Shown piece after piece: positions 1-64,000 of a stretch of DNA of 64,000 bases. This DNA is from Phycisphaerales bacterium PN19_bin_20. GTDB taxonomy: Bacteria; Planctomycetota; Phycisphaerae; Phycisphaerales; UBA1924. Position 1 is the first letter of the stretch. Each line of letters starts with the position of its first letter. The DNA is taken from assembly GCA_021173225.1 (NCBI GenBank), contig JAJOLK010000015.1:33387-97386 (forward strand), given 5' to 3'. The notes beneath the pieces were generated by a model, which had not been told where the DNA came from, ran no database searches, and saw only the letters and a list, made by a program, of their open reading frames with translations. Both the position numbers and the translations under genes were made by a program.

Positions 1-562
1 GGGCTTCGAGCAGCTCAGCGCGCTTGCCGAAGACGAGCGCGAGTTGCGGGAGTGGCAGCGGGCCGATCAGGTCGCTGAAGGCGTGCAGACCGGGCTGGCC
101 CTCGGCGCTGAGCTCACCTTGCCAGTACGTGAGCGGATAGGCGCGGTGGATGACGGTGACGGTCGCGGCGCGGGCATGGATGATCAGTGAGCCGGCCTCG
201 ATGAGGGCCTCGGGCGGCATTGATCCGTCGGCGGGGCGGGTGCGGATGACCAGGCCTGAGCCGAGCTGCGTGCCCTGGGGCGAACTGATGCGGACGCGGA
301 CGCGCTCGGCGACTGGGCCTGTGCGATAGGTGGAGTAGATGAACCCGATGGCGGCCTGCGGCGAGAGGGTCGCGGGCGCTGGGGCTGAATCAGTGGCGGG
401 TGTTGTTGCGGGCGCGGTCGAGGGTGGTGATTTAGTTTCTTGTGCTGGCGTAGGTGCTGGCGGCTGGGCTGCGGGCTGAGCGACAGAGTTAGAAGGACAA
501 GCGAGGACGAAGAGCGTCTTGGCGATAGTGGTGCGCAAGACGCAAAGGTATCGCGGGTTCAT
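1..562 (-). CDS. Exported hypothetical protein (partial, runs off the window start)
   Basis: Minus-strand ORF from ATG at 562 (MNPRYLCVLRTTIAKTLFVLACPSNSVAQPAAQ...) open to position 1; hydrophobic N-terminus then Pro/Ala/Thr-rich linker. Confidence 0.6.
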   Translation of the reverse strand, partial: MNPRYLCVLRTTIAKTLFVLACPSNSVAQPAAQPPAPTPAQETKSPPSTAPATTPATDSAPAPATLSPQAAIGFIYSTYRTGPVAERVRVRISSPQGTQLGSGLVIRTRPADGSMPPEALIEAGSLIIHARAATVTVIHRAYPLTYWQGELSAEGQPGLHAFSDLIGPLPLPQLALVFGKRAELLEA

Positions 563-1203
563 GGGTTGATCCTTCGCACAGTCTGCGGCGGCGTGACGGC
601 GCGGGCGAGGGCGGCAAGCTCACTGGCGGTGCGGCCGATCACGGGGATCAGCAGGTTTGGCGCGAGGTCTGCCAGTGGGGCAAGGACGAAGAGCCTGGGC
701 TGCCTGGTGGCCGGTGTGGTGCCCGGTTCAGATGGCGCGGGGCGGAGCGGGGCTGGTCGTGGCGGGGCGGGGCACACGAGCACGCCGGGGTGCGGCAGGC
801 GCAGGGCGTCTATCGGTGCGTCCAGTGGTGGCTGGATGACCAGGTCGCTCAGGAGGAGAAGGTCAAGGTCGATGGTCCGGGCGGAGCCGTGGGGCTGGGC
901 GCGGCGGTCGCGCCCGAGGCTGGCCTCGATGGCGTGGAGGCGTGCGAGGAGTTGGTCGGGCGGGAGGTTGGTGGTGCCGATGAGCACGGCGTTGACGAAG
1001 GGGCCGCCGGGGTCGGCCGCGCCCACGCGCAGTGGGGCTGTTTCGTAGAGCGGGCTGAGGCGCGGTGCGGTGATGGGCCCGGCGTGCCGGGCGTCAAGAG
1101 CACGGGCGGCGGCGCGGATGAGGTCTTGCGAAGATTGAGCGGGCTGTGCGAGCTTTGCGCCGAGGGCAAGGTTTGAGCCGAGGGCGACGGCGACGGTGAG
1201 CAT
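559..1203 (-). CDS. folK: 2-amino-4-hydroxy-6-hydroxymethyldihydropteridine diphosphokinase (HPPK)
   Basis: MLTVAVALGSNLALGAK...ALIGTTNLPPDQLLARLHAIEASLGRDRR...RTIDLDLLL...LPHP: HPPK signature. Confidence 0.93.
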   Translation of the reverse strand: MLTVAVALGSNLALGAKLAQPAQSSQDLIRAAARALDARHAGPITAPRLSPLYETAPLRVGAADPGGPFVNAVLIGTTNLPPDQLLARLHAIEASLGRDRRAQPHGSARTIDLDLLLLSDLVIQPPLDAPIDALRLPHPGVLVCPAPPRPAPLRPAPSEPGTTPATRQPRLFVLAPLADLAPNLLIPVIGRTASELAALARAVTPPQTVRRINP

Positions 1204-1237
1204 CACAGTCAGCGTAGCGGGCGCGAGGTCGGGCGCC

Positions 1238-2995
1238 CTAGCGGCCGATGACCAGAAGCTGCTGGAGGAGCTGGTCTGCGGAGGAAATGACGCGCGAGTT
1301 GGCGGAGTAGCCGGTGCTGGTGAGGATGAGGTTGATGAACTCGGCAGAGAGGTCAACGTTTGAGAGCTCAAGTGCGCCGCCAGAGGTGGTGCCCGAGCCG
1401 AAGCTGCCCGGGTTGACGATGAGCGGCTCGCCTGAGTTGGCGCCGACCTTGAAGAGGTTGTTGCCAGAGTCGATGAGGCCCTGGGGGTTGCTGAAGATGG
1501 CGAGGGCGAGCTGGCCGAGGACGCGGGTCTCGCCGTTGTCGAAAGCGCCGGAGATGATGCCGTTGGCGCCGACGGCGAAGCTGGAGAGTGTGCCGACGGC
1601 GGTGCCGTCAACGCCGCGGACGCGCAGCTCTGAGGGGCCGGCGCTGGCGCCGTTGCCGGCGGAGTTGAAGGCGGAGACAGACTGGTTGAGCTCGACGGCG
1701 AAGGTCAGTGGGTCTCTGGCGGCGGAGGCCCGGCGGTTGATGGTGACGGGGAAGGTCAGGTCCCCGACTGGTCGGCCGATGTCGTCAAAGCGGATGGTGC
1801 CGGTGCCGATGCGGGGGTCGGTGGTGTCGGCGGAGGAGCGGATGTCGTAGCGCCAGGTGCTGCCTCCGGTGAGGTTTTTAGAGATGAGGGTGAAGGTGAG
1901 CTCAACGGGGACGCGTGAGCCGAGCGAGTCGAAGATGTCAAATTGCGTGCGGACGCTCTCACCGGTAGCGGTTGCCGCGCGTGCGGTGGTGAACCAGTTG
2001 GTGCTGGTGGCGACGCCCGCGCGCAGGGCGGTGAAGGAGGTGGCCTCGAAGCGCAGGTCGTTGACGGAACCGGTGTTGCCGACGACGGAGATCACGCCGG
2101 TGGCGGGGTCGAGGGCTGCGCCGGGGATCTGGCCGTCGGGGTTGGGGGTGTTGGCGGTTGTGGTGCGGATGTTGAGTGAGCGGTTGATGAAGTTGAGGTA
2201 GTCCTGGACTGTGGTGGTGGCGGTGATGGTGAGCTCGGCGTCGGGGAGGCGTCGGCTTTGGTCGAGTGCGCCCTGGCGGACGCCGGCGACGCGGATCACG
2301 TCGTCAACCTGGAAGAGGGCCTGGCTGCCAGCGGTGGCGGGGTCGTCAAGGTCGGTCAGGAGGCTGGTGGTGCGGAGCAGGTCTGTGCCGAGCGGGCCGG
2401 TGCGGTCGGTCAGTGCGCCGGCGGTGTAGCGTGAGCCCGCGCCGGCGACGGTGCCGGTCTGGTTGAGGTTGCCGGTGAGTGCGGCGACGGTGGTGGGCTC
2501 GGCGATGCGGAGCTCACCGACGGGGATGGTGATGGGGACCAGGTCTGAGCGAACGATGTTGAAGTCTGAGTCGACGCCGTAGCCCAGGATTCGTTCGCCG
2601 CTGGAGGTGACGAGCTCGTTGCGTGTATTTTTGGTGAAGTCACCGGCGCGTGTGAAGGTGCGTTCGGTGCCGCGCTGGGCGATGAAGAAACCGTCGCCGG
2701 CGATGGCGATATCGGTAGCGTTGCCGGTGGACGAGACGGATCCTGGGTTGAAGCTGCGGGTGGTGCCGGCGATGACGACGCCGAGGCCGATCTGGCGTGG
2801 GTTGCTGCCGCCGCTGTTCTCGCCGGCGACGGCGCCGAGGCCGAAGCTGCGAGAGAGCTGGCTGGCGAACTGAAGACGGTTGGTTTTATAAGCGTTGGTA
2901 TTGACATTGGCGATGTTGTTGCCAATGACGTCGAGGTTTCTTGCGTTGGCGTTGAGGCCCGAGAGGGCGGTGTACATCGCGACGGTGGAGGCCAT
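1238..2995 (-). CDS. flgE: Flagellar hook protein FlgE
   Basis: MYTALSGLNANARNLDVIGNNIANVNTNAYKTNRLQF N-terminus, FlgE-like core, C-terminal ELSNVDLSAEFINLILTSTGYSANSRVISSADQLLQQLL. Confidence 0.95.
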   Translation of the reverse strand: MASTVAMYTALSGLNANARNLDVIGNNIANVNTNAYKTNRLQFASQLSRSFGLGAVAGENSGGSNPRQIGLGVVIAGTTRSFNPGSVSSTGNATDIAIAGDGFFIAQRGTERTFTRAGDFTKNTRNELVTSSGERILGYGVDSDFNIVRSDLVPITIPVGELRIAEPTTVAALTGNLNQTGTVAGAGSRYTAGALTDRTGPLGTDLLRTTSLLTDLDDPATAGSQALFQVDDVIRVAGVRQGALDQSRRLPDAELTITATTTVQDYLNFINRSLNIRTTTANTPNPDGQIPGAALDPATGVISVVGNTGSVNDLRFEATSFTALRAGVATSTNWFTTARAATATGESVRTQFDIFDSLGSRVPVELTFTLISKNLTGGSTWRYDIRSSADTTDPRIGTGTIRFDDIGRPVGDLTFPVTINRRASAARDPLTFAVELNQSVSAFNSAGNGASAGPSELRVRGVDGTAVGTLSSFAVGANGIISGAFDNGETRVLGQLALAIFSNPQGLIDSGNNLFKVGANSGEPLIVNPGSFGSGTTSGGALELSNVDLSAEFINLILTSTGYSANSRVISSADQLLQQLLVIGR

Positions 2996-3139
2996 GGAGG
3001 GTTTCCTTGCGTGCGAGTGGGCGGGGGACGAGGCGGTTAGGGGAGTCGGGCCACGGGCCCGACGGCAGTGTGGAAACCTGCCCCAACGGAGAGGGACGAG
3101 GCGGGATGGAAACCCTGCCCCCAGAAGGCATAGGGAGCG

Positions 3140-3649
3140 TTAGACGGCCGTGGTGGACGTCACTGCGGGGGCTCTGTGGCCGAGTCGTTCTAGGAGCTGC
3201 TTGGTGCTTTGCAGGGCCAGGGTCTGCGGGTCTGCTTGGCCGGAGAAGTCTTTGAGCGTTGCGGGGGGCACGGGCACGAGGCCGTCGATACCTTCGACGA
3301 TTTGGGCGGCGGGGTCAACGCGGGCGGTGATGGTGCGCGAGGCGACGTCCATGACCAGTGCCTGACCGTCGATGAGCAGCAAGGCGGTGTTCATGCCGGC
3401 GGCCTGGGCTTTGTCAGCGGCGAGGCTGAGGCGCTGCATCTGGGCGGCGTCGAGTGTCTGGGGGACGTCGGGGTCAAAGGCGACGGGCTGAAGGCTTGCG
3501 AGGTCGGCTGTGCCGGCGCCGCCGACCTGGGCCTTGCTGAGCGCGGATGAGAAGCCGAGGTCGCCGCTGGCGGCGCTGCTGGCGGGCTTGGCGCTTGGGG
3601 CGGCAAGGCCCGCAAGCTGCTGAAGCAACATGAGTGGGTTGATGGTCAT
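3140..3649 (-). CDS. Flagellar operon protein, TIGR02530-like
   Basis: MQRLSLAADKAQAAGMNTALLLIDGQALVMDVASRTITARVDPAAQIVEGIDGLVPVP resembles the TIGR02530 core; lies between flgD and flgE. Confidence 0.65.
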   Translation of the reverse strand: MTINPLMLLQQLAGLAAPSAKPASSAASGDLGFSSALSKAQVGGAGTADLASLQPVAFDPDVPQTLDAAQMQRLSLAADKAQAAGMNTALLLIDGQALVMDVASRTITARVDPAAQIVEGIDGLVPVPPATLKDFSGQADPQTLALQSTKQLLERLGHRAPAVTSTTAV

Positions 3650-3696
3650 GTGTTTGGCGCTGGTGCGGGTGTGTGTGGCGAGTTGCGCGGGGTTGT

Positions 3697-4350
3697 TCAG
3701 ATGCCCTGGGGCTGAGCTTCGGGGCTTGAGGATGGGTCGATGGTGGTGGTGGGCGCGGTGCCGCGCGGCTGGCGGTCGGGCTGGGTGGCGGCGGAGACTG
3801 TGGTCTGTGGCTGCGCGGCGGTGGCGATGAGCTGGACGGTGCCGGCGCCGACGGGGCGTCCGAGGCCCGAGGTTGAGCCCGAGCCGGTGCCGCTGCCGCC
3901 GTTACCGTTACCGTTGCCGCCTGTGGGCGCGGGTGCGGGCGGGTTGGCCACGCTGTCAATGTTGGCGAAACGGACCTGGGTGCCCGAGGTAAGGGTCAGC
4001 AGCGGGCCTCTCCTTTTGTCGTTGGTGACGCTGGTGACGATGCCCGAGACGCGGGTGCCGGCCTCGCTGACGCCCGACACAAGCCCGCCGATGAGCCCGC
4101 TGGCGGCGGAGAACGAGGACTGGCCGACGAGTTTCTCAAGCGAACTGCTGAGCTTAATGCTGCTTTCAATGTCACGGATGCCTGAGAGCTGCTGAAGGAG
4201 CTGGTTGGTGTCGTTGGGCTTGAGCGGGTCTTGGCGGGTCATCTCGGTGGTGATGATCTTGATGAACTCTTCGCTGGTGAGCTCGGAGAATCGGCTGGGC
4301 TGGTTTGAGGCGGAGGCGTTGGCGGCCGAGGCGCTGGCGATGGCGGACAT
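3697..4350 (-). CDS. flgD: Flagellar hook capping protein FlgD
   Basis: SELTSEEFIKIITTEMTRQDPLKPNDTNQLLQQLSGIRDIESS motif; position before flgE. Confidence 0.9.
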   Translation of the reverse strand: MSAIASASAANASASNQPSRFSELTSEEFIKIITTEMTRQDPLKPNDTNQLLQQLSGIRDIESSIKLSSSLEKLVGQSSFSAASGLIGGLVSGVSEAGTRVSGIVTSVTNDKRRGPLLTLTSGTQVRFANIDSVANPPAPAPTGGNGNGNGGSGTGSGSTSGLGRPVGAGTVQLIATAAQPQTTVSAATQPDRQPRGTAPTTTIDPSSSPEAQPQGI

Positions 4351-4485
4351 AGATGGTGCTCCGGGGGGCTCTGATTGAGGGCAGGAAGCGATGGACGAGG
4401 GCGAGTGAACGAACATGCGTCGCCGCTGACGAGCGCGATTGCGGCGCGTCTGCCAGGTGGGCGACGGGGGGTTACGGCGCGGGCA

Positions 4486-6045
4486 TTAGGCCCGAGCGTC
4501 AACCCGCAAGGTGAGATGTTCGAGGACTCCGCCCTCATCCAGGCTTGCGTCGCGCTCCGGCGACGATCGGACGTGCCCCACGGTCTGGGCGACGTCCGAG
4601 GGGATCAACGCAAGGGGCTTGCCAGACGCGTCGGGGCCTGCGGGAGCCCCGCTAGAGCCTGTGAGCGCAAGACCGGCTTGTGCAGGCGCAACGGGAGCGG
4701 GCGCAAGATCGTCGGTGGTCTCGACTGAGAAGCTGTCGATGCGCAAGCCGCGACGCTCGATAGAGGCTTTCAGGTCAGCCTGGGAGCGCTCGACGGCGGA
4801 CCTTGCGGCGGCGGTACCGACCTGGAATTTGATGGAGACGACCTCGCCGGCGACGCGCATCTGGACGCGGACGCGGCCGAGCTCGGCGGGGTCAAGGCGG
4901 ATGGTGACCACGCGTTGCCCGGCGGGTGAGGGGATGTGCCGCAGGGTGGCGCTGAGGCCCTCGGCGAGCTGGGCGTCGATGGGCGGCGGGGTGCGAGCAG
5001 AACCGGCGGGAGAGCCGTCGGCGTTGCCTGAGTTGGGCTTGTTCTGCTTGTTGCCGGAGGCAGCGATTGGACCGGTGGTTGGCGCGAGTGACCAGATGTC
5101 TTGGCGGCTGGAGTGGCCAGGCGCGTCGAGACGGCCGGCGCGGTCAGGCAAGAGCAGCGACGAGATGCTGGCGGCCAGCGAGGTTGAGGTGATGATGCCG
5201 GCGAGGGCGGGGTCGCTGAGGGGCATGGGCGTAGCGGTGCCGCGGGCGACAATGTCGGCGGCGCGCTTGTCAGCGGCGACGGCGCGGGAATCGCTGTCAT
5301 CGCTGGCGGGGTCTTGGTCGTGCTCGGGGTTGTCGGGCTCGATTGCTTCGGGGCTCAAGTCGGCGGGCGAGCTTGGCGCGATGGGATCTGCGGCGGCGGA
5401 GCTCGAGGCGATATCGGCGCGCGGAGCGGCTTGATCTTGTGCGGCGTCGGCTGACCGCGCAGTGGCGCGGGCATCACCAGTGAGCCCGCGGTCGGCCTTG
5501 GCCTGCTGCGCGACGCCCTGCTGCGAAGACTTGACGGCCGTGCCCGAAGGTGCGGCGGCGAGCGCCTGAGCCACTTGCTGTGCTGAAAGGTTGGTGGCGT
5601 TTGACTGGGCGTTGGGGGCGTTGGGGTCTGAGGGCGCGGTCGTAGTACGGCGGGAACTGGCGGATGCGTTAGATGTGCCGTCGGCCGCGCTGTCGTCGGA
5701 GGGTTCTTTGAGCTTACCCGAGGCCTCGGAGTTGCCCGGGTCGGTGGTTTGGCGGCTATCGGCGGGCCTGGTGAGCTGGGCTTTGACGTCAAAGGCGCGG
5801 GCGGAGAGCGAGCCGCCCTGGAACTTGGCTGAGCGAGCCGAGCCGGCGCGGGCCTCGTTACTCTGCGAGGTCTGGCTAATGGGGCTTGACGCGCGGTCGA
5901 TCAGGATTTGGAAGGGGCTCTTGCGCACGTTCGGCGCGTTGATGTTGGCTCGCTGCGCAGGGCCTGCGCGGGTAGCGCTGGCGCGGAGCGAGGCGGAGCT
6001 CAAAGCGGTGAGGGCGAGATCAGCGGGGCTGGGCGTTGGTGTCAC
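4486..6045 (-). CDS. fliK: Flagellar hook-length control protein FliK
   Basis: C-terminal Flg_hook domain (RVVTIRLDPAELGRVRVQMRVAGEVVSIKFQVGTAAARSAVERSQADLKASIERRGL); low-complexity N-terminus; synteny. Confidence 0.85.
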   Translation of the reverse strand: MTPTPSPADLALTALSSASLRASATRAGPAQRANINAPNVRKSPFQILIDRASSPISQTSQSNEARAGSARSAKFQGGSLSARAFDVKAQLTRPADSRQTTDPGNSEASGKLKEPSDDSAADGTSNASASSRRTTTAPSDPNAPNAQSNATNLSAQQVAQALAAAPSGTAVKSSQQGVAQQAKADRGLTGDARATARSADAAQDQAAPRADIASSSAAADPIAPSSPADLSPEAIEPDNPEHDQDPASDDSDSRAVAADKRAADIVARGTATPMPLSDPALAGIITSTSLAASISSLLLPDRAGRLDAPGHSSRQDIWSLAPTTGPIAASGNKQNKPNSGNADGSPAGSARTPPPIDAQLAEGLSATLRHIPSPAGQRVVTIRLDPAELGRVRVQMRVAGEVVSIKFQVGTAAARSAVERSQADLKASIERRGLRIDSFSVETTDDLAPAPVAPAQAGLALTGSSGAPAGPDASGKPLALIPSDVAQTVGHVRSSPERDASLDEGGVLEHLTLRVDARA

Positions 6046-6775
6046 CTGCGGGGCCTCCAGGCGTCATGGGGGCGGGTGCGCCCTTGAGCCGGATGCCTTC
6101 AAGCAACTGGGTTGCCAGGCGCGGATCGGTCTTGATGAGCTCGGCAAGAAGCTTGCTGCGCGTGCGCTCTTGCAGGCCGAGGATGTAGCGGACGGGCAGC
6201 TCGAGCTGCTCGGGCGGGATGGTCGCGAGGGTGGGCTGGCCGGGCTGTGCGCCGACGAGGACCAGGATGACCCCGGCGGCGTCGGCTGGGCGCTGGGCCT
6301 CAAGGGCTGAGATGGCGAGCTTGAACTGCTCGTTGGTAGTCTCTGCCTGGGCGCGCTCACGCTGCTGCTGGAACTCAAGGCGGGCCTGATCGAGCTTGCG
6401 GGCGAGGTCGGCGAGGTCGGCACGCTTGTTGTCGAGCTGGAGTTGCACCTGGCGGGCTTCCTCGCGGGCGCGGGCCTCCTGCTGGGCCATGATCTCGCGC
6501 TGCTGAGACGAGAGCTCGATGCGCTCCTCTACGCCGATGGGCGCGCCCAAGCGGCGCGCTTTGGCGGCGGCCTCGATCTCGGCCTGCTTGACCTTGGCTT
6601 CCAATTCGGCCTGCTGGGCCTTGGTCTGCGTGATGGTTGGGGCGAGCATGGTGCGAACCGAACGCAGGCGATCCATGTCCAGGCGGTCGGTAAAGAACAG
6701 CCAGCCAATGAGCCCGGAGACGGCCAGCAGGTTGGCCAGGGCGAGGAACAGCGCGGCGCCTAAGAGCTTTCTCAC
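6020..6775 (-). CDS. YlxF/MotE-like flagellar protein (N-terminal TM plus coiled coil)
   Basis: N-terminal TM, long coiled coil, C-terminal MgtE_N-like segment (AAGVILVLVGAQPGQPTLATIPPEQLELPVRYILGLQERTRSKLLAELIKTDPRLATQLLEGI); between fliJ and fliK as in the Bacillus fla/che order. Confidence 0.7.
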   Translation of the reverse strand: MRKLLGAALFLALANLLAVSGLIGWLFFTDRLDMDRLRSVRTMLAPTITQTKAQQAELEAKVKQAEIEAAAKARRLGAPIGVEERIELSSQQREIMAQQEARAREEARQVQLQLDNKRADLADLARKLDQARLEFQQQRERAQAETTNEQFKLAISALEAQRPADAAGVILVLVGAQPGQPTLATIPPEQLELPVRYILGLQERTRSKLLAELIKTDPRLATQLLEGIRLKGAPAPMTPGGPAGDTNAQPR

Positions 6776-7317
6776 GGGTGCTCCATCGACAGGATCATGC
6801 GTGCGTCTAGACCGGCGGCGGCGTTGCTGGAGATGGGGCCGGGATCGTGGCTGGTGGCGGCCACAGTGCGCATCAGGGCCAGGTCGTCAAGCTCGGCGGC
6901 CTCTTTACGACGCAGCTGGTCACGCCAGCGGGCCAGGGCTTTGGTGCGCAGGTGCTCGACGGCCTTGCGGGCGACGGTCGCTTTCAGCAGCTCGGCGCGG
7001 GCCGCTTCGGTGCGCTGATAGACGCCCGCGGCCTCGATGGCCAGGCGGCGGAGCTGGAGCACCGCGTGCAGTGAAGTGGCGGCCTGAAGCCTGACGAGCC
7101 CGAGGTCTACCGCGGTGGTCGCGGTGCCATCAACAGGTGCGCCCAGCAGCTCGCGCAGGTCGGTTCGCTGGGTGACCACGCCCTGCTGGACGCGGGCGAT
7201 TCGCTGGTCAAGCTCGACCCGCTGGATCTGAATCTTCGCGAGGGCGAGCTGGCGCTGGCGCTCGGCGTTACGGCGCATCTCGAGGACGGGCTCAAGCTGG
7301 AAGTGGAAGGCGGGCAT
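6772..7317 (-). CDS. fliJ: Flagellar protein FliJ
   Basis: FHFQLEPVLEMRRNAERQRQLALAKIQ...VARKAVEHLRTKALARW: FliJ-like coiled coil immediately after fliI. Confidence 0.85.
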   Translation of the reverse strand: MPAFHFQLEPVLEMRRNAERQRQLALAKIQIQRVELDQRIARVQQGVVTQRTDLRELLGAPVDGTATTAVDLGLVRLQAATSLHAVLQLRRLAIEAAGVYQRTEAARAELLKATVARKAVEHLRTKALARWRDQLRRKEAAELDDLALMRTVAATSHDPGPISSNAAAGLDARMILSMEHP

Positions 7318-7348
7318 GGCGGGTCATCAAGATCGCGCTCGGCGGCGC

Positions 7349-8827
7349 TCAGCGGCGGTTGGCGGCGTGGCTTGTTGGTGCGGGCGGGAGTGTGACGGCC
7401 TGGCCGGCGAGGGTCAGCAGGCGGGCGCGGGCCTTGTCGAAGGGGTCTATTGCTGAGAGGTCTTGGCGGAGCAGCTCGGTCAGGCGCGGGTGCATGGCGA
7501 TGGCCAGATCGGTCTCGGGGCTCGCGCCCTTGGCGTAGGCACCGATCTGGACCAGGTCTTCAACCTCGCGGTAGAGGGCCATGGAGCGGACAAGCTGGCG
7601 GCGGGCGGCCTGGTGCTGCGAATCGGTTACGTCGTTGGCGACGCGCGAGACCGAGTCGAGGACGTCAATGGCAGGGAAGTGCCCGCGCTGCGCCAGGCCG
7701 CGCGAGAGCATGATGTGCCCGTCAAGGATACCGCGGGCAGCGTCGGCGACCGGCTCGGTCATGTCGTCACCCTCGACAAGGACGGTGTAAAGGCCGGTGA
7801 TAGATCCGCCGAGGCCTTCAAGCTGGCCGGCGCGTTCCATCAGGCGTGCCATGGCGGCAAAGACGCTGGGTGTGTAGCCCTTGCTGGCGGGCGGCTCGCC
7901 GGCGGTGAGGCCGACTTGGCGCTGAGCGTGGGCGAAGCGGGTGACGGAGTCCATCAGGAGCATGACGTGCTTGCCACGGTCGCGGAAGAACTCAGCGACG
8001 GCGCAGGCGAGCATGGCGGCGCGGATGCGCATGAGCGGTGACTCGTCGCCGGTGGCGACGACCACGACGGTGCGTGCGAGGCCTTGTGGGCCCAGGCTGT
8101 GCTCGATGAAGTCTTTGACCTCGCGGCCGCGTTCGCCGATGAGGGCCACGACGTTGATGTCGGCGGCGCACTGGCGCGTGATGGCACCCAGGAGGGTGGA
8201 CTTGCCGACGCCGGGCCCGGCAAAGAGGCCCATGCGTTGGCCACGGCCGAGGGTGTTGAAGAGGTCAATGGCGCGGACGCCGGTGTGCATGGGCTGATTG
8301 ATTCGTCCGCGGGCCAGGGCGCGGATGGGCGCCGGGTCGAGTGACTGTGGGAAGAGGTTGTGCAGGCCGGGGCCGCCATCAACGGGTTCGCCCAGCCCGC
8401 TGAGGACGCGCCCGAGCATGGAGGGGCCGACTCCGGCGGTTTTGGCGCTTTGGAGGGCGACGACCTCATCACCGGTGCGGATGCCGACGGCCTGACCGAG
8501 CATCATGACTACGGCGTGATCACCGGCGAGGCCGACGACCTCGCCGCTCTCGCCGCGCGGGGCGTGCGGGCCTGCGAGGCGCGGAAGGCGGACGGTGGCG
8601 CCGACGGGCGCGGGAAGATCACGCACCAAGACCGAGAGCCCGCGTACCGCGACGACGCGCCCGACGGCCTGGATCGGCTGGATGGCGCGCACGGTCGAGA
8701 TGGCGGCGTCGAGCAGCCCAGTGTGTTGGGCGTAGCGGTCGGGGTTGAGGGCTGGGCTGGTGGGGGCCGCGTTGGTGAGGGCAGGACTGGTGAGGGCAGT
8801 GCCGGTGATTGGCTGCGGGGTTGTCAC
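7349..8827 (-). CDS. fliI: Flagellar export ATPase FliI
   Basis: Walker A GLFAGPGVGKSTLLG, VALIGERGREVKDFIEHSLG, MDSVTRFAHAQRQVGLTAGEPPASKGYTPSVF. Confidence 0.97.
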   Translation of the reverse strand: MTTPQPITGTALTSPALTNAAPTSPALNPDRYAQHTGLLDAAISTVRAIQPIQAVGRVVAVRGLSVLVRDLPAPVGATVRLPRLAGPHAPRGESGEVVGLAGDHAVVMMLGQAVGIRTGDEVVALQSAKTAGVGPSMLGRVLSGLGEPVDGGPGLHNLFPQSLDPAPIRALARGRINQPMHTGVRAIDLFNTLGRGQRMGLFAGPGVGKSTLLGAITRQCAADINVVALIGERGREVKDFIEHSLGPQGLARTVVVVATGDESPLMRIRAAMLACAVAEFFRDRGKHVMLLMDSVTRFAHAQRQVGLTAGEPPASKGYTPSVFAAMARLMERAGQLEGLGGSITGLYTVLVEGDDMTEPVADAARGILDGHIMLSRGLAQRGHFPAIDVLDSVSRVANDVTDSQHQAARRQLVRSMALYREVEDLVQIGAYAKGASPETDLAIAMHPRLTELLRQDLSAIDPFDKARARLLTLAGQAVTLPPAPTSHAANRR

Positions 8828-9546
8828 GCCTGGGCTCCGTCATCGTCGGCGGGGAGCAAGGCTTCGACGATGCGGTCAAGCTGGGTGCGGATGGTTCCGT
8901 CAATGCGCGCGCCGCTCTCGGCAAGGCGAGCCTCGCACGAGCCGCGGGGCATGGCGGGGTCATCAACCAGCGTGACATCGCGGGCGGCGTGGAGTCGCGC
9001 GACCAGCGCGGGCAGCGCGTCGGCGGCGATGGTGCGGTCGGCGGGGTTGATGACCAGGTGGACCTTGGTGGGGGTCATGACCAGAGCGAGGACCTCGGCG
9101 ATCTGGCCGCGGACGGTGGTCGGGTCAAGCTCAACGGTGCGTTTGCAGACGCGCTGGGCGATCTGCACGGCCAAACGGATGACGTCGCGCTGGGCCTGCG
9201 CGAGCATGCGCTCGCGCTCAGACTCGAAGCGGTCGAGGGCCTTGGCCCAGCCGTCAACCAGCGGAGCGAGCTCGGCGCGGCGTTCTTCGGCGGCCTGCTG
9301 CTGGCCCTGGCGGATGCCGGCGATCATCCCATCGTCGAAGCCTCGCTGGAAGCCACGCTCGAGGCCCTCGGCGTCGGCGCCATGCAGGATCTGTTCGCGC
9401 TGTGCGCGGGCGTCGGTGATGATCTGGTCGGCCTGAGCCTGCGCGGCGGCGAGGACGTCGGCAGCGTGTCGGCGCAGGTCGCCAAGGTCCAGGACGATGG
9501 CGTCCTTGGTCATGCCGACGGCGTGGATGTGCTTGACAACGCCCAT
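8824..9546 (-). CDS. fliH: Flagellar assembly protein FliH
   Basis: FliH-like: AQAQADQIITDARAQREQI...FDDGMIAGIRQGQQQAAEERRAEL...VIRLAVQIAQRVCKRTVELD; ATGA overlap with fliI. Confidence 0.88.
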   Translation of the reverse strand: MGVVKHIHAVGMTKDAIVLDLGDLRRHAADVLAAAQAQADQIITDARAQREQILHGADAEGLERGFQRGFDDGMIAGIRQGQQQAAEERRAELAPLVDGWAKALDRFESERERMLAQAQRDVIRLAVQIAQRVCKRTVELDPTTVRGQIAEVLALVMTPTKVHLVINPADRTIAADALPALVARLHAARDVTLVDDPAMPRGSCEARLAESGARIDGTIRTQLDRIVEALLPADDDGAQA

Positions 9547-9630
9547 GTGTTAGCGCGAGGCCTGCGGGTTGCGGGGTGCGAGGTTGGGGAGCGCGAGGGG
9601 GCTAGTGGATGAAGTGCTCGGCGGCGGGGT

Positions 9631-10674
9631 TTAGGTGATCATCTCTTCGCCGCCCCCGCCCCGGCCAGCGATGATGATCTCGCCGGCGTCCTCGAGCCTG
9701 CGGACGATATCGACCACGCGCTGCTGGGCAGACTCGACGTCGCTGACGCGGACGGGGCCCATGAACTGCATGTCTTCCTTGATGAGCGTGGCGGCACGCT
9801 CGGACATGTTCTTGAAGATCTTGTTCTTGAGCTCTTCGCTGGCGGTCTTGAGGGCCAGGGCCATCTCGTCGTTGTCGACCTCCTTGAGCACAAGCTGGAT
9901 GCCCTTGTCGTCGACCATCCTGATGTCCTCGAAGACAAACATGAGTCGGCGGATCTGCTCGACCAGGTCGGGGTCGTCGGCCTCGAGGCCCTCGACCACG
10001 GCCTTCTCGGTCGAGCGGTCGGCCAGGTTGAGAATCTCGGCGACGGTCGGGATGCCCCCGGCCTTCTCCATGCTCTGCATAAGCATGGCGCTCAGGCGGC
10101 TCTCGAGCCCGCGCTCAACTTCTTTGATGACCTCCGGGTTGGTCTGCTCCATGTTCGCAACCCGCTTGATGACCTCGATTTGCTTCTGAAGCGGGAGGCC
10201 CGACAGGATCTCGGCGGCCTTGTGGTGTGGCAGGTGGCAGAGGATCAGCGCGATAGTCTGCGGGTGCTCGTCCTGGATGAACGTCAGCAGGTTCTCGCTC
10301 TCGGCCTTCTGCAGGAAGGCGAACGGCGTCTTTTGAACTTGCGTCTGGATCTGCGCCAGCACACGCTCGGCGTTCTTGGGGTCCATGCTCTGCTGCAAGA
10401 GCACGCGCGCGTAGTCCAGCCCGCCCTCGGTGGCATACTGGCTGGCCATCGAGACCTCGTAAAACTCCTGGACCACGGCGGAGCGCAGGTTTTCGGGCAC
10501 GCGGCCCAGTCCCGCCAGCTCGCGGGTCACATCCTCAACCTGCTCGGGGGCCATCAGCTTGAGCAGCCCGGCGGCGACCGTCGGCTCGATCGACAGAAGA
10601 AGAATCGCCGACTTGGTGATGCCCTCAAGCTCCTTGGGGTCTTCTGGCAGCTTGTCGCCTGTTTTGCGTGGCAT
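9631..10674 (-). CDS. fliG: Flagellar motor switch protein FliG
   Basis: FLQKAESENLLTFIQDEHPQTIALILCHL, MFVFEDIRMVDDKGIQLVLKEVDNDEMALALK, MSERAATLIKEDMQFMGPVRVSDVESAQQRVVDIVRRLEDAGEI. Confidence 0.98.
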   Translation of the reverse strand: MPRKTGDKLPEDPKELEGITKSAILLLSIEPTVAAGLLKLMAPEQVEDVTRELAGLGRVPENLRSAVVQEFYEVSMASQYATEGGLDYARVLLQQSMDPKNAERVLAQIQTQVQKTPFAFLQKAESENLLTFIQDEHPQTIALILCHLPHHKAAEILSGLPLQKQIEVIKRVANMEQTNPEVIKEVERGLESRLSAMLMQSMEKAGGIPTVAEILNLADRSTEKAVVEGLEADDPDLVEQIRRLMFVFEDIRMVDDKGIQLVLKEVDNDEMALALKTASEELKNKIFKNMSERAATLIKEDMQFMGPVRVSDVESAQQRVVDIVRRLEDAGEIIIAGRGGGGEEMIT

Positions 10675-10773
10675 GGTAGGTCTCCGGGATTGCGTGGCTC
10701 CGGATCGGCTTGGGCGGCGGCCCTGAGTTGGCAGCGGCGCGTGGGTGGGGTGGTGGTGAGGGTGGGGAACCGA

Positions 10774-12552
10774 TCAGCGGTCGGGGTTCATCCAGCGTTT
10801 CAGCAAGTTGGCGGCGTCGCCGGGGTTCTTCTTAACCATGTCTTGGACCTGTTCGAGGACCTTCTTGACCCTGACCTCTTCGTCGCCGAGCTCGATGCCA
10901 ACCATGGCGGTCTGGCTCTCGTCGGCCTCGCCGACGATGCTGTCCTCGGCCTCGAGCACGGGCGGAAGCCCGACGATCTCCTGGGCGGTGGGCAGCTCTT
11001 GCGGCTTGGCGCTCTTGCGAACGAGCATGACCATCATGCCCAGGGCAACCAGGGCAAGCAGGCCCAGGAAGCCGGTCTTGATCGTCGAGCCGGTGAGCAA
11101 CTGGCTGGAGAGCCCGGCCATCGCGCCACCGCCGGTGCCGGTGATGAGCGCGCTTTGTGTCAGAGCGCCGCCAGCGGCGAGGACCAGGCCCTGCGGGACG
11201 GGGATCATCGATACGACCACGCGCGGGTCGGTTGAGGCGGTGGTCTCCATCGCGACGGTCTTGATCAGCGGCGTCAGGTCGGTCTCGAGGCGGAGCTTTT
11301 CTACGCGGAATGCCGCTTCGAGCTCGGCCTGGGTGGGCTCGGCCGACGCGGGTGCGGCACCACCAATAGCAGCACCAGCGGGCGCGGCACCTGCGGCGGG
11401 CGCGGGCTTACTCATCTTGACCAGGTGGCTGACGTACTCGCGCGAGAGCGAGATCATGACGTTGACGCGGGTCGGCGTACCGCGCGGGTCAACGATCTCT
11501 TCACGCGTTGAGCCGACGGAGACCTGGAACGACTCGTCGGAGGTTTCGTTTGTTGAGTTGGTTCTGTTGCCGCCGCCGCCACCTTGGTTGACGTCAGCGG
11601 CGACGTTGCTTGTGACGCCCGGCTCGGCCCCGCCACCCGAGCCGCCGGAGGCCTCGTTGCGCGTGGTGGTGCTGGCCTTGGTCGGGAGGCTGATGGTGCC
11701 GCCGCCGGGAGAGTTGGGGAGGAACTTTTCGGTGCTGGTGCGCCGGCGGGTGTTGTCCACCTGAGCAGAGACGGCGACGATCGCGCCGGGGTCGTAGGCG
11801 ATCAGCTCACGGACCTTGCCCTGCACGCGGGCCTCGATCTTGGCGACCAGCTCGAGGTAGTCGCCGGCGGCGAAATCTTCGTCGGCCCGGGCGGTGAACT
11901 GGCGACCGTTGCGGAGATCAACGACTTTCACGTTGGTCATCAAGAGCCCCGCGCGCGAGCCAGCGACCATCGCGGCGATCGCGTCGACCATGTCTTTGTC
12001 GACCGTGCGCCCGGCCTTCATCGTGACCCCGACGCTGGCGGTGGGCCTGCGGAAGGCCAAGCCCATCCCGACGGGCTCGGGGGCGTCGATGATTACGCTG
12101 GCCCGCTCAACGCCCTTGAAGTTTGTGATGATCCCGCCCAGAAACTCGCACAGCGCGGCGATAAAGAGCTGGTCGGACTGGCTTTTGCTGGCCATCCAGT
12201 TCTGGCTCTTGAGCAGGTTTGAGTAGAGCGTATCGGCGTTGGCGGGCATCTTGCCCGACTGCTGCAGCAGCGCGAGGGCGTACATCCGCTTCTCGGGGGT
12301 GATGAACACGCGGCCCGAGCGCATCTGGTAGGCGATGTCAGCTTCGGCCAGCGCACCCTGCGCGCGTGACTGGTCTTCAGGCCCCATGCCCGGCAGCAGC
12401 TCGACCATCGTCACGCGGCTAGTGGTGGTAGCGACCAGCACCAAGGCCAAGGCCGCCACGACCGCCAGCGAGCCGATGAGCACGCGGTCGCGAGGGGCCA
12501 TCTGGCCTAGATACTTGCCGATGGTCGCAAAGACCTGCCGAAGCGCGCCCAT
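10774..12552 (-). CDS. fliF: Flagellar MS-ring protein FliF
   Basis: VTMVELLPGMGPEDQSRAQGALAEADIAYQMRSG...SVIIDAPEPVGMGLAFRRPTASVGVTMKAGRTVD; two TM segments. Confidence 0.96.
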   Translation of the reverse strand: MGALRQVFATIGKYLGQMAPRDRVLIGSLAVVAALALVLVATTTSRVTMVELLPGMGPEDQSRAQGALAEADIAYQMRSGRVFITPEKRMYALALLQQSGKMPANADTLYSNLLKSQNWMASKSQSDQLFIAALCEFLGGIITNFKGVERASVIIDAPEPVGMGLAFRRPTASVGVTMKAGRTVDKDMVDAIAAMVAGSRAGLLMTNVKVVDLRNGRQFTARADEDFAAGDYLELVAKIEARVQGKVRELIAYDPGAIVAVSAQVDNTRRRTSTEKFLPNSPGGGTISLPTKASTTTRNEASGGSGGGAEPGVTSNVAADVNQGGGGGNRTNSTNETSDESFQVSVGSTREEIVDPRGTPTRVNVMISLSREYVSHLVKMSKPAPAAGAAPAGAAIGGAAPASAEPTQAELEAAFRVEKLRLETDLTPLIKTVAMETTASTDPRVVVSMIPVPQGLVLAAGGALTQSALITGTGGGAMAGLSSQLLTGSTIKTGFLGLLALVALGMMVMLVRKSAKPQELPTAQEIVGLPPVLEAEDSIVGEADESQTAMVGIELGDEEVRVKKVLEQVQDMVKKNPGDAANLLKRWMNPDR

Positions 12553-12827
12553 GGTGCGTGGTCCTCCTGACGTTCGCGCCCGCACCGAGCCGGGTGGGAG
12601 CGCGTGCTACGACCGACTCCGTCGGGCGTGCCGGCAACCCGGCAGAGTGTGCGTCGGCGGTTCCTGCGCGATCGCTTGACGGAATATCTGTGCGGTTGCG
12701 GCGGAGGGGTTGGAGGCGGCCGGACCGCGCGGACTCTGCGCGTCGGGGCGGCGCGGGTGCCGGCTCGCGTGCGGGCGAGCGTGAGCGCAGGACGGGCCGC
12801 GAGAGGTTGGTGGGTGTGCGGGGCGGT

Positions 12828-13157
12828 TTAGATGCGGACCTGCTTGAGCTCTTCGTACGCCGCCTGAACCTTATTGCGGACCGCCAGCAGCGCGCGGAAG
12901 GCCTGATCGGCCTTCTGAGTCGCCAGGATGACGTTCTCAACATCGTTGCGGGTGCCGGTGGCGAGGTCTTCCTGCGCGGCGCTGGCCTCACCCTGCAGCT
13001 TGTTGACCTGCTCGATGCTTTGCATGAGTGTGTCTTTGAAGGATGGCGCGTTGGGGTCTGCCTGCTGGCCGCGCCCGGCGCCGAGCCCGGCCGAGAGGCC
13101 GCCCGCGGCCTGGGCCTGCCTGCTTGCCGACGAGATAAGTCCAAGTGGGTCAGCCAT
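12828..13157 (-). CDS. fliE: Flagellar hook-basal body complex protein FliE
   Basis: SFKDTLMQSIEQVNKLQGEASAAQEDLATGTRNDVENVILATQKADQAFRALLAVRNKVQAAYEELKQVRI. Confidence 0.95.
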   Translation of the reverse strand: MADPLGLISSASRQAQAAGGLSAGLGAGRGQQADPNAPSFKDTLMQSIEQVNKLQGEASAAQEDLATGTRNDVENVILATQKADQAFRALLAVRNKVQAAYEELKQVRI

Positions 13158-13290
13158 GCTCGCCCCGCGTCTACTGATCTACCTCTGAGTCTGTGCTTCC
13201 TGCTTGAAGTCTATCGGCTCCGCCGACACACACCGATCAATCCGTCCGTCTCAACCTGAACCAAACCATCCACGATGGTGCAGGCAGCGG

Positions 13291-13722
13291 CTAGGCCAAC
13301 AGGCGCAGGGCCGAGGTCGTGATCTGCTTAGTCGCCTCGGCGGCCATCACATTCGCCTCATACGCCCGCACGGCCTCGACGGCGTTAATGTTTTCTGTCA
13401 CGCTGTTGATGCCCGTCTCGGCCACGTAGCCCTTAAAGGGTCCGTCCTTAAAGGCGAACGGGCTGCTGGGATCGTGGACCCGCGGGAGGATCTGCCTCTG
13501 ATCCTCGCCGATGGCCGACACGTGCACGCCCAGCTCGCGCCCGCGCTCGTCGGCTGCGTTTGGGCTGCCCGGGGCGAGGAAGACCTCACGGCGGCGGAAG
13601 GGGTTGACGTTGCCCTGAGCGTCGAGCAGCGTGTTCTGGTTGGCCAAGTTGGCACTGATGGCATCCAGCCGGACGCGCTGGGCGACCATGCCGGAGGTCG
13701 AGATGTCAAGGCTGCCGAACAT
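13291..13722 (-). CDS. flgC: Flagellar basal-body rod protein FlgC
   Basis: MFGSLDISTSGMVAQRVRLDAISANLANQNT...YVAETGINSVTENINAVEAVRAYEANVMAAEATKQITTSALRLLA. Confidence 0.96.
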   Translation of the reverse strand: MFGSLDISTSGMVAQRVRLDAISANLANQNTLLDAQGNVNPFRRREVFLAPGSPNAADERGRELGVHVSAIGEDQRQILPRVHDPSSPFAFKDGPFKGYVAETGINSVTENINAVEAVRAYEANVMAAEATKQITTSALRLLA

Positions 13723-13780
13723 GGTGGAGGCCTATTTTGGTGCGGTTTAGTGCGGTTGGGGGTAAGAGTCGCGGCTTTGA

Positions 13781-14212
13781 TTATGCCCGTTCGCTGATGG
13801 CGGCGTTGAGGACCGCGTAGCGCGAGCGGAGCAGGTCAGAGGCGACACGGAACGCCGTGGCGTTTTCGACCAGGTCCTGCATGGAGCGTTCCAGGTCGCG
13901 GTTGTTTCGGTCGTGGAAGAGGACGTTGCCGGTGAAGGTCTGGGGGTCGAGCGTGAGCGACCCGTCGCGGGCGTCCTTCACCTCGGCGGTGTCGGCAAGC
14001 TGGAGCCGGGCGATGCCGCCTTGCTCACGGCGGCGTTCAATGGCCTCACGAAGCTGCTCTTGAAACCCGCGGACCGAGACGTCCTTGCCCTGGAAGCCGG
14101 GGGTCGTGAGGTTGGCGATGTTGTGGGCGATCAGGCGCTGGCGGCCGGCGGTGAAGCGCATCACCGATTCCAGCGCGCTGGTAGCACCCGAGTTGACCAG
14201 TTCACCAAACAT
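13781..14212 (-). CDS. flgB: Flagellar basal-body rod protein FlgB
   Basis: MFGELVNSGATSALESVMRFTAGRQRLIAHNIANLTTPGFQGKDVSV; start at 14212 chosen over the upstream in-frame ATG at 14296. Confidence 0.9.
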   Translation of the reverse strand: MFGELVNSGATSALESVMRFTAGRQRLIAHNIANLTTPGFQGKDVSVRGFQEQLREAIERRREQGGIARLQLADTAEVKDARDGSLTLDPQTFTGNVLFHDRNNRDLERSMQDLVENATAFRVASDLLRSRYAVLNAAISERA

Positions 14213-14225
14213 GCGGCGGACGACC

Positions 14226-14241
14226 CGCAAATCGCGTGCCG
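14226..14241 (-). promoter_or_regulatory. Candidate sigma54 (-24/-12) promoter for the flgB operon
   Basis: Minus-strand CGGCACG-CGAT-TTGCG, compared with consensus TGGCACG-N4-TTGCW. Confidence 0.55.
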
Positions 14242-14297
14242 GTTGGCGATACCCGCGAACGCCGGTTGGCGCGCGTTCGGTAGGAAGCACCAGCACA

Positions 14298-14322
14298 AAC
14301 GCCCCCGAGGCATGGGGGCGTT
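14298..14322 (-). terminator. Hairpin between the response regulator and flgB
   Basis: Perfect 9-bp stem AACGCCCCC / GGGGGCGTT, loop GAGGCAT on the + strand. Its position upstream of flgB and downstream of the regulator is not settled by orientation alone; U-tract is short. Confidence 0.4.
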
Positions 14323-14387
14323 GGCGGAAGGGGAGAGATTTTCTCAGGTGCGGACGGTGCGGAACAAGGCGCTCGCCGTAGCGGTGA

Positions 14388-16256
14388 TCAGAGTGACTCT
14401 TCGATCAGGCTCAGGCTCTTCCACTTCTTGAGCTTGAGGCCGAGGGTACGAACACCGATGCCCAAGGCCTGTGCGGTGCGTTGGCGGTGCCCGTTGAACT
14501 TGCGGAGGGTGTTGACGATCGCGTCGCGTTCAATATCTTCGAGCACGCGGTTGGTGATGGCGACGACCTCAACGCCCATCATGTGTGTGTCGTAGGGCGA
14601 GGGGATCACGCTTTGGCCCAGGGGTTGGCCCAGCGGTTGACCCAGCGGTTGGCCCAACGGTTGACCAATGGGTTGACCAAGCGGTTGACCCTGAGGTTGA
14701 CCAGACGGGGCTAGGCCGAAGGCACCGGGCTTAACCTCAACATGACCGAAGGCGACGGCGAAAGAGTGTGGCATCGCGCCACCTTGAATCGTGCCGTGCG
14801 GGGCCAGCGGTGCTACGGCGCGGGCGTGACCGTTGAGCGAGGCCCGCAGCTCGCTTGGATAAGCGGCGGATGGCATGTGACCATACGGCTGACCTTGCTG
14901 GTGGCCCTGCTGGTGGCCCTGCTGGTGGCCGTTCTGATAGCCCGCGGTCTGGAAGCTGACTGCCTCGTGCTCGGCGTGTTGGCCGCTCATCGGGTACGCA
15001 CCTTCACGTGCGGCGGCCTGGCTCAGCGGCTGCGCGGGGCCGGCGGGCATCGCCAGGCCTTGGCCCAGCCAAGGGCGGATCAGCTCGGGCCCGATGCAGT
15101 CGCCGCGGGCCAGCACGGCGGCTCGCTCGCAGATGTTCTGCAGCTCGCGGACGTTGCCGGGCCAGAGGTAGCTGATCATGGCGGTGGCGGCGGGCTCAGA
15201 GACGCGGAGCAGGGCCTTGCCGTCACGCAGCGAGATCTGGCGTAGGAAGTGCTCGGCAAGGGGGACGATGTCCTCGGTGCGATCTCGCAGCGGTGGCAGG
15301 TGCACGGGCAGGACGTTGAGGCGGAAGAACAGGTCCTGGCGGAACTCACCCTTGGCAACGCTCTTGGGCAAGTCGCGGTTGCTGGTGGCGATGACGCGGA
15401 CGTCAACGCCGATGCTTGTGGAGCTGCCGACGCGCTCGAGCACGCGCTCTTGCAGCACGCGCAGCAGCTTGGCTTGAACGCGCGGGGGAACCTCGGAGAT
15501 CTCGTCGAGCAGCAGCGTGCCGCGGTCTGCGAGCTCAAAGCGGCCCTTGCGGACCTTGTCGGCCCCGGTGAAGGCGCCCTTCTCATGCCCGAAGAGCTCG
15601 GACTCAAGCAGCGTGTCAGAGAGCGCGGCGCAGTTGACGCCCAGGAAGGGCTGACGGTCGCGCGGTGAGAGCTCATGGATCGCGCGGGCGATGACTTCTT
15701 TGCCGGTGCCGCTCTCGCCGCAGATAAGCACGGTGCCGGCGCTCTCGGCGACGGCGAGGACCTGCTCCTTGACACGTCGCATCGCCGGTGAGTCACCCAC
15801 CAGGCGGTGCAGGCCAACGAGCTCAGCACCGCTGGGGGCGCGGGGTGAGCCGGGCGTGGCGCCGCTGCGGAGCACGGCGTTCTCGCGCACCAGCTGCCCG
15901 TGCTGCACCGCGCGCTTGACGGTGATGAGGATCTCGTCGCCCTCGAAGGGCTTGGTCACATAGTCAAACGCGCCAAGCTTGATGGCCTTGACGGCGGTCT
16001 CGATGGTCCCGAAGGCGGTCATCAGGACCACGGGCAGGTCTTCGTCGAGCTTCTTGATCGCCTCGATGAGCCCGAGCCCGTCCATGCCCGGCATCTTCAG
16101 GTCTGTCACGACGCAGTCGGGGCGCTGGCGCGCGATGGCGGCCAGCGCGGTGCCCGCGTCGTGCGCGGTCTCGACGGTCAGGCCAGATCGGGCCAGGGTT
16201 GCGCCGACGCTGTCGCGGAGCATTTCTTTGTCGTCAACTACCAGCACCGTGCTCAT
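14388..16256 (-). CDS. Sigma54-dependent response regulator (FlrC/FleR/AtoC-like) with a repeat-rich linker
   Basis: REC domain (VLVVDDKEMLRDSV...CVVTDLKMPGMDGL), AAA with GESGTGKEVIARAIH and GAFTGA, Fis-type HTH at the C-terminus. Confidence 0.95.
   Translation of the reverse strand: MSTVLVVDDKEMLRDSVGATLARSGLTVETAHDAGTALAAIARQRPDCVVTDLKMPGMDGLGLIEAIKKLDEDLPVVLMTAFGTIETAVKAIKLGAFDYVTKPFEGDEILITVKRAVQHGQLVRENAVLRSGATPGSPRAPSGAELVGLHRLVGDSPAMRRVKEQVLAVAESAGTVLICGESGTGKEVIARAIHELSPRDRQPFLGVNCAALSDTLLESELFGHEKGAFTGADKVRKGRFELADRGTLLLDEISEVPPRVQAKLLRVLQERVLERVGSSTSIGVDVRVIATSNRDLPKSVAKGEFRQDLFFRLNVLPVHLPPLRDRTEDIVPLAEHFLRQISLRDGKALLRVSEPAATAMISYLWPGNVRELQNICERAAVLARGDCIGPELIRPWLGQGLAMPAGPAQPLSQAAAREGAYPMSGQHAEHEAVSFQTAGYQNGHQQGHQQGHQQGQPYGHMPSAAYPSELRASLNGHARAVAPLAPHGTIQGGAMPHSFAVAFGHVEVKPGAFGLAPSGQPQGQPLGQPIGQPLGQPLGQPLGQPLGQSVIPSPYDTHMMGVEVVAITNRVLEDIERDAIVNTLRKFNGHRQRTAQALGIGVRTLGLKLKKWKSLSLIEESL
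14612..14710. repeat. ~12-bp imperfect tandem repeat in the regulator linker (encodes (G-Q-P-L)n)
   Basis: Repeated GGTTGRCCMAGC-type units; protein GQPQGQPLGQPIGQPLGQPLGQPLGQPLGQ. Confidence 0.85.
14890..14931. repeat. 12-bp tandem repeat CTGGTGGCCCTG (encodes (H-Q-Q-G)n)
   Basis: gaccttgctggtggccctgctggtggccctgctggtggccgtt; protein HQQGHQQGHQQGQ. Confidence 0.85.
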
Positions 16257-16318
16257 CGACGTATCTCCGTGGGCCGCAGTTCGTGCGCTGGTCTATCGGC
16301 GCTCTCGGGCGGGCGTCG

Positions 16319-17347
16319 TCAAAAGTGCGCGGCAGAGGTTGCCGTCGTGGCGTCTTTGACCACCACGCAAGGCACCGCGGGCGACGGTCCTGGCGGGTCA
16401 ATTCCGGGCGTTACCGCGAGCTGAAGCACTGGCACCGGCAGCAGTAGTTCGGCGATAGCGCCGCAGACTGCGCCGTGCTGGTCCGTCCAGCTGCGCAGCG
16501 ACACGCGCCCGCCGTGCGCATCAAGCAGGCGGTGGACGATCGCCAGGCCCAGCCCTGTGCCGACGGCCTTGGTGGTAAAGAACGGCGTGAAGAGTCGCTG
16601 GGCGTCCTCGGTCGGGACGCCGGGGCCAAAGTCGCGCACGCTCAGGGCGGTCATTGGCACGCTGCGCCCGTCGCTGTCGAGCGCTGAGGTCTGGTGGGCC
16701 AGCAGCTCAACGCGGCGTGGCGCGCCGGCGCGGGGCTGCTCGTGCATGATCTCTGCCGCGTTGCGGACCAGGTTGATCAGCGCTTGCTGGAGCTGGGCGG
16801 GGTCGGCGTGCACGGTCAAGCTCGCACGCGCCAGCCGCGGGTCAACCATCACTTCAAGCCCACACCACTCGGGCCCGTCGGTGCGCGCAAACTCGGCGGC
16901 GGCTTCGAGGGCTTCAGACGCGTCGACCGCCTGCACGCGCGGGCGGGCCTCACGCGCAAAGGCCAGCACATCACCGACGACGCACTCGAGCCGGCGGACG
17001 CACTGGGCGATCTTGCCCGCCAGCGCCAGCGGCTGGGGCTGCTCGTGAAGGTCTTCTTGCAGCAGTCGGGCGTACAGCAGGATTGAGCCCAGCGGGTTGC
17101 GGACCTCGTGGGCGATGCCCGCGGCCATCTCTCCAAGCAGCGCCAGATGCTTTGACCGCTCAACCTGTCCACGCGCCTCGGCGAGCTCAGCTCGAAGCCG
17201 CGTGACCTCACCTTGCAGCGCCTCGTGGGTTGCGCTCAGGCGGGCCGTGGCCTGGGTGAAGACGGCCATCAGTTGGCCAAGGTCAGGCTCGGAGAGCTGC
17301 TGAAGTTGCCCGGCGGGTGGGTTTGTCAGGGTCGCTGGCTCGCTCAC
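16319..17347 (-). CDS. Sensor histidine kinase (FlrB/FleS-like, apparently cytosolic)
   Basis: H-box LALLGEMAAGIAHEVRNPLGSILLYARLL, N-box ALINLVRNAAEI, G-boxes DFGPGVP / FFTTKAVGTGLGLAIV; no TM segment. Confidence 0.93.
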   Translation of the reverse strand: MSEPATLTNPPAGQLQQLSEPDLGQLMAVFTQATARLSATHEALQGEVTRLRAELAEARGQVERSKHLALLGEMAAGIAHEVRNPLGSILLYARLLQEDLHEQPQPLALAGKIAQCVRRLECVVGDVLAFAREARPRVQAVDASEALEAAAEFARTDGPEWCGLEVMVDPRLARASLTVHADPAQLQQALINLVRNAAEIMHEQPRAGAPRRVELLAHQTSALDSDGRSVPMTALSVRDFGPGVPTEDAQRLFTPFFTTKAVGTGLGLAIVHRLLDAHGGRVSLRSWTDQHGAVCGAIAELLLPVPVLQLAVTPGIDPPGPSPAVPCVVVKDATTATSAAHF

Positions 17348-17349
17348 GG

Positions 17350-17862
17350 CTAGGCCTCCGTGTCACTGGCTTGGGCGGCGGATCCGTGCCCGGAACTGCC
17401 GTAGACCTGAGCGGCTGCGCGGGCCCGCCCCCACTGCTCAGCCTCGCGGGCCAGTTCACGTCCAAGCTCGCCGCGACGGCGTTCGAGTTCAAGCCGGACC
17501 CGTTCGTCGCACGCCGATACGCCGTCGAGCGCGTGGTTGAGTGTGGCGACCGCCTCACGGATCTCACGGGCCTGCTCGTCAGTCAGCGAGGCGGCCAGCG
17601 ATGTAAACGAGCCGAGCGGGGCGCGAAGTTCCTCAGCGTTCAGGCCCATGCTCCGCAGCACAGCGTCGCGCTGATCCAGCGTGCGGTCAAAGCCCTCATG
17701 ATCGTCCGCGCCCATCGCGCCAGCGGCCTGCTCGCTCAGCACGCGGAGCTGGCCGGCATGCTCAAGCTGCTCGCGCAGCAGACGGTTAATCCTGGGCAGC
17801 CACAACTCTGGCTGGGCCTTGGGGCTGGCCTCGAAATCAAGCCGTTCGCTCTGCGTCGCCAT
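17350..17862 (-). CDS. FlgN-like flagellar chaperone candidate
   Basis: ~170-aa helical protein LNRLLREQLEHAGQLRVLSEQAAGAMGADDHEGFDRTLDQRDAVLRSM; FlgN-like size and pattern; directly upstream of the kinase. Confidence 0.45.
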   Translation of the reverse strand: MATQSERLDFEASPKAQPELWLPRINRLLREQLEHAGQLRVLSEQAAGAMGADDHEGFDRTLDQRDAVLRSMGLNAEELRAPLGSFTSLAASLTDEQAREIREAVATLNHALDGVSACDERVRLELERRRGELGRELAREAEQWGRARAAAQVYGSSGHGSAAQASDTEA

Positions 17863-18111
17863 CGGCGGCCTCCGGCCTTTGGTGAGATCAGCCCCGCACC
17901 GATGGGTGTGGGGCGGGCGGGCCGACCCTCCTGGCCGCGCAGCCGCGTTGCCGCCGGACACCTCCGGGGCTTGGGGGGCATCGGCGTGCCGGGCGGCGGC
18001 GCTTGAGTTTGCGTGAGCTGTGCGCGGGTTTCAGTTCCGGTTGGAGCACGGTCTGGAGCCAAAGCTCGTTTTCGGTCTGATTCCGGGACTGAGCCCTGGG
18101 CTCACTCTCGG

Positions 18112-20928
18112 TCAGGGGGGGCTTTGGCGGGCGGCGCCGGCACCGGTCAGGGCTGGCGCAGCGGGCAGCCGCTCAATCTGCATCTTGCTGTCGAGCCAGG
18201 CCTCCCAGTGGCGGCGTTCCATCGGCAGCAGGCGTGCGGGGTCGCTCCAGACCTCGTCGGGGATCGACGTTAGCAAAACCTTGGCCCGCTCGTGCACCGT
18301 CCGTGCCTCGTCCCAGCGCTCGAGCTTGACCAGCGCAGAGACGGTCTGGGTCATCGCGACCATGGACGCGGGGTCTTGCGGGTACTGGTCGCGGGCGGCC
18401 AAGTAGTGCCGAACCGCCTCGGCGTAGCGGCCCGCGAGATAGACGCAGTCGGCGGCGTAGAACAGGCTGTTACGCCGCAGCAAGGCTTCCATCGCCGTGA
18501 CCCGCGCCGCGGGCTTCCTGGCCAGGTCAGAGACAACCTCGCGGTACAGGCGCTCGGCGGCCTCTAGGTGGCCTTGACGCGTCGCCTCGCTGACGGCCCG
18601 CTGGCTCAGCGGCTCGTTGCTGCCCCCGCCGGTGCCCGCCAGCGCGAGGCGTCGGTGGCTGTCGGCGAGCTTGTATCGGACGGTCACGCTGGTCGGGCCC
18701 GGACCGGCGCGCTGCAGCGTCTGGCGGAGGCGTTCGACCGCGGGCTCGTACTCGCCGCGGGCGTAGTGCAGCTCACCGAGCAGGCTGAGGGCCTCGACAA
18801 AGCCTTGCGCGTCGGGCTCGAGCAGTGCGCCGCCGTCAACGACACTCGAGAGAAGTTGGACGGCGCGGGCCTGATTGGCCTCAAGGCGTTCACGCCGCTC
18901 CTTGAGTTGGTCAGGCGTGGGGGCCGAAGACCGCGTGGAATTGGCAGCGGCAGCGGGCTTGGAGTTCTTCTCTCCGCTGGCCTTCTGGTCCTTTGAGCTG
19001 GCGGCAGGCGGCTGACCCTCTTGCTTCGCGCCGGGCTCTGCCGCGCCGGTGCTGACATCGACCACCGGGCCGGTGCTCTCGCCCGTGGTGCCCAGCATGT
19101 AGCAGCGCGCCAGCGGCACCAGGCTGCGGTCGGCCCACACGCCCGCGAAGCTGTCGCGGCTCTCGCGCTGGGCGACCAGCTGCTCATACAAGCGCGAGGC
19201 GGTCCCGAACTCGCCGCGGCTCTCGTAGACCTGCGCGAGCCGGAAGATCGCCTCGGCCCGGCGCGGGAAGTCAGTGCGCGCGCCCTGCACAAAGGAGCTG
19301 AAGGCCTCGATGGCCGCCTCGGTGTCGCCCGCGCGATCGAAGGATTCGCCGGCGTTCCAGAGGCTGTCCATCTGGACCTGGTAGTCTGCGATGGTCATCT
19401 GCCGCGCGTGCTGGCGGTAGCTGATGCCCGCGTCGATGAGGAAGCCCTTGGCCTCGGTGGCGCTGACATCAGAGATCGCGGACCAGTCCACGCCCGGGCC
19501 GGTCCCGCCCGCGTCGGCGATGATCCGCTCGGCGCTGGCGCGGTTGGCGACCGCGAGGGCGATGTTGACCGGTGCCGGCACGGGGCCCAGCCGGCGCAGA
19601 GCCTCTTGGCTTAGGGTTGCGAAGGCCAGCGCCTCGCCGGGCTCGTTTTGCAGCAGGCGGTCTTGGGCCTTGGCCAACAAACGCTGGCCCAGCAGGTCAA
19701 AGTCAACCCCGACCTTGGGCCCGCGCTGGGCGACCAGGCGGATCGCCTCACGGAAGGCCTTGAGTGCGCCGGGGGCGTTGCCAAGTGCCGCCTCGACATC
19801 GCCCAGGCCCACCAGGGCCGCGAGCTGCTGGGGCGACTGGTCAAAGGCGTCAACGACCCGCTCGAACTGCTCGCGCGCGCCCTCGGCATCGCCCTGGGCG
19901 GCGAGCAACTGCCCGCGCAGCACGCGGCTCTCGGCGCGGCGGTCATCGAACTCGGGCAAGTCCGCCTCAGCCGCCTCTAGAAAGTCTGTGGCGCGCAGGC
20001 CCTTGCCCGCCAGCATGTAGCTTTTGCCCAGCAGGAACATCAGTTCCGCGCGGCTCGGGCGGTCCAGCTCGTCGAACTTGGTCAGGTCGCGCAGCAGGCG
20101 GACCGACGCCTCCTCGTAGTAGCCCGCGGCTAGACGCAGCTCGGCCTGTCGCGCCACAACCCAGGCCCGCTCGGGCAGGCTCAAGTTTGGCATCTCGATC
20201 ATCTCGGCCAGCAACTCAAGCGCCGGGCCGCCCCGCGCTACATCGCCGCTCGAACCCCGGCCACCGCGGGCGGTGCTTTGCTCGGCAGCGCGCAGCGAAC
20301 GCTCAACAATCTTGCGGTACAGGCGCAGGCGGCGCGTCTCATCAACCCCGGCCAGCGAGCGCGCCAGGCGGACGGCCTTGTCGGTCTCGCCGAGGAACAA
20401 CCTGGCGTTGGCTAGCGCGCCGGTGTCAGAGGCGGTGGTCTTGAGCCCCGCGCGCTGGGCCGCGTCGTAGGCCTCGATGATCCGCTTGTAATTGTTCTCA
20501 AGCTCGATGCCCAGCTTCTCTTGCCCGAAGTACAGGCTGCGGGCCCGGAGCGTGTAGAACTCAAGCTGCTGCTCAGGGAGCATCAGCCCCCGGTTGAACA
20601 TGTCAACCCCGTCGTGGTTGAGCACCGCAAGAGCCTCAGCAAAGCGGCCCTGCTCGTAGTTCTCACCGGCCTGCTGCAGCGGGAGAGCCGGGTCGTCCTT
20701 GGGCATCTTGAGCACGCCCACAAAGATGCCGCTGGCCAGCAGCGCCGCCGAGCTCAGCGCCAGCGGGATGGGCCAGACGGCCTTCCAGTCAACGCGCGGG
20801 CGGACGCGTTTGAAGCCGCCAGCGCCCGGCTTGCCCGGGCCGGGATTGCTCGAAGCGGGCGTGCCAGGCGCGGGCTTGCCACCGTTGGGGGTTGCGCCTG
20901 CGCCGGGATGTGCGGGTGACGTACTCAC
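18112..20928 (-). CDS. Large TPR-repeat membrane-anchored protein
   Basis: N-terminal TM (VWPIPLALSSAALLASGIFVGVL) and many TPR-like helices over 938 aa. Confidence 0.75.
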   Translation of the reverse strand: MSTSPAHPGAGATPNGGKPAPGTPASSNPGPGKPGAGGFKRVRPRVDWKAVWPIPLALSSAALLASGIFVGVLKMPKDDPALPLQQAGENYEQGRFAEALAVLNHDGVDMFNRGLMLPEQQLEFYTLRARSLYFGQEKLGIELENNYKRIIEAYDAAQRAGLKTTASDTGALANARLFLGETDKAVRLARSLAGVDETRRLRLYRKIVERSLRAAEQSTARGGRGSSGDVARGGPALELLAEMIEMPNLSLPERAWVVARQAELRLAAGYYEEASVRLLRDLTKFDELDRPSRAELMFLLGKSYMLAGKGLRATDFLEAAEADLPEFDDRRAESRVLRGQLLAAQGDAEGAREQFERVVDAFDQSPQQLAALVGLGDVEAALGNAPGALKAFREAIRLVAQRGPKVGVDFDLLGQRLLAKAQDRLLQNEPGEALAFATLSQEALRRLGPVPAPVNIALAVANRASAERIIADAGGTGPGVDWSAISDVSATEAKGFLIDAGISYRQHARQMTIADYQVQMDSLWNAGESFDRAGDTEAAIEAFSSFVQGARTDFPRRAEAIFRLAQVYESRGEFGTASRLYEQLVAQRESRDSFAGVWADRSLVPLARCYMLGTTGESTGPVVDVSTGAAEPGAKQEGQPPAASSKDQKASGEKNSKPAAAANSTRSSAPTPDQLKERRERLEANQARAVQLLSSVVDGGALLEPDAQGFVEALSLLGELHYARGEYEPAVERLRQTLQRAGPGPTSVTVRYKLADSHRRLALAGTGGGSNEPLSQRAVSEATRQGHLEAAERLYREVVSDLARKPAARVTAMEALLRRNSLFYAADCVYLAGRYAEAVRHYLAARDQYPQDPASMVAMTQTVSALVKLERWDEARTVHERAKVLLTSIPDEVWSDPARLLPMERRHWEAWLDSKMQIERLPAAPALTGAGAARQSPP

Positions 20929-21130
20929 AAGGGTCTGTCAGACAGCGCGTGCCACACGACGCGCAGCAACCGCGCGGGCGTGGCACTCACAGTGATGTAT
21001 CGGAACCTCGGCACCTCGGCCTTGATGGGCCCCGGGCCTCGCCGGGACAATCTGATACCCAGGTGCGTCGTGAAGGCCGCCAGCCGGGCGTTATCGGCCT
21101 GCGCGATTTGCCTGTGGGCGGCCCGACGGG

Positions 21131-23323
21131 TCAGGGCTCGTCCGGTGGATCGACCGGAACATCGGGCAGGACTACCAGCGTCTTGGCCAGCAGATCACCG
21201 GCGTGGCGGAATGAGCCGTCGAGGAACATCATCATTCCGATCGGCGGGAGGCACCAGCGGACCAGGTTGCGGACCAGGGCCTGACCGAAGGTCGGCTCGC
21301 CGGGAACCCACGCTGGCCCGGAGGTCGGCGTGATGGACGCGGTGGTGGTGGGTGTGTTGCTAGCTACGCCAGCCGGGCCGGCGCGGCGCATGGAGCTGAC
21401 GCGCAGGCCCATGGCGAACTTGCCGATGGAGCGACCAAAGAGCGCCTCGCTGACGGTGCAGTGCACGCAGCAGGCCATCAGCGCGCCCAGCAGAGGTGCC
21501 AAGCCGCCGCTGGCGAGGCTCTGAACGCTGAGCAGGCCGATGGGCGACTGGCCCAGTGCCGCGCCCACGAGCGTCAGGCCAACCATCAGATCAATCGCGC
21601 CGGCGAACATACGGCGTCCAGGTGTGCCCAGCGAGCAATGAGGCGGAAGGCTGACGCTCGTGGGCCCGTCGCTGCGGACAACGAACACCAGCGTCACCGC
21701 GCCGATGCCCAGCAGCACCAGCCAAAGCATCTGCATGTCATGACGCGAGACGGGCCCGTCGGCGTGCGCGGCGGTCGCGTCAGCCATGACCAGCCCGGAC
21801 GCCAGCGAAACTTCAGTAACGCTCAGTCGCGCGATGTCAGGGATCGGGCCGCGGGCCAGAAGCGAGCCGCGGGCGCGCTGCGTTGTGCGGGGTGCTGTCG
21901 CGCTGATGACGGCGAGGCGCGAAAGGCCATCGAGGCCAGCAACGCCTACCAGCGGGCCGGGCACGCGAAGGCGTGCCAACGGGGCTTGCTGGGGCGTGGG
22001 GGTTTTGTCGCTGTTCGCGGTTGAGCCCGAAAAGCCTTGGCCTCGGTCGCTGGGCCGCAGGTCGTAAATGAGCACCTCTAGCGCGCCGGGCGGACCAACT
22101 TTGGCCCCACCGACGGCTGGGCTTTGAGGATCGGCTGATCGCGCTGCACCAGACTCTGGCGCGAGGCCGCTGTCGGGCGCAAGTTGGACCAGCGCGGCGT
22201 ACAGGCGTCCGTCCACACGCAGCACATCGGTGCGGAGTCCATCGGCGACCGGGCTAGCGACCGCGCTGGGTGCGCCGCTGGGTGCGGCGGGCTGTTCGAG
22301 GAACGTCACCATCGAGCTGGCCACGCTCGCTGGCAGGTCAACCTCGGCGGCGGGAGTGGCGGGCCACGTGACCGTCAGCGCGGTGGGCGCGGGTGTGCTT
22401 GACGCATCGCGGTCTTGGTCTCTCGCCGCGGCGCGGCGAACAGCGCGCGGTGCCGCGCCGGGTGAAAGGTCTTCGGCGGGCGGCGCGCTGATGCTTGCTG
22501 CCGTGTCTGTCGATTGGGCAGGCTTCGTCGCATCACTCGGGCCTGTGGGTCGTGTGAATTCGCCGACGTGGAGCGCGAGCCGCGGCACTTGGCCAGCGAG
22601 CGGCTGAAGCATCGCGCCGAGCGCCAGGCCGCGCTGGTCTGCAAGCAGCACCAGAGCCTCGGCCTGCGCGGTGCCCGGCGGCAACGGCAGTTCAACCCAG
22701 CGGTCAATGTCCAAGATCGCCAGCCGCCAACGCTCGGGCGGTGTGTCACCGGTCACGTAAGGATTTGTGGGATCGAGTGCGAGCAGGGCCGCGGGCCCAC
22801 GCGCGGTCCCGATGAGGCCGATGACGCGCCCGTCGCCCGTCAGCGGCGCGAGCGCCTCGAGCCGCCCGGCAGGCGTGTACGTCCAGCTTCCCGGGGTGAT
22901 CATCGCGCTGGCGGCGTGGGTCCACAGCGTGCGTTTGGCCTGCGCGTCGGTCCCGCCAACGGTCAGAAGGTAAAGGCGCCCGTCCCACGCGGCGGCGTGC
23001 GAATAGAGACCCATGACCGGCAGCACAAGGCGGGCGGCACCGGCGCGGGCCCGGGGGCCATCGCCTCGCGCGGGCAGATGTACAACGTCGGCCACTCCCG
23101 GCCCCTGCGGGAGCAGGCTCCACGCGTGGCCTGACCGGTTCGGCCCGCCGAGCCAGAGGTCACTGGTGACTATCAATCGCGAGGGCGCAGTTACGTCATC
23201 GCTCGCCTGCTCGGGCTGAGACGGCTGGAGCTGTCGCTGAGCGGCAATTGCCCGTGTGAGACCCGCCGTCAGCGTCAGCATGCAGGCCAGAAGCAGAAGA
23301 CCCCTGGGGATGAAGCTGGTCAT
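21131..23323 (-). CDS. RDD-family protein with a large exported N-terminal domain
   Basis: C-terminal RDD-like RRMFAGAIDLMVGLTLVGAALG...VSEALFGRSIGKFAMGLRV; N-terminal signal-like segment. Confidence 0.7.
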   Translation of the reverse strand: MTSFIPRGLLLLACMLTLTAGLTRAIAAQRQLQPSQPEQASDDVTAPSRLIVTSDLWLGGPNRSGHAWSLLPQGPGVADVVHLPARGDGPRARAGAARLVLPVMGLYSHAAAWDGRLYLLTVGGTDAQAKRTLWTHAASAMITPGSWTYTPAGRLEALAPLTGDGRVIGLIGTARGPAALLALDPTNPYVTGDTPPERWRLAILDIDRWVELPLPPGTAQAEALVLLADQRGLALGAMLQPLAGQVPRLALHVGEFTRPTGPSDATKPAQSTDTAASISAPPAEDLSPGAAPRAVRRAAARDQDRDASSTPAPTALTVTWPATPAAEVDLPASVASSMVTFLEQPAAPSGAPSAVASPVADGLRTDVLRVDGRLYAALVQLAPDSGLAPESGAARSADPQSPAVGGAKVGPPGALEVLIYDLRPSDRGQGFSGSTANSDKTPTPQQAPLARLRVPGPLVGVAGLDGLSRLAVISATAPRTTQRARGSLLARGPIPDIARLSVTEVSLASGLVMADATAAHADGPVSRHDMQMLWLVLLGIGAVTLVFVVRSDGPTSVSLPPHCSLGTPGRRMFAGAIDLMVGLTLVGAALGQSPIGLLSVQSLASGGLAPLLGALMACCVHCTVSEALFGRSIGKFAMGLRVSSMRRAGPAGVASNTPTTTASITPTSGPAWVPGEPTFGQALVRNLVRWCLPPIGMMMFLDGSFRHAGDLLAKTLVVLPDVPVDPPDEP

Positions 23324-24330
23324 GGCGCGCCGCCCACACTACGACCATCGGCAGCGCCGCCGCCAGAAGCGCCGCCAGAAGCGCCGCCAGAAGCGCCGCC
23401 AGAAGCACCGGCGCCAGAGTCAACGCCAGAGTTGGGCACGCGGGCGGGCAGGTCAAGGTCGTAGAGCAGCCCGACGTTCATCTGGTTGAGCAGGGCCGGG
23501 AGGCTGAAGGCGTCGGGGCTCATGCGGCGGACACCGTCTTGCAAGTCGGAGAGGTCAAGCGTGATCAGTGAGCCGCTGGCGGCGTGCGCGATGCGGACGC
23601 GCTTGGCCATCTGGGCCGTCTCGCCGCGCCCGGTCAGCGCAACGGTGTCGTAGTCTTCAAGGCTGGCAACGATGTCAGGCTCGCCGCGCGGATTGAACAG
23701 CTCAACTTGCACGCAGCGCCCGCTGGCGGCGTCAAGCCATGTGCGTTGGCGTGTGCCGCGGCGATCAATGCTGGTGGTCAGGCCGACTAATCGACCGTCA
23801 TTTGAGGCCTGGATCGCGCCGCCGCTCTGTGGCAGCTCGCGGATGCCCAGCAGGCCGGTGAGCTCGACCGGAGGCACGACCACGCCGTAAGAGCGGGCCC
23901 GGCTCTGCTGATAGAGCCCGTGCCGGCCCGCAAACGCGACGCGCTGGTCGCCGGTCAGGTCGATCCACCAATAGCGCTGCGGGTCGCAGCCGATCCAGAC
24001 GAAGGTCTCGCCAACCTTGCCGATGTTCAGCGCGACGCGGTCGGGCTGCTGGATCTGCAATCGCCCCTCGCCTTGCTCGCTGCGCTGGCGACCATCGGCG
24101 TCGGTCCAGCGCAGGCGGACGACAGCGTTGGCCCAGACCTGGCGCAGCTCGGCCACGCCGGCGTTGTGCCGCGCGGCCCAGAGGTCGTAGCGGAGCGTGG
24201 CAGGATCGACCAGCACCGGCGGCAGGTCGGCGTCACGCCCGTTGCGATTGCATGCGGCGAGCGCCGCGGCGAGGACGGTCAAGATGATCGCCAGCAGCCC
24301 GCGCGGGGCCAAGAGTCGCGGGTTGTTCAC
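23320..24330 (-). CDS. Lipoprotein, LolA-like outer-membrane-carrier type fold (tentative)
   Basis: Lipobox AALAAC; RLRWTDADGRQRSEQGEGRLQIQQPDRVALNIGKVGETFVWIGCDPQRYWWIDL. Confidence 0.6.
   Translation of the reverse strand: MNNPRLLAPRGLLAIILTVLAAALAACNRNGRDADLPPVLVDPATLRYDLWAARHNAGVAELRQVWANAVVRLRWTDADGRQRSEQGEGRLQIQQPDRVALNIGKVGETFVWIGCDPQRYWWIDLTGDQRVAFAGRHGLYQQSRARSYGVVVPPVELTGLLGIRELPQSGGAIQASNDGRLVGLTTSIDRRGTRQRTWLDAASGRCVQVELFNPRGEPDIVASLEDYDTVALTGRGETAQMAKRVRIAHAASGSLITLDLSDLQDGVRRMSPDAFSLPALLNQMNVGLLYDLDLPARVPNSGVDSGAGASGGASGGASGGASGGGAADGRSVGGAP
23358..23408. repeat. 12-bp tandem repeat (GCCGCCAGAAGC)~4 encoding (GGAS)n at the lipoprotein C-terminus
   Basis: gccgccagaagcgccgccagaagcgccgccagaagcgccgccagaagc. 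Confidence 0.9.
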
Positions 24331-25040
24331 GCGCGGGCCTCCGTGCTGGCGTGCGGTGCGGGATCGGGATTCTCGATTTCATTCGCTGGGGCGGTGCCGG
24401 TGGTAGGTTCGGCGGCGGGATCAGCGCCAGGTCTAGTGGCAGCAGTCTCAGGCTCATCAGCGCCCTGACACATCGACTCAAGCTGCCCGAGCAGCTCGGC
24501 AATCGCGGTGTCACTCAGGCTCGGGTCGTGCACGTGGATCAGCGGCGGGCCCTGCGGCGGCCTGGGCGTCCCACGGACACGCACGAGCATGTCCGCGTTG
24601 CGTGTGCCCTCGTGGGCCAGGACGCGCCGGCGGATCAGCAGCAGCGCGAGCACCATGCGCAGGCCCGCTCGGGCCGGCCCGCTCTGCTGGGTCTGCGTAA
24701 ACAGATCGAGCATTGCCTCGTCATCAAGGATCGCCTTGGGCTTTTCTTGCCCCGTCGCCACCTGCGAGCGCCACGCGCCCACGAGCCGCCCGGGCTCGAA
24801 CAATCGCCCTTGCGGCTCGGCGGCGTCCCACACCTCGAGCGCGTAGTCGCGCCGCTCAGGTTTACCGAGCGCGTGCGTTGAGGCCGTGGGCACAGCGTGC
24901 GCAGGAAGGTCGGCAGGAGGGTTAAGAGGAGGATCGAGAAGAGCGGCGACATACTTCTCGCCCGCGACCAGCACTCGCCCGGTGGCTGAGCAGCGTCTTT
25001 GCGGGCGTCCGATGGTGTATGAACCCGTCCATGCGTTCAT
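24327..25040 (-). CDS. Conserved hypothetical protein
   Basis: MNAWTGSYTIGRPQRRCSATGRVLVAGEKYVAALLDPPLN...; ATG 25040; 4-bp overlap with the lipoprotein gene downstream. Confidence 0.65.
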   Translation of the reverse strand: MNAWTGSYTIGRPQRRCSATGRVLVAGEKYVAALLDPPLNPPADLPAHAVPTASTHALGKPERRDYALEVWDAAEPQGRLFEPGRLVGAWRSQVATGQEKPKAILDDEAMLDLFTQTQQSGPARAGLRMVLALLLIRRRVLAHEGTRNADMLVRVRGTPRPPQGPPLIHVHDPSLSDTAIAELLGQLESMCQGADEPETAATRPGADPAAEPTTGTAPANEIENPDPAPHASTEARA

Positions 25041-25087
25041 GGCTTGAGTGTAACGCGCAGGCCGAGGCGGGGCGTGACGCGCCAGGC

Positions 25088-26533
25088 TCAGCCCACGGGC
25101 ATCTCCCAGCTCAGGCGGACTGGCCCGGAAGCGGGGTTCAGCGCGAACCAGAGCATCGCGAGCGCGGAGACGCACGCGCGGTGCCGCACATCGTTGCGGT
25201 CACCGGTAAACAGGAATGTGCGGACGTCCACGGCATGAAACCCCTGTGCAAAGGTCTGCTGTGTTTGGGGCTGATGTGCTTGGCCATGCTGTGGCTGGAG
25301 CTGCTGCGCGTCGCGCTTAGCACTCTCAGCGTCTACCTCCAGCGTCCGGCGCGCAACGGCGATCACGACGGTCCCGGCGGGCTTGGCGTCAGTCCCGCCG
25401 CCCGGCCCAGCGACGCCGGTGATTGAGAGGGCCCAATCGGCCCGGCAGGCGCGCGCCGCGCCGGTGGCCATGGCCGCCGCGACGGGCACGCTGACGGCCC
25501 CGTGCTGCGCGAGCAGTTCCGCTGGCACGCCGAGCAAGCCTTGCTTGAGCTGGTTGCTGTAACTGATGACGCCGCCCAGCATCGCGGCGGAAGAGCCGGG
25601 CACGCCGGTCAGCAGCGCGCCAAGAAGCCCGCCGGTGCAGCTTTCAGCGAGGGCGAGGCGCTGATCGGCACCGCGCAGGCGCTCGAGCACCGCCGCGGCA
25701 AGCACAGCGTCTGACGGCGTTGCACCCTCGGCCCCGCCGCCTAAAGCGCTCGCAAAGAGGTTCGGGCCAAGCAACTCGCGGACGGCGGCCTGGTCTGCAT
25801 TCAGCAGCACTGCGCCCGCGGCCGCGTCGTCACCCTCGTAGCGATGGCGAAGCGTAAGGATGCCGCCGCTGGCGGTCATGCCCAGCAGCGGCGTGCGGTC
25901 GCGCGCCGTCAGAGCACCAAGGCGCGCGGCGCACTCGGCCTCGGGCATACCAAGCACGTAACCCAGTCGGGTCAGGACGACCCGCGACGGTCGCAGCAAC
26001 GGCTCTGCGTGCGCGTGCCACATGGGCATCAGCTCGTTCGGCGGTCCGGGAAGCGCCAGCACGTCGCAACTGTGGGAGCCGTCAGAAGCTGGTAGGTTGA
26101 GCGTCAAGTACAGGCCCGGCGCGGTGCCGAAGTCGTTGGGCAGGCAGCGCGCGCGGGCGGGGCGCTGGGTCTGGCGGAGTTGGCGGGCGTTGACGCTTCG
26201 CCCGCGCGTGGAGAGCTTCTCGGTCAGCGCCTGGGCCTGCGCAGGATCATCAACAATCGCGTCTCCGCTGACCATGCACAGCGCTGCGCGGGTCAGGTCG
26301 CCATCGGTCGGACCGAGCCCGCCGGTCATCACCAGTACATCGGCCTTGGCGGTCAGGCGCACTATCGCACTCGCCAGCTCCGCAAGCTCGTCACCGACGG
26401 CGGCGATCTCAACTACGCGGACGCCACGGTCGGTCAGGCGCTGGGCCAGCCATCGTGCGTTGGTATCTTGCAACTGGCCGAGGACCAGCTCGTCGCCAGT
26501 GCTCAGGATGGCCGCGGTACGGTGCGAACGCAT
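25088..26533 (-). CDS. cinA: CinA-family protein (competence/damage-inducible, NMN deamidase-like)
   Basis: AAILSTGDELVLGQLQDTNARWLAQRL...MTGGLGPTDGDLTRAAL; C-terminal LALAESCTGGLLGALLTGVPGSSAAMLGGVISYSNQLK...SITGVAGPGGGT. Confidence 0.95.
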   Translation of the reverse strand: MRSHRTAAILSTGDELVLGQLQDTNARWLAQRLTDRGVRVVEIAAVGDELAELASAIVRLTAKADVLVMTGGLGPTDGDLTRAALCMVSGDAIVDDPAQAQALTEKLSTRGRSVNARQLRQTQRPARARCLPNDFGTAPGLYLTLNLPASDGSHSCDVLALPGPPNELMPMWHAHAEPLLRPSRVVLTRLGYVLGMPEAECAARLGALTARDRTPLLGMTASGGILTLRHRYEGDDAAAGAVLLNADQAAVRELLGPNLFASALGGGAEGATPSDAVLAAAVLERLRGADQRLALAESCTGGLLGALLTGVPGSSAAMLGGVISYSNQLKQGLLGVPAELLAQHGAVSVPVAAAMATGAARACRADWALSITGVAGPGGGTDAKPAGTVVIAVARRTLEVDAESAKRDAQQLQPQHGQAHQPQTQQTFAQGFHAVDVRTFLFTGDRNDVRHRACVSALAMLWFALNPASGPVRLSWEMPVG

Positions 26534-26568
26534 GTCGTGATGCTCCGAGCTTGGTCCGGGTGTGGGCG

Positions 26569-28137
26569 TTAGAACGCGTGGAAGCCGCTGTCGGTGCTGC
26601 CAACATAGTGAATTATCAGCGCCGAGGCTGGGGCCTGCACGCCCAGGGGCCGGCCCGCGATGAGCACGACCGGCTCGCCGAGCTTGGCCCACTCGCGCGT
26701 GAGCAGGTCGTGATCCACCGCGCGGTTCCACGCGGCGAGGCTTGAATCCGGCGGCGGGTCCATACGCAGGGCGATGACGCCTTTGAGCAGGGCCATGCGT
26801 CGCGTCTCGCGAACGCTGCTGGAATACGCGATGATCGGGATGCCCGGGCTGGTCTGCGAAAGGTAACGGGCCGTCCCGCCGCGCTGGCTCCAGCACACGA
26901 TGAGCTTCGCGCGCACGTCACGCGCCACATACCAAGCCCCGTGCGCGAGGCTGGCGGTGCGGTAGCCCGAAGCCAGCACCTTCAGCGGCGGGCTGGCGAC
27001 CGCCGGGGCGCTCTCACGCGACCACGCCTCTGCGTGCTCGATGATCCGGCGCATGGTCTCAACCGTCACGACCGGATACTGGCCCGCGGCGGTCTCAGCA
27101 CTGAGCATCACCGCGTCGGCGCCCTGAAAGATCGCCGTCGCCACGTCGCCCGCCTCGGCCCGCGTGGGCATCGGGCTGATGATCATGCTCTCGAGCATCT
27201 GCGTCGCGACGATGCAGGGCTTCCCGAAGGCGTCGGCGGCGGCGACGATCCGCTTCTGCGCCACCGGCACCTGCGCGATGTCCATCTCTACGCCCAGGTC
27301 GCCGCGTGCGACCATCAGCCCGTCGCTGGCGGCGGCGATTTCTTCGAGGTTTGTCAGCGCCTGGGGCTTCTCGATCTTGGCGATCACCGGGATGCTCGCG
27401 CCCCCGGCGATGCCACCGGCGTTGCCGTCCACGCTGCACATGCCGTCGAGCTTGTCCTTGAGCTCGCGGACCTCGGCCGCGCTGCGCACGAAGCTCAGGG
27501 CCAGGAAGTCAAGCCCATAACGCACGGCCCACTCAACGCACGTCCAGTCGCGCGGCGTCAGCGCGGGAATCGCAAGCTCCGTCTGCGGCAGGTTGATCCC
27601 CTTACCGCTGGTAACCAAACCACCGGTAATCACTCGGCAGCGCAGCACGCCCGCGACGCCGCGGGCCCGCGCACCGTCGCCGGGCTCGGGCTCGACGGCC
27701 AGCGCCCGGATCGCTCCGTCATTGATCAGCACCTTGTGCCCCGGGCGCACGTCACGACAGATGCCCGCGTAAGTGCAGTCAAAGACCGCCGGCCCGCGGG
27801 CCGCGGCACCGGGCTCGAGCGCTGACGCCGTGCCAGAGCCGGGAACGATCAGGAAGTCGTCGCCCGCCGAGACCCGAACGCCGCCGTCAGCAACGGTGCC
27901 GATGCGGATCTTCGGGCCCGGCAAGTCACCAAGGACGCCCACGGGCACGCCGCGGTCCTCAGCCGCGCTGCGGATGACGCTGAGTCGGCGGAGGTGGTCT
28001 TCGAGGGTCCCGTGGCTGAAGTTCAGTCGAAAGCAGGCCACCCCCGCGTCGATGAGCTTGCCGATGACTTCATACGACTCGCTGGCCGGCCCGACTGTGG
28101 CGAGAATCTTGGCGAGTGTTGGTCGGGGGCTGGGCAT
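26569..28137 (-). CDS. pyk: Pyruvate kinase
   Basis: KILATVGPAS...ACFRLNFSHGTLEDH; IPVIAKIEKPQALTNLEEI; MVARGDLGVEM; ATQMLESMI; DAVMLSAETAAGQYPV. Confidence 0.97.
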   Translation of the reverse strand: MPSPRPTLAKILATVGPASESYEVIGKLIDAGVACFRLNFSHGTLEDHLRRLSVIRSAAEDRGVPVGVLGDLPGPKIRIGTVADGGVRVSAGDDFLIVPGSGTASALEPGAAARGPAVFDCTYAGICRDVRPGHKVLINDGAIRALAVEPEPGDGARARGVAGVLRCRVITGGLVTSGKGINLPQTELAIPALTPRDWTCVEWAVRYGLDFLALSFVRSAAEVRELKDKLDGMCSVDGNAGGIAGGASIPVIAKIEKPQALTNLEEIAAASDGLMVARGDLGVEMDIAQVPVAQKRIVAAADAFGKPCIVATQMLESMIISPMPTRAEAGDVATAIFQGADAVMLSAETAAGQYPVVTVETMRRIIEHAEAWSRESAPAVASPPLKVLASGYRTASLAHGAWYVARDVRAKLIVCWSQRGGTARYLSQTSPGIPIIAYSSSVRETRRMALLKGVIALRMDPPPDSSLAAWNRAVDHDLLTREWAKLGEPVVLIAGRPLGVQAPASALIIHYVGSTDSGFHAF

Positions 28138-28175
28138 GAGGCAAACGTAGCGGGCGCCTGGCGGCGCGGGGTTGG

Positions 28176-29147
28176 TCACACGTCCATCGCCCCGCGCCCC
28201 ACATGCCGCTCCGCCGCGGGCACAATACTCCCGACGATGTTCGCCACGCTGATCTCAGGCCACGCGGGCGTACGCCCGCCCAGGGGCCAGCGGATGATGT
28301 CGCCAAAGAACCTCACACTGGCCCAGAGCCGTTCGCCAAGGCTCGCGCCGCGGCTGGTGCCGGTGGCCCGCAGCACCAGCACCGTTACATCGTCGCCCAG
28401 TTCGCTTGTGCCAGCCCAATCAAGCACGGCGTTGTAAAGCCCGCTGGCCATCCGCTCTGGCTCAGTCGCGTCAAGGCCTTGCATCAGCTTTACCAGCCCC
28501 TCAGTGCCAAGCATCTCGCCGCTCGCACGCGAGGCCTCAATCAGGCTGTCGCTATACAGCACGCACAGGTCGCCGGGCGTCGTGCGAAACTCGACCGGCG
28601 GGTATGGCGTGTCTCCAAACACCCCGAGCGGAAGGCCCGGGGGCGTGCCGCCCGCTGAGCTTGCGCTCGACGGCGGCGCGGGCATCTCTCGCCAGCGGTT
28701 TATGGCGTTGTTGAACAGCAGCGGACGCGGGTGGCCCGCCAACGTGATGCTCAGCGCGCCGGTGGGGGCGAAGTACGTCACGCCCACGGCCGTAGCGAAC
28801 ACGCCGCTGGAAGTCAGGCTCTCAAACGCGGCGTTCAGTCTTTCGATGAACTCGCGCTGCTCGACATGGTTCATGTACCGGCGCATCAGCGTGCGGAGCT
28901 GGACGGCAATCGGCGCGACCTTCACGCCATGCCCGCTCACGTCGGCCAGCAGCAGCCTGGAGATTCGCCCGGTGCCGCACGAGCTGACCAGGTGCACATC
29001 GCCGCCCGCATCGGCGCGTTGATACGGCCTGGCAAGGATCCAGGCGTCCATCCCGTGCATGGCGACGGCCTGATCGGTCAGACCGTGCCCGCCCCAGACC
29101 TCGGTGCAGGCCATCATGTGGGCTGGGTTTGGTTCTTGGGCGTTCAT
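28176..29147 (-). CDS. SpoIIE/RsbU-type PP2C serine phosphatase
   Basis: GGDVHLVSSCGTGRISRLLLADVSGHGVKVAPIAVQLRTLMRRYM...LSITLAGHPRPLLFN...LCVLYSDSLIEA...GDDVTVLVLR. Confidence 0.9.
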   Translation of the reverse strand: MNAQEPNPAHMMACTEVWGGHGLTDQAVAMHGMDAWILARPYQRADAGGDVHLVSSCGTGRISRLLLADVSGHGVKVAPIAVQLRTLMRRYMNHVEQREFIERLNAAFESLTSSGVFATAVGVTYFAPTGALSITLAGHPRPLLFNNAINRWREMPAPPSSASSAGGTPPGLPLGVFGDTPYPPVEFRTTPGDLCVLYSDSLIEASRASGEMLGTEGLVKLMQGLDATEPERMASGLYNAVLDWAGTSELGDDVTVLVLRATGTSRGASLGERLWASVRFFGDIIRWPLGGRTPAWPEISVANIVGSIVPAAERHVGRGAMDV

Positions 29148-29392
29148 CGGTGCGGCGGCCGGTGCGGGTCTCTGGAGGGTAAGGCGATCATCACCGGTGG
29201 GTCGCTGGACGGGGCCGTGCCTTGCGGTAAACGGCGGGTGTTCGGGTGCGAAATCAGGCTGTTGCGGCCCGACCCATCCAGCGACGCAACCACTAGGGAT
29301 AGTCGCCGCACGAGGGCTCGCGACGGCGGTTTTCGGTATGCTTGTAGATTATACTGTGGGCGTTTGTGGTCACACTGATTCGTGAATCTGTT

Positions 29393-29398
29393 TATAAT
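29393..29398 (+). promoter_or_regulatory. Perfect -10 hexamer TATAAT in an AT-rich stretch (candidate promoter)
   Basis: gtcacactgattcgtgaatctgttTATAATctg; -35 only weakly matched (GTCACA, 18-bp spacer). Confidence 0.35.
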
Positions 29399-29479
29399 CT
29401 GCAGAGCTTTGAACTATCGACGCTCGTGTTGATAAGCTCCGCCTTCTGGCCGGCGAACGCGAACGCGTCGGCAGCTTGC

Positions 29480-29498
29480 GGGCAGGGTGAAACTGCCC
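29480..29498 (+). other. Stem-loop GGGCAG-GGTGAAA-CTGCCC
   Basis: Perfect 6-bp stem read directly. Confidence 0.6.
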
Positions 29499-29606
29499 GG
29501 CTCAGTCGCCGCGACGGGATACGAATGTGGTTGAGCGTCTTGAAGGGGATAGCTGTGTCAAAGATTCTCTCGTTGCTGTGTGCCAATGCTTAACGCCTGA
29601 GAGCTG

Positions 29607-29636
29607 GGGCCTAAGACGTCCGTCTTCCAGAGGCCC
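29607..29636 (+). other. Long stem-loop GGGCCT-AAGAC-GTCC-GTCTT-(bulge)-AGGCCC
   Basis: gggcctaagacgtccgtcttccagaggccc: outer and inner stems complementary with one bulge. Confidence 0.65.
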
Positions 29637-30322
29637 GAGGAGGAAGGCTCGCGTTATTACTTGTTTGCACGCGGTACTTCGTTAGCGGATCGACACCTCG
29701 TGCTCAAAGGGCCGCCACTAACGCAAAGGTTTGTGCCCGCCGCGGAACCGTTGGCGGTGCGTCTGGTTACTGACGCCCCGAGCCGATAAGCGGCGGTGGT
29801 CGATCGTAGAGCTGCACCGCTGCAGCGCGCCGGGCGTGCTGATGGGACGTGAATCTGCTGATGACAGCGACTTTCCGAGAGAGCGGATGCCCCGCTTGTC
29901 GAAGATCGCCCGCTGTCGACGCTGCTTCACTCAACATCCTGCAGGGCAGCCTCAACCTGGCTGCAGCGGGGCACGGCTTGGAAATGCTATCATCCTCCGC
30001 CCATGACGCACTGCCGCACCATCGCTGCTCGAATTCGCTGGCCCCGTAGAGGGGCTTGAGAGGTCCGCCGTTGCCTGCATCGCCCTCGCATTGGGGCTAC
30101 GGGGTCTGGGCGGGCTCGTTGGCGTCGCTGTTCAAACCGCACGATCTACTCACCACCCTCCTGCCAGACCTGCAGCTCAAAGCGCGGCGCCGCACAGGTC
30201 GCTGGTGAGTTTCCCGTTCCGGCGTCGCTCCGTACACTGGGCGTTCGCCCGCAGCAAGCACACACTTCGGCCGTGACCGCCGGGCCCCGACCCGCTGAGG
30301 CCACGCTCAAGGATTCTCCGCC

Positions 30323-33300
30323 ATGTCCGCTTCCACACCCCCCACTCCCCCCACGCCCCCCACGCCCCGCACTTCCGCCCCGCCTCTCACTGCCGCCACG
30401 AATCCAGCCATAGGCGAGCCGCGCAAGGGCAACCCGTTCAAGGACACCCTGAACCTTCCGCAGACGACCTTCGGCATGAAAGCCGACCTGGTCAAGAACG
30501 AGCCGGCCAGCGTGCAGCGCTGGAACGCCCTTGACGGCATCGGCTTGTATGCCAAGCTGCGCGAGCTGGGCGAGGGCCGCCCGCGGTTTGTGCTGCACGA
30601 CGGCCCGCCGTACGCCAACGGCAGCATCCACCTCGGGCACCTGATGAACAAGTGTCTCAAGGACTTCGTGGTCCGAGCCCGGACGATGGCCGGGTTTGAT
30701 GTTCCGTTTGTGCCGGGCTGGGACTGCCACGGCCTGCCTATCGAGCACAAGGTGATGACCGAGCTTGCCGAGAAGAAAGAGTTGGCCAAGCTGCAGGCAA
30801 TGCCCGAGGGTGAGCGGAAGATGTCCGTCCGCGCCGCGTGCCAGGCGTATGCAACCAAGTACGTAGAGCTGCACAAACAGCAGATGACCCGCCTGCTGAC
30901 CAACGCCGACTACGCTCATCCATACCTGACGATGACCCCGAGCTTCGAGGGCGCGACTCTTGAGGTGCTCGCGGGGCTGATGGACCAGTCGCTGGTCTAC
31001 CGCGCGCTCAAGCCGGTGCACTGGAGCATCGACAACCAGACGGCCCTTGCCGAGGCCGAGCTTGAGTATTATGACCGCCAGGACATGAGCGCGTATGTTG
31101 ACTTCGAGGCCGCGGACAAAGACGCGGTCTATCGCGCCTTCGGTCTGGTCGAGCCGGCCACCGACGCCAGCGACGAGGTTGAGCTAAATGAGCCCGGCAA
31201 GCCCGTGCCCGGGCAGCTGCCTGATCAGACGCCGACGTTCATGATCTGGACGACCACGCCGTGGACGCTGCCGGCGAACGTCGCGATAGCGGTGAACCCT
31301 CGCCTCGAGTACGCCTTGGTCTGGGTCGATGGCAACGTGACGGTCATGGCCGCCAACCAGATCGAGAAGGTCTGCCAGATGGCCCGCAGCGAGGAGGTGG
31401 TGGTGCTGGCGCGGGCGAACGGCGACAAGCTTGTAGGCCTGCGCTATAAGCACCCGTTCGTTGAGGACGCGCTGCACGAAGGCGCGGCGTTCCGCGTCGT
31501 CGCCGCCGATTACGTGACGCTCGATGACGGCACCGGGCTCGTCCACACCGCGCCGGGCCACGGCACCGAGGACTACCAAACCGGGTTAGCCTGCGCCCTG
31601 CCCATCTACTGCCCCGTCCGCGCTAACGGGACTTACGACGTGACCGTGCCCGAGTGGCTGCGCGGGAAGTTCATCTGGAAGGCCAACGCCGAGATCGTTG
31701 AACACCTGCGCGCCAGCGGGCACTTGTTCCATGACCACACGTTTACCCACTCGTACCCGCACGACTGGCGCAGCAAGACGCCGGTGATCTTCCGCTGCAC
31801 CGAGCAGTGGTTCGTCGCCATCGACGGGCGTGGCGGCAAGGCGGGCGTTGACCTGCGCGCGATGGCGCTGCGGGCCGTCAACCTGGCCAACCCAGACGCC
31901 GTGCGCTTCGTGCCCGAGTGGGGCCGCAACCGCATGCGCGGGATGCTTGAGAGCCGCCCCGACTGGTGCATCAGCCGCCAGCGGGCCTGGGGCCTGCCGA
32001 TCCCGGCGTTCATGCGCGTGGGGCCCGAGGGCGAGCCGGTGGCGTTCATGACCGCCGCAAGCATCCGCGCAGTGGCGCTGGTCGTCCGTGAGGACGGGGC
32101 CGACGCGTGGTTCACCCAGACGCCCGCCGAACTGCTCAAGCATTACAACCCTGCAACTGACCCTGACCCCGCCGCCGCGGCGCTGGGTGCATGGCCAGCG
32201 GCGCTCGCGGGCCTCAGCAAAGGGCCTGACATCCTTGACGTGTGGTTTGAGAGCGGCAGCTCTTGGAACAGTTGCATGCGTCAGCGCGGGCTTGACTTCC
32301 CTATCGACCTGTACCTCGAAGGCTCAGACCAGCACCGAGGATGGTTCCAGCTCTCGCTGCTGCCGGCCCTTGGCGTGATGGGCTGCGCGCCTTACAAGAC
32401 CCTGCTGACCCACGGGTTCATGGTCGACAAAGACGGCAAGAAATTGAGCAAATCAAAGGGTGACAGCGTTGAGGGCCTGCTCGCCAAGTACGGAGCCGAC
32501 GTGCTGCGCTGGTGGGTCAGCTCGCTAGCGTATGAGAACGATGTTAAGGCCGACGAGACCTACTTTGATGCCGCTGGCGAGAGCTACCGCAAGATCCGCA
32601 ATACCTTACGTTTCATGCTCAGCAACCTCTTCGATTTCACGCCCAGCGTCGAGGGCGATGGCGACGGCCGCCAGCCCAACGCCGGGCACTGTATTGACCT
32701 GGCAGGGCTCGCGCCAACCTCGCTGGACGCTTGGGTGCTGGACCAGTTCAACACCCTCTCTCGCGCGGCCACAACCGCCTATCAGCACTATGAGTTCCGT
32801 GCCGCACACCTGGCGCTCTACGACTTCGCCAACAATACCCTCAGCGCCGTGTACTGCGCTGCCATCAAAGACCGACTTTACTGCGACGCGCCGGGCAGCT
32901 CGCGACGCCGTGCCACACAGACAGTGCTCTTCGTGCTCGTCGACGGGCTCTCCCGCCTGCTCGCCCCGGTGCTCTGTCATACCGCCGACGAGGTCTACCG
33001 CGCGCTGTGGAAGGTCGGCGAGCCCGGCCAGAGCGCCGACCCGCAAACCTGCGTACACCTTAAGCGGTTCATCGCGCACGGCTTAGCAGCGGGCCAACCC
33101 TCCTTCGGCCAACCGGCGTTCGCCGTCACGGCCGACCCCGCGTGGACCAACGTCATGGCCCTTCGCGAACGCGCGATGGTCGCCATTGAGGGGGCCAAGA
33201 AGTCTCTCGGCGTCGAGAACCCGCTGGACATGGGCCTAACGCTGCCCGACGACGAGGGCAAGCTTGCACGGTTCAACCCCGCCGAGTTGGCCGACCTCTT

Positions 33301-33490
33301 CAACGTCTCGCGCATAACGCTGGGCCCGGCGTCGACCGCCGTCACCGTTGCAGACCTGCGGGCCGAGCCGCTCTGCGAGCGCAGCCGCAAACGCGACGCG
33401 ACCGTCCGCCCACGCAAACTTCCGGCATCCATGGGCGGCGGCACCGCGAACCTCTGCGACCGCGACGCACACGCGATCGGTGCCGTGTGA
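30323..33490 (+). CDS. ileS: Isoleucyl-tRNA synthetase
   Basis: HIGH motif GSIHLGHLMNK, KMSKS motif KKLSKSKG, WCISRQRAWGLPIP, LDVWFESGSSW; 1055 aa. Confidence 0.97.
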   Translation: MSASTPPTPPTPPTPRTSAPPLTAATNPAIGEPRKGNPFKDTLNLPQTTFGMKADLVKNEPASVQRWNALDGIGLYAKLRELGEGRPRFVLHDGPPYANGSIHLGHLMNKCLKDFVVRARTMAGFDVPFVPGWDCHGLPIEHKVMTELAEKKELAKLQAMPEGERKMSVRAACQAYATKYVELHKQQMTRLLTNADYAHPYLTMTPSFEGATLEVLAGLMDQSLVYRALKPVHWSIDNQTALAEAELEYYDRQDMSAYVDFEAADKDAVYRAFGLVEPATDASDEVELNEPGKPVPGQLPDQTPTFMIWTTTPWTLPANVAIAVNPRLEYALVWVDGNVTVMAANQIEKVCQMARSEEVVVLARANGDKLVGLRYKHPFVEDALHEGAAFRVVAADYVTLDDGTGLVHTAPGHGTEDYQTGLACALPIYCPVRANGTYDVTVPEWLRGKFIWKANAEIVEHLRASGHLFHDHTFTHSYPHDWRSKTPVIFRCTEQWFVAIDGRGGKAGVDLRAMALRAVNLANPDAVRFVPEWGRNRMRGMLESRPDWCISRQRAWGLPIPAFMRVGPEGEPVAFMTAASIRAVALVVREDGADAWFTQTPAELLKHYNPATDPDPAAAALGAWPAALAGLSKGPDILDVWFESGSSWNSCMRQRGLDFPIDLYLEGSDQHRGWFQLSLLPALGVMGCAPYKTLLTHGFMVDKDGKKLSKSKGDSVEGLLAKYGADVLRWWVSSLAYENDVKADETYFDAAGESYRKIRNTLRFMLSNLFDFTPSVEGDGDGRQPNAGHCIDLAGLAPTSLDAWVLDQFNTLSRAATTAYQHYEFRAAHLALYDFANNTLSAVYCAAIKDRLYCDAPGSSRRRATQTVLFVLVDGLSRLLAPVLCHTADEVYRALWKVGEPGQSADPQTCVHLKRFIAHGLAAGQPSFGQPAFAVTADPAWTNVMALRERAMVAIEGAKKSLGVENPLDMGLTLPDDEGKLARFNPAELADLFNVSRITLGPASTAVTVADLRAEPLCERSRKRDATVRPRKLPASMGGGTANLCDRDAHAIGAV

Positions 33491-33630
33491 GACCATTCGC
33501 AATCGCTCCCATTGCGCCCGCAACCTTGGCCGGCGCAGCGAGCCGCCGAGCGGGGCGTTGGCCCTACCCCGCGACACCGCCATTTAGGAGTCGGTGAGGA
33601 TCGACGCGATTCAACGCGGTTTAAGCTAGC

Positions 33631-34809
33631 TTAGAACGTGAAGTTTGACCAGGGGTTGGTCGAGCCGATGCCAGCGCCGCCGGTGTCGCCGCTGATGGCA
33701 ACGCTGTTTGGTGCGACGACGATGGGACCGACTCTGTTGTTGGCGACGATGACCCAGTTGGTGGCGTTTCCCGAGCAGGTATTACGGACAATGATGTTAC
33801 CGGTGCCGACCACGTCGATACCGCGGTTGGCATTTGTGCAGGTGTTTCCATCGATTCGGTTGTCGTTATTGAGGACCAGAATGTTTGGCTGAGTGTTGCC
33901 GAAGGTTCCTCCGTTCTGTGAACAGTTGTTGTCCAGTGCAACACCTCGCCACGTAAGGGTGATGCCGGGGCCGGAATTGAGCTGGGCGACGCACCGGGAT
34001 ACGACCACGTTGCTCCCGGCGCGGATTCCGCCGTCGGTGTTCCCCGAGGCGTCGGATTCGGAGACAATGCCACTACTGATGTTGATGCCATAGCCGTTGT
34101 TCTGTGTCGCTTGGCAGCGAGTGATCGTGCCCCCGCCGGTGAAGCCGTTGCCGCCGTTTGCTTGAGACACGCAGCCCTCGATAACTCCGCTCACCTCGAA
34201 CCCGCTCCCGGCGTTGCCGGTGGCGATGCAGCCCCGGATGACGGAGCGCTCGAAGCCAACCGAGTCGAGTCCGTCGCCGCCGTTGCCCGTGAACACGCAC
34301 CTCTCGACGATCGCACCGCCTGCGATGCTGATCCCGTCCAGCCTGCACCTTGCGGCGTGGATCTCGGTGAACGAAGAGTCCGGCGCGTCGCAATCGATCC
34401 CGTTGCCGGTCGCCTCGATGACCGATCCCCGAAGCACCTTGCAGCGGGCGGCGACGGCGTTGATCTTGATCGCGTGCGTTGCCTCGCCGACCTCGGACAC
34501 GCCGTCGATTTGGAAGCCGTTGAGATCGAGCGTGACGCCGGGGGCGTTGACGGTGATGATCGCCGTCACGAGAGAGGGCGCGAAAAGGTTCCCCGTCAGG
34601 TAATAAGATCCCGGCTGCGAGACGGTGATGGGGACCTGCGACTGAGAGAGGGGCGTGCGCGGCTCGACCTCCTGCAGCGTCTTGTTCGTCGGGGCTACCG
34701 GCCCCACCGGTGGCGTGAGCGGCCCGGCGAACACGAAACCCGCCATAGAGATGAGCACGGCGGTGGCGATGGTTGCGAAACCAACGGTCCGAGCGGTCTG
34801 TGCGTTCAT
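33631..34809 (-). CDS. Exported right-handed parallel beta-helix repeat protein
   Basis: Signal peptide, FAGPLTPPVGPVAPTNKTLQEVEPR, then NosD-like repeats (GVTLDLNGFQIDGV..., GNIIVRNTCSGNATNWVIVANNRVGPI). Confidence 0.85.
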   Translation of the reverse strand: MNAQTARTVGFATIATAVLISMAGFVFAGPLTPPVGPVAPTNKTLQEVEPRTPLSQSQVPITVSQPGSYYLTGNLFAPSLVTAIITVNAPGVTLDLNGFQIDGVSEVGEATHAIKINAVAARCKVLRGSVIEATGNGIDCDAPDSSFTEIHAARCRLDGISIAGGAIVERCVFTGNGGDGLDSVGFERSVIRGCIATGNAGSGFEVSGVIEGCVSQANGGNGFTGGGTITRCQATQNNGYGINISSGIVSESDASGNTDGGIRAGSNVVVSRCVAQLNSGPGITLTWRGVALDNNCSQNGGTFGNTQPNILVLNNDNRIDGNTCTNANRGIDVVGTGNIIVRNTCSGNATNWVIVANNRVGPIVVAPNSVAISGDTGGAGIGSTNPWSNFTF

Positions 34810-34844
34810 TGGTGGTCTCCTAGCAAAGTGCAGCGACAAAATGT

Positions 34845-36122
34845 TCAATACGAGAAGTTGGCGTTGGGGTCGGTGGTGGTCAGGGTGCTGGCAGCCCCGC
34901 TCCCGTTCACGCCGGCGGTGGCGGCGCCGGTGCGATCGATGATGGGGCCGTAATAGTTATTGGCGACGATGGTCCAGTTTGTGGCGTTGCCGCTGCAGGT
35001 GTTCCTGATGATGATGTTGCCAGCGCCGTCGACGTCGATACCGCGGTCGGCACCCACAGAATTATTACCTTCAATGCGGTTGTCGCCCCCGGTGGCCAGG
35101 ATACCCGCTCCGTTCGCGACACCGAAGCCGTTGAGGGTGCAGGTGTTGTTGATGATGGAGCAGCCCGAAGCGGCACTGATGCCGTTGCCGGTGTTGTTCC
35201 GGGAGACGCACGACTCCACGCGGCTGCCGTCGCCTACGGCGATGCCGTTACCGATGTTATTAGTTGCGGTGCAATCGCGGACCACGCACCCAAAGCTGGT
35301 GGTGATGCCGTTTCCGGTGTTTTGATTGGACGCGCTGGCGGTAAGTACGCTGCTCGCGCCCATATCGATGCCTGCGCCGCCGTTGGTGTAGGCCGTGATG
35401 CCAGAGAGCACGCAGTTGGTGCTGGCATCGATGCCTTGCAAGGCGTTGTTGTTGGCGACGCAATCCGTGGCCCGCGACGCAATGCCAAGGCGAAAGCCCG
35501 CCTGTGCATTTGACTTGGCGACGCAGCCACGCACCACGCCGCCGCTAGCGACGCGGAAGCCGTTCTGCCCGTTGCCCTCGGCGATGCAATTCTCAACGGT
35601 GGAATCTTGGCCCACGTTGATGCCGTCCCAGCCGTTGCCGATGGCGTGGATGTTCTGCACGATGGATTTGCTGCCAACCTGATCAACCAGGTGCACGCCC
35701 CCGTTGCCCCACGAACGCACGATGCCGTTGCGCACGGTGACGTTGTTGCTGAGTGCGCCGCCTGACGTGAATGCGTTGAGCGAGCCGGCGACGCCGATCA
35801 ATGAGAAACCGTTGAGATCGATGGTGATGTTGGGGGCGTTGAGCCTTATGCCGTGCTTGGCCGACTGGCCGGTGAGGTTGCTCGCAAAGTAATAGGAGCC
35901 GCTCTGCGTAATGATAAACACGCTGTTGGCATCGCCCGGCGTGTTGGTCGCATTGATCGCGATGCGCGGCTCCACCTCCTGCAGCGTCTTGTTCGTCGGT
36001 GCCACCGGCCCAGCCGGCGGCAACAGCGGCCCAGCGAACGCCATCCCGCCAAGTCCGGCCGCGACCAGCGCAGCGCCGATTGTCCCAATCTTTAACATCC
36101 GCTGTGTGGCGTGCGCGATCAT
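34845..36122 (-). CDS. Exported right-handed parallel beta-helix repeat protein (tandem paralogue)
   Basis: FAGPLLPPAGPVAPTNKTLQEVEPRIAINATNTPGDANSVFIITQSGSYYF; same repeats and GNIIIRNTCSGNATNWTIVANNYYGPI. Confidence 0.87.
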   Translation of the reverse strand: MIAHATQRMLKIGTIGAALVAAGLGGMAFAGPLLPPAGPVAPTNKTLQEVEPRIAINATNTPGDANSVFIITQSGSYYFASNLTGQSAKHGIRLNAPNITIDLNGFSLIGVAGSLNAFTSGGALSNNVTVRNGIVRSWGNGGVHLVDQVGSKSIVQNIHAIGNGWDGINVGQDSTVENCIAEGNGQNGFRVASGGVVRGCVAKSNAQAGFRLGIASRATDCVANNNALQGIDASTNCVLSGITAYTNGGAGIDMGASSVLTASASNQNTGNGITTSFGCVVRDCTATNNIGNGIAVGDGSRVESCVSRNNTGNGISAASGCSIINNTCTLNGFGVANGAGILATGGDNRIEGNNSVGADRGIDVDGAGNIIIRNTCSGNATNWTIVANNYYGPIIDRTGAATAGVNGSGAASTLTTTDPNANFSY

Positions 36123-36496
36123 CTGTGGCTCCTTGGCCGCGTGGTGTGCGAACATCCCCCAACCCGCAGTACATGCGGAGCCGAGACGCCATTGGGCCAA
36201 AAATGTTTCTGCCGTGAGAGCCGTCGAGGCCGGCCCACTGATCGGGCCCGCCCCCCCCGGTGTTCTCGGCCCCCCCACGCCCCCACGCTCCCACGCCCTC
36301 CCCACCCTTCCGCTCGCCGCCGTTCACGCCGTAGCCCCCAAACCGCCCGCCCGCCGCGCATCAGCATTCAGCGCGAGCAACGCCCGCCGCCGCAGCGCGC
36401 GCAAACGAGCGAGCCCCGTCAAGCACACAACCCCGATGCCCTTTCGGGACCGGTGTTGGTTGGTGCTGAGGCGTAGGCCCCGTCAAAGTAGAGAAG

Positions 36497-36580
36497 TGGG
36501 CGCGGAGGGATTCGAACCCCCGAAGGCGTTAAGCCAACAGATTTACAGTCTGCCCCGATTGGCCACTCCGGCACGCGCCC
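36497..36580 (-). tRNA. tRNA-Tyr (anticodon GTA)
   Basis: Reverse complement GGGCGCGTGCCGGAGTGGCCAATCGGGGCAGACTGTAAATCTGTTGGCTTAACGCCTTCGGGGGTTCGAATCCCTCCGCGCCCA: class II tRNA with long variable arm, T-loop GGTTCGAATCC, paired acceptor. Confidence 0.95.
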
Positions 36581-36718
36581 AGGGGACTGCTCCCACGCTC
36601 TCGCGCGGGCCTCCAGTTTAGATGTTCGCCACCCCCGAGGCAAGCCGCCCACCCCGCACTCGCGCATCAGCACTCACGCCGCCCGAACTTGGGCCGCCCG
36701 TTCACGCGCCGCCCACAC

Positions 36719-37450
36719 TCATGCGCCTGCACCAGCCGAGTCCGGCCCGGTCCAGCCACGCCCCAACAACGCCGTCAGCACCGTCCGTGCCTGCGCGTCC
36801 AGGTGCGAGCCTTCACTCACCGGCCCCCCGTCAGCCGAGTTATCGACCACAAACCTCGCCGCCGCCCGCTTGCGCTCAAGTGACCACTGGGCCGCCTCGC
36901 GCCGATCCAACTCATGCTCGTCCCACCCGCGCGTGGCCTTGACCCGCGCCAACCGCACCTCGCGCGGCGTATCAACGAACACCACCGCATCGCACTCTGT
37001 CTCCAGCCCCGCTTCGAGCAGTAGCGGCGCATCGATGACAAACACGCGCGCCCCCGCCTTGATCGCCCGCTGCATCTCCTCGCCGCGCTCAAGGTGGATC
37101 AGCGGGTGGATCAGCCCCTCCAGGCGCGACCGCTGCGCAGCGTCGGCAAACACTCGCGCCGCGACAAACGCCCGGTCAACCTCGCCCTCGGCGTCCAGCA
37201 CCCCCGGCCCCCACCACTCTTTCAGCTTGTCTCGGACGCCCGGCGTCTTCAGCAGCGCCCGCGCAGTCGCGTCCGAGTCACTTACCGCCGCCCCGGCCCG
37301 CGCAAACGCCCGCGCTACGGCCGACTTCCCGGCCCCGATTCCGCCGGTCAGACCGATTACCACCAATCCCACCGCGCGATCGCCCCGCGCCCTGTGGCCA
37401 TCTCGCGCGCCCTGCCCGTCCCCCGCACTTTCGCCCTGTTGCGCACTCAC
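36719..37450 (-). CDS. coaE: Dephospho-CoA kinase
   Basis: VIGLTGGIGAGKSAVARAFARAGAAVSDSDATARALL...RVFVIDAPLLLEAGLETECDAVVFVDTP. Confidence 0.94.
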   Translation of the reverse strand: MSAQQGESAGDGQGARDGHRARGDRAVGLVVIGLTGGIGAGKSAVARAFARAGAAVSDSDATARALLKTPGVRDKLKEWWGPGVLDAEGEVDRAFVAARVFADAAQRSRLEGLIHPLIHLERGEEMQRAIKAGARVFVIDAPLLLEAGLETECDAVVFVDTPREVRLARVKATRGWDEHELDRREAAQWSLERKRAAARFVVDNSADGGPVSEGSHLDAQARTVLTALLGRGWTGPDSAGAGA

Positions 37451-37989
37451 CGCCCGCGCCCCGCAACCTTGTCAATCGCCTCGCGGGTCAGCGCCACCCG
37501 CTGGTGCGGCTGGTCGATCATGAACCACGAAAACTCACCCGCCACGCCGCCCGCAGCCGCCGTGCTCACCACGATCGTCCCGAGCCCAAACAGCCGCTCT
37601 CGTAGCGACCGATACAGCGTCAGGTTGACCACATCGGTCAAACGCGCCTCGGCCACGCTCTGCCGCAGCACACCACTCACGCGCACGATCCTCCGGTCCG
37701 TCAGCATGTACAGCCGCGTCGCGCGGTCAATCGTCAGCCAGATCAGCACCCCGCAGGTGCACACAACCCCGGCCGCCGCCACGGCCTGAGGCCGCCCCAA
37801 GTCCACCACCCCGACCACGTCAATCAAATACGCCGCCAGCGCCACCGCCCCCGCCAGCAGCAACGAGCCGGCCTTGCGCAGCAAGATGAACCACAGGCTG
37901 GGCTTGCACGCCACGATCACCACCTCACCGTCCTGCAGCAGGCCAGCGGTCGTCAGGCCGGGGGTCGAGGGCAGCGCGGGGGCGCTCAC
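37447..37989 (-). CDS. Membrane PH-domain (bPH2-like) protein
   Basis: Two TM segments, then RLYMLTDRRIVRVSGVLRQSVAEARLTDVVNLTLYRSLRERLFGLGTIVVSTA. Confidence 0.8.
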   Translation of the reverse strand: MSAPALPSTPGLTTAGLLQDGEVVIVACKPSLWFILLRKAGSLLLAGAVALAAYLIDVVGVVDLGRPQAVAAAGVVCTCGVLIWLTIDRATRLYMLTDRRIVRVSGVLRQSVAEARLTDVVNLTLYRSLRERLFGLGTIVVSTAAAGGVAGEFSWFMIDQPHQRVALTREAIDKVAGRGR

Positions 37990-38546
37990 AGGATGAGTTC
38001 CGAAACGTCAGGCAAGTTGCGGTATAGCCCATCGTGATCCAGCCCGTACCCCACCACAAACCGATCATCAATGTCAAAGCCCGAGTACTCCACAGGCACC
38101 TCTTCGGTACGCCCGCGCGGCTTGCGCTTGTTGAGCAGCACCGCGATCCGCAGGCTCGCTGGGCCCTGCGCCGCGAACACTCGCCGCAGCAGCCCAAGGG
38201 TCTGCCCAGAGTCCAAAATGTCGTCCACGATCAGCACACGCTGGCCCTTGAGGTCGCCCGGCAACGAGTGTGGCGACGTTACGCCCTGGCTTGTCGTCGA
38301 CGCCCCCGGGTAGCTGCTCAGCGTCACCGGGCGGATGCTCAGCGGCACATCCATGCTCCGGATCAGGTCCGCAGCGAACACCAGCGCGCCAGTCAGCACC
38401 GGTACCAGCGTCACCGGCTGCAGCGGCTCGCCCCGCGCCACCGCCGCGGCCTGCTCGGCCCGCAGGTCTCTCGAGACCCGCTCGCCCATCGCCGAAACAC
38501 ATGCCGCGATCTGCTCGCGTGAGATCAGAACCTTGGTCGTGGCCAT
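37986..38546 (-). CDS. hpt: Hypoxanthine phosphoribosyltransferase
   Basis: TLVPVLTGALVFAADLIRSMDVPLSIRPVTLSSYPGAST...GQRVLIVDDILDSGQTLGLL (PRPP motif). Confidence 0.93.
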   Translation of the reverse strand: MATTKVLISREQIAACVSAMGERVSRDLRAEQAAAVARGEPLQPVTLVPVLTGALVFAADLIRSMDVPLSIRPVTLSSYPGASTTSQGVTSPHSLPGDLKGQRVLIVDDILDSGQTLGLLRRVFAAQGPASLRIAVLLNKRKPRGRTEEVPVEYSGFDIDDRFVVGYGLDHDGLYRNLPDVSELIL

Positions 38547-38570
38547 TGATTGCCTCCGTTGCCGGCCCGC

Positions 38571-39137
38571 CTAGCTGATCAAACCCTTGATCGTCCCGCG
38601 CTGCCGCGCCTTGAAGTACCGGTCAAGGCTCGCTTCGATGATCCGGTCCGCCTCACTGGCGGGCTTGATCTGGTCGACCTCGACCTGCTTGAGCTCCAGC
38701 GTCTTGTAGTCCTTAAAGAACCGGCGCAGCATCTTGAGCGTGTGCTGCGGAAAATCGTCCAGCGTGCGCCGCTCGCCGTAGATCGGGTCGCTGCTGAGCA
38801 CCGCGATGATCTTGTCGTCCGGTTCGCCCTGGTCCAGCATCGTCATTACGCCCACCGCCCGCGCCTCGCACACGGTCATCGGAGGGATGGCCTCGGTGCA
38901 GTACACCAGCACGTCCAGCGGGTCGTGATCCTCCCCCAAAGTCTGCGGGATGAACCCGTAATTCGCCGGGTAGTACACCGCCGACGAAAGCACACGGTCC
39001 AGCTTGAGCATCCCGGACCCCTTGTCCAGCTCAAACTTCAGGTTCGAGCCCTGCGGGATCTCTATCACGGCCTTAAAGTGCCCGGGCAAATCGCCCGTGC
39101 CCGCCGTTGGAGTTAGATCATGCCAAGGATGCTCCAT
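38571..39137 (-). CDS. ppa: Inorganic pyrophosphatase (family I)
   Basis: VIEIPQGSNLKFELDKGSGMLKLDRVLSSAVYYPANYGFIPQTLGEDHDPLDVLV. Confidence 0.96.
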   Translation of the reverse strand: MEHPWHDLTPTAGTGDLPGHFKAVIEIPQGSNLKFELDKGSGMLKLDRVLSSAVYYPANYGFIPQTLGEDHDPLDVLVYCTEAIPPMTVCEARAVGVMTMLDQGEPDDKIIAVLSSDPIYGERRTLDDFPQHTLKMLRRFFKDYKTLELKQVEVDQIKPASEADRIIEASLDRYFKARQRGTIKGLIS

Positions 39138-39359
39138 GGGCCCCGAGGATAGCGGACGTCCGCACCCCGCGCCGCAACCCACCCCGGGCCGACCCTAGAT
39201 TACCAAGATTGCCCCATCGCTCTGCCAAGAGCCCCAACTCGCGGGCACGACGTAAGATCAGTGGCACACTTTCAGAGCCTATTGGATGCTCTGTCCGTCG
39301 GGCCCGAGCCCCTCAAGCTCTGCGAACGAAAAGATCTGACCTCATTTAGGAGCCGTGCT

Positions 39360-40136
39360 ATGCGTGGGAACACCGCCTTGCTGACCGCCGTTGCCGTTGC
39401 CGCCGCCGCCGTGACCATCACCTCTGCCAGCGCAGGCGTTGCTACCACCGCCCTCTCGGATCGAAACGAGTGGCAGCTCAACGCAAACTCCACCCTGTTT
39501 TCGCGCCAACTCGCCCTGACTCCCGCCGCCGCCCACCGCTTCGGCACCGCGTTCATCAAGCAAAAGCAGCACGTCTCTCAGGGCTTCGACGCCTCCTTCA
39601 CCTACCTGGCCTCCGGCGGCTCGCCCGTTGGTGAGGGCCTCGCCTTCGTTATCCAGAACCGCGCCGCTACCGCCTTGGGCACCGGCGGACGCGAGCTCGG
39701 GCTCGGCGGCATCCGCAGCGCCGTCGCCATCGGCATCCGCACCGGCAGCAACCCCGCCATCGAGATCCGCCAGGCCGGGCCCTCGGGCCTCATGGCCAAC
39801 GGGCCCGCCATCGCCTCCGTCCCCGTACCCAACAACATACTGCGCACCGCTGACGGCATCGCCAACCGCGTTCGCATCACCTACGTCCCCGGCCTGATGA
39901 ATGTCTTCCTTGATGGGCAGGTCATCCTCCGCAATGTCAAGGTTGACCTCGGCAAGGCCTCAGCCTTCGACGAAGACGGCAAGGCCTGGGTTGGCTTCGC
40001 CGGCGCCAACGGGCCCTTCGGTGGTGACCGCCAGGCCATCACCGGCTTCACCTTCACTAACATTCCCACCCCCGGGGCCGCAGCCGGCCTGGCCCTCGCC
40101 GGCCTCGTCGTCTCGCGCCGCCGCCGCAGCGTCTAA
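39360..40136 (+). CDS. Exported L-type-lectin-like protein with PEP-CTERM-like C-terminal anchor
   Basis: Signal peptide; QGFDASFTYLA...GEGLAFVIQNRA; RVRITYVPGLMNVFLDGQVIL; C-terminal IPTPGAAAGLALAGLVVSRRRRSV. Confidence 0.72.
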   Translation: MRGNTALLTAVAVAAAAVTITSASAGVATTALSDRNEWQLNANSTLFSRQLALTPAAAHRFGTAFIKQKQHVSQGFDASFTYLASGGSPVGEGLAFVIQNRAATALGTGGRELGLGGIRSAVAIGIRTGSNPAIEIRQAGPSGLMANGPAIASVPVPNNILRTADGIANRVRITYVPGLMNVFLDGQVILRNVKVDLGKASAFDEDGKAWVGFAGANGPFGGDRQAITGFTFTNIPTPGAAAGLALAGLVVSRRRRSV

Positions 40137-40183
40137 GACGCCCCGATCAACCGCGCAGCCGCGCTCGAGAACGCTCTGACCAC

Positions 40184-40210
40184 AGCCCCGGCCCGCGCCG
40201 GGGCTGATTT
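40184..40210 (+). terminator. Rho-independent-like terminator downstream of the lectin-like gene
   Basis: AGCCCCGG-cccgcg-CCGGGGCT followed by GATTTGG; short T run. Confidence 0.5.
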
Positions 40211-40248
40211 GGTTGCGCGCTGTAGGAAACGCTCTCGCCAGGCAGGCC

Positions 40249-40424
40249 TATGTCTGAAAGTTCCCCCACCGTCTCGCGTTGCTCGCCACCTCCCCCGCCG
40301 ACTTTGTCGGTGGGGAGGACCCGGCACCAAGGTCCTTACCCCGCCCAGTTCTAAGGCCGAGGGGAAGGTGCAGCGTGAGCGCAGCGAATGAGGCGAAAGG
40401 GCACGCGTTTCCCTTTGCACCACG
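40249..40424. repeat. Palindrome-rich intergenic element (candidate interspersed repeat)
   Basis: Contains cctcccc-cgccgactttgtcggtg-ggggagg dyad flanked by other short GC dyads; no plausible ORF. Confidence 0.4.
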
Positions 40425-40483
40425 GCCCGCGATACACCGGACGTTTACGGAGCAGCTTGCTTCTGCCGCCGCGACAGGCCCAC

Positions 40484-42181
40484 TCACCGCTCGGCGCGCG
40501 ACTTGAAGTGGTTGATCAACCCGCGCGTGCTCGAGTCGTGCGCCGTCACCGGCCCCGGCGTGCTTAGCTCAGGCAAGATCGCCTTCGCCAGCTGCTTGCC
40601 AAGCTCCACGCCCCACTGGTCGTAGCTGTTGATCCCCCAGACCGCACCCTGCACGAAAATCTTGTGCTCGTACATCGCCACCAGCATCCCCAGCGTCCGC
40701 GGCGTGATCTGATCCACCAAAATCGAGCTGCTCGGGCGGTTGCCCGCGAACACCTTGTGCGGCACCAGCCGCTCCAGCGCCTCGCCGCCCAAACCCTCCT
40801 TGACCAGCTCAGCCCGCACCTGCGCCTCGGTCTTGCCGAACGCCAGCGCCTCGGCCTGCGCAAAGAAGTTCGAGAGCAGAATCCGGTGATGCTCGCCCGG
40901 GGGCGTGCCGGGCGGGCTGACCGGGTTGTGCGTGTTGATCGGCGCGATGAAGTCACACGTGACCAGCTTGGTCCCCTGGTGGATGAGCTGATAGAACGCG
41001 TGCTGACCATTGGTCCCAGGCTCGCCCCAGATCACCGGGCCGGTCTGATAGTCGCACGCCGAGCCGTCACGCCTGACCCGCTTGCCGTTGGACTCCATGT
41101 CGCCCTGCTGGAAGTAAGCCGCGAAGCGGTGCAGGTATTGGTCGTAAGGCAGCAGCGCGTGCGTGTGCGCACCCAAAAAGTTGTTGTACCACACGCCCAG
41201 CAGGCCCATTACCGCTGGCAAGTTCTGCTCCAGCGGCGTGGTGCGGAAGTGCTCGTCCATCTCGTGCGCGCCGTCAAGCAGCGCCATGAAGTTGTCACGC
41301 CCGATCGACAGCGCAATGGACAACCCAATCGCCGACCACAGGCTGTACCGACCGCCGACCCAATCCCAGAACCCGAACATGTTGGCCGTGTCGATCCCGA
41401 ACGACGAGACCTCCTTGGCGTTGGTGCTCACTGCGACAAAGTGGTTGGCCACCGCGCCGGCCTCGCCCGCCCCTGCACCCAGCCGCTCCACCAGCCACGC
41501 CCGCGCCGTTTGCGCGTTCGTCAGCGTCTCCTGCGTGGTAAAGGTCTTGCTGGCCACGACAAACAAGGTCGTCGCCGCGTCCAAGCCGCGCAGCGTCTCG
41601 GCGATGTGCGTCCCGTCGATGTTCGACACAAAGTGGACCCGCAAATCGCGCTGCGAGTACGCCTTAAGCGCCTCGCAGACCATCACTGGGCCAAGGTCCG
41701 AGCCGCCGATCCCGATGTTGACAACATCAGTGATCCGCGCGCCGGTGTGCCCCCGGTGCGCGCCGGTCCGGATGCGCTCGGCAAACGCCGTGAACCGCTC
41801 CAGCGTCGCCAGCACCTCGGGCATCACGTTCACGCCCCGGTCGTAGATTGGTCGTGCCTGCCCGCCGCCGGCAGCCGGGCGGTTGCGCAGCGCCGTGTGC
41901 AGCACCGCGCGGTCCTCAGTCACGTTGATCCGCTCGCCGGCGAACATCGCGTCGCGCAGCGCCTCAACGCCCTGCTGGCGGGCCAGCTTCATCAGCAGCT
42001 CAAGCGTCCGCGCGTCGATGCGGTGCTTGGAGTAGTCCAGCAGGAGTGGCCCCAGCCGCAGCGTGTAACGCTCAAACCGCGCGGGGTCGGCCGCGAACAA
42101 GTCGCGCAGGTGCGTGCCCTCGGTGCTCTGTGCGTGGGCCGTCAGGGCCTGCCAGGCCGGCGATAAGGTCAGTGTGCTCAT
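40484..42181 (-). CDS. pgi: Glucose-6-phosphate isomerase
   Basis: [24 protein letters not shown]...[14 protein letters not shown]...[23 protein letters not shown]-like [14 protein letters not shown]. Confidence 0.97.
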
Positions 42182-42273
42182 AGGTGGCAGGTTATCTGCA
42201 AGCCGACCAGCCCGCCCACCTTCCGCCCCTGCCTCCACAGCACCCGACCGGCCTCGACCTCATAGAGTTCCGC

Positions 42274-42525
42274 ATGCCCATCTACGAGTACACAGCTGCC
42301 GACGGCACCAGGCTCGAGCTCATTCGCTCTATGGCCGACGCCGACAAGCCCGTAACCGACCCCGAGTCCAAAGGTCGTCACTTCAAGCGCATCGCCAGCA
42401 CCTTCGCCGCCGGAGGTACCGCCGCCAGAAGCACCCCCAGCGCAAGCACCTCGGGCGGGCACGTCCACTCGGGCATGTGCGGGTGCGGCAAAGCCCGCGG
42501 CTCGTGCGGCGGCCTGAAGAACTGA
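42274..42525 (+). CDS. FmdB-like regulatory protein lacking the usual N-terminal zinc-ribbon cysteines
   Basis: MPIYEY start and ...FKRIASTF framework of FmdB proteins; C-terminal GMCGCGKARGSCGG. Confidence 0.6.
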   Translation: MPIYEYTAADGTRLELIRSMADADKPVTDPESKGRHFKRIASTFAAGGTAARSTPSASTSGGHVHSGMCGCGKARGSCGGLKN

Positions 42526-42588
42526 GTCCGCTTCTCGCCCGCGCGCTCACCCCCGCGCCACCAGCTTCCGCCACCCCGGGTCAGTGGC

Positions 42589-42604
42589 TGGCACGCCGTT
42601 TGAG
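42589..42604 (+). promoter_or_regulatory. Candidate sigma54 promoter upstream of the flgF operon
   Basis: TGGCACG-CCGT-TTGAG versus TGGCACG-N4-TTGCW; one mismatch, at the -12 C. Confidence 0.4.
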
Positions 42605-42642
42605 TCTCTGCTCCGCACGCACCAAGCGACGGAGCACGCGCG

Positions 42643-42945
42643 ATGGGCCTCAAACCACAGACCACCCCGCAAGACCGCAGCGCCACCGATCAACAAGATC
42701 AGGCCCTAAGCCTGCGAGATCTCGCACGCAAGCAGCCCGGCCTTGACATGGCCCGCCTGGGGGCCGAGATCACCCGCATGGCCCGCGCCGCCGCCGCTTT
42801 GCACGCCCATCAGCACGCCCAGCAGCAGGCCGAGGCTGCGCAGGACCAGGCCCGTCAGGCGCAGCTTGTGCGCGATCAGGCGTACCGCCTGCGCGGGCTG
42901 ATGCGGGGCACCTCGGGCCACACACAAGCGGAGACCCATCCATGA
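42643..42945 (+). CDS. Small hypothetical protein preceding flgF (ATGA overlap)
   Basis: 100 aa, Gln/Ala-rich helical; stop overlaps flgF start. Confidence 0.6.
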   Translation: MGLKPQTTPQDRSATDQQDQALSLRDLARKQPGLDMARLGAEITRMARAAAALHAHQHAQQQAEAAQDQARQAQLVRDQAYRLRGLMRGTSGHTQAETHP

Positions 42946-43703
42946 ACTACGGGCTATACATTTCCGCCTCGGGCACGCTCAACGCCCTCTACCGCATGGA
43001 CGTTGCCGCCAACAACCTCGCCAACAGCGAGACCGCCGGCTTCAAGCCCGACCTGACCGCCACCATGGCCCGCGACGCCGCCCGCCAAGAGGACGGCATC
43101 ACCTCGCTGCCCTCAAACGCCCTGCTCGAAAGGCTCGGCGGCGGGGTCTCAGGTGCGCCCAACCGCGTCCGCTTCGCCCAAGGCGCTCTCGAATCCACCC
43201 GCAACGACCTTGACGTCGCCCTCGAAGGCGAAGGCTTCTTGCGCGTTCAAGGCGGTGACGGCAAAGCCCGACTGACCCGCGACGGACGCCTCACCCTCAA
43301 CAGCAACGCCCAGCTCGTCCAGGCCTCCACAGGCATCCCCGTGCTCAGCGACGGCGGCCGCGCCATCACCCTGCGCAGCGGCCTGCCGGTCACCATCGAC
43401 CCCGACGGCTCGATCATCCAAGGTGGCACCGCCGTCGCACGTTTGGGCGTGGTCACCATTGACGACCCCACCCAGCTCTCTAAGCGCGGCTCGGGGCTCT
43501 ACGAGGCCCCGCAGAGCGCCACCCTCGGGCCCGCAACAGCCCGCGTCATCCAGCGCAATATCGAACGCTCGGGCACAGACGCCGTCCGCGCGATGCTCGA
43601 CATCGGCCAGGCCGAGCGCGCCGCCGGCAGCGGCAGCCGGATGATCCAGATGCACGACGAGATCATGGGCCGCGTCATTAACACCTTCGCACGCCTCGCC
43701 TAA
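42942..43703 (+). CDS. flgF: Flagellar basal-body rod protein FlgF
   Basis: MNYGLYISASGTLNALYRMDVAANNLANSETAGFKPDL...MIQMHDEIMGRVINTFARLA. Confidence 0.9.
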   Translation: MNYGLYISASGTLNALYRMDVAANNLANSETAGFKPDLTATMARDAARQEDGITSLPSNALLERLGGGVSGAPNRVRFAQGALESTRNDLDVALEGEGFLRVQGGDGKARLTRDGRLTLNSNAQLVQASTGIPVLSDGGRAITLRSGLPVTIDPDGSIIQGGTAVARLGVVTIDDPTQLSKRGSGLYEAPQSATLGPATARVIQRNIERSGTDAVRAMLDIGQAERAAGSGSRMIQMHDEIMGRVINTFARLA

Positions 43704-43730
43704 GCCCCTTCACTCACGTAGAAAGAACCC

Positions 43731-44537
43731 ATGGCGATCATCAGCCTCCACTCCGCCGCCTCGGCCCTCTCCGCGCTCAACACCAGCCTTGACGTGACGG
43801 CCAACAACCTGGCCAACGTCAACACTCCGGGCTTCAAGCCCAGCCGCGCCAACTTTGAAGACCTGCTTTACGTCGAGCGGCAGCAGCCCGGTACCGTCAA
43901 CGCCACCGGCGAGCAGCGCCCCATCGGGCTCTACGTGGGCCTTGGCGTCCGCGTCACGGGCACGCAAGTTGAGTTCACCCAGGGCCCGCCGATCAACACC
44001 GACCGCGAGCTCGACATCTCTATCGACGGTGCAGGGTTCTTCCGCGTCCAGGCCGCCGACAGCCCGGGCGGGTTTGCCTACACCCGTACCGGGAGCTTCA
44101 CGCGCAACGCCGCCGGCGAGATCGTTCTGGCCGCTGACTCTGGCCGCCGCCTTGACCCGCCGCTGTCGATCCCTGAGAACGCCACCGAGCTAACCATCGA
44201 CCGCACCGGGCGCGTCTTTGTTCGTGAGAGCGGCGCGCTGGAACCCTCGGAGATCGGCGCTATCGAGCTTGCCTCGTTCATCAACCCCGCAGGGCTCAAG
44301 CAGATCGGCGCCAACATGTACGAGGCCACCGCCGCCAGCGGGCCTGCCGTCAACGGCACCCCCGAGACCGAGGGCTACGGCAGCCTGATCCAGCGCTTCA
44401 TCGAGGGCAGCGCCGTTGACCCGACCCGCGAGCTGATCGATCTGATCCGCACCCAGCGCGCCTTCGAGATGAACAGCAACACCATCCGCGCCGCCGACCA
44501 GACCCTCCAAACCGTCAGCAACCTGCGCCGCTCTTAA
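43731..44537 (+). CDS. flgG: Flagellar basal-body rod protein FlgG
   Basis: SALNTSLDVTANNLANVNTPGFKPSRANFEDLLY...ELIDLIRTQRAFEMNSNTIRAADQTLQTVSNLRR. Confidence 0.96.
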   Translation: MAIISLHSAASALSALNTSLDVTANNLANVNTPGFKPSRANFEDLLYVERQQPGTVNATGEQRPIGLYVGLGVRVTGTQVEFTQGPPINTDRELDISIDGAGFFRVQAADSPGGFAYTRTGSFTRNAAGEIVLAADSGRRLDPPLSIPENATELTIDRTGRVFVRESGALEPSEIGAIELASFINPAGLKQIGANMYEATAASGPAVNGTPETEGYGSLIQRFIEGSAVDPTRELIDLIRTQRAFEMNSNTIRAADQTLQTVSNLRRS

Positions 44538-44562
44538 GCCCTGACACGCACCTAAGCCACGC

Positions 44563-45909
44563 ATGAGCACCACACGCCGCACGCTGACGCTCGCCCTCGC
44601 CGTTATGGCCTTTGCCCTCGGCCCCGCCGCGGCCAGCACGCACGCACAGACACCGGCCCAGACGCACGCCGCGCGTTCAGCCGCCGAGCAACCGGCCACC
44701 GTAATTGTCATGCGCGCCAGCGTCAGCGTCCCGGGCGACGCGCCTGTGCTGCTGCGCGATGTGGCGCAGCTCACCGGCCCCGCCGCCGCTCAGCTCGGCA
44801 CACTGGTGGTTCTGCACGCCAGCGAGGTCCCCAGCGGCACCGCCGGTGCGATCGTCATCAGGCGTGACAAAGTGCGCTCGCTGCTCGAAGCCGCTGGCGC
44901 AAACCTCGGCACCACACTGGTCCGGGGCCGCACCACGAGCGTGCTGATCGAAGCAGCCAGCGATGACGCGCCTGAAGAAACCCTTCAGCCTGCCCCCACG
45001 CCCGCTACCACGCCTGCTACCACGCCTGCCCCCACGCCCGCGCCTGCCGCTGCTCTCACCCCAGACGCGCCTATCACCTCCGTGCTCGCGAGCTCTGAAC
45101 TCATCAGCCCCGCGCCGACCGCCGTTGAAGCTACCTCCACCCCGACCAGTTCTTCTACCACCAACGCGCCCGCACAGCCCTCGTCCGATCCGCTGACCCT
45201 TCCCGGCACGATGCGCGCACTGATCAGTCAGCAAATCGCACGCGAACTGAGCCTGCCCGAGCAAGACGTCCAAGTCCGCTTTGAGGCTTCAAGCACGCGC
45301 GACGCGCCCTGGCTTGATCGTCCAACCCCCGCCGACTGGAGGGCACGGATCACCATCTCAGGCTTCGGCGTCAACGGCCGCACGCCCGTGCGCGTTGAGG
45401 CCTTCGCGGGCGACCGAGTCGCGCTGGACGCCAGCGTGCAAGCCGTGACGCGCGTCCGCACGCGGGTTCCTGTCGCCGCCGTCGCCCTCAGCCGTGACGC
45501 GCCAATCGACGCCGCCTCGGTCCGCCTTGATGAGCGCTGGCAGCCCGCGGGCCAGGCCGAGCCAACCCGCCTCGATCAGCTCATCGGCACCAGCGCCCGC
45601 CGCCGAATCGAGCCCGGCCGCCCCATCACCGCCGGCGACGTGACCACGCCCATCGTCATCCGCCGCGGCGAAGAGGTCTGGGTTGAGTGCATCAGCGGGC
45701 CGCTGGTGGTCAGAGCCAAGGCCCGCGCCACCGAGAACGCCCGCGACGGCGAGCTGGTCCGCCTCTCGATTGACAACTCAAAGCGCACGCTCACCGCCCG
45801 CATGAACGGCCGCGGCCGCGCCGTGATGACACTCACCGACGACGAGGCCAGCCTCGCCACCGACCCGCTCCCGGCCCTCGCGCCACTGTCGAACGCCCAG
45901 AGCCCCTGA
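44563..45909 (+). CDS. flgA: Flagellar P-ring chaperone FlgA with Pro/Thr-rich insertion
   Basis: C-terminal SAF-like: VPVAAVALSRDAPIDAASVRLDERWQ...RRIEPGRPITAGDVTTPIVIRRGEEVWVECISGPLVVRAKARATENARDGELVRL. Confidence 0.88.
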   Translation: MSTTRRTLTLALAVMAFALGPAAASTHAQTPAQTHAARSAAEQPATVIVMRASVSVPGDAPVLLRDVAQLTGPAAAQLGTLVVLHASEVPSGTAGAIVIRRDKVRSLLEAAGANLGTTLVRGRTTSVLIEAASDDAPEETLQPAPTPATTPATTPAPTPAPAAALTPDAPITSVLASSELISPAPTAVEATSTPTSSSTTNAPAQPSSDPLTLPGTMRALISQQIARELSLPEQDVQVRFEASSTRDAPWLDRPTPADWRARITISGFGVNGRTPVRVEAFAGDRVALDASVQAVTRVRTRVPVAAVALSRDAPIDAASVRLDERWQPAGQAEPTRLDQLIGTSARRRIEPGRPITAGDVTTPIVIRRGEEVWVECISGPLVVRAKARATENARDGELVRLSIDNSKRTLTARMNGRGRAVMTLTDDEASLATDPLPALAPLSNAQSP

Positions 45910-45925
45910 ACACCGCCGAGACGCC

Positions 45926-46774
45926 ATGCCCAATAAAGCCCCTCAACATCACTTCAACCATGCCACGGCCCGCGCGATGGTTGCGCTCACGCTCACACTC
46001 GCTGCCGCGGTCACGGCGCACGCCCAGAGCCTCTTTCACGCTCCGATGCCCCCAGAACCCGAGCGCGAGTCGACGCCAGCCCCCACTTCAGCCCAGCCCA
46101 GCCCAGGCCAGCCCAGCTCAGGCCAGCCCAGCTCGGGCCAGCCCGATTCTGCTTCGCCAGCCGCCGCTCAACCGAGCGCGCAAGAGCCCGCCCCCGCCGC
46201 GCGCGCCGGGCTTTCGCTCGAGCAGGCCGGACTCTTCGTGGTCAAGCCCATCAAGCCGCGCCAGCACGCAAAGAACGACAAGGTCCAGGTCATCATCAAC
46301 GAGGTCAGCACCCAGAAGCTCGAACAGAACCTCGACACCACAGAAAACTACGACCTCCGCGCCGAGCTCCGCCAGTTCCCCAGCCTCCGCGCCCTGCTCC
46401 GTGACGGCGAAGTTAAAGACGGCATCGGCTCCAACACTCCCAACGTCGGTGGCAGCGGCTCATCCAACTACAAGGGCCAGGGCACCAGCGAGCGCAAAGA
46501 CCGACTGACCGCCCAGGTCAGCGGCCTGGTCATGGATGTCAAGCCCAACGGCCTGCTCCTGGTCGAGGCCCGCGAAACCATCATTAACGACCGCGAAACC
46601 AAGACCCTGGTCCTCTCAGGCCTCTGCGACCCCAAAGACATCACCTCTGCCAACACCGTCCAGAGCACGCAGCTCGCGAACCTGGTCATCCGCATCGAGC
46701 ACACAGGCGACGTCAAGGACGCAGCCACCAAGAACTGGATCACCCGCGTGCTTGACGGGCTCTTCGGCCCCTGA
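45926..46774 (+). CDS. flgH: Flagellar L-ring protein FlgH
   Basis: KNDKVQVIINEVSTQKLEQNLDT...YKGQGTSERKDRLTAQVSGLVMDVKPNGLLLVEARETIINDRETKTLVLSGLCDPKDITSANTVQSTQLANLVIRIEHTGDV. Confidence 0.93.
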   Translation: MPNKAPQHHFNHATARAMVALTLTLAAAVTAHAQSLFHAPMPPEPERESTPAPTSAQPSPGQPSSGQPSSGQPDSASPAAAQPSAQEPAPAARAGLSLEQAGLFVVKPIKPRQHAKNDKVQVIINEVSTQKLEQNLDTTENYDLRAELRQFPSLRALLRDGEVKDGIGSNTPNVGGSGSSNYKGQGTSERKDRLTAQVSGLVMDVKPNGLLLVEARETIINDRETKTLVLSGLCDPKDITSANTVQSTQLANLVIRIEHTGDVKDAATKNWITRVLDGLFGP

Positions 46775-46781
46775 TGAACGC

Positions 46782-46897
46782 ACGGACACCAGCGCACTGA
46801 CCCCAGCGCATTGACGCCATCGCACGGATACCAGCGCACTGACACCTGCGCACGAATATCAGCGCGGCCCCCACCACCCCCACCACCCCCACCGCCC
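46782..46897. repeat. Repeat-rich flgH-flgI spacer
   Basis: Two copies of CGCACGGAYACCAGCGCACTGAC plus a partial copy, then (CCCCCACCA)n. Confidence 0.7.
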
Positions 46898-46916
46898 CCG
46901 GCACGCGCCTTGCGTC

Positions 46917-48191
46917 ATGGGCAGCATGACCGCAGACCACGGGCCAGCACGCGCACCGATTGCCGACCACTCGCGCACGCCCCGCGCCTCGGCCAGCGTT
47001 CTCGCCCTGGCCCTCGCCCTGACTCTGGCCCTGCTGCTAACGCCCGGCGTCAGCGCGCGCCAACTCGCTCAGGCACCCGCCGCTGACAGCCGCCCAGCCG
47101 CCGAGTCACGGCCCACCGCCGACAACGTCACCGTGCAAGAGCTTACCCGCATTGCCGGCCACGGCTCAACCGTTCTGCGCGGGATCGGCATCGTCACAGG
47201 CCTTGGCAAGGGCAAAGGTGACAAGGGCTCAGAGCTCGCACTCGCGCGCCCGCTGGCAAAGGTCTACGAGGCCAACGGCAACCCCCTGCCAGACCTTCGC
47301 GAGCTGGCCAAGGCTGAGAACGCCGCCCTCGTCGCACTCGAAGTCGTCATCCCCGCCCAAGGCGCGCAGATGGACGATGAGTTTGACATCCGCGTCACCA
47401 CGCTGCACTCCGCGACCAACCTCGCGGGCGGGCAACTGATGATCTCACCGATCTCAGGCCCGCTCCCGGGCCAGGGCGTCTTCGCGATGGGCGCCGGCAC
47501 CCTCTACCTCGAAGATGCACAGACCCCGACCTCCGCGGTCATCCGCGGCGGCGCGCGAATCGTCCGGCCAATCACGATGCCCGCCATCGTCAGCAGGCTG
47601 ACCCTCACCCTCATGCCGCAGTACCGCTACCACACCGTCTCGGCCCGCATCGCCGAGGCGATCAACGGCGCGCTGAGCGACCCGCAAGACGCCGGCGAAG
47701 ACGCTCAGACCACAGGCAGCGGCCTGAGCCTTGCGCAGGCCATTGACGACACGACCATCGTCGTGCGCATTCCCGACCAAGAGCGCGGCAATGTCCCGCA
47801 GTTTGTCGGCATGATCATGGGCACGCAGGTGACCCTGGGCCTGCTGCAGCAGCCCGCTGAGGTCCGCGTCAACCCGCGCACCGGATCGATTGTCTTTAGC
47901 GGGAACGTTGAGATCTCGCCCGTCGCCGTCAGCCATAAAAATCTGGTCATCACGACCATCATCCAGCCGCCAGCGCAGCCCGGGCGCCCTATCCCCGCGC
48001 CCGCTGGCCCGCAACGCGTCACCGACCGCATGGTCGCGATTGACACCTCAGGCCGCGGCCGCGAGCGGGCCCGAATCCAGGACCTTCTCGCCGCCTTCCG
48101 CCAGCTTGACGTCCCCGTCGAGGACCGCATCAACATCATCACCCAGTTGCACCGCGCAGGCCGCCTGCACGCACGCCTCGTCGTCGAGTAA
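46917..48191 (+). CDS. flgI: Flagellar P-ring protein FlgI
   Basis: VQELTRIAGHGSTVLRGIGIVTGLGKGKGDKG...FDIRVTTLHSATNLAGGQLMISPISGPLPGQGVFAMGAG...RTGSIVFSGNVEISPVAVSHKNLVITT. Confidence 0.95.
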   Translation: MGSMTADHGPARAPIADHSRTPRASASVLALALALTLALLLTPGVSARQLAQAPAADSRPAAESRPTADNVTVQELTRIAGHGSTVLRGIGIVTGLGKGKGDKGSELALARPLAKVYEANGNPLPDLRELAKAENAALVALEVVIPAQGAQMDDEFDIRVTTLHSATNLAGGQLMISPISGPLPGQGVFAMGAGTLYLEDAQTPTSAVIRGGARIVRPITMPAIVSRLTLTLMPQYRYHTVSARIAEAINGALSDPQDAGEDAQTTGSGLSLAQAIDDTTIVVRIPDQERGNVPQFVGMIMGTQVTLGLLQQPAEVRVNPRTGSIVFSGNVEISPVAVSHKNLVITTIIQPPAQPGRPIPAPAGPQRVTDRMVAIDTSGRGRERARIQDLLAAFRQLDVPVEDRINIITQLHRAGRLHARLVVE

Positions 48192-48229
48192 GCCCACAAC
48201 ATCCGCCCCCTCGCACCCACGACAACACC

Positions 48230-48757
48230 ATGAGCATCGACTTCCGCCAGCTCAGTGAGCGACCCACCCAGCAGCCGCTGCCCGCGCTGACAGGCGCGAA
48301 ACGCACCGCGGCCGAACCCGCCAGCGCCGAGGCCGCGCAGGCCGCACGCCAGCAAGACTTTGCCAGCACACTCGCCGGTCAGCTCAGCGGGCCGGGCGCG
48401 TCAAGGCAGCACGCCGACCCGCGCAAGGCCGCGGAAGACTTCGTTGCCATCGCCCTCATCCAGCCCATCCTCAAGACGCTCCGCGAGAGCGACAAAAGCC
48501 CGCCCCCGCTGGGCCCGGGCCCCGCTGAAAAGCAGTTCCGCTCACTCGCCGACGCGCAGGTCGCACGCCAGATCGTCCGCGGCGGCCGCTGGCCACTGAT
48601 CGACTCGATGGTCCGCACACTCGAGTCTGGCGTCAACGCCCGCGGCACCACGCAGGTCCAGACCGGCTCACCGGCAGACACGGCGCGCCTGGCCGCGCTG
48701 AAGAACGCACCACCACCCGGCGTCACAAGCGCCCCACGCTCTAAGGAGCAGCCATGA
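48230..48757 (+). CDS. flgJ: FlgJ-like rod-binding protein (no muramidase domain)
   Basis: RKAAEDFVAIALIQPILKTLRES...KQFRSLADAQVARQIVRGGRWPLIDSMVRTL. Confidence 0.75.
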   Translation: MSIDFRQLSERPTQQPLPALTGAKRTAAEPASAEAAQAARQQDFASTLAGQLSGPGASRQHADPRKAAEDFVAIALIQPILKTLRESDKSPPPLGPGPAEKQFRSLADAQVARQIVRGGRWPLIDSMVRTLESGVNARGTTQVQTGSPADTARLAALKNAPPPGVTSAPRSKEQP

Positions 48758-49290
48758 ACCACACGCCAGCGTCAACCGTCGCCCCCGCGCCCCGCGCGGC
48801 ACGCGCTCTCAGCCCCGAGCTCGCAGCTCAGCTCGATCTGCTGCTGACCGATCTTGAAACCCACCATCACCAGCAGCTCACCCTGCTTGAGGCGCACCGC
48901 GCCGCGATCGCGCGGGCCGACGGCGACGCTCTGGCCCACTGCGTGCTCGCTCAGCAGCAAGCCGCCGTCCGCCTCAGTGAGCTTGACGACCGCCGCGCCG
49001 TGCTGCTGCGCGCCGCCGGTGCCGTGCCGGGCGTCACCCTTAGCGCACTGTGCGACCGCGCTCCCGCGGGCCTCGCGGCACACCTTCGCCAGCGCGCCAC
49101 CGGGCTGCGGGCCCTAATGACCCGCTGCGTCCGCGCTCAAGAGTCCATCGCCCTCGCCAGCGCATCGCTGCTGGGCCACGCCCGGGGGCTGATGGCCCAG
49201 ATCGCCCGCCGCCTGAGCGAAACAGGCGTTTACGTCAGGCCCGGCCTTGCGCCCACCGCCGCCAGCGGCGCCGTTGATGTCCTGAGCTGA
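48754..49290 (+). CDS. flgN: FlgN-like flagellar chaperone
   Basis: LLLTDLETHHHQQLTLLEAHRAAIARADGDALAHCVLAQQQAAVRLSELDDRRAVLL; directly before flgK. Confidence 0.7.
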   Translation: MNHTPASTVAPAPRAARALSPELAAQLDLLLTDLETHHHQQLTLLEAHRAAIARADGDALAHCVLAQQQAAVRLSELDDRRAVLLRAAGAVPGVTLSALCDRAPAGLAAHLRQRATGLRALMTRCVRAQESIALASASLLGHARGLMAQIARRLSETGVYVRPGLAPTAASGAVDVLS

Positions 49291-49312
49291 GCGCCATACC
49301 TCCACACCCACG

Positions 49313-49352
49313 CCCACACGCCCACACGCCCACACGCCCACACGCCCACACC
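49313..49352. repeat. (CCCACACG)4 plus partial unit, flgK leader
   Basis: cccacacgcccacacgcccacacgcccacacgcccacacc. Confidence 0.95.
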
Positions 49353-49368
49353 GACCGCGGAGCAGACC

Positions 49369-51102
49369 ATGATCAGCAACGCCATGTTCATCGCACGCTC
49401 GGGCCTCACCGCCGGGCAGGTCGGCATGAACGTCGCCGGCAACAATGTGGCCAACGCCGCCACCCCGGGCTACTCGCGTCAAACCTTGGGCCTGGCCCCC
49501 TCGGCCGACCAAGCTTTCGGGCGCGGCCGCATAGGGCGCGGGGTTGACATCCTCTCGATCCGCCGCTCCGCTGACGACGCACTCTCGCAGCGCCTCCGCG
49601 CCGCCATCAGTGACGACGCCGCCGGCAGCACCTCGCGCCAGCGCCTCGGTGAGCTCGAGCGCCTCGTCGGCAGCCTTGATGACTCGGGCCTCTCCACCCA
49701 GCTCGGCGCGTTCTTCAACGCCTGGAGCGGCCTGGCCAACGACCCGAGCCTCACCGCCGCCCGCACCGGCGTGCTCGAGCAGGGCCGCGCCGCCAGCGAG
49801 TACATCCGCACCCTGCGCCGAGACGTCGTCAACCAGCAGCGCGGGCTCGATGAAGAGCTGCGAAACAGCGCTGCTACCGCCAACGGGCTCCTCGGCGAGA
49901 TCGCACGCCTGAACGTCCAGATCGTCAACAACGGCGGGCCCAACGCGGCCGCCCTCCAAGACCGCCGCGACCAGGCCCTTGACCGCCTTGCCGAACTGGT
50001 TGACATCACCACCGTCACCCAAGCCAGCGGGTCGGTCGACGTGCTCATCGGCAGCACCCAGCTCGTGACCGCCGGCCTCAACCGCGGCCTTCGTTACGAG
50101 CAGATCTCCGAGGATGGCGTCGCCGTCCCCACAATTACCACCGCCGACCGCGGCGAGCGCCTCCCCGCCGTCAGCGGGCAGCTTGGCGCGCTGTTGCAGG
50201 CGCGCAAGGATGGCGTCGGCGACACCCTCACCAAGCTCGACGCCGTCGCGTCGGCGCTCATTTACCAGGTCAACCGTGTCTACAGCACCGGCATCAGCGC
50301 CACGCCGGTCACCTCTATGACCTCGACCCTCGCGCTCCCGCTGGCTGACCGCACACTCGCGATCAACGACCCCACCAACTCGACCACTTCTGTCGCCCCC
50401 TTCCCGCCCGGCAGCGGACAGTTGGTCGTCCGCGTCCGAAACGACGCCACCGGAAGCTTCAGCGATGTCGCCATCCCCATTGACCTTGACGGGCTCCGCA
50501 ACGACGGCTCGCCCGGCTTTGACCAAGACACCACCCTCGAATCGCTCCGTGCATCGCTTGACGCGCTCCCCAATCTCGACGCCACCTTCACCCCCGACGG
50601 CAAGCTCAAGATCACCGCCGCCAACGGCAGCAGCTTCTCCTTCGTCGGTGATACCAGCGGCGTTCTGACCACCCTGGGCGTCAACACCTACTTCCAAGGC
50701 TCAGGTGCCGCCGACATCGCCCTCCGCGCAGATCTCGTCGGCCGGCCAGACCTGCTCAACGCCCGAGGCGTGGTCAACGGCAACCTCGACGACGCCTTCA
50801 TCGCACGCTCCGTCGCCAAACTCCGCGACACACAGGTTGCCGCACTCGGCGGCGTCACCCTCGGCGACTCCTGGTCCTCCACTGTTCAGCAGCTCGGCGT
50901 CCGAGTCTCCGCCGCCGGCACGCAGGCCGACGCGTCCAAGGCCGTCAGAGAGAACCTTGAGTCTCAGCGCTCCGCCATCGCCGGGGTCAACCTCGACGAA
51001 GAAGCGATCAACCTGGTCCTCTACCAGACTCAGTACCAAGCCAGCGCCCGCTTCATCAGCGTTATCCAAGAGCTGACCCAGTCGCTCCTTCAGCTTGTCT
51101 GA
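49369..51102 (+). CDS. flgK: Flagellar hook-associated protein FlgK
   Basis: ARSGLTAGQVGMNVAGNNVANAATPGYSRQTL...SGVNLDEEAINLVLYQTQYQASARFISVIQEL-like C-terminus. Confidence 0.95.
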   Translation: MISNAMFIARSGLTAGQVGMNVAGNNVANAATPGYSRQTLGLAPSADQAFGRGRIGRGVDILSIRRSADDALSQRLRAAISDDAAGSTSRQRLGELERLVGSLDDSGLSTQLGAFFNAWSGLANDPSLTAARTGVLEQGRAASEYIRTLRRDVVNQQRGLDEELRNSAATANGLLGEIARLNVQIVNNGGPNAAALQDRRDQALDRLAELVDITTVTQASGSVDVLIGSTQLVTAGLNRGLRYEQISEDGVAVPTITTADRGERLPAVSGQLGALLQARKDGVGDTLTKLDAVASALIYQVNRVYSTGISATPVTSMTSTLALPLADRTLAINDPTNSTTSVAPFPPGSGQLVVRVRNDATGSFSDVAIPIDLDGLRNDGSPGFDQDTTLESLRASLDALPNLDATFTPDGKLKITAANGSSFSFVGDTSGVLTTLGVNTYFQGSGAADIALRADLVGRPDLLNARGVVNGNLDDAFIARSVAKLRDTQVAALGGVTLGDSWSSTVQQLGVRVSAAGTQADASKAVRENLESQRSAIAGVNLDEEAINLVLYQTQYQASARFISVIQELTQSLLQLV

Positions 51103-51191
51103 TCCGCCCCGCGCAACCCGCCCCTCACCCCGCCCCTCACCCCTCACCTGACCCAGCAACGCGCGGCACGCACCTTGCGAGCGATCATCCG

Positions 51192-53255
51192 ATGGCAATC
51201 CTTCCGGCCAATCTTGCGCGGGTCCCCAGCTTCCTCGCGGCGCAGCTCTCCATCTCCGGAATCAACCGCACCAACATCGGCCTGCTCCGCGTGCAAAACG
51301 AGCTGACCACCGGCAACCGCATCGGACGCATCAGCGACGACCCCATCCGCGCCTCGGGCGTCCTCGCCCTCAATGACCGCCTCGGCCTCACCACCCAGCG
51401 CCTCCAGAACCTCGACCGTGCAAACTCTGTCCTCGGCACCCTTGACCAAGCCCTCAGCGACGCCAATGACGAGGTCGTCAACGTCCGCAACCTCGCCTCC
51501 TCCCAGATCGGCGTGCTCTCTGACCCCGGCCAGCGCGCCGCCATGGTCAGCCAGGTTGACACGGCCATCCAAACACTGGTCAACATCGCCAACCGCAGAA
51601 CCCTCGGGGTCTACCTCTTCGGCGGCTCGACGCCCAGCACACAGCCCGTGATCGCCCAAGACGGCGGCTTCCGCTTCCTTGCACAGGGCAACGGCCTGCT
51701 CGCAGACCTGGGCCTGGGCGACGCCGTGCCGATCACCCTTGGCGGGGCGAACGCACTTGGTGAGCTCTCCGCACGCCAACGCTCTACCACCACTCTCTCG
51801 CCAAACCTCACATCCTCTACACAGATCACCGATCTGCGCGGGGCCCGCGGCCTGGGCGTCACGCTCGGCCAAGTCCGCCTCTCCATCAATGGCAGCCCCC
51901 CGCTGAGCGTTGATCTCACCGGCGCGGCCTCCGTCACCGACGTCGCCGTCCGCCTCACCAGCGCCATCCGCGCCTTCGAGACCTCCACCTCCACCACCGT
52001 CCTTGGCGCGGGCGGGATCAACGTCGTCGGCCAGGGCTTCCTCTTTGACCTCGCCGCCGGTAACGCGCTGGCCTTCACCGACGAAGCCACCTCAACGACC
52101 GCCTCAGACCTCGGCCTCTCGCAGGCCATGATTACCTCGGGCGCGCCCGTCAGCGCCGCGCTGGCGCCAAAGCTCACGTCCGCCACGCCGCCGGGCGCAA
52201 TCCCCGGCCTCACCGTCCCGCTCGGGGTCATCCGCCTGCGCATGTCCGGGCCCGGCGCGTCCAGCTCCGTCCGCGATGTCGATCTCGCCGGCGCCAACAG
52301 CCTTGACCAGGTGCGCCAGCGCATCGAGTCCGCCGGCCTGGGCGCGCGGGTTCGCATCAATGACGACGCCACGGGCCTTGACATCTTCAACGAGGTCGCC
52401 GGACGCACCCTCTCGGTTGAGGATGTTCCCGGCGGTGACCCCACCGCTCAAGAGCTCGGCATCCGCACCTTCTTCGCCGGCACGCCCGTCAGTGCCTTCA
52501 ACAGCGGCCGCGGCGTCAGTGTCATCGACGGCCGCACAAACCAGGCCACCGGCGCGATCGACCCCGACCTCAACACCGATATGCGCGTCACCCTGGGCAA
52601 CGGCCAGTACTTTGACGTAGACCTGCGACCGCAAGACATGGTCAGCGTCCAGACCGTTCTTGACCGCATCAACCAGCAGTTCAATGACTCCGTCGGCTCT
52701 CAGAACAACACCGCCGCCCCCGCCATCGCCGCCGGGCAGTTCAGCGCCGGTCTTATCGACGGCCCCGGCGGGCTGGCCCTGACCCAAACCGTCGGCCCGG
52801 GCACCATCAGCGTCGGGACGCTCAACAACTCGCAGGCCGCCGAGGGCCTCGGGCTCACCGCGCTAACCCTCGAGCCCACCAGCGGCGCGCTGGTTGGGCA
52901 AGACCGCGCGGGCCTTCGCGTTGACAACGTTTTGACGGCGCTGATCGAGCTCCGCACCGCCCTCCAGAACAACAACTCGCCTGGCATCACTCTTGCGGGT
53001 GAATCACTGACCGCCGCCCTCGATCGCCTCCAGTCCGCTCAAGGTACCGTCGGCGGGTTCAACAAGCGTGTTCAGCAGCAGCAGACTCTCGTGACCGATC
53101 AGCAGCTCCTTGATGAAGAGATCAGAACGAACCTGATCGGGACAGACTACACAGAGGCCGCCGTCCGCCTCAACCAGCTCTCGACTCAGCTCGAGGCGAC
53201 GCTGGCGACCACGGCCCGCACCCAGGGGCGGACCCTCTTCGACTTCCTGCGCTAA
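51192..53255 (+). CDS. flgL: Flagellin-like hook-associated protein FlgL, enlarged
   Basis: QLSISGINRTNIGLLRVQNELTTGNRIGRISDDPIRASGVLALNDRL; C-terminal EIRTNLIGTDYTEAAVRLNQLSTQLEATLATTARTQGRTLFDFLR; 687 aa. Confidence 0.93.
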   Translation: MAILPANLARVPSFLAAQLSISGINRTNIGLLRVQNELTTGNRIGRISDDPIRASGVLALNDRLGLTTQRLQNLDRANSVLGTLDQALSDANDEVVNVRNLASSQIGVLSDPGQRAAMVSQVDTAIQTLVNIANRRTLGVYLFGGSTPSTQPVIAQDGGFRFLAQGNGLLADLGLGDAVPITLGGANALGELSARQRSTTTLSPNLTSSTQITDLRGARGLGVTLGQVRLSINGSPPLSVDLTGAASVTDVAVRLTSAIRAFETSTSTTVLGAGGINVVGQGFLFDLAAGNALAFTDEATSTTASDLGLSQAMITSGAPVSAALAPKLTSATPPGAIPGLTVPLGVIRLRMSGPGASSSVRDVDLAGANSLDQVRQRIESAGLGARVRINDDATGLDIFNEVAGRTLSVEDVPGGDPTAQELGIRTFFAGTPVSAFNSGRGVSVIDGRTNQATGAIDPDLNTDMRVTLGNGQYFDVDLRPQDMVSVQTVLDRINQQFNDSVGSQNNTAAPAIAAGQFSAGLIDGPGGLALTQTVGPGTISVGTLNNSQAAEGLGLTALTLEPTSGALVGQDRAGLRVDNVLTALIELRTALQNNNSPGITLAGESLTAALDRLQSAQGTVGGFNKRVQQQQTLVTDQQLLDEEIRTNLIGTDYTEAAVRLNQLSTQLEATLATTARTQGRTLFDFLR

Positions 53256-53278
53256 CGCGCAGGAAACGCTCGATTACG

Positions 53279-53304
53279 ACCGGCGCGCTGCCCAGAGCGC
53301 CGGT
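53279..53304 (+). terminator. GC-rich stem-loop between flgL and fliW
   Basis: accggcgcgctgcccagagcgccggt stem ACCGGCGC / GCGCCGGT; no U-tract, so may be structural. Confidence 0.35.
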
Positions 53305-53334
53305 GACAGGATGTCGCCCGGCGGGAGTCGCCGG
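53305..53334 (+). promoter_or_regulatory. Two adjacent GGA-loop hairpins upstream of fliW (candidate CsrA sites)
   Basis: GACA-GGA-TGTC (53305-53315) and CCGGCG-GGAGT-CGCCGG (53318-53334). Confidence 0.45.
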
Positions 53335-53371
53335 GGTCTTGAGCGAAATGGGCTTTCAACCGGAGCGCACC

Positions 53372-53824
53372 ATGGAGGTTCGTACCACTCGGTTCGGGAC
53401 AGTGAGCATCAATGAGGACCGCGTCCTGACCCTCCCCAAGGGCATGCTCGGGTTCGGCTCGTGCACGCGGTTCTGCCTGCTTGAGCCCGCCGACGACGCG
53501 TGCTTCTTCTGGCTTCAGTCGCTCGACGACCCGGCCCTGGCCTTCGTCGTCACCGACCCGAACTTCTTCGTGCCCGAGTACTCGGTCCCCATCCGCCCAG
53601 AGCAGATGGCCGAGCTGGGCATCCCGCAGCTCGCCGACGCACAGGTCTTTGTCATCGTCAACAAGGTTGACAACACCCTGACCGGCAACCTCCAGGGCCC
53701 GCTGGTCATCAACACCCTGACCCGCACCGGCGAGCAGTTCGTGCTGGCCGAAAAGAAGTGGACGACCCGCCACGTGCTGCTCCGCCTCAACGCAACCCCG
53801 GGCCAGCAGGCCATGAGCGCCTGA
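53372..53824 (+). CDS. fliW: Flagellar assembly factor FliW
   Basis: [39 protein letters not shown]...[28 protein letters not shown]. Confidence 0.95.
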
Positions 53825-53928
53825 CCAGGGCGCCGCGCCCCCGACCAAAACGCAACCGCCACCCAGCCTCGACACGACGACCAACACCCGCCCGACCGCG
53901 CCCAGCGCGCGCGACAGGCACTCACCAA

Positions 53929-53944
53929 GGGCCATGGATGGCCC
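53929..53944 (+). promoter_or_regulatory. GGA-loop hairpin in csrA leader (candidate CsrA autoregulatory site)
   Basis: GGGCCA-TGGA-TGGCCC, perfect 6-bp stem; further GGA motifs before the csrA ATG. Confidence 0.45.
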
Positions 53945-54003
53945 GCCGCGAACCGGACCTCGAAGGGCCCGGCCATCCGCGGACACGCACGGAAGGACTC
54001 CCC

Positions 54004-54381
54004 ATGCTCGTGCTCTCTCGCCAGCGCGATGAGACGATCATGATCGGCGACGAGATCGAGATCACCGTGGTTGACATCCGCGGTGACAAGGTCCGTCTGG
54101 GCATCAACGCGCCCTCGCGCATCGCCGTACACCGAAAAGAGGTCTACGAGGCGATCCGCACCGAGAACCAGCGCGCCAGCCAGCTCAGCGAGCCAGACCT
54201 CGCCGGCCTGCGCCCACCACGCGCCGCCCAACCACCCGGACGCGCCGACATCAGCCCAGGGCCCCTGCGTGACCGCACACAGCCACGCCCGGCAGAAGCC
54301 AACCAGCACACCGCTCCACAGATGACCTCGCAGACCGGACCGCCCAGGCTGGGCCGCACCGGCACCGACCCGACCCCGTAA
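54004..54381 (+). CDS. csrA: Carbon storage regulator CsrA with ~60-aa C-terminal extension
   Basis: [51 protein letters not shown] then Pro/Gln-rich tail. Confidence 0.95.
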
Positions 54382-54499
54382 CCCGACCCGCAACCACCAC
54401 TCAACAGTCCCGATCCACAACAGACCCGTTCCCCACGCCACGGCTATTTCTCAAGTCAAGGCACCCCCGCCTGACGATCTCAGACTCGCCGTGCATCGC

Positions 54500-54513
54500 A
54501 GTCACGGAGGACT
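54500..54513 (+). promoter_or_regulatory. Hairpin exposing the Shine-Dalgarno GGA of flagellin 1
   Basis: AGTC-ACGGAG-GACT immediately before the ATG at 54517. Confidence 0.4.
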
Positions 54514-54516
54514 CGC

Positions 54517-56070
54517 ATGTCGCGCATCAACAGCAACATCCCGGCCCTGCTCGCCCGATCGAACCTCACCAAGGCGAACGCAGACCTACAGACCAGGCTC
54601 CAACGCCTGTCCACCGGCCTGCGCATCAACCGAGGTGCCGACGACCCCGCAGGCCTTATCATCAGCCAGCGCCTCGGCAGCGAGATCAGCGGGCTCAACC
54701 AGGCCATCAAAAATACCGAGCGCGCCAGCTCCGTGATCTCTACCGCCGAGGGCGGGCTCAACGAGGTCAGCGAGCTGCTCAACTCCATCAAGGGCCTGGT
54801 CGTCGAGGCCGCCAACACCGGCGCCATCTCCGCCGAGGAACGCCGCGCAAACCAGCTCCAGATCGACTCCGCCATCGACTCGATCACCCGCATCAGCGAG
54901 TCCGCCAGCTTCGGCGGGCTCAAACTCCTCAACGGGTCGCTCGACTACGTCCTCTCGGGCCTCAAAACCTCCGCCATCAGCCGCGCCCGCATCTTCAACG
55001 GCAGCCTCGTCGGACGTTCCGCCATCCAGGTCAACGTCGACGTCCTCCAGTCCGCACAAACCGGACGGCTCTTCCTCCGCGGCGACTTCGCCGGTTTCTC
55101 CGCCGGCCAGCAGGGCAGGCTCACCTCAGCCGTCCGCCTCGAGGTCGCCGGGCCACGCGGCGTCCGCGTCCTTGAGTTCCTTGCCAACACCCCACTCTCC
55201 TCGGTTCGCAACGGCATCAACGCCCTCTCGCCCGCCACCGGCGTCTCCGCCTCACTCGCCGGCGCCAACGACACCAGCGGCCTGGTCATCAGCTCCTCGG
55301 GCTTCGGGCGTGACGAGTTCGTCAGCCTCACCAACCTCCGCGCCACCGGCGTTGCCACTACGTTCCAGTCCTACAAGCTCCAGGACACTCTCCCCTTCAC
55401 CACCAGCACCATCGCTCAGCGCATCACCTCGGGCGAACTTGTCGCCTCCGGGCGTGACGAGGGCCGCGACGTCTTCGCGCTGATCAACGGCTCGCTTGCC
55501 GCCGGGCGAGGCCTCACCGTCAACCTGCCCGACTCAACCACTCTGGGCCTCGAGCTCTCGCTCACCGCAGACCTCGCCACCAGGCCCTCCGCCGCCATCA
55601 GCACCTTCTACGTTACCGGGGGCGGCGCGCTCTACCAGCTCGGCGGGACCATCAACCAGAGCCAGCAGATCAACCTGGGCCTCCCCTCCGTCGCCGCCAG
55701 CCGCCTCGGCGGCAAGCTCATCGAGGGCGTCACCCAGTTCCTCGAATCCATCAAGTCTGGCGGGACCAACGACCTGAACTCCAACCGTTTCCAGTTCGCC
55801 AGCGACATCCTCTCCGGTGCTATCGACGAGATCAGCGTTATCCGAGGCCGACTCGGTGCCATCGAAAAGAACACACTCGATACTAACGTCCGCTCCATCC
55901 AGACCGCCGTCGAGAATCTCACCAGCAGCCAGTCCGTCATCCGCGATGCCGACTTCGCCGAGGAAACCAGCAGCCTCACACGCTCGCAGATCCTTGCCCA
56001 GACCGGCACCAGCGTCCTGCAGCTCGCCAACCAGCAGTCGCAGAGCGTCCTCTCACTGCTCCAGCGGTAA
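54517..56070 (+). CDS. fliC: Flagellin 1
   Basis: MSRINSNIPALLARSNLTKANADLQTRLQRLSTGLRINRGADDPAGL; C-terminal RDADFAEETSSLTRSQILAQTGTSVLQLANQQSQSVLSLLQR. Confidence 0.96.
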   Translation: MSRINSNIPALLARSNLTKANADLQTRLQRLSTGLRINRGADDPAGLIISQRLGSEISGLNQAIKNTERASSVISTAEGGLNEVSELLNSIKGLVVEAANTGAISAEERRANQLQIDSAIDSITRISESASFGGLKLLNGSLDYVLSGLKTSAISRARIFNGSLVGRSAIQVNVDVLQSAQTGRLFLRGDFAGFSAGQQGRLTSAVRLEVAGPRGVRVLEFLANTPLSSVRNGINALSPATGVSASLAGANDTSGLVISSSGFGRDEFVSLTNLRATGVATTFQSYKLQDTLPFTTSTIAQRITSGELVASGRDEGRDVFALINGSLAAGRGLTVNLPDSTTLGLELSLTADLATRPSAAISTFYVTGGGALYQLGGTINQSQQINLGLPSVAASRLGGKLIEGVTQFLESIKSGGTNDLNSNRFQFASDILSGAIDEISVIRGRLGAIEKNTLDTNVRSIQTAVENLTSSQSVIRDADFAEETSSLTRSQILAQTGTSVLQLANQQSQSVLSLLQR

Positions 56071-56148
56071 CCACGCGCACCGCCGCCACCAGCGGCGCAA
56101 GCGTTGCCGACTTGGGCCCAAAGCCCGTCCTAATAACCCCCATCACTA

Positions 56149-56177
56149 ACGCCCGGGCCACTCGCCCGGGTGCTTTT
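56149..56177 (+). terminator. Rho-independent terminator after flagellin 1
   Basis: GCCCGGG-CCACTC-GCCCGGGTGCTTTT. Confidence 0.75.
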
Positions 56178-56396
56178 ACGTACCGCCTGTGACGTTTGTG
56201 ACCACTTTGCCGCCGCTGGCGCTGAATCCCGGACCTTGCACCTCCGATAGCTCAAATGGCCCGATATTCCCGGGCCACGGGATCCCCCAATGGACGGGGG
56301 AGCGGACGAGCAAACCGTGGGCGTGTGTCACGCACTCGGCCTCACCGCGAAAGTACCAGCAGGACTGCCGGCAACACGCTCGGCACGGAGGCACAC

Positions 56397-57890
56397 ATGA
56401 GCCGTATCAACACCAATGTCCCGTCTCAGATCGCCAGGCGCAACCTCAACGAGAACAACAAAACCCTCAACACCACGCTTGAGCGCCTCAGCACCGGCCT
56501 GCGCATCAACCGAGGCAAGGACGACCCCGCAGGCCTCATCGCCAGCGAGAACCTCCGCGCCGAAAAGTCGGCCCTCTCCGCTGCCATCAGCAACGCCGAA
56601 CGCGCAGACCAGCTCGTCAACATCGCTGAGGGCGGCCTCCAGGAGCTTTCGAGCCTGCTCACCGAGCTCCGCGGCCTCGTCACCAGCACCGCCAACAGCG
56701 CCGGCCTCTCCGGTGAAGAGAAGCAGGCCAACCAGCTCCAGATCGACTCGATCATCCAGACCATCGACCGCCTCAGCGAGGCCACCAACTTCCAGGGCGT
56801 CAAGCTCCTCAACGGCAACCTTGACTTCACCGCCACCGGCGTCAACGCCAACGTCAGCGACTTCAAGATCAACTCCGCCAAGCTCTCGGGCCCCACACAG
56901 GCCGTCTCGACCAGCCAGACCGCCTCCGCACAGCGCGGCTCGCTCCTGGTTGACCTCAACTCCGCCACCATCCAGACCACCGGCGGCGCACTCTTCACCG
57001 TCGAGATCACCGGCGCCACCGGCTCGCGTGAATTCGCCTTCGGCAACGGCACCACCACCGCCCAGGCCGTCACCGCCATCAACCAGTTCAAGGACGTCAC
57101 CGGCATCTCCGCCGCCCTCAACGCCTCGGGCCTGACCCTCAACAGCACCGAGTTCGGCTCAGAACAGTTCGTCCAAGCCCGCGTGGTCAACCTCGCCGGC
57201 GTCGTCGGTGCGCTCGTCCAAGGTACCGCCACCGACGCCGACGACTACACCGGCACCTCTACCGCACTTGCTGTTTCCGCGCTCGTTCGTGATACCGGCC
57301 AGGACATCAACGGTTCCATCAACGGCATCATCGCCACCGGCAAGGGCCGCAGCCTCCGCGTCGCCAATGACTTCCTCGACACCGAGATCACCCTCACCGC
57401 CGCCCAGGCCACCGCCGCCCCGGGCGCCGTCAACGCTTTCACCATCACCGGCGGCGGGGCCAACTTCCAGCTCGCCTCCAACGTCGACCTGAATGGACGC
57501 GTCTCCATCGGCATCCAGAATGTCTCCAGCCGCAAGCTCGGCAACAGTGCCCTGGGCTTCCTCAGCGACCTCACCAGCGGCAAGGACAAGAACGTCGTCG
57601 GCGGCGACATCCTCAGGGCCGCCAAGGTCGTCGAGGAGTCGATCCGCCAGGTCAGCGGCCTCCGCGGCCGACTCGGCGCGTTCCAAAAGAACGTCATCGG
57701 CGCCACCATCCGCAACCTCGGCATCAGCCTCGAGAACAGCTCCGCCGCCGAGAGCGTCATCCGCGACGCCGACTTCGCCGCCGAGACCGCGACCCTGACG
57801 CGAGGCCAGATCCTCTCCCAGGCCGCCGGCAACTCGCTGGGTCTGGCCAACCAGCAGCCCCAGGCCGCCCTGCAGCTCCTGCGAAGCTAA
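56397..57890 (+). CDS. fliC: Flagellin 2
   Basis: MSRINTNVPSQIARRNLNENNKTLNTTLERLSTGLRINRGKDDPAGLIASENL; C-terminal flagellin domain. Confidence 0.96.
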   Translation: MSRINTNVPSQIARRNLNENNKTLNTTLERLSTGLRINRGKDDPAGLIASENLRAEKSALSAAISNAERADQLVNIAEGGLQELSSLLTELRGLVTSTANSAGLSGEEKQANQLQIDSIIQTIDRLSEATNFQGVKLLNGNLDFTATGVNANVSDFKINSAKLSGPTQAVSTSQTASAQRGSLLVDLNSATIQTTGGALFTVEITGATGSREFAFGNGTTTAQAVTAINQFKDVTGISAALNASGLTLNSTEFGSEQFVQARVVNLAGVVGALVQGTATDADDYTGTSTALAVSALVRDTGQDINGSINGIIATGKGRSLRVANDFLDTEITLTAAQATAAPGAVNAFTITGGGANFQLASNVDLNGRVSIGIQNVSSRKLGNSALGFLSDLTSGKDKNVVGGDILRAAKVVEESIRQVSGLRGRLGAFQKNVIGATIRNLGISLENSSAAESVIRDADFAAETATLTRGQILSQAAGNSLGLANQQPQAALQLLRS

Positions 57891-57935
57891 TCCGGCCTCT
57901 CGGCCTCAAACGCCCTGATAATAAGCTGACGACCC

Positions 57936-57968
57936 AACGCCCTCAGGCCCACGCCCGGGGGCGTTTTT
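57936..57968 (+). terminator. Rho-independent terminator after flagellin 2
   Basis: AACGCCC...GGGCGTTTTT. Confidence 0.65.
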
Positions 57969-58286
57969 ACATCCTCACCTTCAACCGCTTTGAACGTCCG
58001 ACCACCACCCGCTCAGAGGTGCGCTCCATGCCGGTCGCACAAACCCTGACGGTTGTGACGGCTCACACACGCCCCCACCACGTCGGGCTTCTCCCAAGCT
58101 GTCAACACCCGCCCGCACCGCCCCGATGTTCTCCTTGCCCAACGCCGTCGCACGCGAAGGGCACGCGAACGCTCAGGAGGGCGACGCGGCAACACCGCTC
58201 GCTTGACAGCCGAACGCTCGGCTGGAGCGGGGCGGGAATTCGTACGGGTCGGCGGCCCTTCCCGCCCAGGCACACACGGAGGATTC

Positions 58287-59777
58287 ATGAGCCGTATCAA
58301 CACCAACCCCTCGTCCCTCATCGCCCAGCGCAACCTGAACGCCAACAACAAGGCGCTCAACACCACGCTCGAGCGACTGAGCACCGGCCTTCGCATCAAC
58401 CGCGGTAAGGACGACCCCGCAGGCCTCATCGCCAGTGAGAACCTCCGCGCTGAGAAGGTCGCGCTCTCCGCCGCCATCGGCAACGCCGAACGCGCCGACC
58501 AGCTCGTCAACATCGCAGAGGGTGGCCTCTCCGAGGTCAGCGGTCTGCTCGCCGACCTCCGCGGGCTCGTCACCAGCACCGCCAACAGCGCCGGCCTCTC
58601 GGGCGAAGAGAAGGCCGCCAACCAGCTCCAGATCGACTCGATCATCCAGACCATCGACCGACTTAGCGACGCCACCAACTTCCAGGGCGTCAAGCTCCTC
58701 AACGGCAACCTTGACTTCACCGCCACCGGCGTCAACGCCAACGTCAGCGACTTCAAGATCAACTCCGCCAAGCTCTCGGGCCCCACACAGGCCGTCTCGA
58801 CCAGCCAGACCGCCTCCGCACAGCGCGGCTCGCTCCTGGTTGACCTCAACTCCGCCACCATCCAGACCACCGGCGGCGCACTCTTCACCGTCGAGATCAC
58901 CGGCGCCACCGGCTCGCGTGAATTCGCCTTCGGCAACGGCACCACCACCGCCCAGGCCGTCACCGCCATCAACCAGTTCAAGGACGTCACCGGCGTCTCC
59001 GCCTCCGTTAACGCCTCGGGCCTGACCCTCAATAGCACCGAGTTTGGCTCAGAACAGTTCGTCCAAGCTCGCGTGGTCAACGTCGCCGGCGTGGCCGGTG
59101 CGCTCGTCCAAGGTACCGCCACCGACGCCGACGACTATACCGGCACCTCTACCGCACTGGCCGCCTCGGCCCTGGTCCGCGACGCAGGCCAGGACATCGC
59201 CGGCTCTATTAACGGCCTTCTCGCCACCGGCAAGGGCCGCACCCTCAAGGTCGCCAACGACTTCCTCGACGTTGAGATTACTCTCTCCGCCAGTCAGGCC
59301 ACCAGCGCCCCCGGCAGCCTCGCCGCCCTCACTATCACCGGTGGCGGTGCCAACTTCCAGCTTGACTCCAAGGTCAACCTCTCCGGCCGCACCTCCGTCG
59401 GCATCCAGAGTGTCTCCAGCCGTAAGCTGGGCAACAGTGCCCTGGGCAACCTCAGCGACCTCGCCTCGGGCAAGGACAAGAACGTCGTCAGCGGCGACCT
59501 GATCGCGGCCGGCAAGGTCATCGAGGAGGCCATCAAGCAGGTCAGCGGCCTCCGCGGCCGACTCGGCGCTTTCCAGAAGAACGTCGTCGGCGCCACCATC
59601 CGCAGCCTCAACGTCTCGCTCGAAAACAGCTCCGCCGCCGAGAGCGTCATCCGCGACGCCGACTTCGCCGCCGAGACCGCCGCGCTTACCCGCGGCCAGA
59701 TTCTCTCTCAGGCCGCCGGCAACTCGCTGGGCCTGGCCAACAGCCAGCCCCAGTCGGCCCTGCAGCTTCTGCGGTAA
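58287..59777 (+). CDS. fliC: Flagellin 3
   Basis: MSRINTNPSSLIAQRNLNANNKALNTTLERLSTGLRINRGKDDPAGLIASENL; close paralogue of flagellin 2. Confidence 0.96.
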   Translation: MSRINTNPSSLIAQRNLNANNKALNTTLERLSTGLRINRGKDDPAGLIASENLRAEKVALSAAIGNAERADQLVNIAEGGLSEVSGLLADLRGLVTSTANSAGLSGEEKAANQLQIDSIIQTIDRLSDATNFQGVKLLNGNLDFTATGVNANVSDFKINSAKLSGPTQAVSTSQTASAQRGSLLVDLNSATIQTTGGALFTVEITGATGSREFAFGNGTTTAQAVTAINQFKDVTGVSASVNASGLTLNSTEFGSEQFVQARVVNVAGVAGALVQGTATDADDYTGTSTALAASALVRDAGQDIAGSINGLLATGKGRTLKVANDFLDVEITLSASQATSAPGSLAALTITGGGANFQLDSKVNLSGRTSVGIQSVSSRKLGNSALGNLSDLASGKDKNVVSGDLIAAGKVIEEAIKQVSGLRGRLGAFQKNVVGATIRSLNVSLENSSAAESVIRDADFAAETAALTRGQILSQAAGNSLGLANSQPQSALQLLR

Positions 59778-59812
59778 GCAAACCCCGCGGCGCTCAACAA
59801 CCTGACTCCTCG

Positions 59813-59848
59813 CGCCGCCCGGACTCAACCCCGGGCGGCTTTCTTTTT
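59813..59848 (+). terminator. Rho-independent terminator after flagellin 3
   Basis: GCCGCCCGG-actcaacc-CCGGGCGGC TTTCTTTTT. Confidence 0.85.
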
Positions 59849-59884
59849 GTCCCACGCGGCCCCGCACTGCCGATCCCCATCTCC

Positions 59885-61081
59885 ATGCCTTTACCCAAGC
59901 CCCGCGCGCCGCGCCCCCCCGCGCGCCCACACGCGCAACCAGCTTCAGGAAAGCGCGGCAGACCATCCACACGCCCCGGCGCTGGCCTCTACCACCCACT
60001 GCTCAGCACCTTCCAAACCTACCTCCGTATCGAGTGCGGCTTCGCCCGCAACACCCAGCTCGCTTACGCCGCCGACCTCCGCGACCTGCTCGCCGACCTT
60101 GGCCAAACCCTCGACGGCACGCCCATCAACCTGCTGGCCGTCACACCACGCCGTCTCCACGAGCACCTGCAATCGCTCAAGACCGCCCGCCGCCTCTCGG
60201 GCACCTCGGTCACCCGCCACCTCGCCACGCTCCGCGTGTTCTTTGATTGGCTCGTCGCCGCCGGCAAGCTCGACAAGAGCCCCGCCAGCGCCATCGACAA
60301 CCCAACGCGCTGGCGCAAACTCCCCACCGTCCTTAGCCCCGGCCAGGCCCGCGCACTGCTGAACAGCCACGCACCCACGCCACACTCCAAAGCGAGCGCC
60401 GCTCTACCCGCGGCCGTCAGCGAGCCCAAGCTCGCCGCCGCCACCAAGCTCGCCGCCGCCACGCACGCACTCGCCCTGCGCGACCGAGCGCTGCTGGAAC
60501 TCCTCTACGGCTGCGGGCTCCGCGCCTCCGAAGCCGCCACACTCATGCTCGACGCACTCAAGCCCGCCCTTGGCGTCTTGATCGTCACCGGCAAGGGCAA
60601 CAAACAACGCATGATCCCCGCAGGAAAGCCCGCGTGGGACGCCATCGACCATTACCTGCATCACGCGCGCCCCACGCTCGAATCGCGCCCCGCACTCGCG
60701 CAAGGCCGCCTGCTGCTCTCGCGCTCAGGGCGACCGCTCGAACGCGTCTCGGTCTGGAACATCGTCAAGGCCGCCGCACGCAACGCCGGCATCGCCAAGG
60801 CCTACCCGCACGCGCTGCGACACAGCTTCGCCACACACCTGCTCGCCGGCGGCGCTGACCTCCGCGTCGTCCAGGAGCTCCTCGGCCACGCCGACATCGG
60901 CACAACCCAGGTCTATACCCACGTAGACCGCACGCGCCTCAAGCAGGTTCACAAAGACCATCACCCGCTCGAACGCTTACGCACCTCAATAGCAAATACC
61001 AACGCAATAAACTCCGCCGCGGCAAAGCGCACCGCGCCTAGGCCCACCGCCAGGCACACCTCGACAAAGACCGCGAACTAG
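59885..61081 (+). CDS. Tyrosine recombinase XerC/XerD-like
   Basis: LLELLYGCGLRASEAATL, PHALRHSFATHLLAGGADLRVVQELLGHADIGTTQVYTHV (R-H-R-H-Y); SAM-like N-terminal domain. Confidence 0.92.
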   Translation: MPLPKPRAPRPPARPHAQPASGKRGRPSTRPGAGLYHPLLSTFQTYLRIECGFARNTQLAYAADLRDLLADLGQTLDGTPINLLAVTPRRLHEHLQSLKTARRLSGTSVTRHLATLRVFFDWLVAAGKLDKSPASAIDNPTRWRKLPTVLSPGQARALLNSHAPTPHSKASAALPAAVSEPKLAAATKLAAATHALALRDRALLELLYGCGLRASEAATLMLDALKPALGVLIVTGKGNKQRMIPAGKPAWDAIDHYLHHARPTLESRPALAQGRLLLSRSGRPLERVSVWNIVKAAARNAGIAKAYPHALRHSFATHLLAGGADLRVVQELLGHADIGTTQVYTHVDRTRLKQVHKDHHPLERLRTSIANTNAINSAAAKRTAPRPTARHTSTKTAN

Positions 61082-62175
61082 CCCGCCCGCAACACCATCA
61101 CCTCACCCGCAAGCCCGGGCCCGAACGCCGCCATCACCAACGGCCCGCCCACAACACCCGCGCCCCCACCACCACCATCGCCGTCCCAACCCAGCAGCCG
61201 CGCCAGCACAAACAGCACCGTCGCGCTGGACATGTTCCCATGCTCCCGCAGCACATCCAAAGACGCCCCCGTTGCCCCCGCGCTCAGCCCTAGCCCTTCC
61301 GCAATCTCACCCACCACCCGCGGCCCGCCAGGGTGGATCGCCCACCCCGCCACATCACCCCGCGCCAGCCCTTGACGCTCTAGCACACCGCTCAGCCACC
61401 CAGGCACCAGCGTCCCAAGCACCCGCGGCACCTGCGCGTCCAGCGTCATCTCAAACCCGTGATCACCGATCTCCCACGCCATCAGCCCTTGCGTCTGCGG
61501 CAACACCACCGACTCGGCAACCTCCACACTCGGCCCGCGCACATCGTCACTCACCGCCACCACCGCCGCCGCCGCGCCGTCAGCAAACAACGCGTTCGCT
61601 ACCAGCCGGTCCGGCCGCGCTGAATGGTGCATGTGCACGCTGCACACCTCCGCGCAGCACACCAGCACGCGCCCGCCGTCGGCACGCGCAAACGCCGCCG
61701 CCACCGCCAGCGCGTTGATCGCTGCGTGACAGCCCATGAACCCCACATGTGTACGGCGAATATCCGCCCGCAGCCCAAGCTCGTCGATCAACCGCCGATC
61801 AAGCCCGGGCGCAAGCCCGCCGGTGCACGAAGCCGTTACCACATGCGTGATCAATCCCGCACCGCCATCTTTGCCCGCACCCAGCCCCGCCCCCGCCATC
61901 GCACGCCGTGACGCCTCAACCGCAAGCCGCCCCGCGCTCGGCGAATACAACGCCAGCCGCTGCGCCGTCGTCGGGTTCGGCCGCTCACCGGGCACAAACA
62001 ACTGCAGCCCGCCGTCAGAACCAATGATCTCCACCCCGCGCCGCGCGACGCCCGAGCCCGCATGCAGCCGCCGAATCAGCGCCGCGCTTGCCTCAGGATG
62101 CTTCAGCGCCAGCGCCAGCTCCAGAGCCCGCGCGGCCTCCAGCACACCCGCCGGCGTCGCCGTACCAATCGACAT
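61078..62175 (-). CDS. Type III polyketide synthase (chalcone/stilbene synthase family)
   Basis: Cys-His-Asn triad: THVGFMGCHAAINAL, WAIHPGGPRVV, REHGNMSSATVLFVL; 365 aa. Confidence 0.9.
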   Translation of the reverse strand: MSIGTATPAGVLEAARALELALALKHPEASAALIRRLHAGSGVARRGVEIIGSDGGLQLFVPGERPNPTTAQRLALYSPSAGRLAVEASRRAMAGAGLGAGKDGGAGLITHVVTASCTGGLAPGLDRRLIDELGLRADIRRTHVGFMGCHAAINALAVAAAFARADGGRVLVCCAEVCSVHMHHSARPDRLVANALFADGAAAAVVAVSDDVRGPSVEVAESVVLPQTQGLMAWEIGDHGFEMTLDAQVPRVLGTLVPGWLSGVLERQGLARGDVAGWAIHPGGPRVVGEIAEGLGLSAGATGASLDVLREHGNMSSATVLFVLARLLGWDGDGGGGGAGVVGGPLVMAAFGPGLAGEVMVLRAG

Positions 62176-62186
62176 CAGCCGAACTT

Positions 62187-63476
62187 TCAAGCAGCGCTCC
62201 AGTGCGGCTCGCGCATCCGCGCCGCCAACCCCAGCCCCGTGATCAAACTTGAAGACACCCCGGGTGACCACGCCGCCACCCGCACCAGCGCACTTACAAC
62301 CCTTGGCCGCCGCGCCAGCGACGCCACCACCCCGCACTTGCCCCGCCGACGCCCCACCAGCGCCGCCAGCTCACCAGGCCACGCGCCCAGCACGCGCTCA
62401 ACGCCCGCGTCGTCACTACCAATCGCACGCAGCGCCAACCCTCCCGCCGCCGCACCCCCGGCCAGCGCCCAGCCCATCCCCTCGCCCGTGAACGGCTCGA
62501 CATACCCCGCCGAATCACCTACCACCACCAGCCGCCCGCACTGAACCACGGCCCGGCTCCGCGTCAGCGCCGCCGTCCCGCGCCAAACCTTGCGTTCAGC
62601 CCCGCGCTCCACCAGCGCAAGCAGCGCACGTGCTAATAACACGAGAAATTCGCCATTTTTCCCTCCAGAATCATCACTCACCAAAGAGCCCTTCACTCTG
62701 GTGCGCACCGCGCCGCCGTCAACTAAGCAACATTCCTCGATCACTCGCTGAACCGCCGCCGCCGTGCCACCCGCCCGCCGCACCACCTCGGCATCGAGCG
62801 CCGCCGCCAGGTCAACTCTACCGTCAGGTAGCGCCACCACGCCCAAGTACCCGCCCCGCGCCACCAACATCATCAGCCCCTCACCCACGAGGTCGAGCTC
62901 GCGAGCACCCGCCTCGACCGCCGCGCCCACCCCGATACGTGAATCAGACGACACCCGCGCCGCCATCGCGGGCCGCTCACGCAGTGAAGCTCCAGCCAGC
63001 CCGTCGCACACCAGCACCACCCGCGCGCGAGCCCGCACGCTCGATCCATCTGCGTCCGTCAGCGTCACCGTGTCGTCCGCCTCCACGCGCGCCGACACAG
63101 ACCACAGAACACTCGCCCCCGCGCCTTGCGCAAATTCAACCAGCCGCGCGTCCAGCGCCTCACGCCCGATCACCGCCATCGGCGGCATCGCCAGCCCCGC
63201 GCCGCGCCCGCCGCACACCAGCATTACATCACGCACATCACGCGCGCCAGCTAGCACGCCCTCAGCGCCAAACGCTCTTAGCGCGCCCACGCCCATCGGC
63301 CCCAGGCAGCACCCGCAAACCTTGCCCCGCGGCAGCGCTACGCGATCTACCAACAGCACACGCGCACCACCCTGTGCCAGCCGCGTCGCCGCCGCGCCAC
63401 CCGCAGGCCCAGCGCCGATCACCAGCGCGTCCCACACGCCCGCGCCGGCCTGCTGCATGCTGACATGGCCACTCAT
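62187..63476 (-). CDS. FAD-dependent oxidoreductase (geranylgeranyl-reductase-like)
   Basis: ALVIGAGPAGGAAATRLAQGGARVLLVDRVALPRGKVCGCCLGP; GDSAGYVEPFTGEGMGWALAGG. Confidence 0.88.
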   Translation of the reverse strand: MSGHVSMQQAGAGVWDALVIGAGPAGGAAATRLAQGGARVLLVDRVALPRGKVCGCCLGPMGVGALRAFGAEGVLAGARDVRDVMLVCGGRGAGLAMPPMAVIGREALDARLVEFAQGAGASVLWSVSARVEADDTVTLTDADGSSVRARARVVLVCDGLAGASLRERPAMAARVSSDSRIGVGAAVEAGARELDLVGEGLMMLVARGGYLGVVALPDGRVDLAAALDAEVVRRAGGTAAAVQRVIEECCLVDGGAVRTRVKGSLVSDDSGGKNGEFLVLLARALLALVERGAERKVWRGTAALTRSRAVVQCGRLVVVGDSAGYVEPFTGEGMGWALAGGAAAGGLALRAIGSDDAGVERVLGAWPGELAALVGRRRGKCGVVASLARRPRVVSALVRVAAWSPGVSSSLITGLGLAARMREPHWSAA

Positions 63477-64000
63477 GCTGCGCCCCCGCCCGATGCCGCG
63501 GCCCCGGCACGCCGCCACGTCAGCAGCAAGCGCTGCGGGAACGCGCGCGTCACCAGCGCGCCAGCCAGCCCCGCGCCGTGCGCCAGCTCAAGCAGCTCGC
63601 CACGCGTGTATGCCCCCCGCACCGAGAGCACCGCGTCGGTATGCACCACCGCGCTGGCCGTTAGCAACCGCGGCACAACCCGCGCCAGCAGCAGCCCGCG
63701 GCGCGACCGCGCCAAGTCACTGACCACCACCATGTGCCGCGCGGCGCGCGCCATCCGCTCCAGCACCAGCCGCACCTCGGGCGGGTCAAGATGGTGCAGG
63801 AACAGCGAACACACCACCGCGTCAAACGAGCTTGCCGCCAGCAGGCCCGCATCATCTTCCACCGCACCCAGCACGTCGCAGCGGTGCAGCTCAAGCCTCA
63901 CGCCCGCCGCCTCGGCCCGCGCTCGCGCCGCCTCCAGCGCCGTCGCGCTCACATCGCACGCCGACAGCGCCAGCGCCACCCCCGCGCGTCGCCCCGCCGC
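63473..64000 (-). CDS. Class I SAM-dependent methyltransferase (5' end beyond window)
   Basis: LSACDVSATALEAARARAEAAG...FDAVVCSLFLHHLDPPEVRLVLERMARAARHMVVVSDLARS; ATGA overlap with the oxidoreductase. Confidence 0.85.
   Translation of the reverse strand, partial: AAGRRAGVALALSACDVSATALEAARARAEAAGVRLELHRCDVLGAVEDDAGLLAASSFDAVVCSLFLHHLDPPEVRLVLERMARAARHMVVVSDLARSRRGLLLARVVPRLLTASAVVHTDAVLSVRGAYTRGELLELAHGAGLAGALVTRAFPQRLLLTWRRAGAAASGGGAA

Follow-up and report, generated by a model that had tools for sequence, protein, structure and literature searches.

A 324-nucleotide identical block in two tandem planctomycete flagellin genes is best explained by recent gene conversion

Why should two neighbouring flagellin genes that have diverged at both ends share an internal stretch base for base? 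The question is raised by a locus within a 64,000-nucleotide stretch of DNA, hereafter the window, from Phycisphaerales bacterium PN19_bin_20 (GenBank assembly GCA_021173225.1, contig JAJOLK010000015.1, positions 33,387 to 97,386), in which flgK, flgL, fliW and csrA are followed by flagellins 1, 2 and 3 and by an xerC-like integrase gene (Table 1). All three flagellin proteins match both Flagellin_N and Flagellin_C above the Pfam cut-offs, as bacterial flagellins of the FliC family do; flagellins 2 and 3 are 88% identical in amino acid sequence, and flagellins 1 and 2 are 40% identical. Among the sampled genomes the class A flagellin is present in at most one copy and class B in one to three copies. 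A tight sigma-28-like pattern is matched four times in the whole window, including the sites 5′ of flagellins 2 and 3; the other two matches lie at 5434 on the minus strand and at 1785 on the plus strand. A search of the region for sigma-70-type promoters found none, and its terminator-like hairpins number seven against 4.9 expected, so that each is weak singly. The combination of a sigma-28-like site 5′ and a hairpin 3′ of each gene suggests that flagellins 2 and 3 may be transcribed separately.

Table 1. Coordinates of the flagellin genes, the shared block and the neighbouring candidate signals in the window.
Feature	Position	Strand	Remarks
Flagellin 1, class A, 517 aa	54517..56070	+	Flagellin_N and Flagellin_C; outside the exchange
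Sigma-28-like promoter candidate, flagellin 2	56223..56250	+	Pattern match TGAA-N17-CCGATAG; putative function
Flagellin 2, class B, 497 aa	56397..57890	+	Flagellin_N, Flagellin_IN, Flagellin_C
Probable conversion tract, flagellin 2 copy, codons 129-236	56781..57104	+	100% identical to 58671-58994; dS = 0
Shoulder, intermediate divergence	57105..57268	+	Partner 58995-59158; 11/164 differ; dS 0.15
Terminator-like hairpin 3′ of flagellin 2	57951..57964	+	Weak singly
Sigma-28-like promoter candidate, flagellin 3	58102..58129	+	Pattern match TCAA-N17-CCGATGT; putative function
Flagellin 3, class B, 496 aa	58287..59777	+	Flagellin_N, Flagellin_IN, Flagellin_C
Probable conversion tract, flagellin 3 copy	58671..58994	+	100% identical to 56781-57104
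Terminator-like hairpin 3′ of flagellin 3	59814..59839	+	Weak singly

Aligned over 1488 nt, the coding sequences of flagellins 2 and 3 show 173 mismatches and no gap, and the longest stretch that they share exactly measures 324 nt (offset 1890), the next longest common run being 56 nt. This block contains no difference at 83.7 synonymous and 240 nonsynonymous sites, whereas dS is 0.447 upstream (codons 1-110) and 0.375 downstream (codons 291-496), with about 14-18% of flanking positions differing between the two copies. In sliding windows dS takes values of 0.51, 0.44, 0.39 and 0.31 on approaching the block, is zero inside it and then reaches up to 0.58. The preliminary description of the locus had reported both the perfect identity, synonymous sites included, and the divergence of the flanks; both are confirmed, and the sliding-window dS that it had proposed as a check is not uniform, falling to zero only within a single, sharply bounded block. 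When the mismatch positions were permuted 100,000 times, the longest run obtained was 136 nt and none reached 324 nt; likewise, the run free of codons with synonymous differences spans 114 codons, against a permutation maximum of 70, and a two-change-point fit places the borders of the block exactly at 56781 and 57104, with a log-likelihood ratio of 45.7 against a permutation maximum of 12.9. The absence of any change at these 83.7 synonymous sites puts the 95% upper limit on divergence since an exchange at about 0.036, less than one-tenth of the flank value. An excess of identity that is sharply bounded, extends to silent sites and is flanked by divergence on both sides is characteristic of interlocus gene conversion; a search of the genome for a third copy of the block found none, the block being common to the class B pair only.

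The tandem position of flagellins 2 and 3 and their gapless alignment would also fit a recent duplication of the whole gene, followed by fast divergence at both ends. This account is extremely improbable: the ends stand at a dS of about 0.4 and cannot have gained silent changes so fast while the centre gained none, and the intergenic regions upstream of the two genes are unrelated, apart from short chance matches. A fresh whole-gene duplication is therefore rejected by the synonymous pattern together with the intergenic DNA.

To the right of the block, identity stays above background (11 differences in 164 nt, then 108 in the next 616), and the change-point model gains 6.9 log units when this shoulder is added. 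The shoulder may be what is left of a conversion that was older or extended further, and could also be explained by rate variation.

As an alternative to conversion, the preliminary description had named selection for an identical block. At the nucleotide level this would mean purifying selection through an overlapping signal, an RNA element or codon constraint, and the slightly higher GC3 of the block (0.935, against 0.76-0.92 elsewhere in the two genes) goes in that direction. Comparison with relatives, which are planctomycete MAGs, many of them labelled Phycisphaerales, speaks decisively against it: between same-genus genomes the segment differs by 26-36% in DNA, with third-position differences of 0.32-0.47 that are similar to those of other segments, and across the family codons 129-236 show a silent divergence of 0.38-0.44, much like the remainder of the gene. 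Nucleotide constraint on the block is refuted by this same-genus divergence, silent sites included, and retains a negligible probability. The comparison of orthologues in sister genomes, another of the checks proposed at the outset, thus found no nucleotide conservation of the block, and the identity within the genome has no matching conservation between species, as in interlocus gene conversion.

The block is best explained by recent gene conversion between flagellins 2 and 3, a reading that we hold with high confidence and that agrees with the first interpretation of the locus: dS is zero only within the block, the intergenic DNA is unrelated, and same-genus orthologues lack nucleotide conservation. 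From this pattern we infer both the recombinational mechanism and the recency of the exchange. Flagellins 2 and 3 would be old tandem paralogues, in one of which a recent, presumably RecA-dependent, homologous recombination event would have overwritten 324 bp or more of internal sequence with that of the other, leaving copy number and flanks unchanged; the route may have been gene conversion in the strict, non-reciprocal sense or, with the same outcome, a double crossover between sister chromosomes. Homology for pairing could have come from a 44-bp common run just upstream (56727-56770) and from the generally high local similarity, and the right-hand shoulder may represent an earlier or longer exchange that has gathered mutations since. 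Flanking differences and GC3 identified no donor when used for the direction of transfer, the former agreeing with most relatives nearly as often for one gene as for the other (24 versus 25 and 44 versus 51).

Weaker traces of the same kind occur elsewhere in the family. Runs of silent-site identity at uncorrected p<0.01 were found in five of the 57 within-genome class B pairs (the pair in the window and four others) and in none of the 60 between-genome controls; relative to shuffles, the pair in the window is by far the strongest of the 57, with an unbroken run of 118 codons. The four other significant patches cover codons 31-51, 196-220, 238-268 and 272-381, and one belongs to a pair whose copies lie 332 kb apart on one contig (genome G056). 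These patches bear on whether short-read assembly collapsed the two copies in their middle, with loss of true differences. Such an artefact, a caveat of the preliminary description and the one doubt left about the tract, is quite unlikely, even though the source genome is a 59-contig draft, a 324-bp block exceeds common short-read lengths and k-mers, and graph-based assembly might have erased a few real differences from a stretch that was already very similar. Common assemblers merge bubbles only where the branches are already about 95% alike, so collapse would itself need a pre-existing block much more alike than its flanks; the adjoining shoulder, with its 11 differences, and the remainder of both genes were resolved; and the similar patches of other genomes include the widely separated copies of the single-contig G056.

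In the protein, the block corresponds to residues 129-236, running from the end of the long D1 helix halfway through the exposed, beta-rich domain. A structure model of flagellin 2, of moderate confidence (pLDDT 76.8, pTM 0.55), has helical ends and a beta-rich middle and places the D1 helix at residues 106-137, so that the block takes its last turns; the Flagellin_IN match at residues 201-251 also overlaps the block. Its location had been described as just after the N-terminal domain, which is nearly right, except that the block starts at residue 129 and the Flagellin_N match (4-141) reaches 13 residues into it. The span over half of the exposed domain invites a supplement to the conversion account, rather than a replacement for it, whereby selection in this lineage fixed the conversion because a common exposed surface is of advantage to the two flagellins, for instance in filament packing, glycosylation, or phage or grazer recognition. 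We regard such fixation as unlikely: across the 32 other genomes with at least two class B copies, comparison of within- and between-genome silent divergence by segment showed the centre to be no more homogenised than the remainder (difference 0.003, interval -0.056 to 0.055), and the significant patches in other genomes are scattered over the codon ranges given above. Since there is no family-wide centre preference, the central position of the tract is best read as chance. A stronger version is likewise doubtful, namely that in this lineage selection, and not chance alone, acts through repeated conversion to preserve identity in the exposed half-domain of two flagellins with separate transcription, giving rise to both the block and an older shoulder, while the core ends are free to diverge; if true, a selection-kept exposed half-domain with diverging filament-core ends would be the reverse of the usual flagellin pattern.

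Beyond the single tract, flagellin paralogues group genome by genome and gene order is conserved, as under recurrent concerted evolution. Family-wide, 65 of 78 genes are closest to another gene of their own genome (13 genes behave otherwise), and in the thirteen-gene subset nearest the window, same-genome copies cluster together in each segment where both can be placed; one gene, G001_b, is incomplete at a contig end and was left out of the C-terminal tree. The order fliW-csrA-A-B-B-xerC is kept wholly or partly in sister genomes, its A-B-B-xerC portion being whole in G003 and G016 and partial in G002 and G001, and the wider group includes single-B loci with the same A-B-xerC order. Clustering and synteny favour an old flagellin pair that has probably undergone recurrent homogenisation; the clustering by genome could also come in part from independent or repeated tandem duplications.

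Concerted evolution and intragenomic recombination have been described for Campylobacter flaA/flaB (Meinersmann and Hiett 2000; Harrington 1997; Wassenaar 1995; as reported in PMC5126078 and PMC8535712), where, as in the present case, duplicated flagellin genes swap internal stretches within one genome. Unlike in Campylobacter, where flaA is under sigma-28 and flaB under sigma-54 (PMC5126078), putative sigma-28-like sites precede both genes in this planctomycete, and a third, divergent flagellin stays outside the exchange. The fla genes of Alteromonadales show long-lasting, recurrent concerted evolution (PMC6053082); in both groups flagellin paralogues are closer within than between genomes and synteny is conserved, but the planctomycete belongs to a different order, offers as evidence a single sharp, recent tract along with weaker patches, and may owe part of its pattern to independent duplication. 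A single literature search on the subject in this planctomycete group found no paper. The tract is a clear but ordinary case of gene conversion, of a kind already known for duplicated flagellins, and leaves the general picture of flagellin gene conversion unchanged; its value lies in showing such a tract cleanly in nature, between tandem flagellins and possibly with an older shoulder beside it. Phylogenies built from these flagellin genes will be misleading, and the central regions make poor markers.

Several other flagellin genes have features of their own. Locus L016 (CP053450.1, 4144-7530) contains one 1129-codon open frame that spans two flagellins, one of class A and one of class B; about 190 residues in, the class A part becomes arginine-rich and unlike flagellin, pointing to a frameshift or sequencing indel rather than a real fusion. 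Two contigs of genome G025 (C1:2-1234 and C12:2-1234) share their starting point within the flagellin (query residue 109), as would happen if an assembly breaks in a flagellin repeat. The start codon of the second class B flagellin in L008 (7938-9464) appears to be TTG (LSRINTNPSS...) instead of ATG. Finally, contig C26 of G000 carries a remnant of a further short flagellin-like gene (52166-52953; L004 1501-2288) that looks like a pseudogene, with an in-frame TAG inside the N-terminal match and the C-terminal match in another frame.
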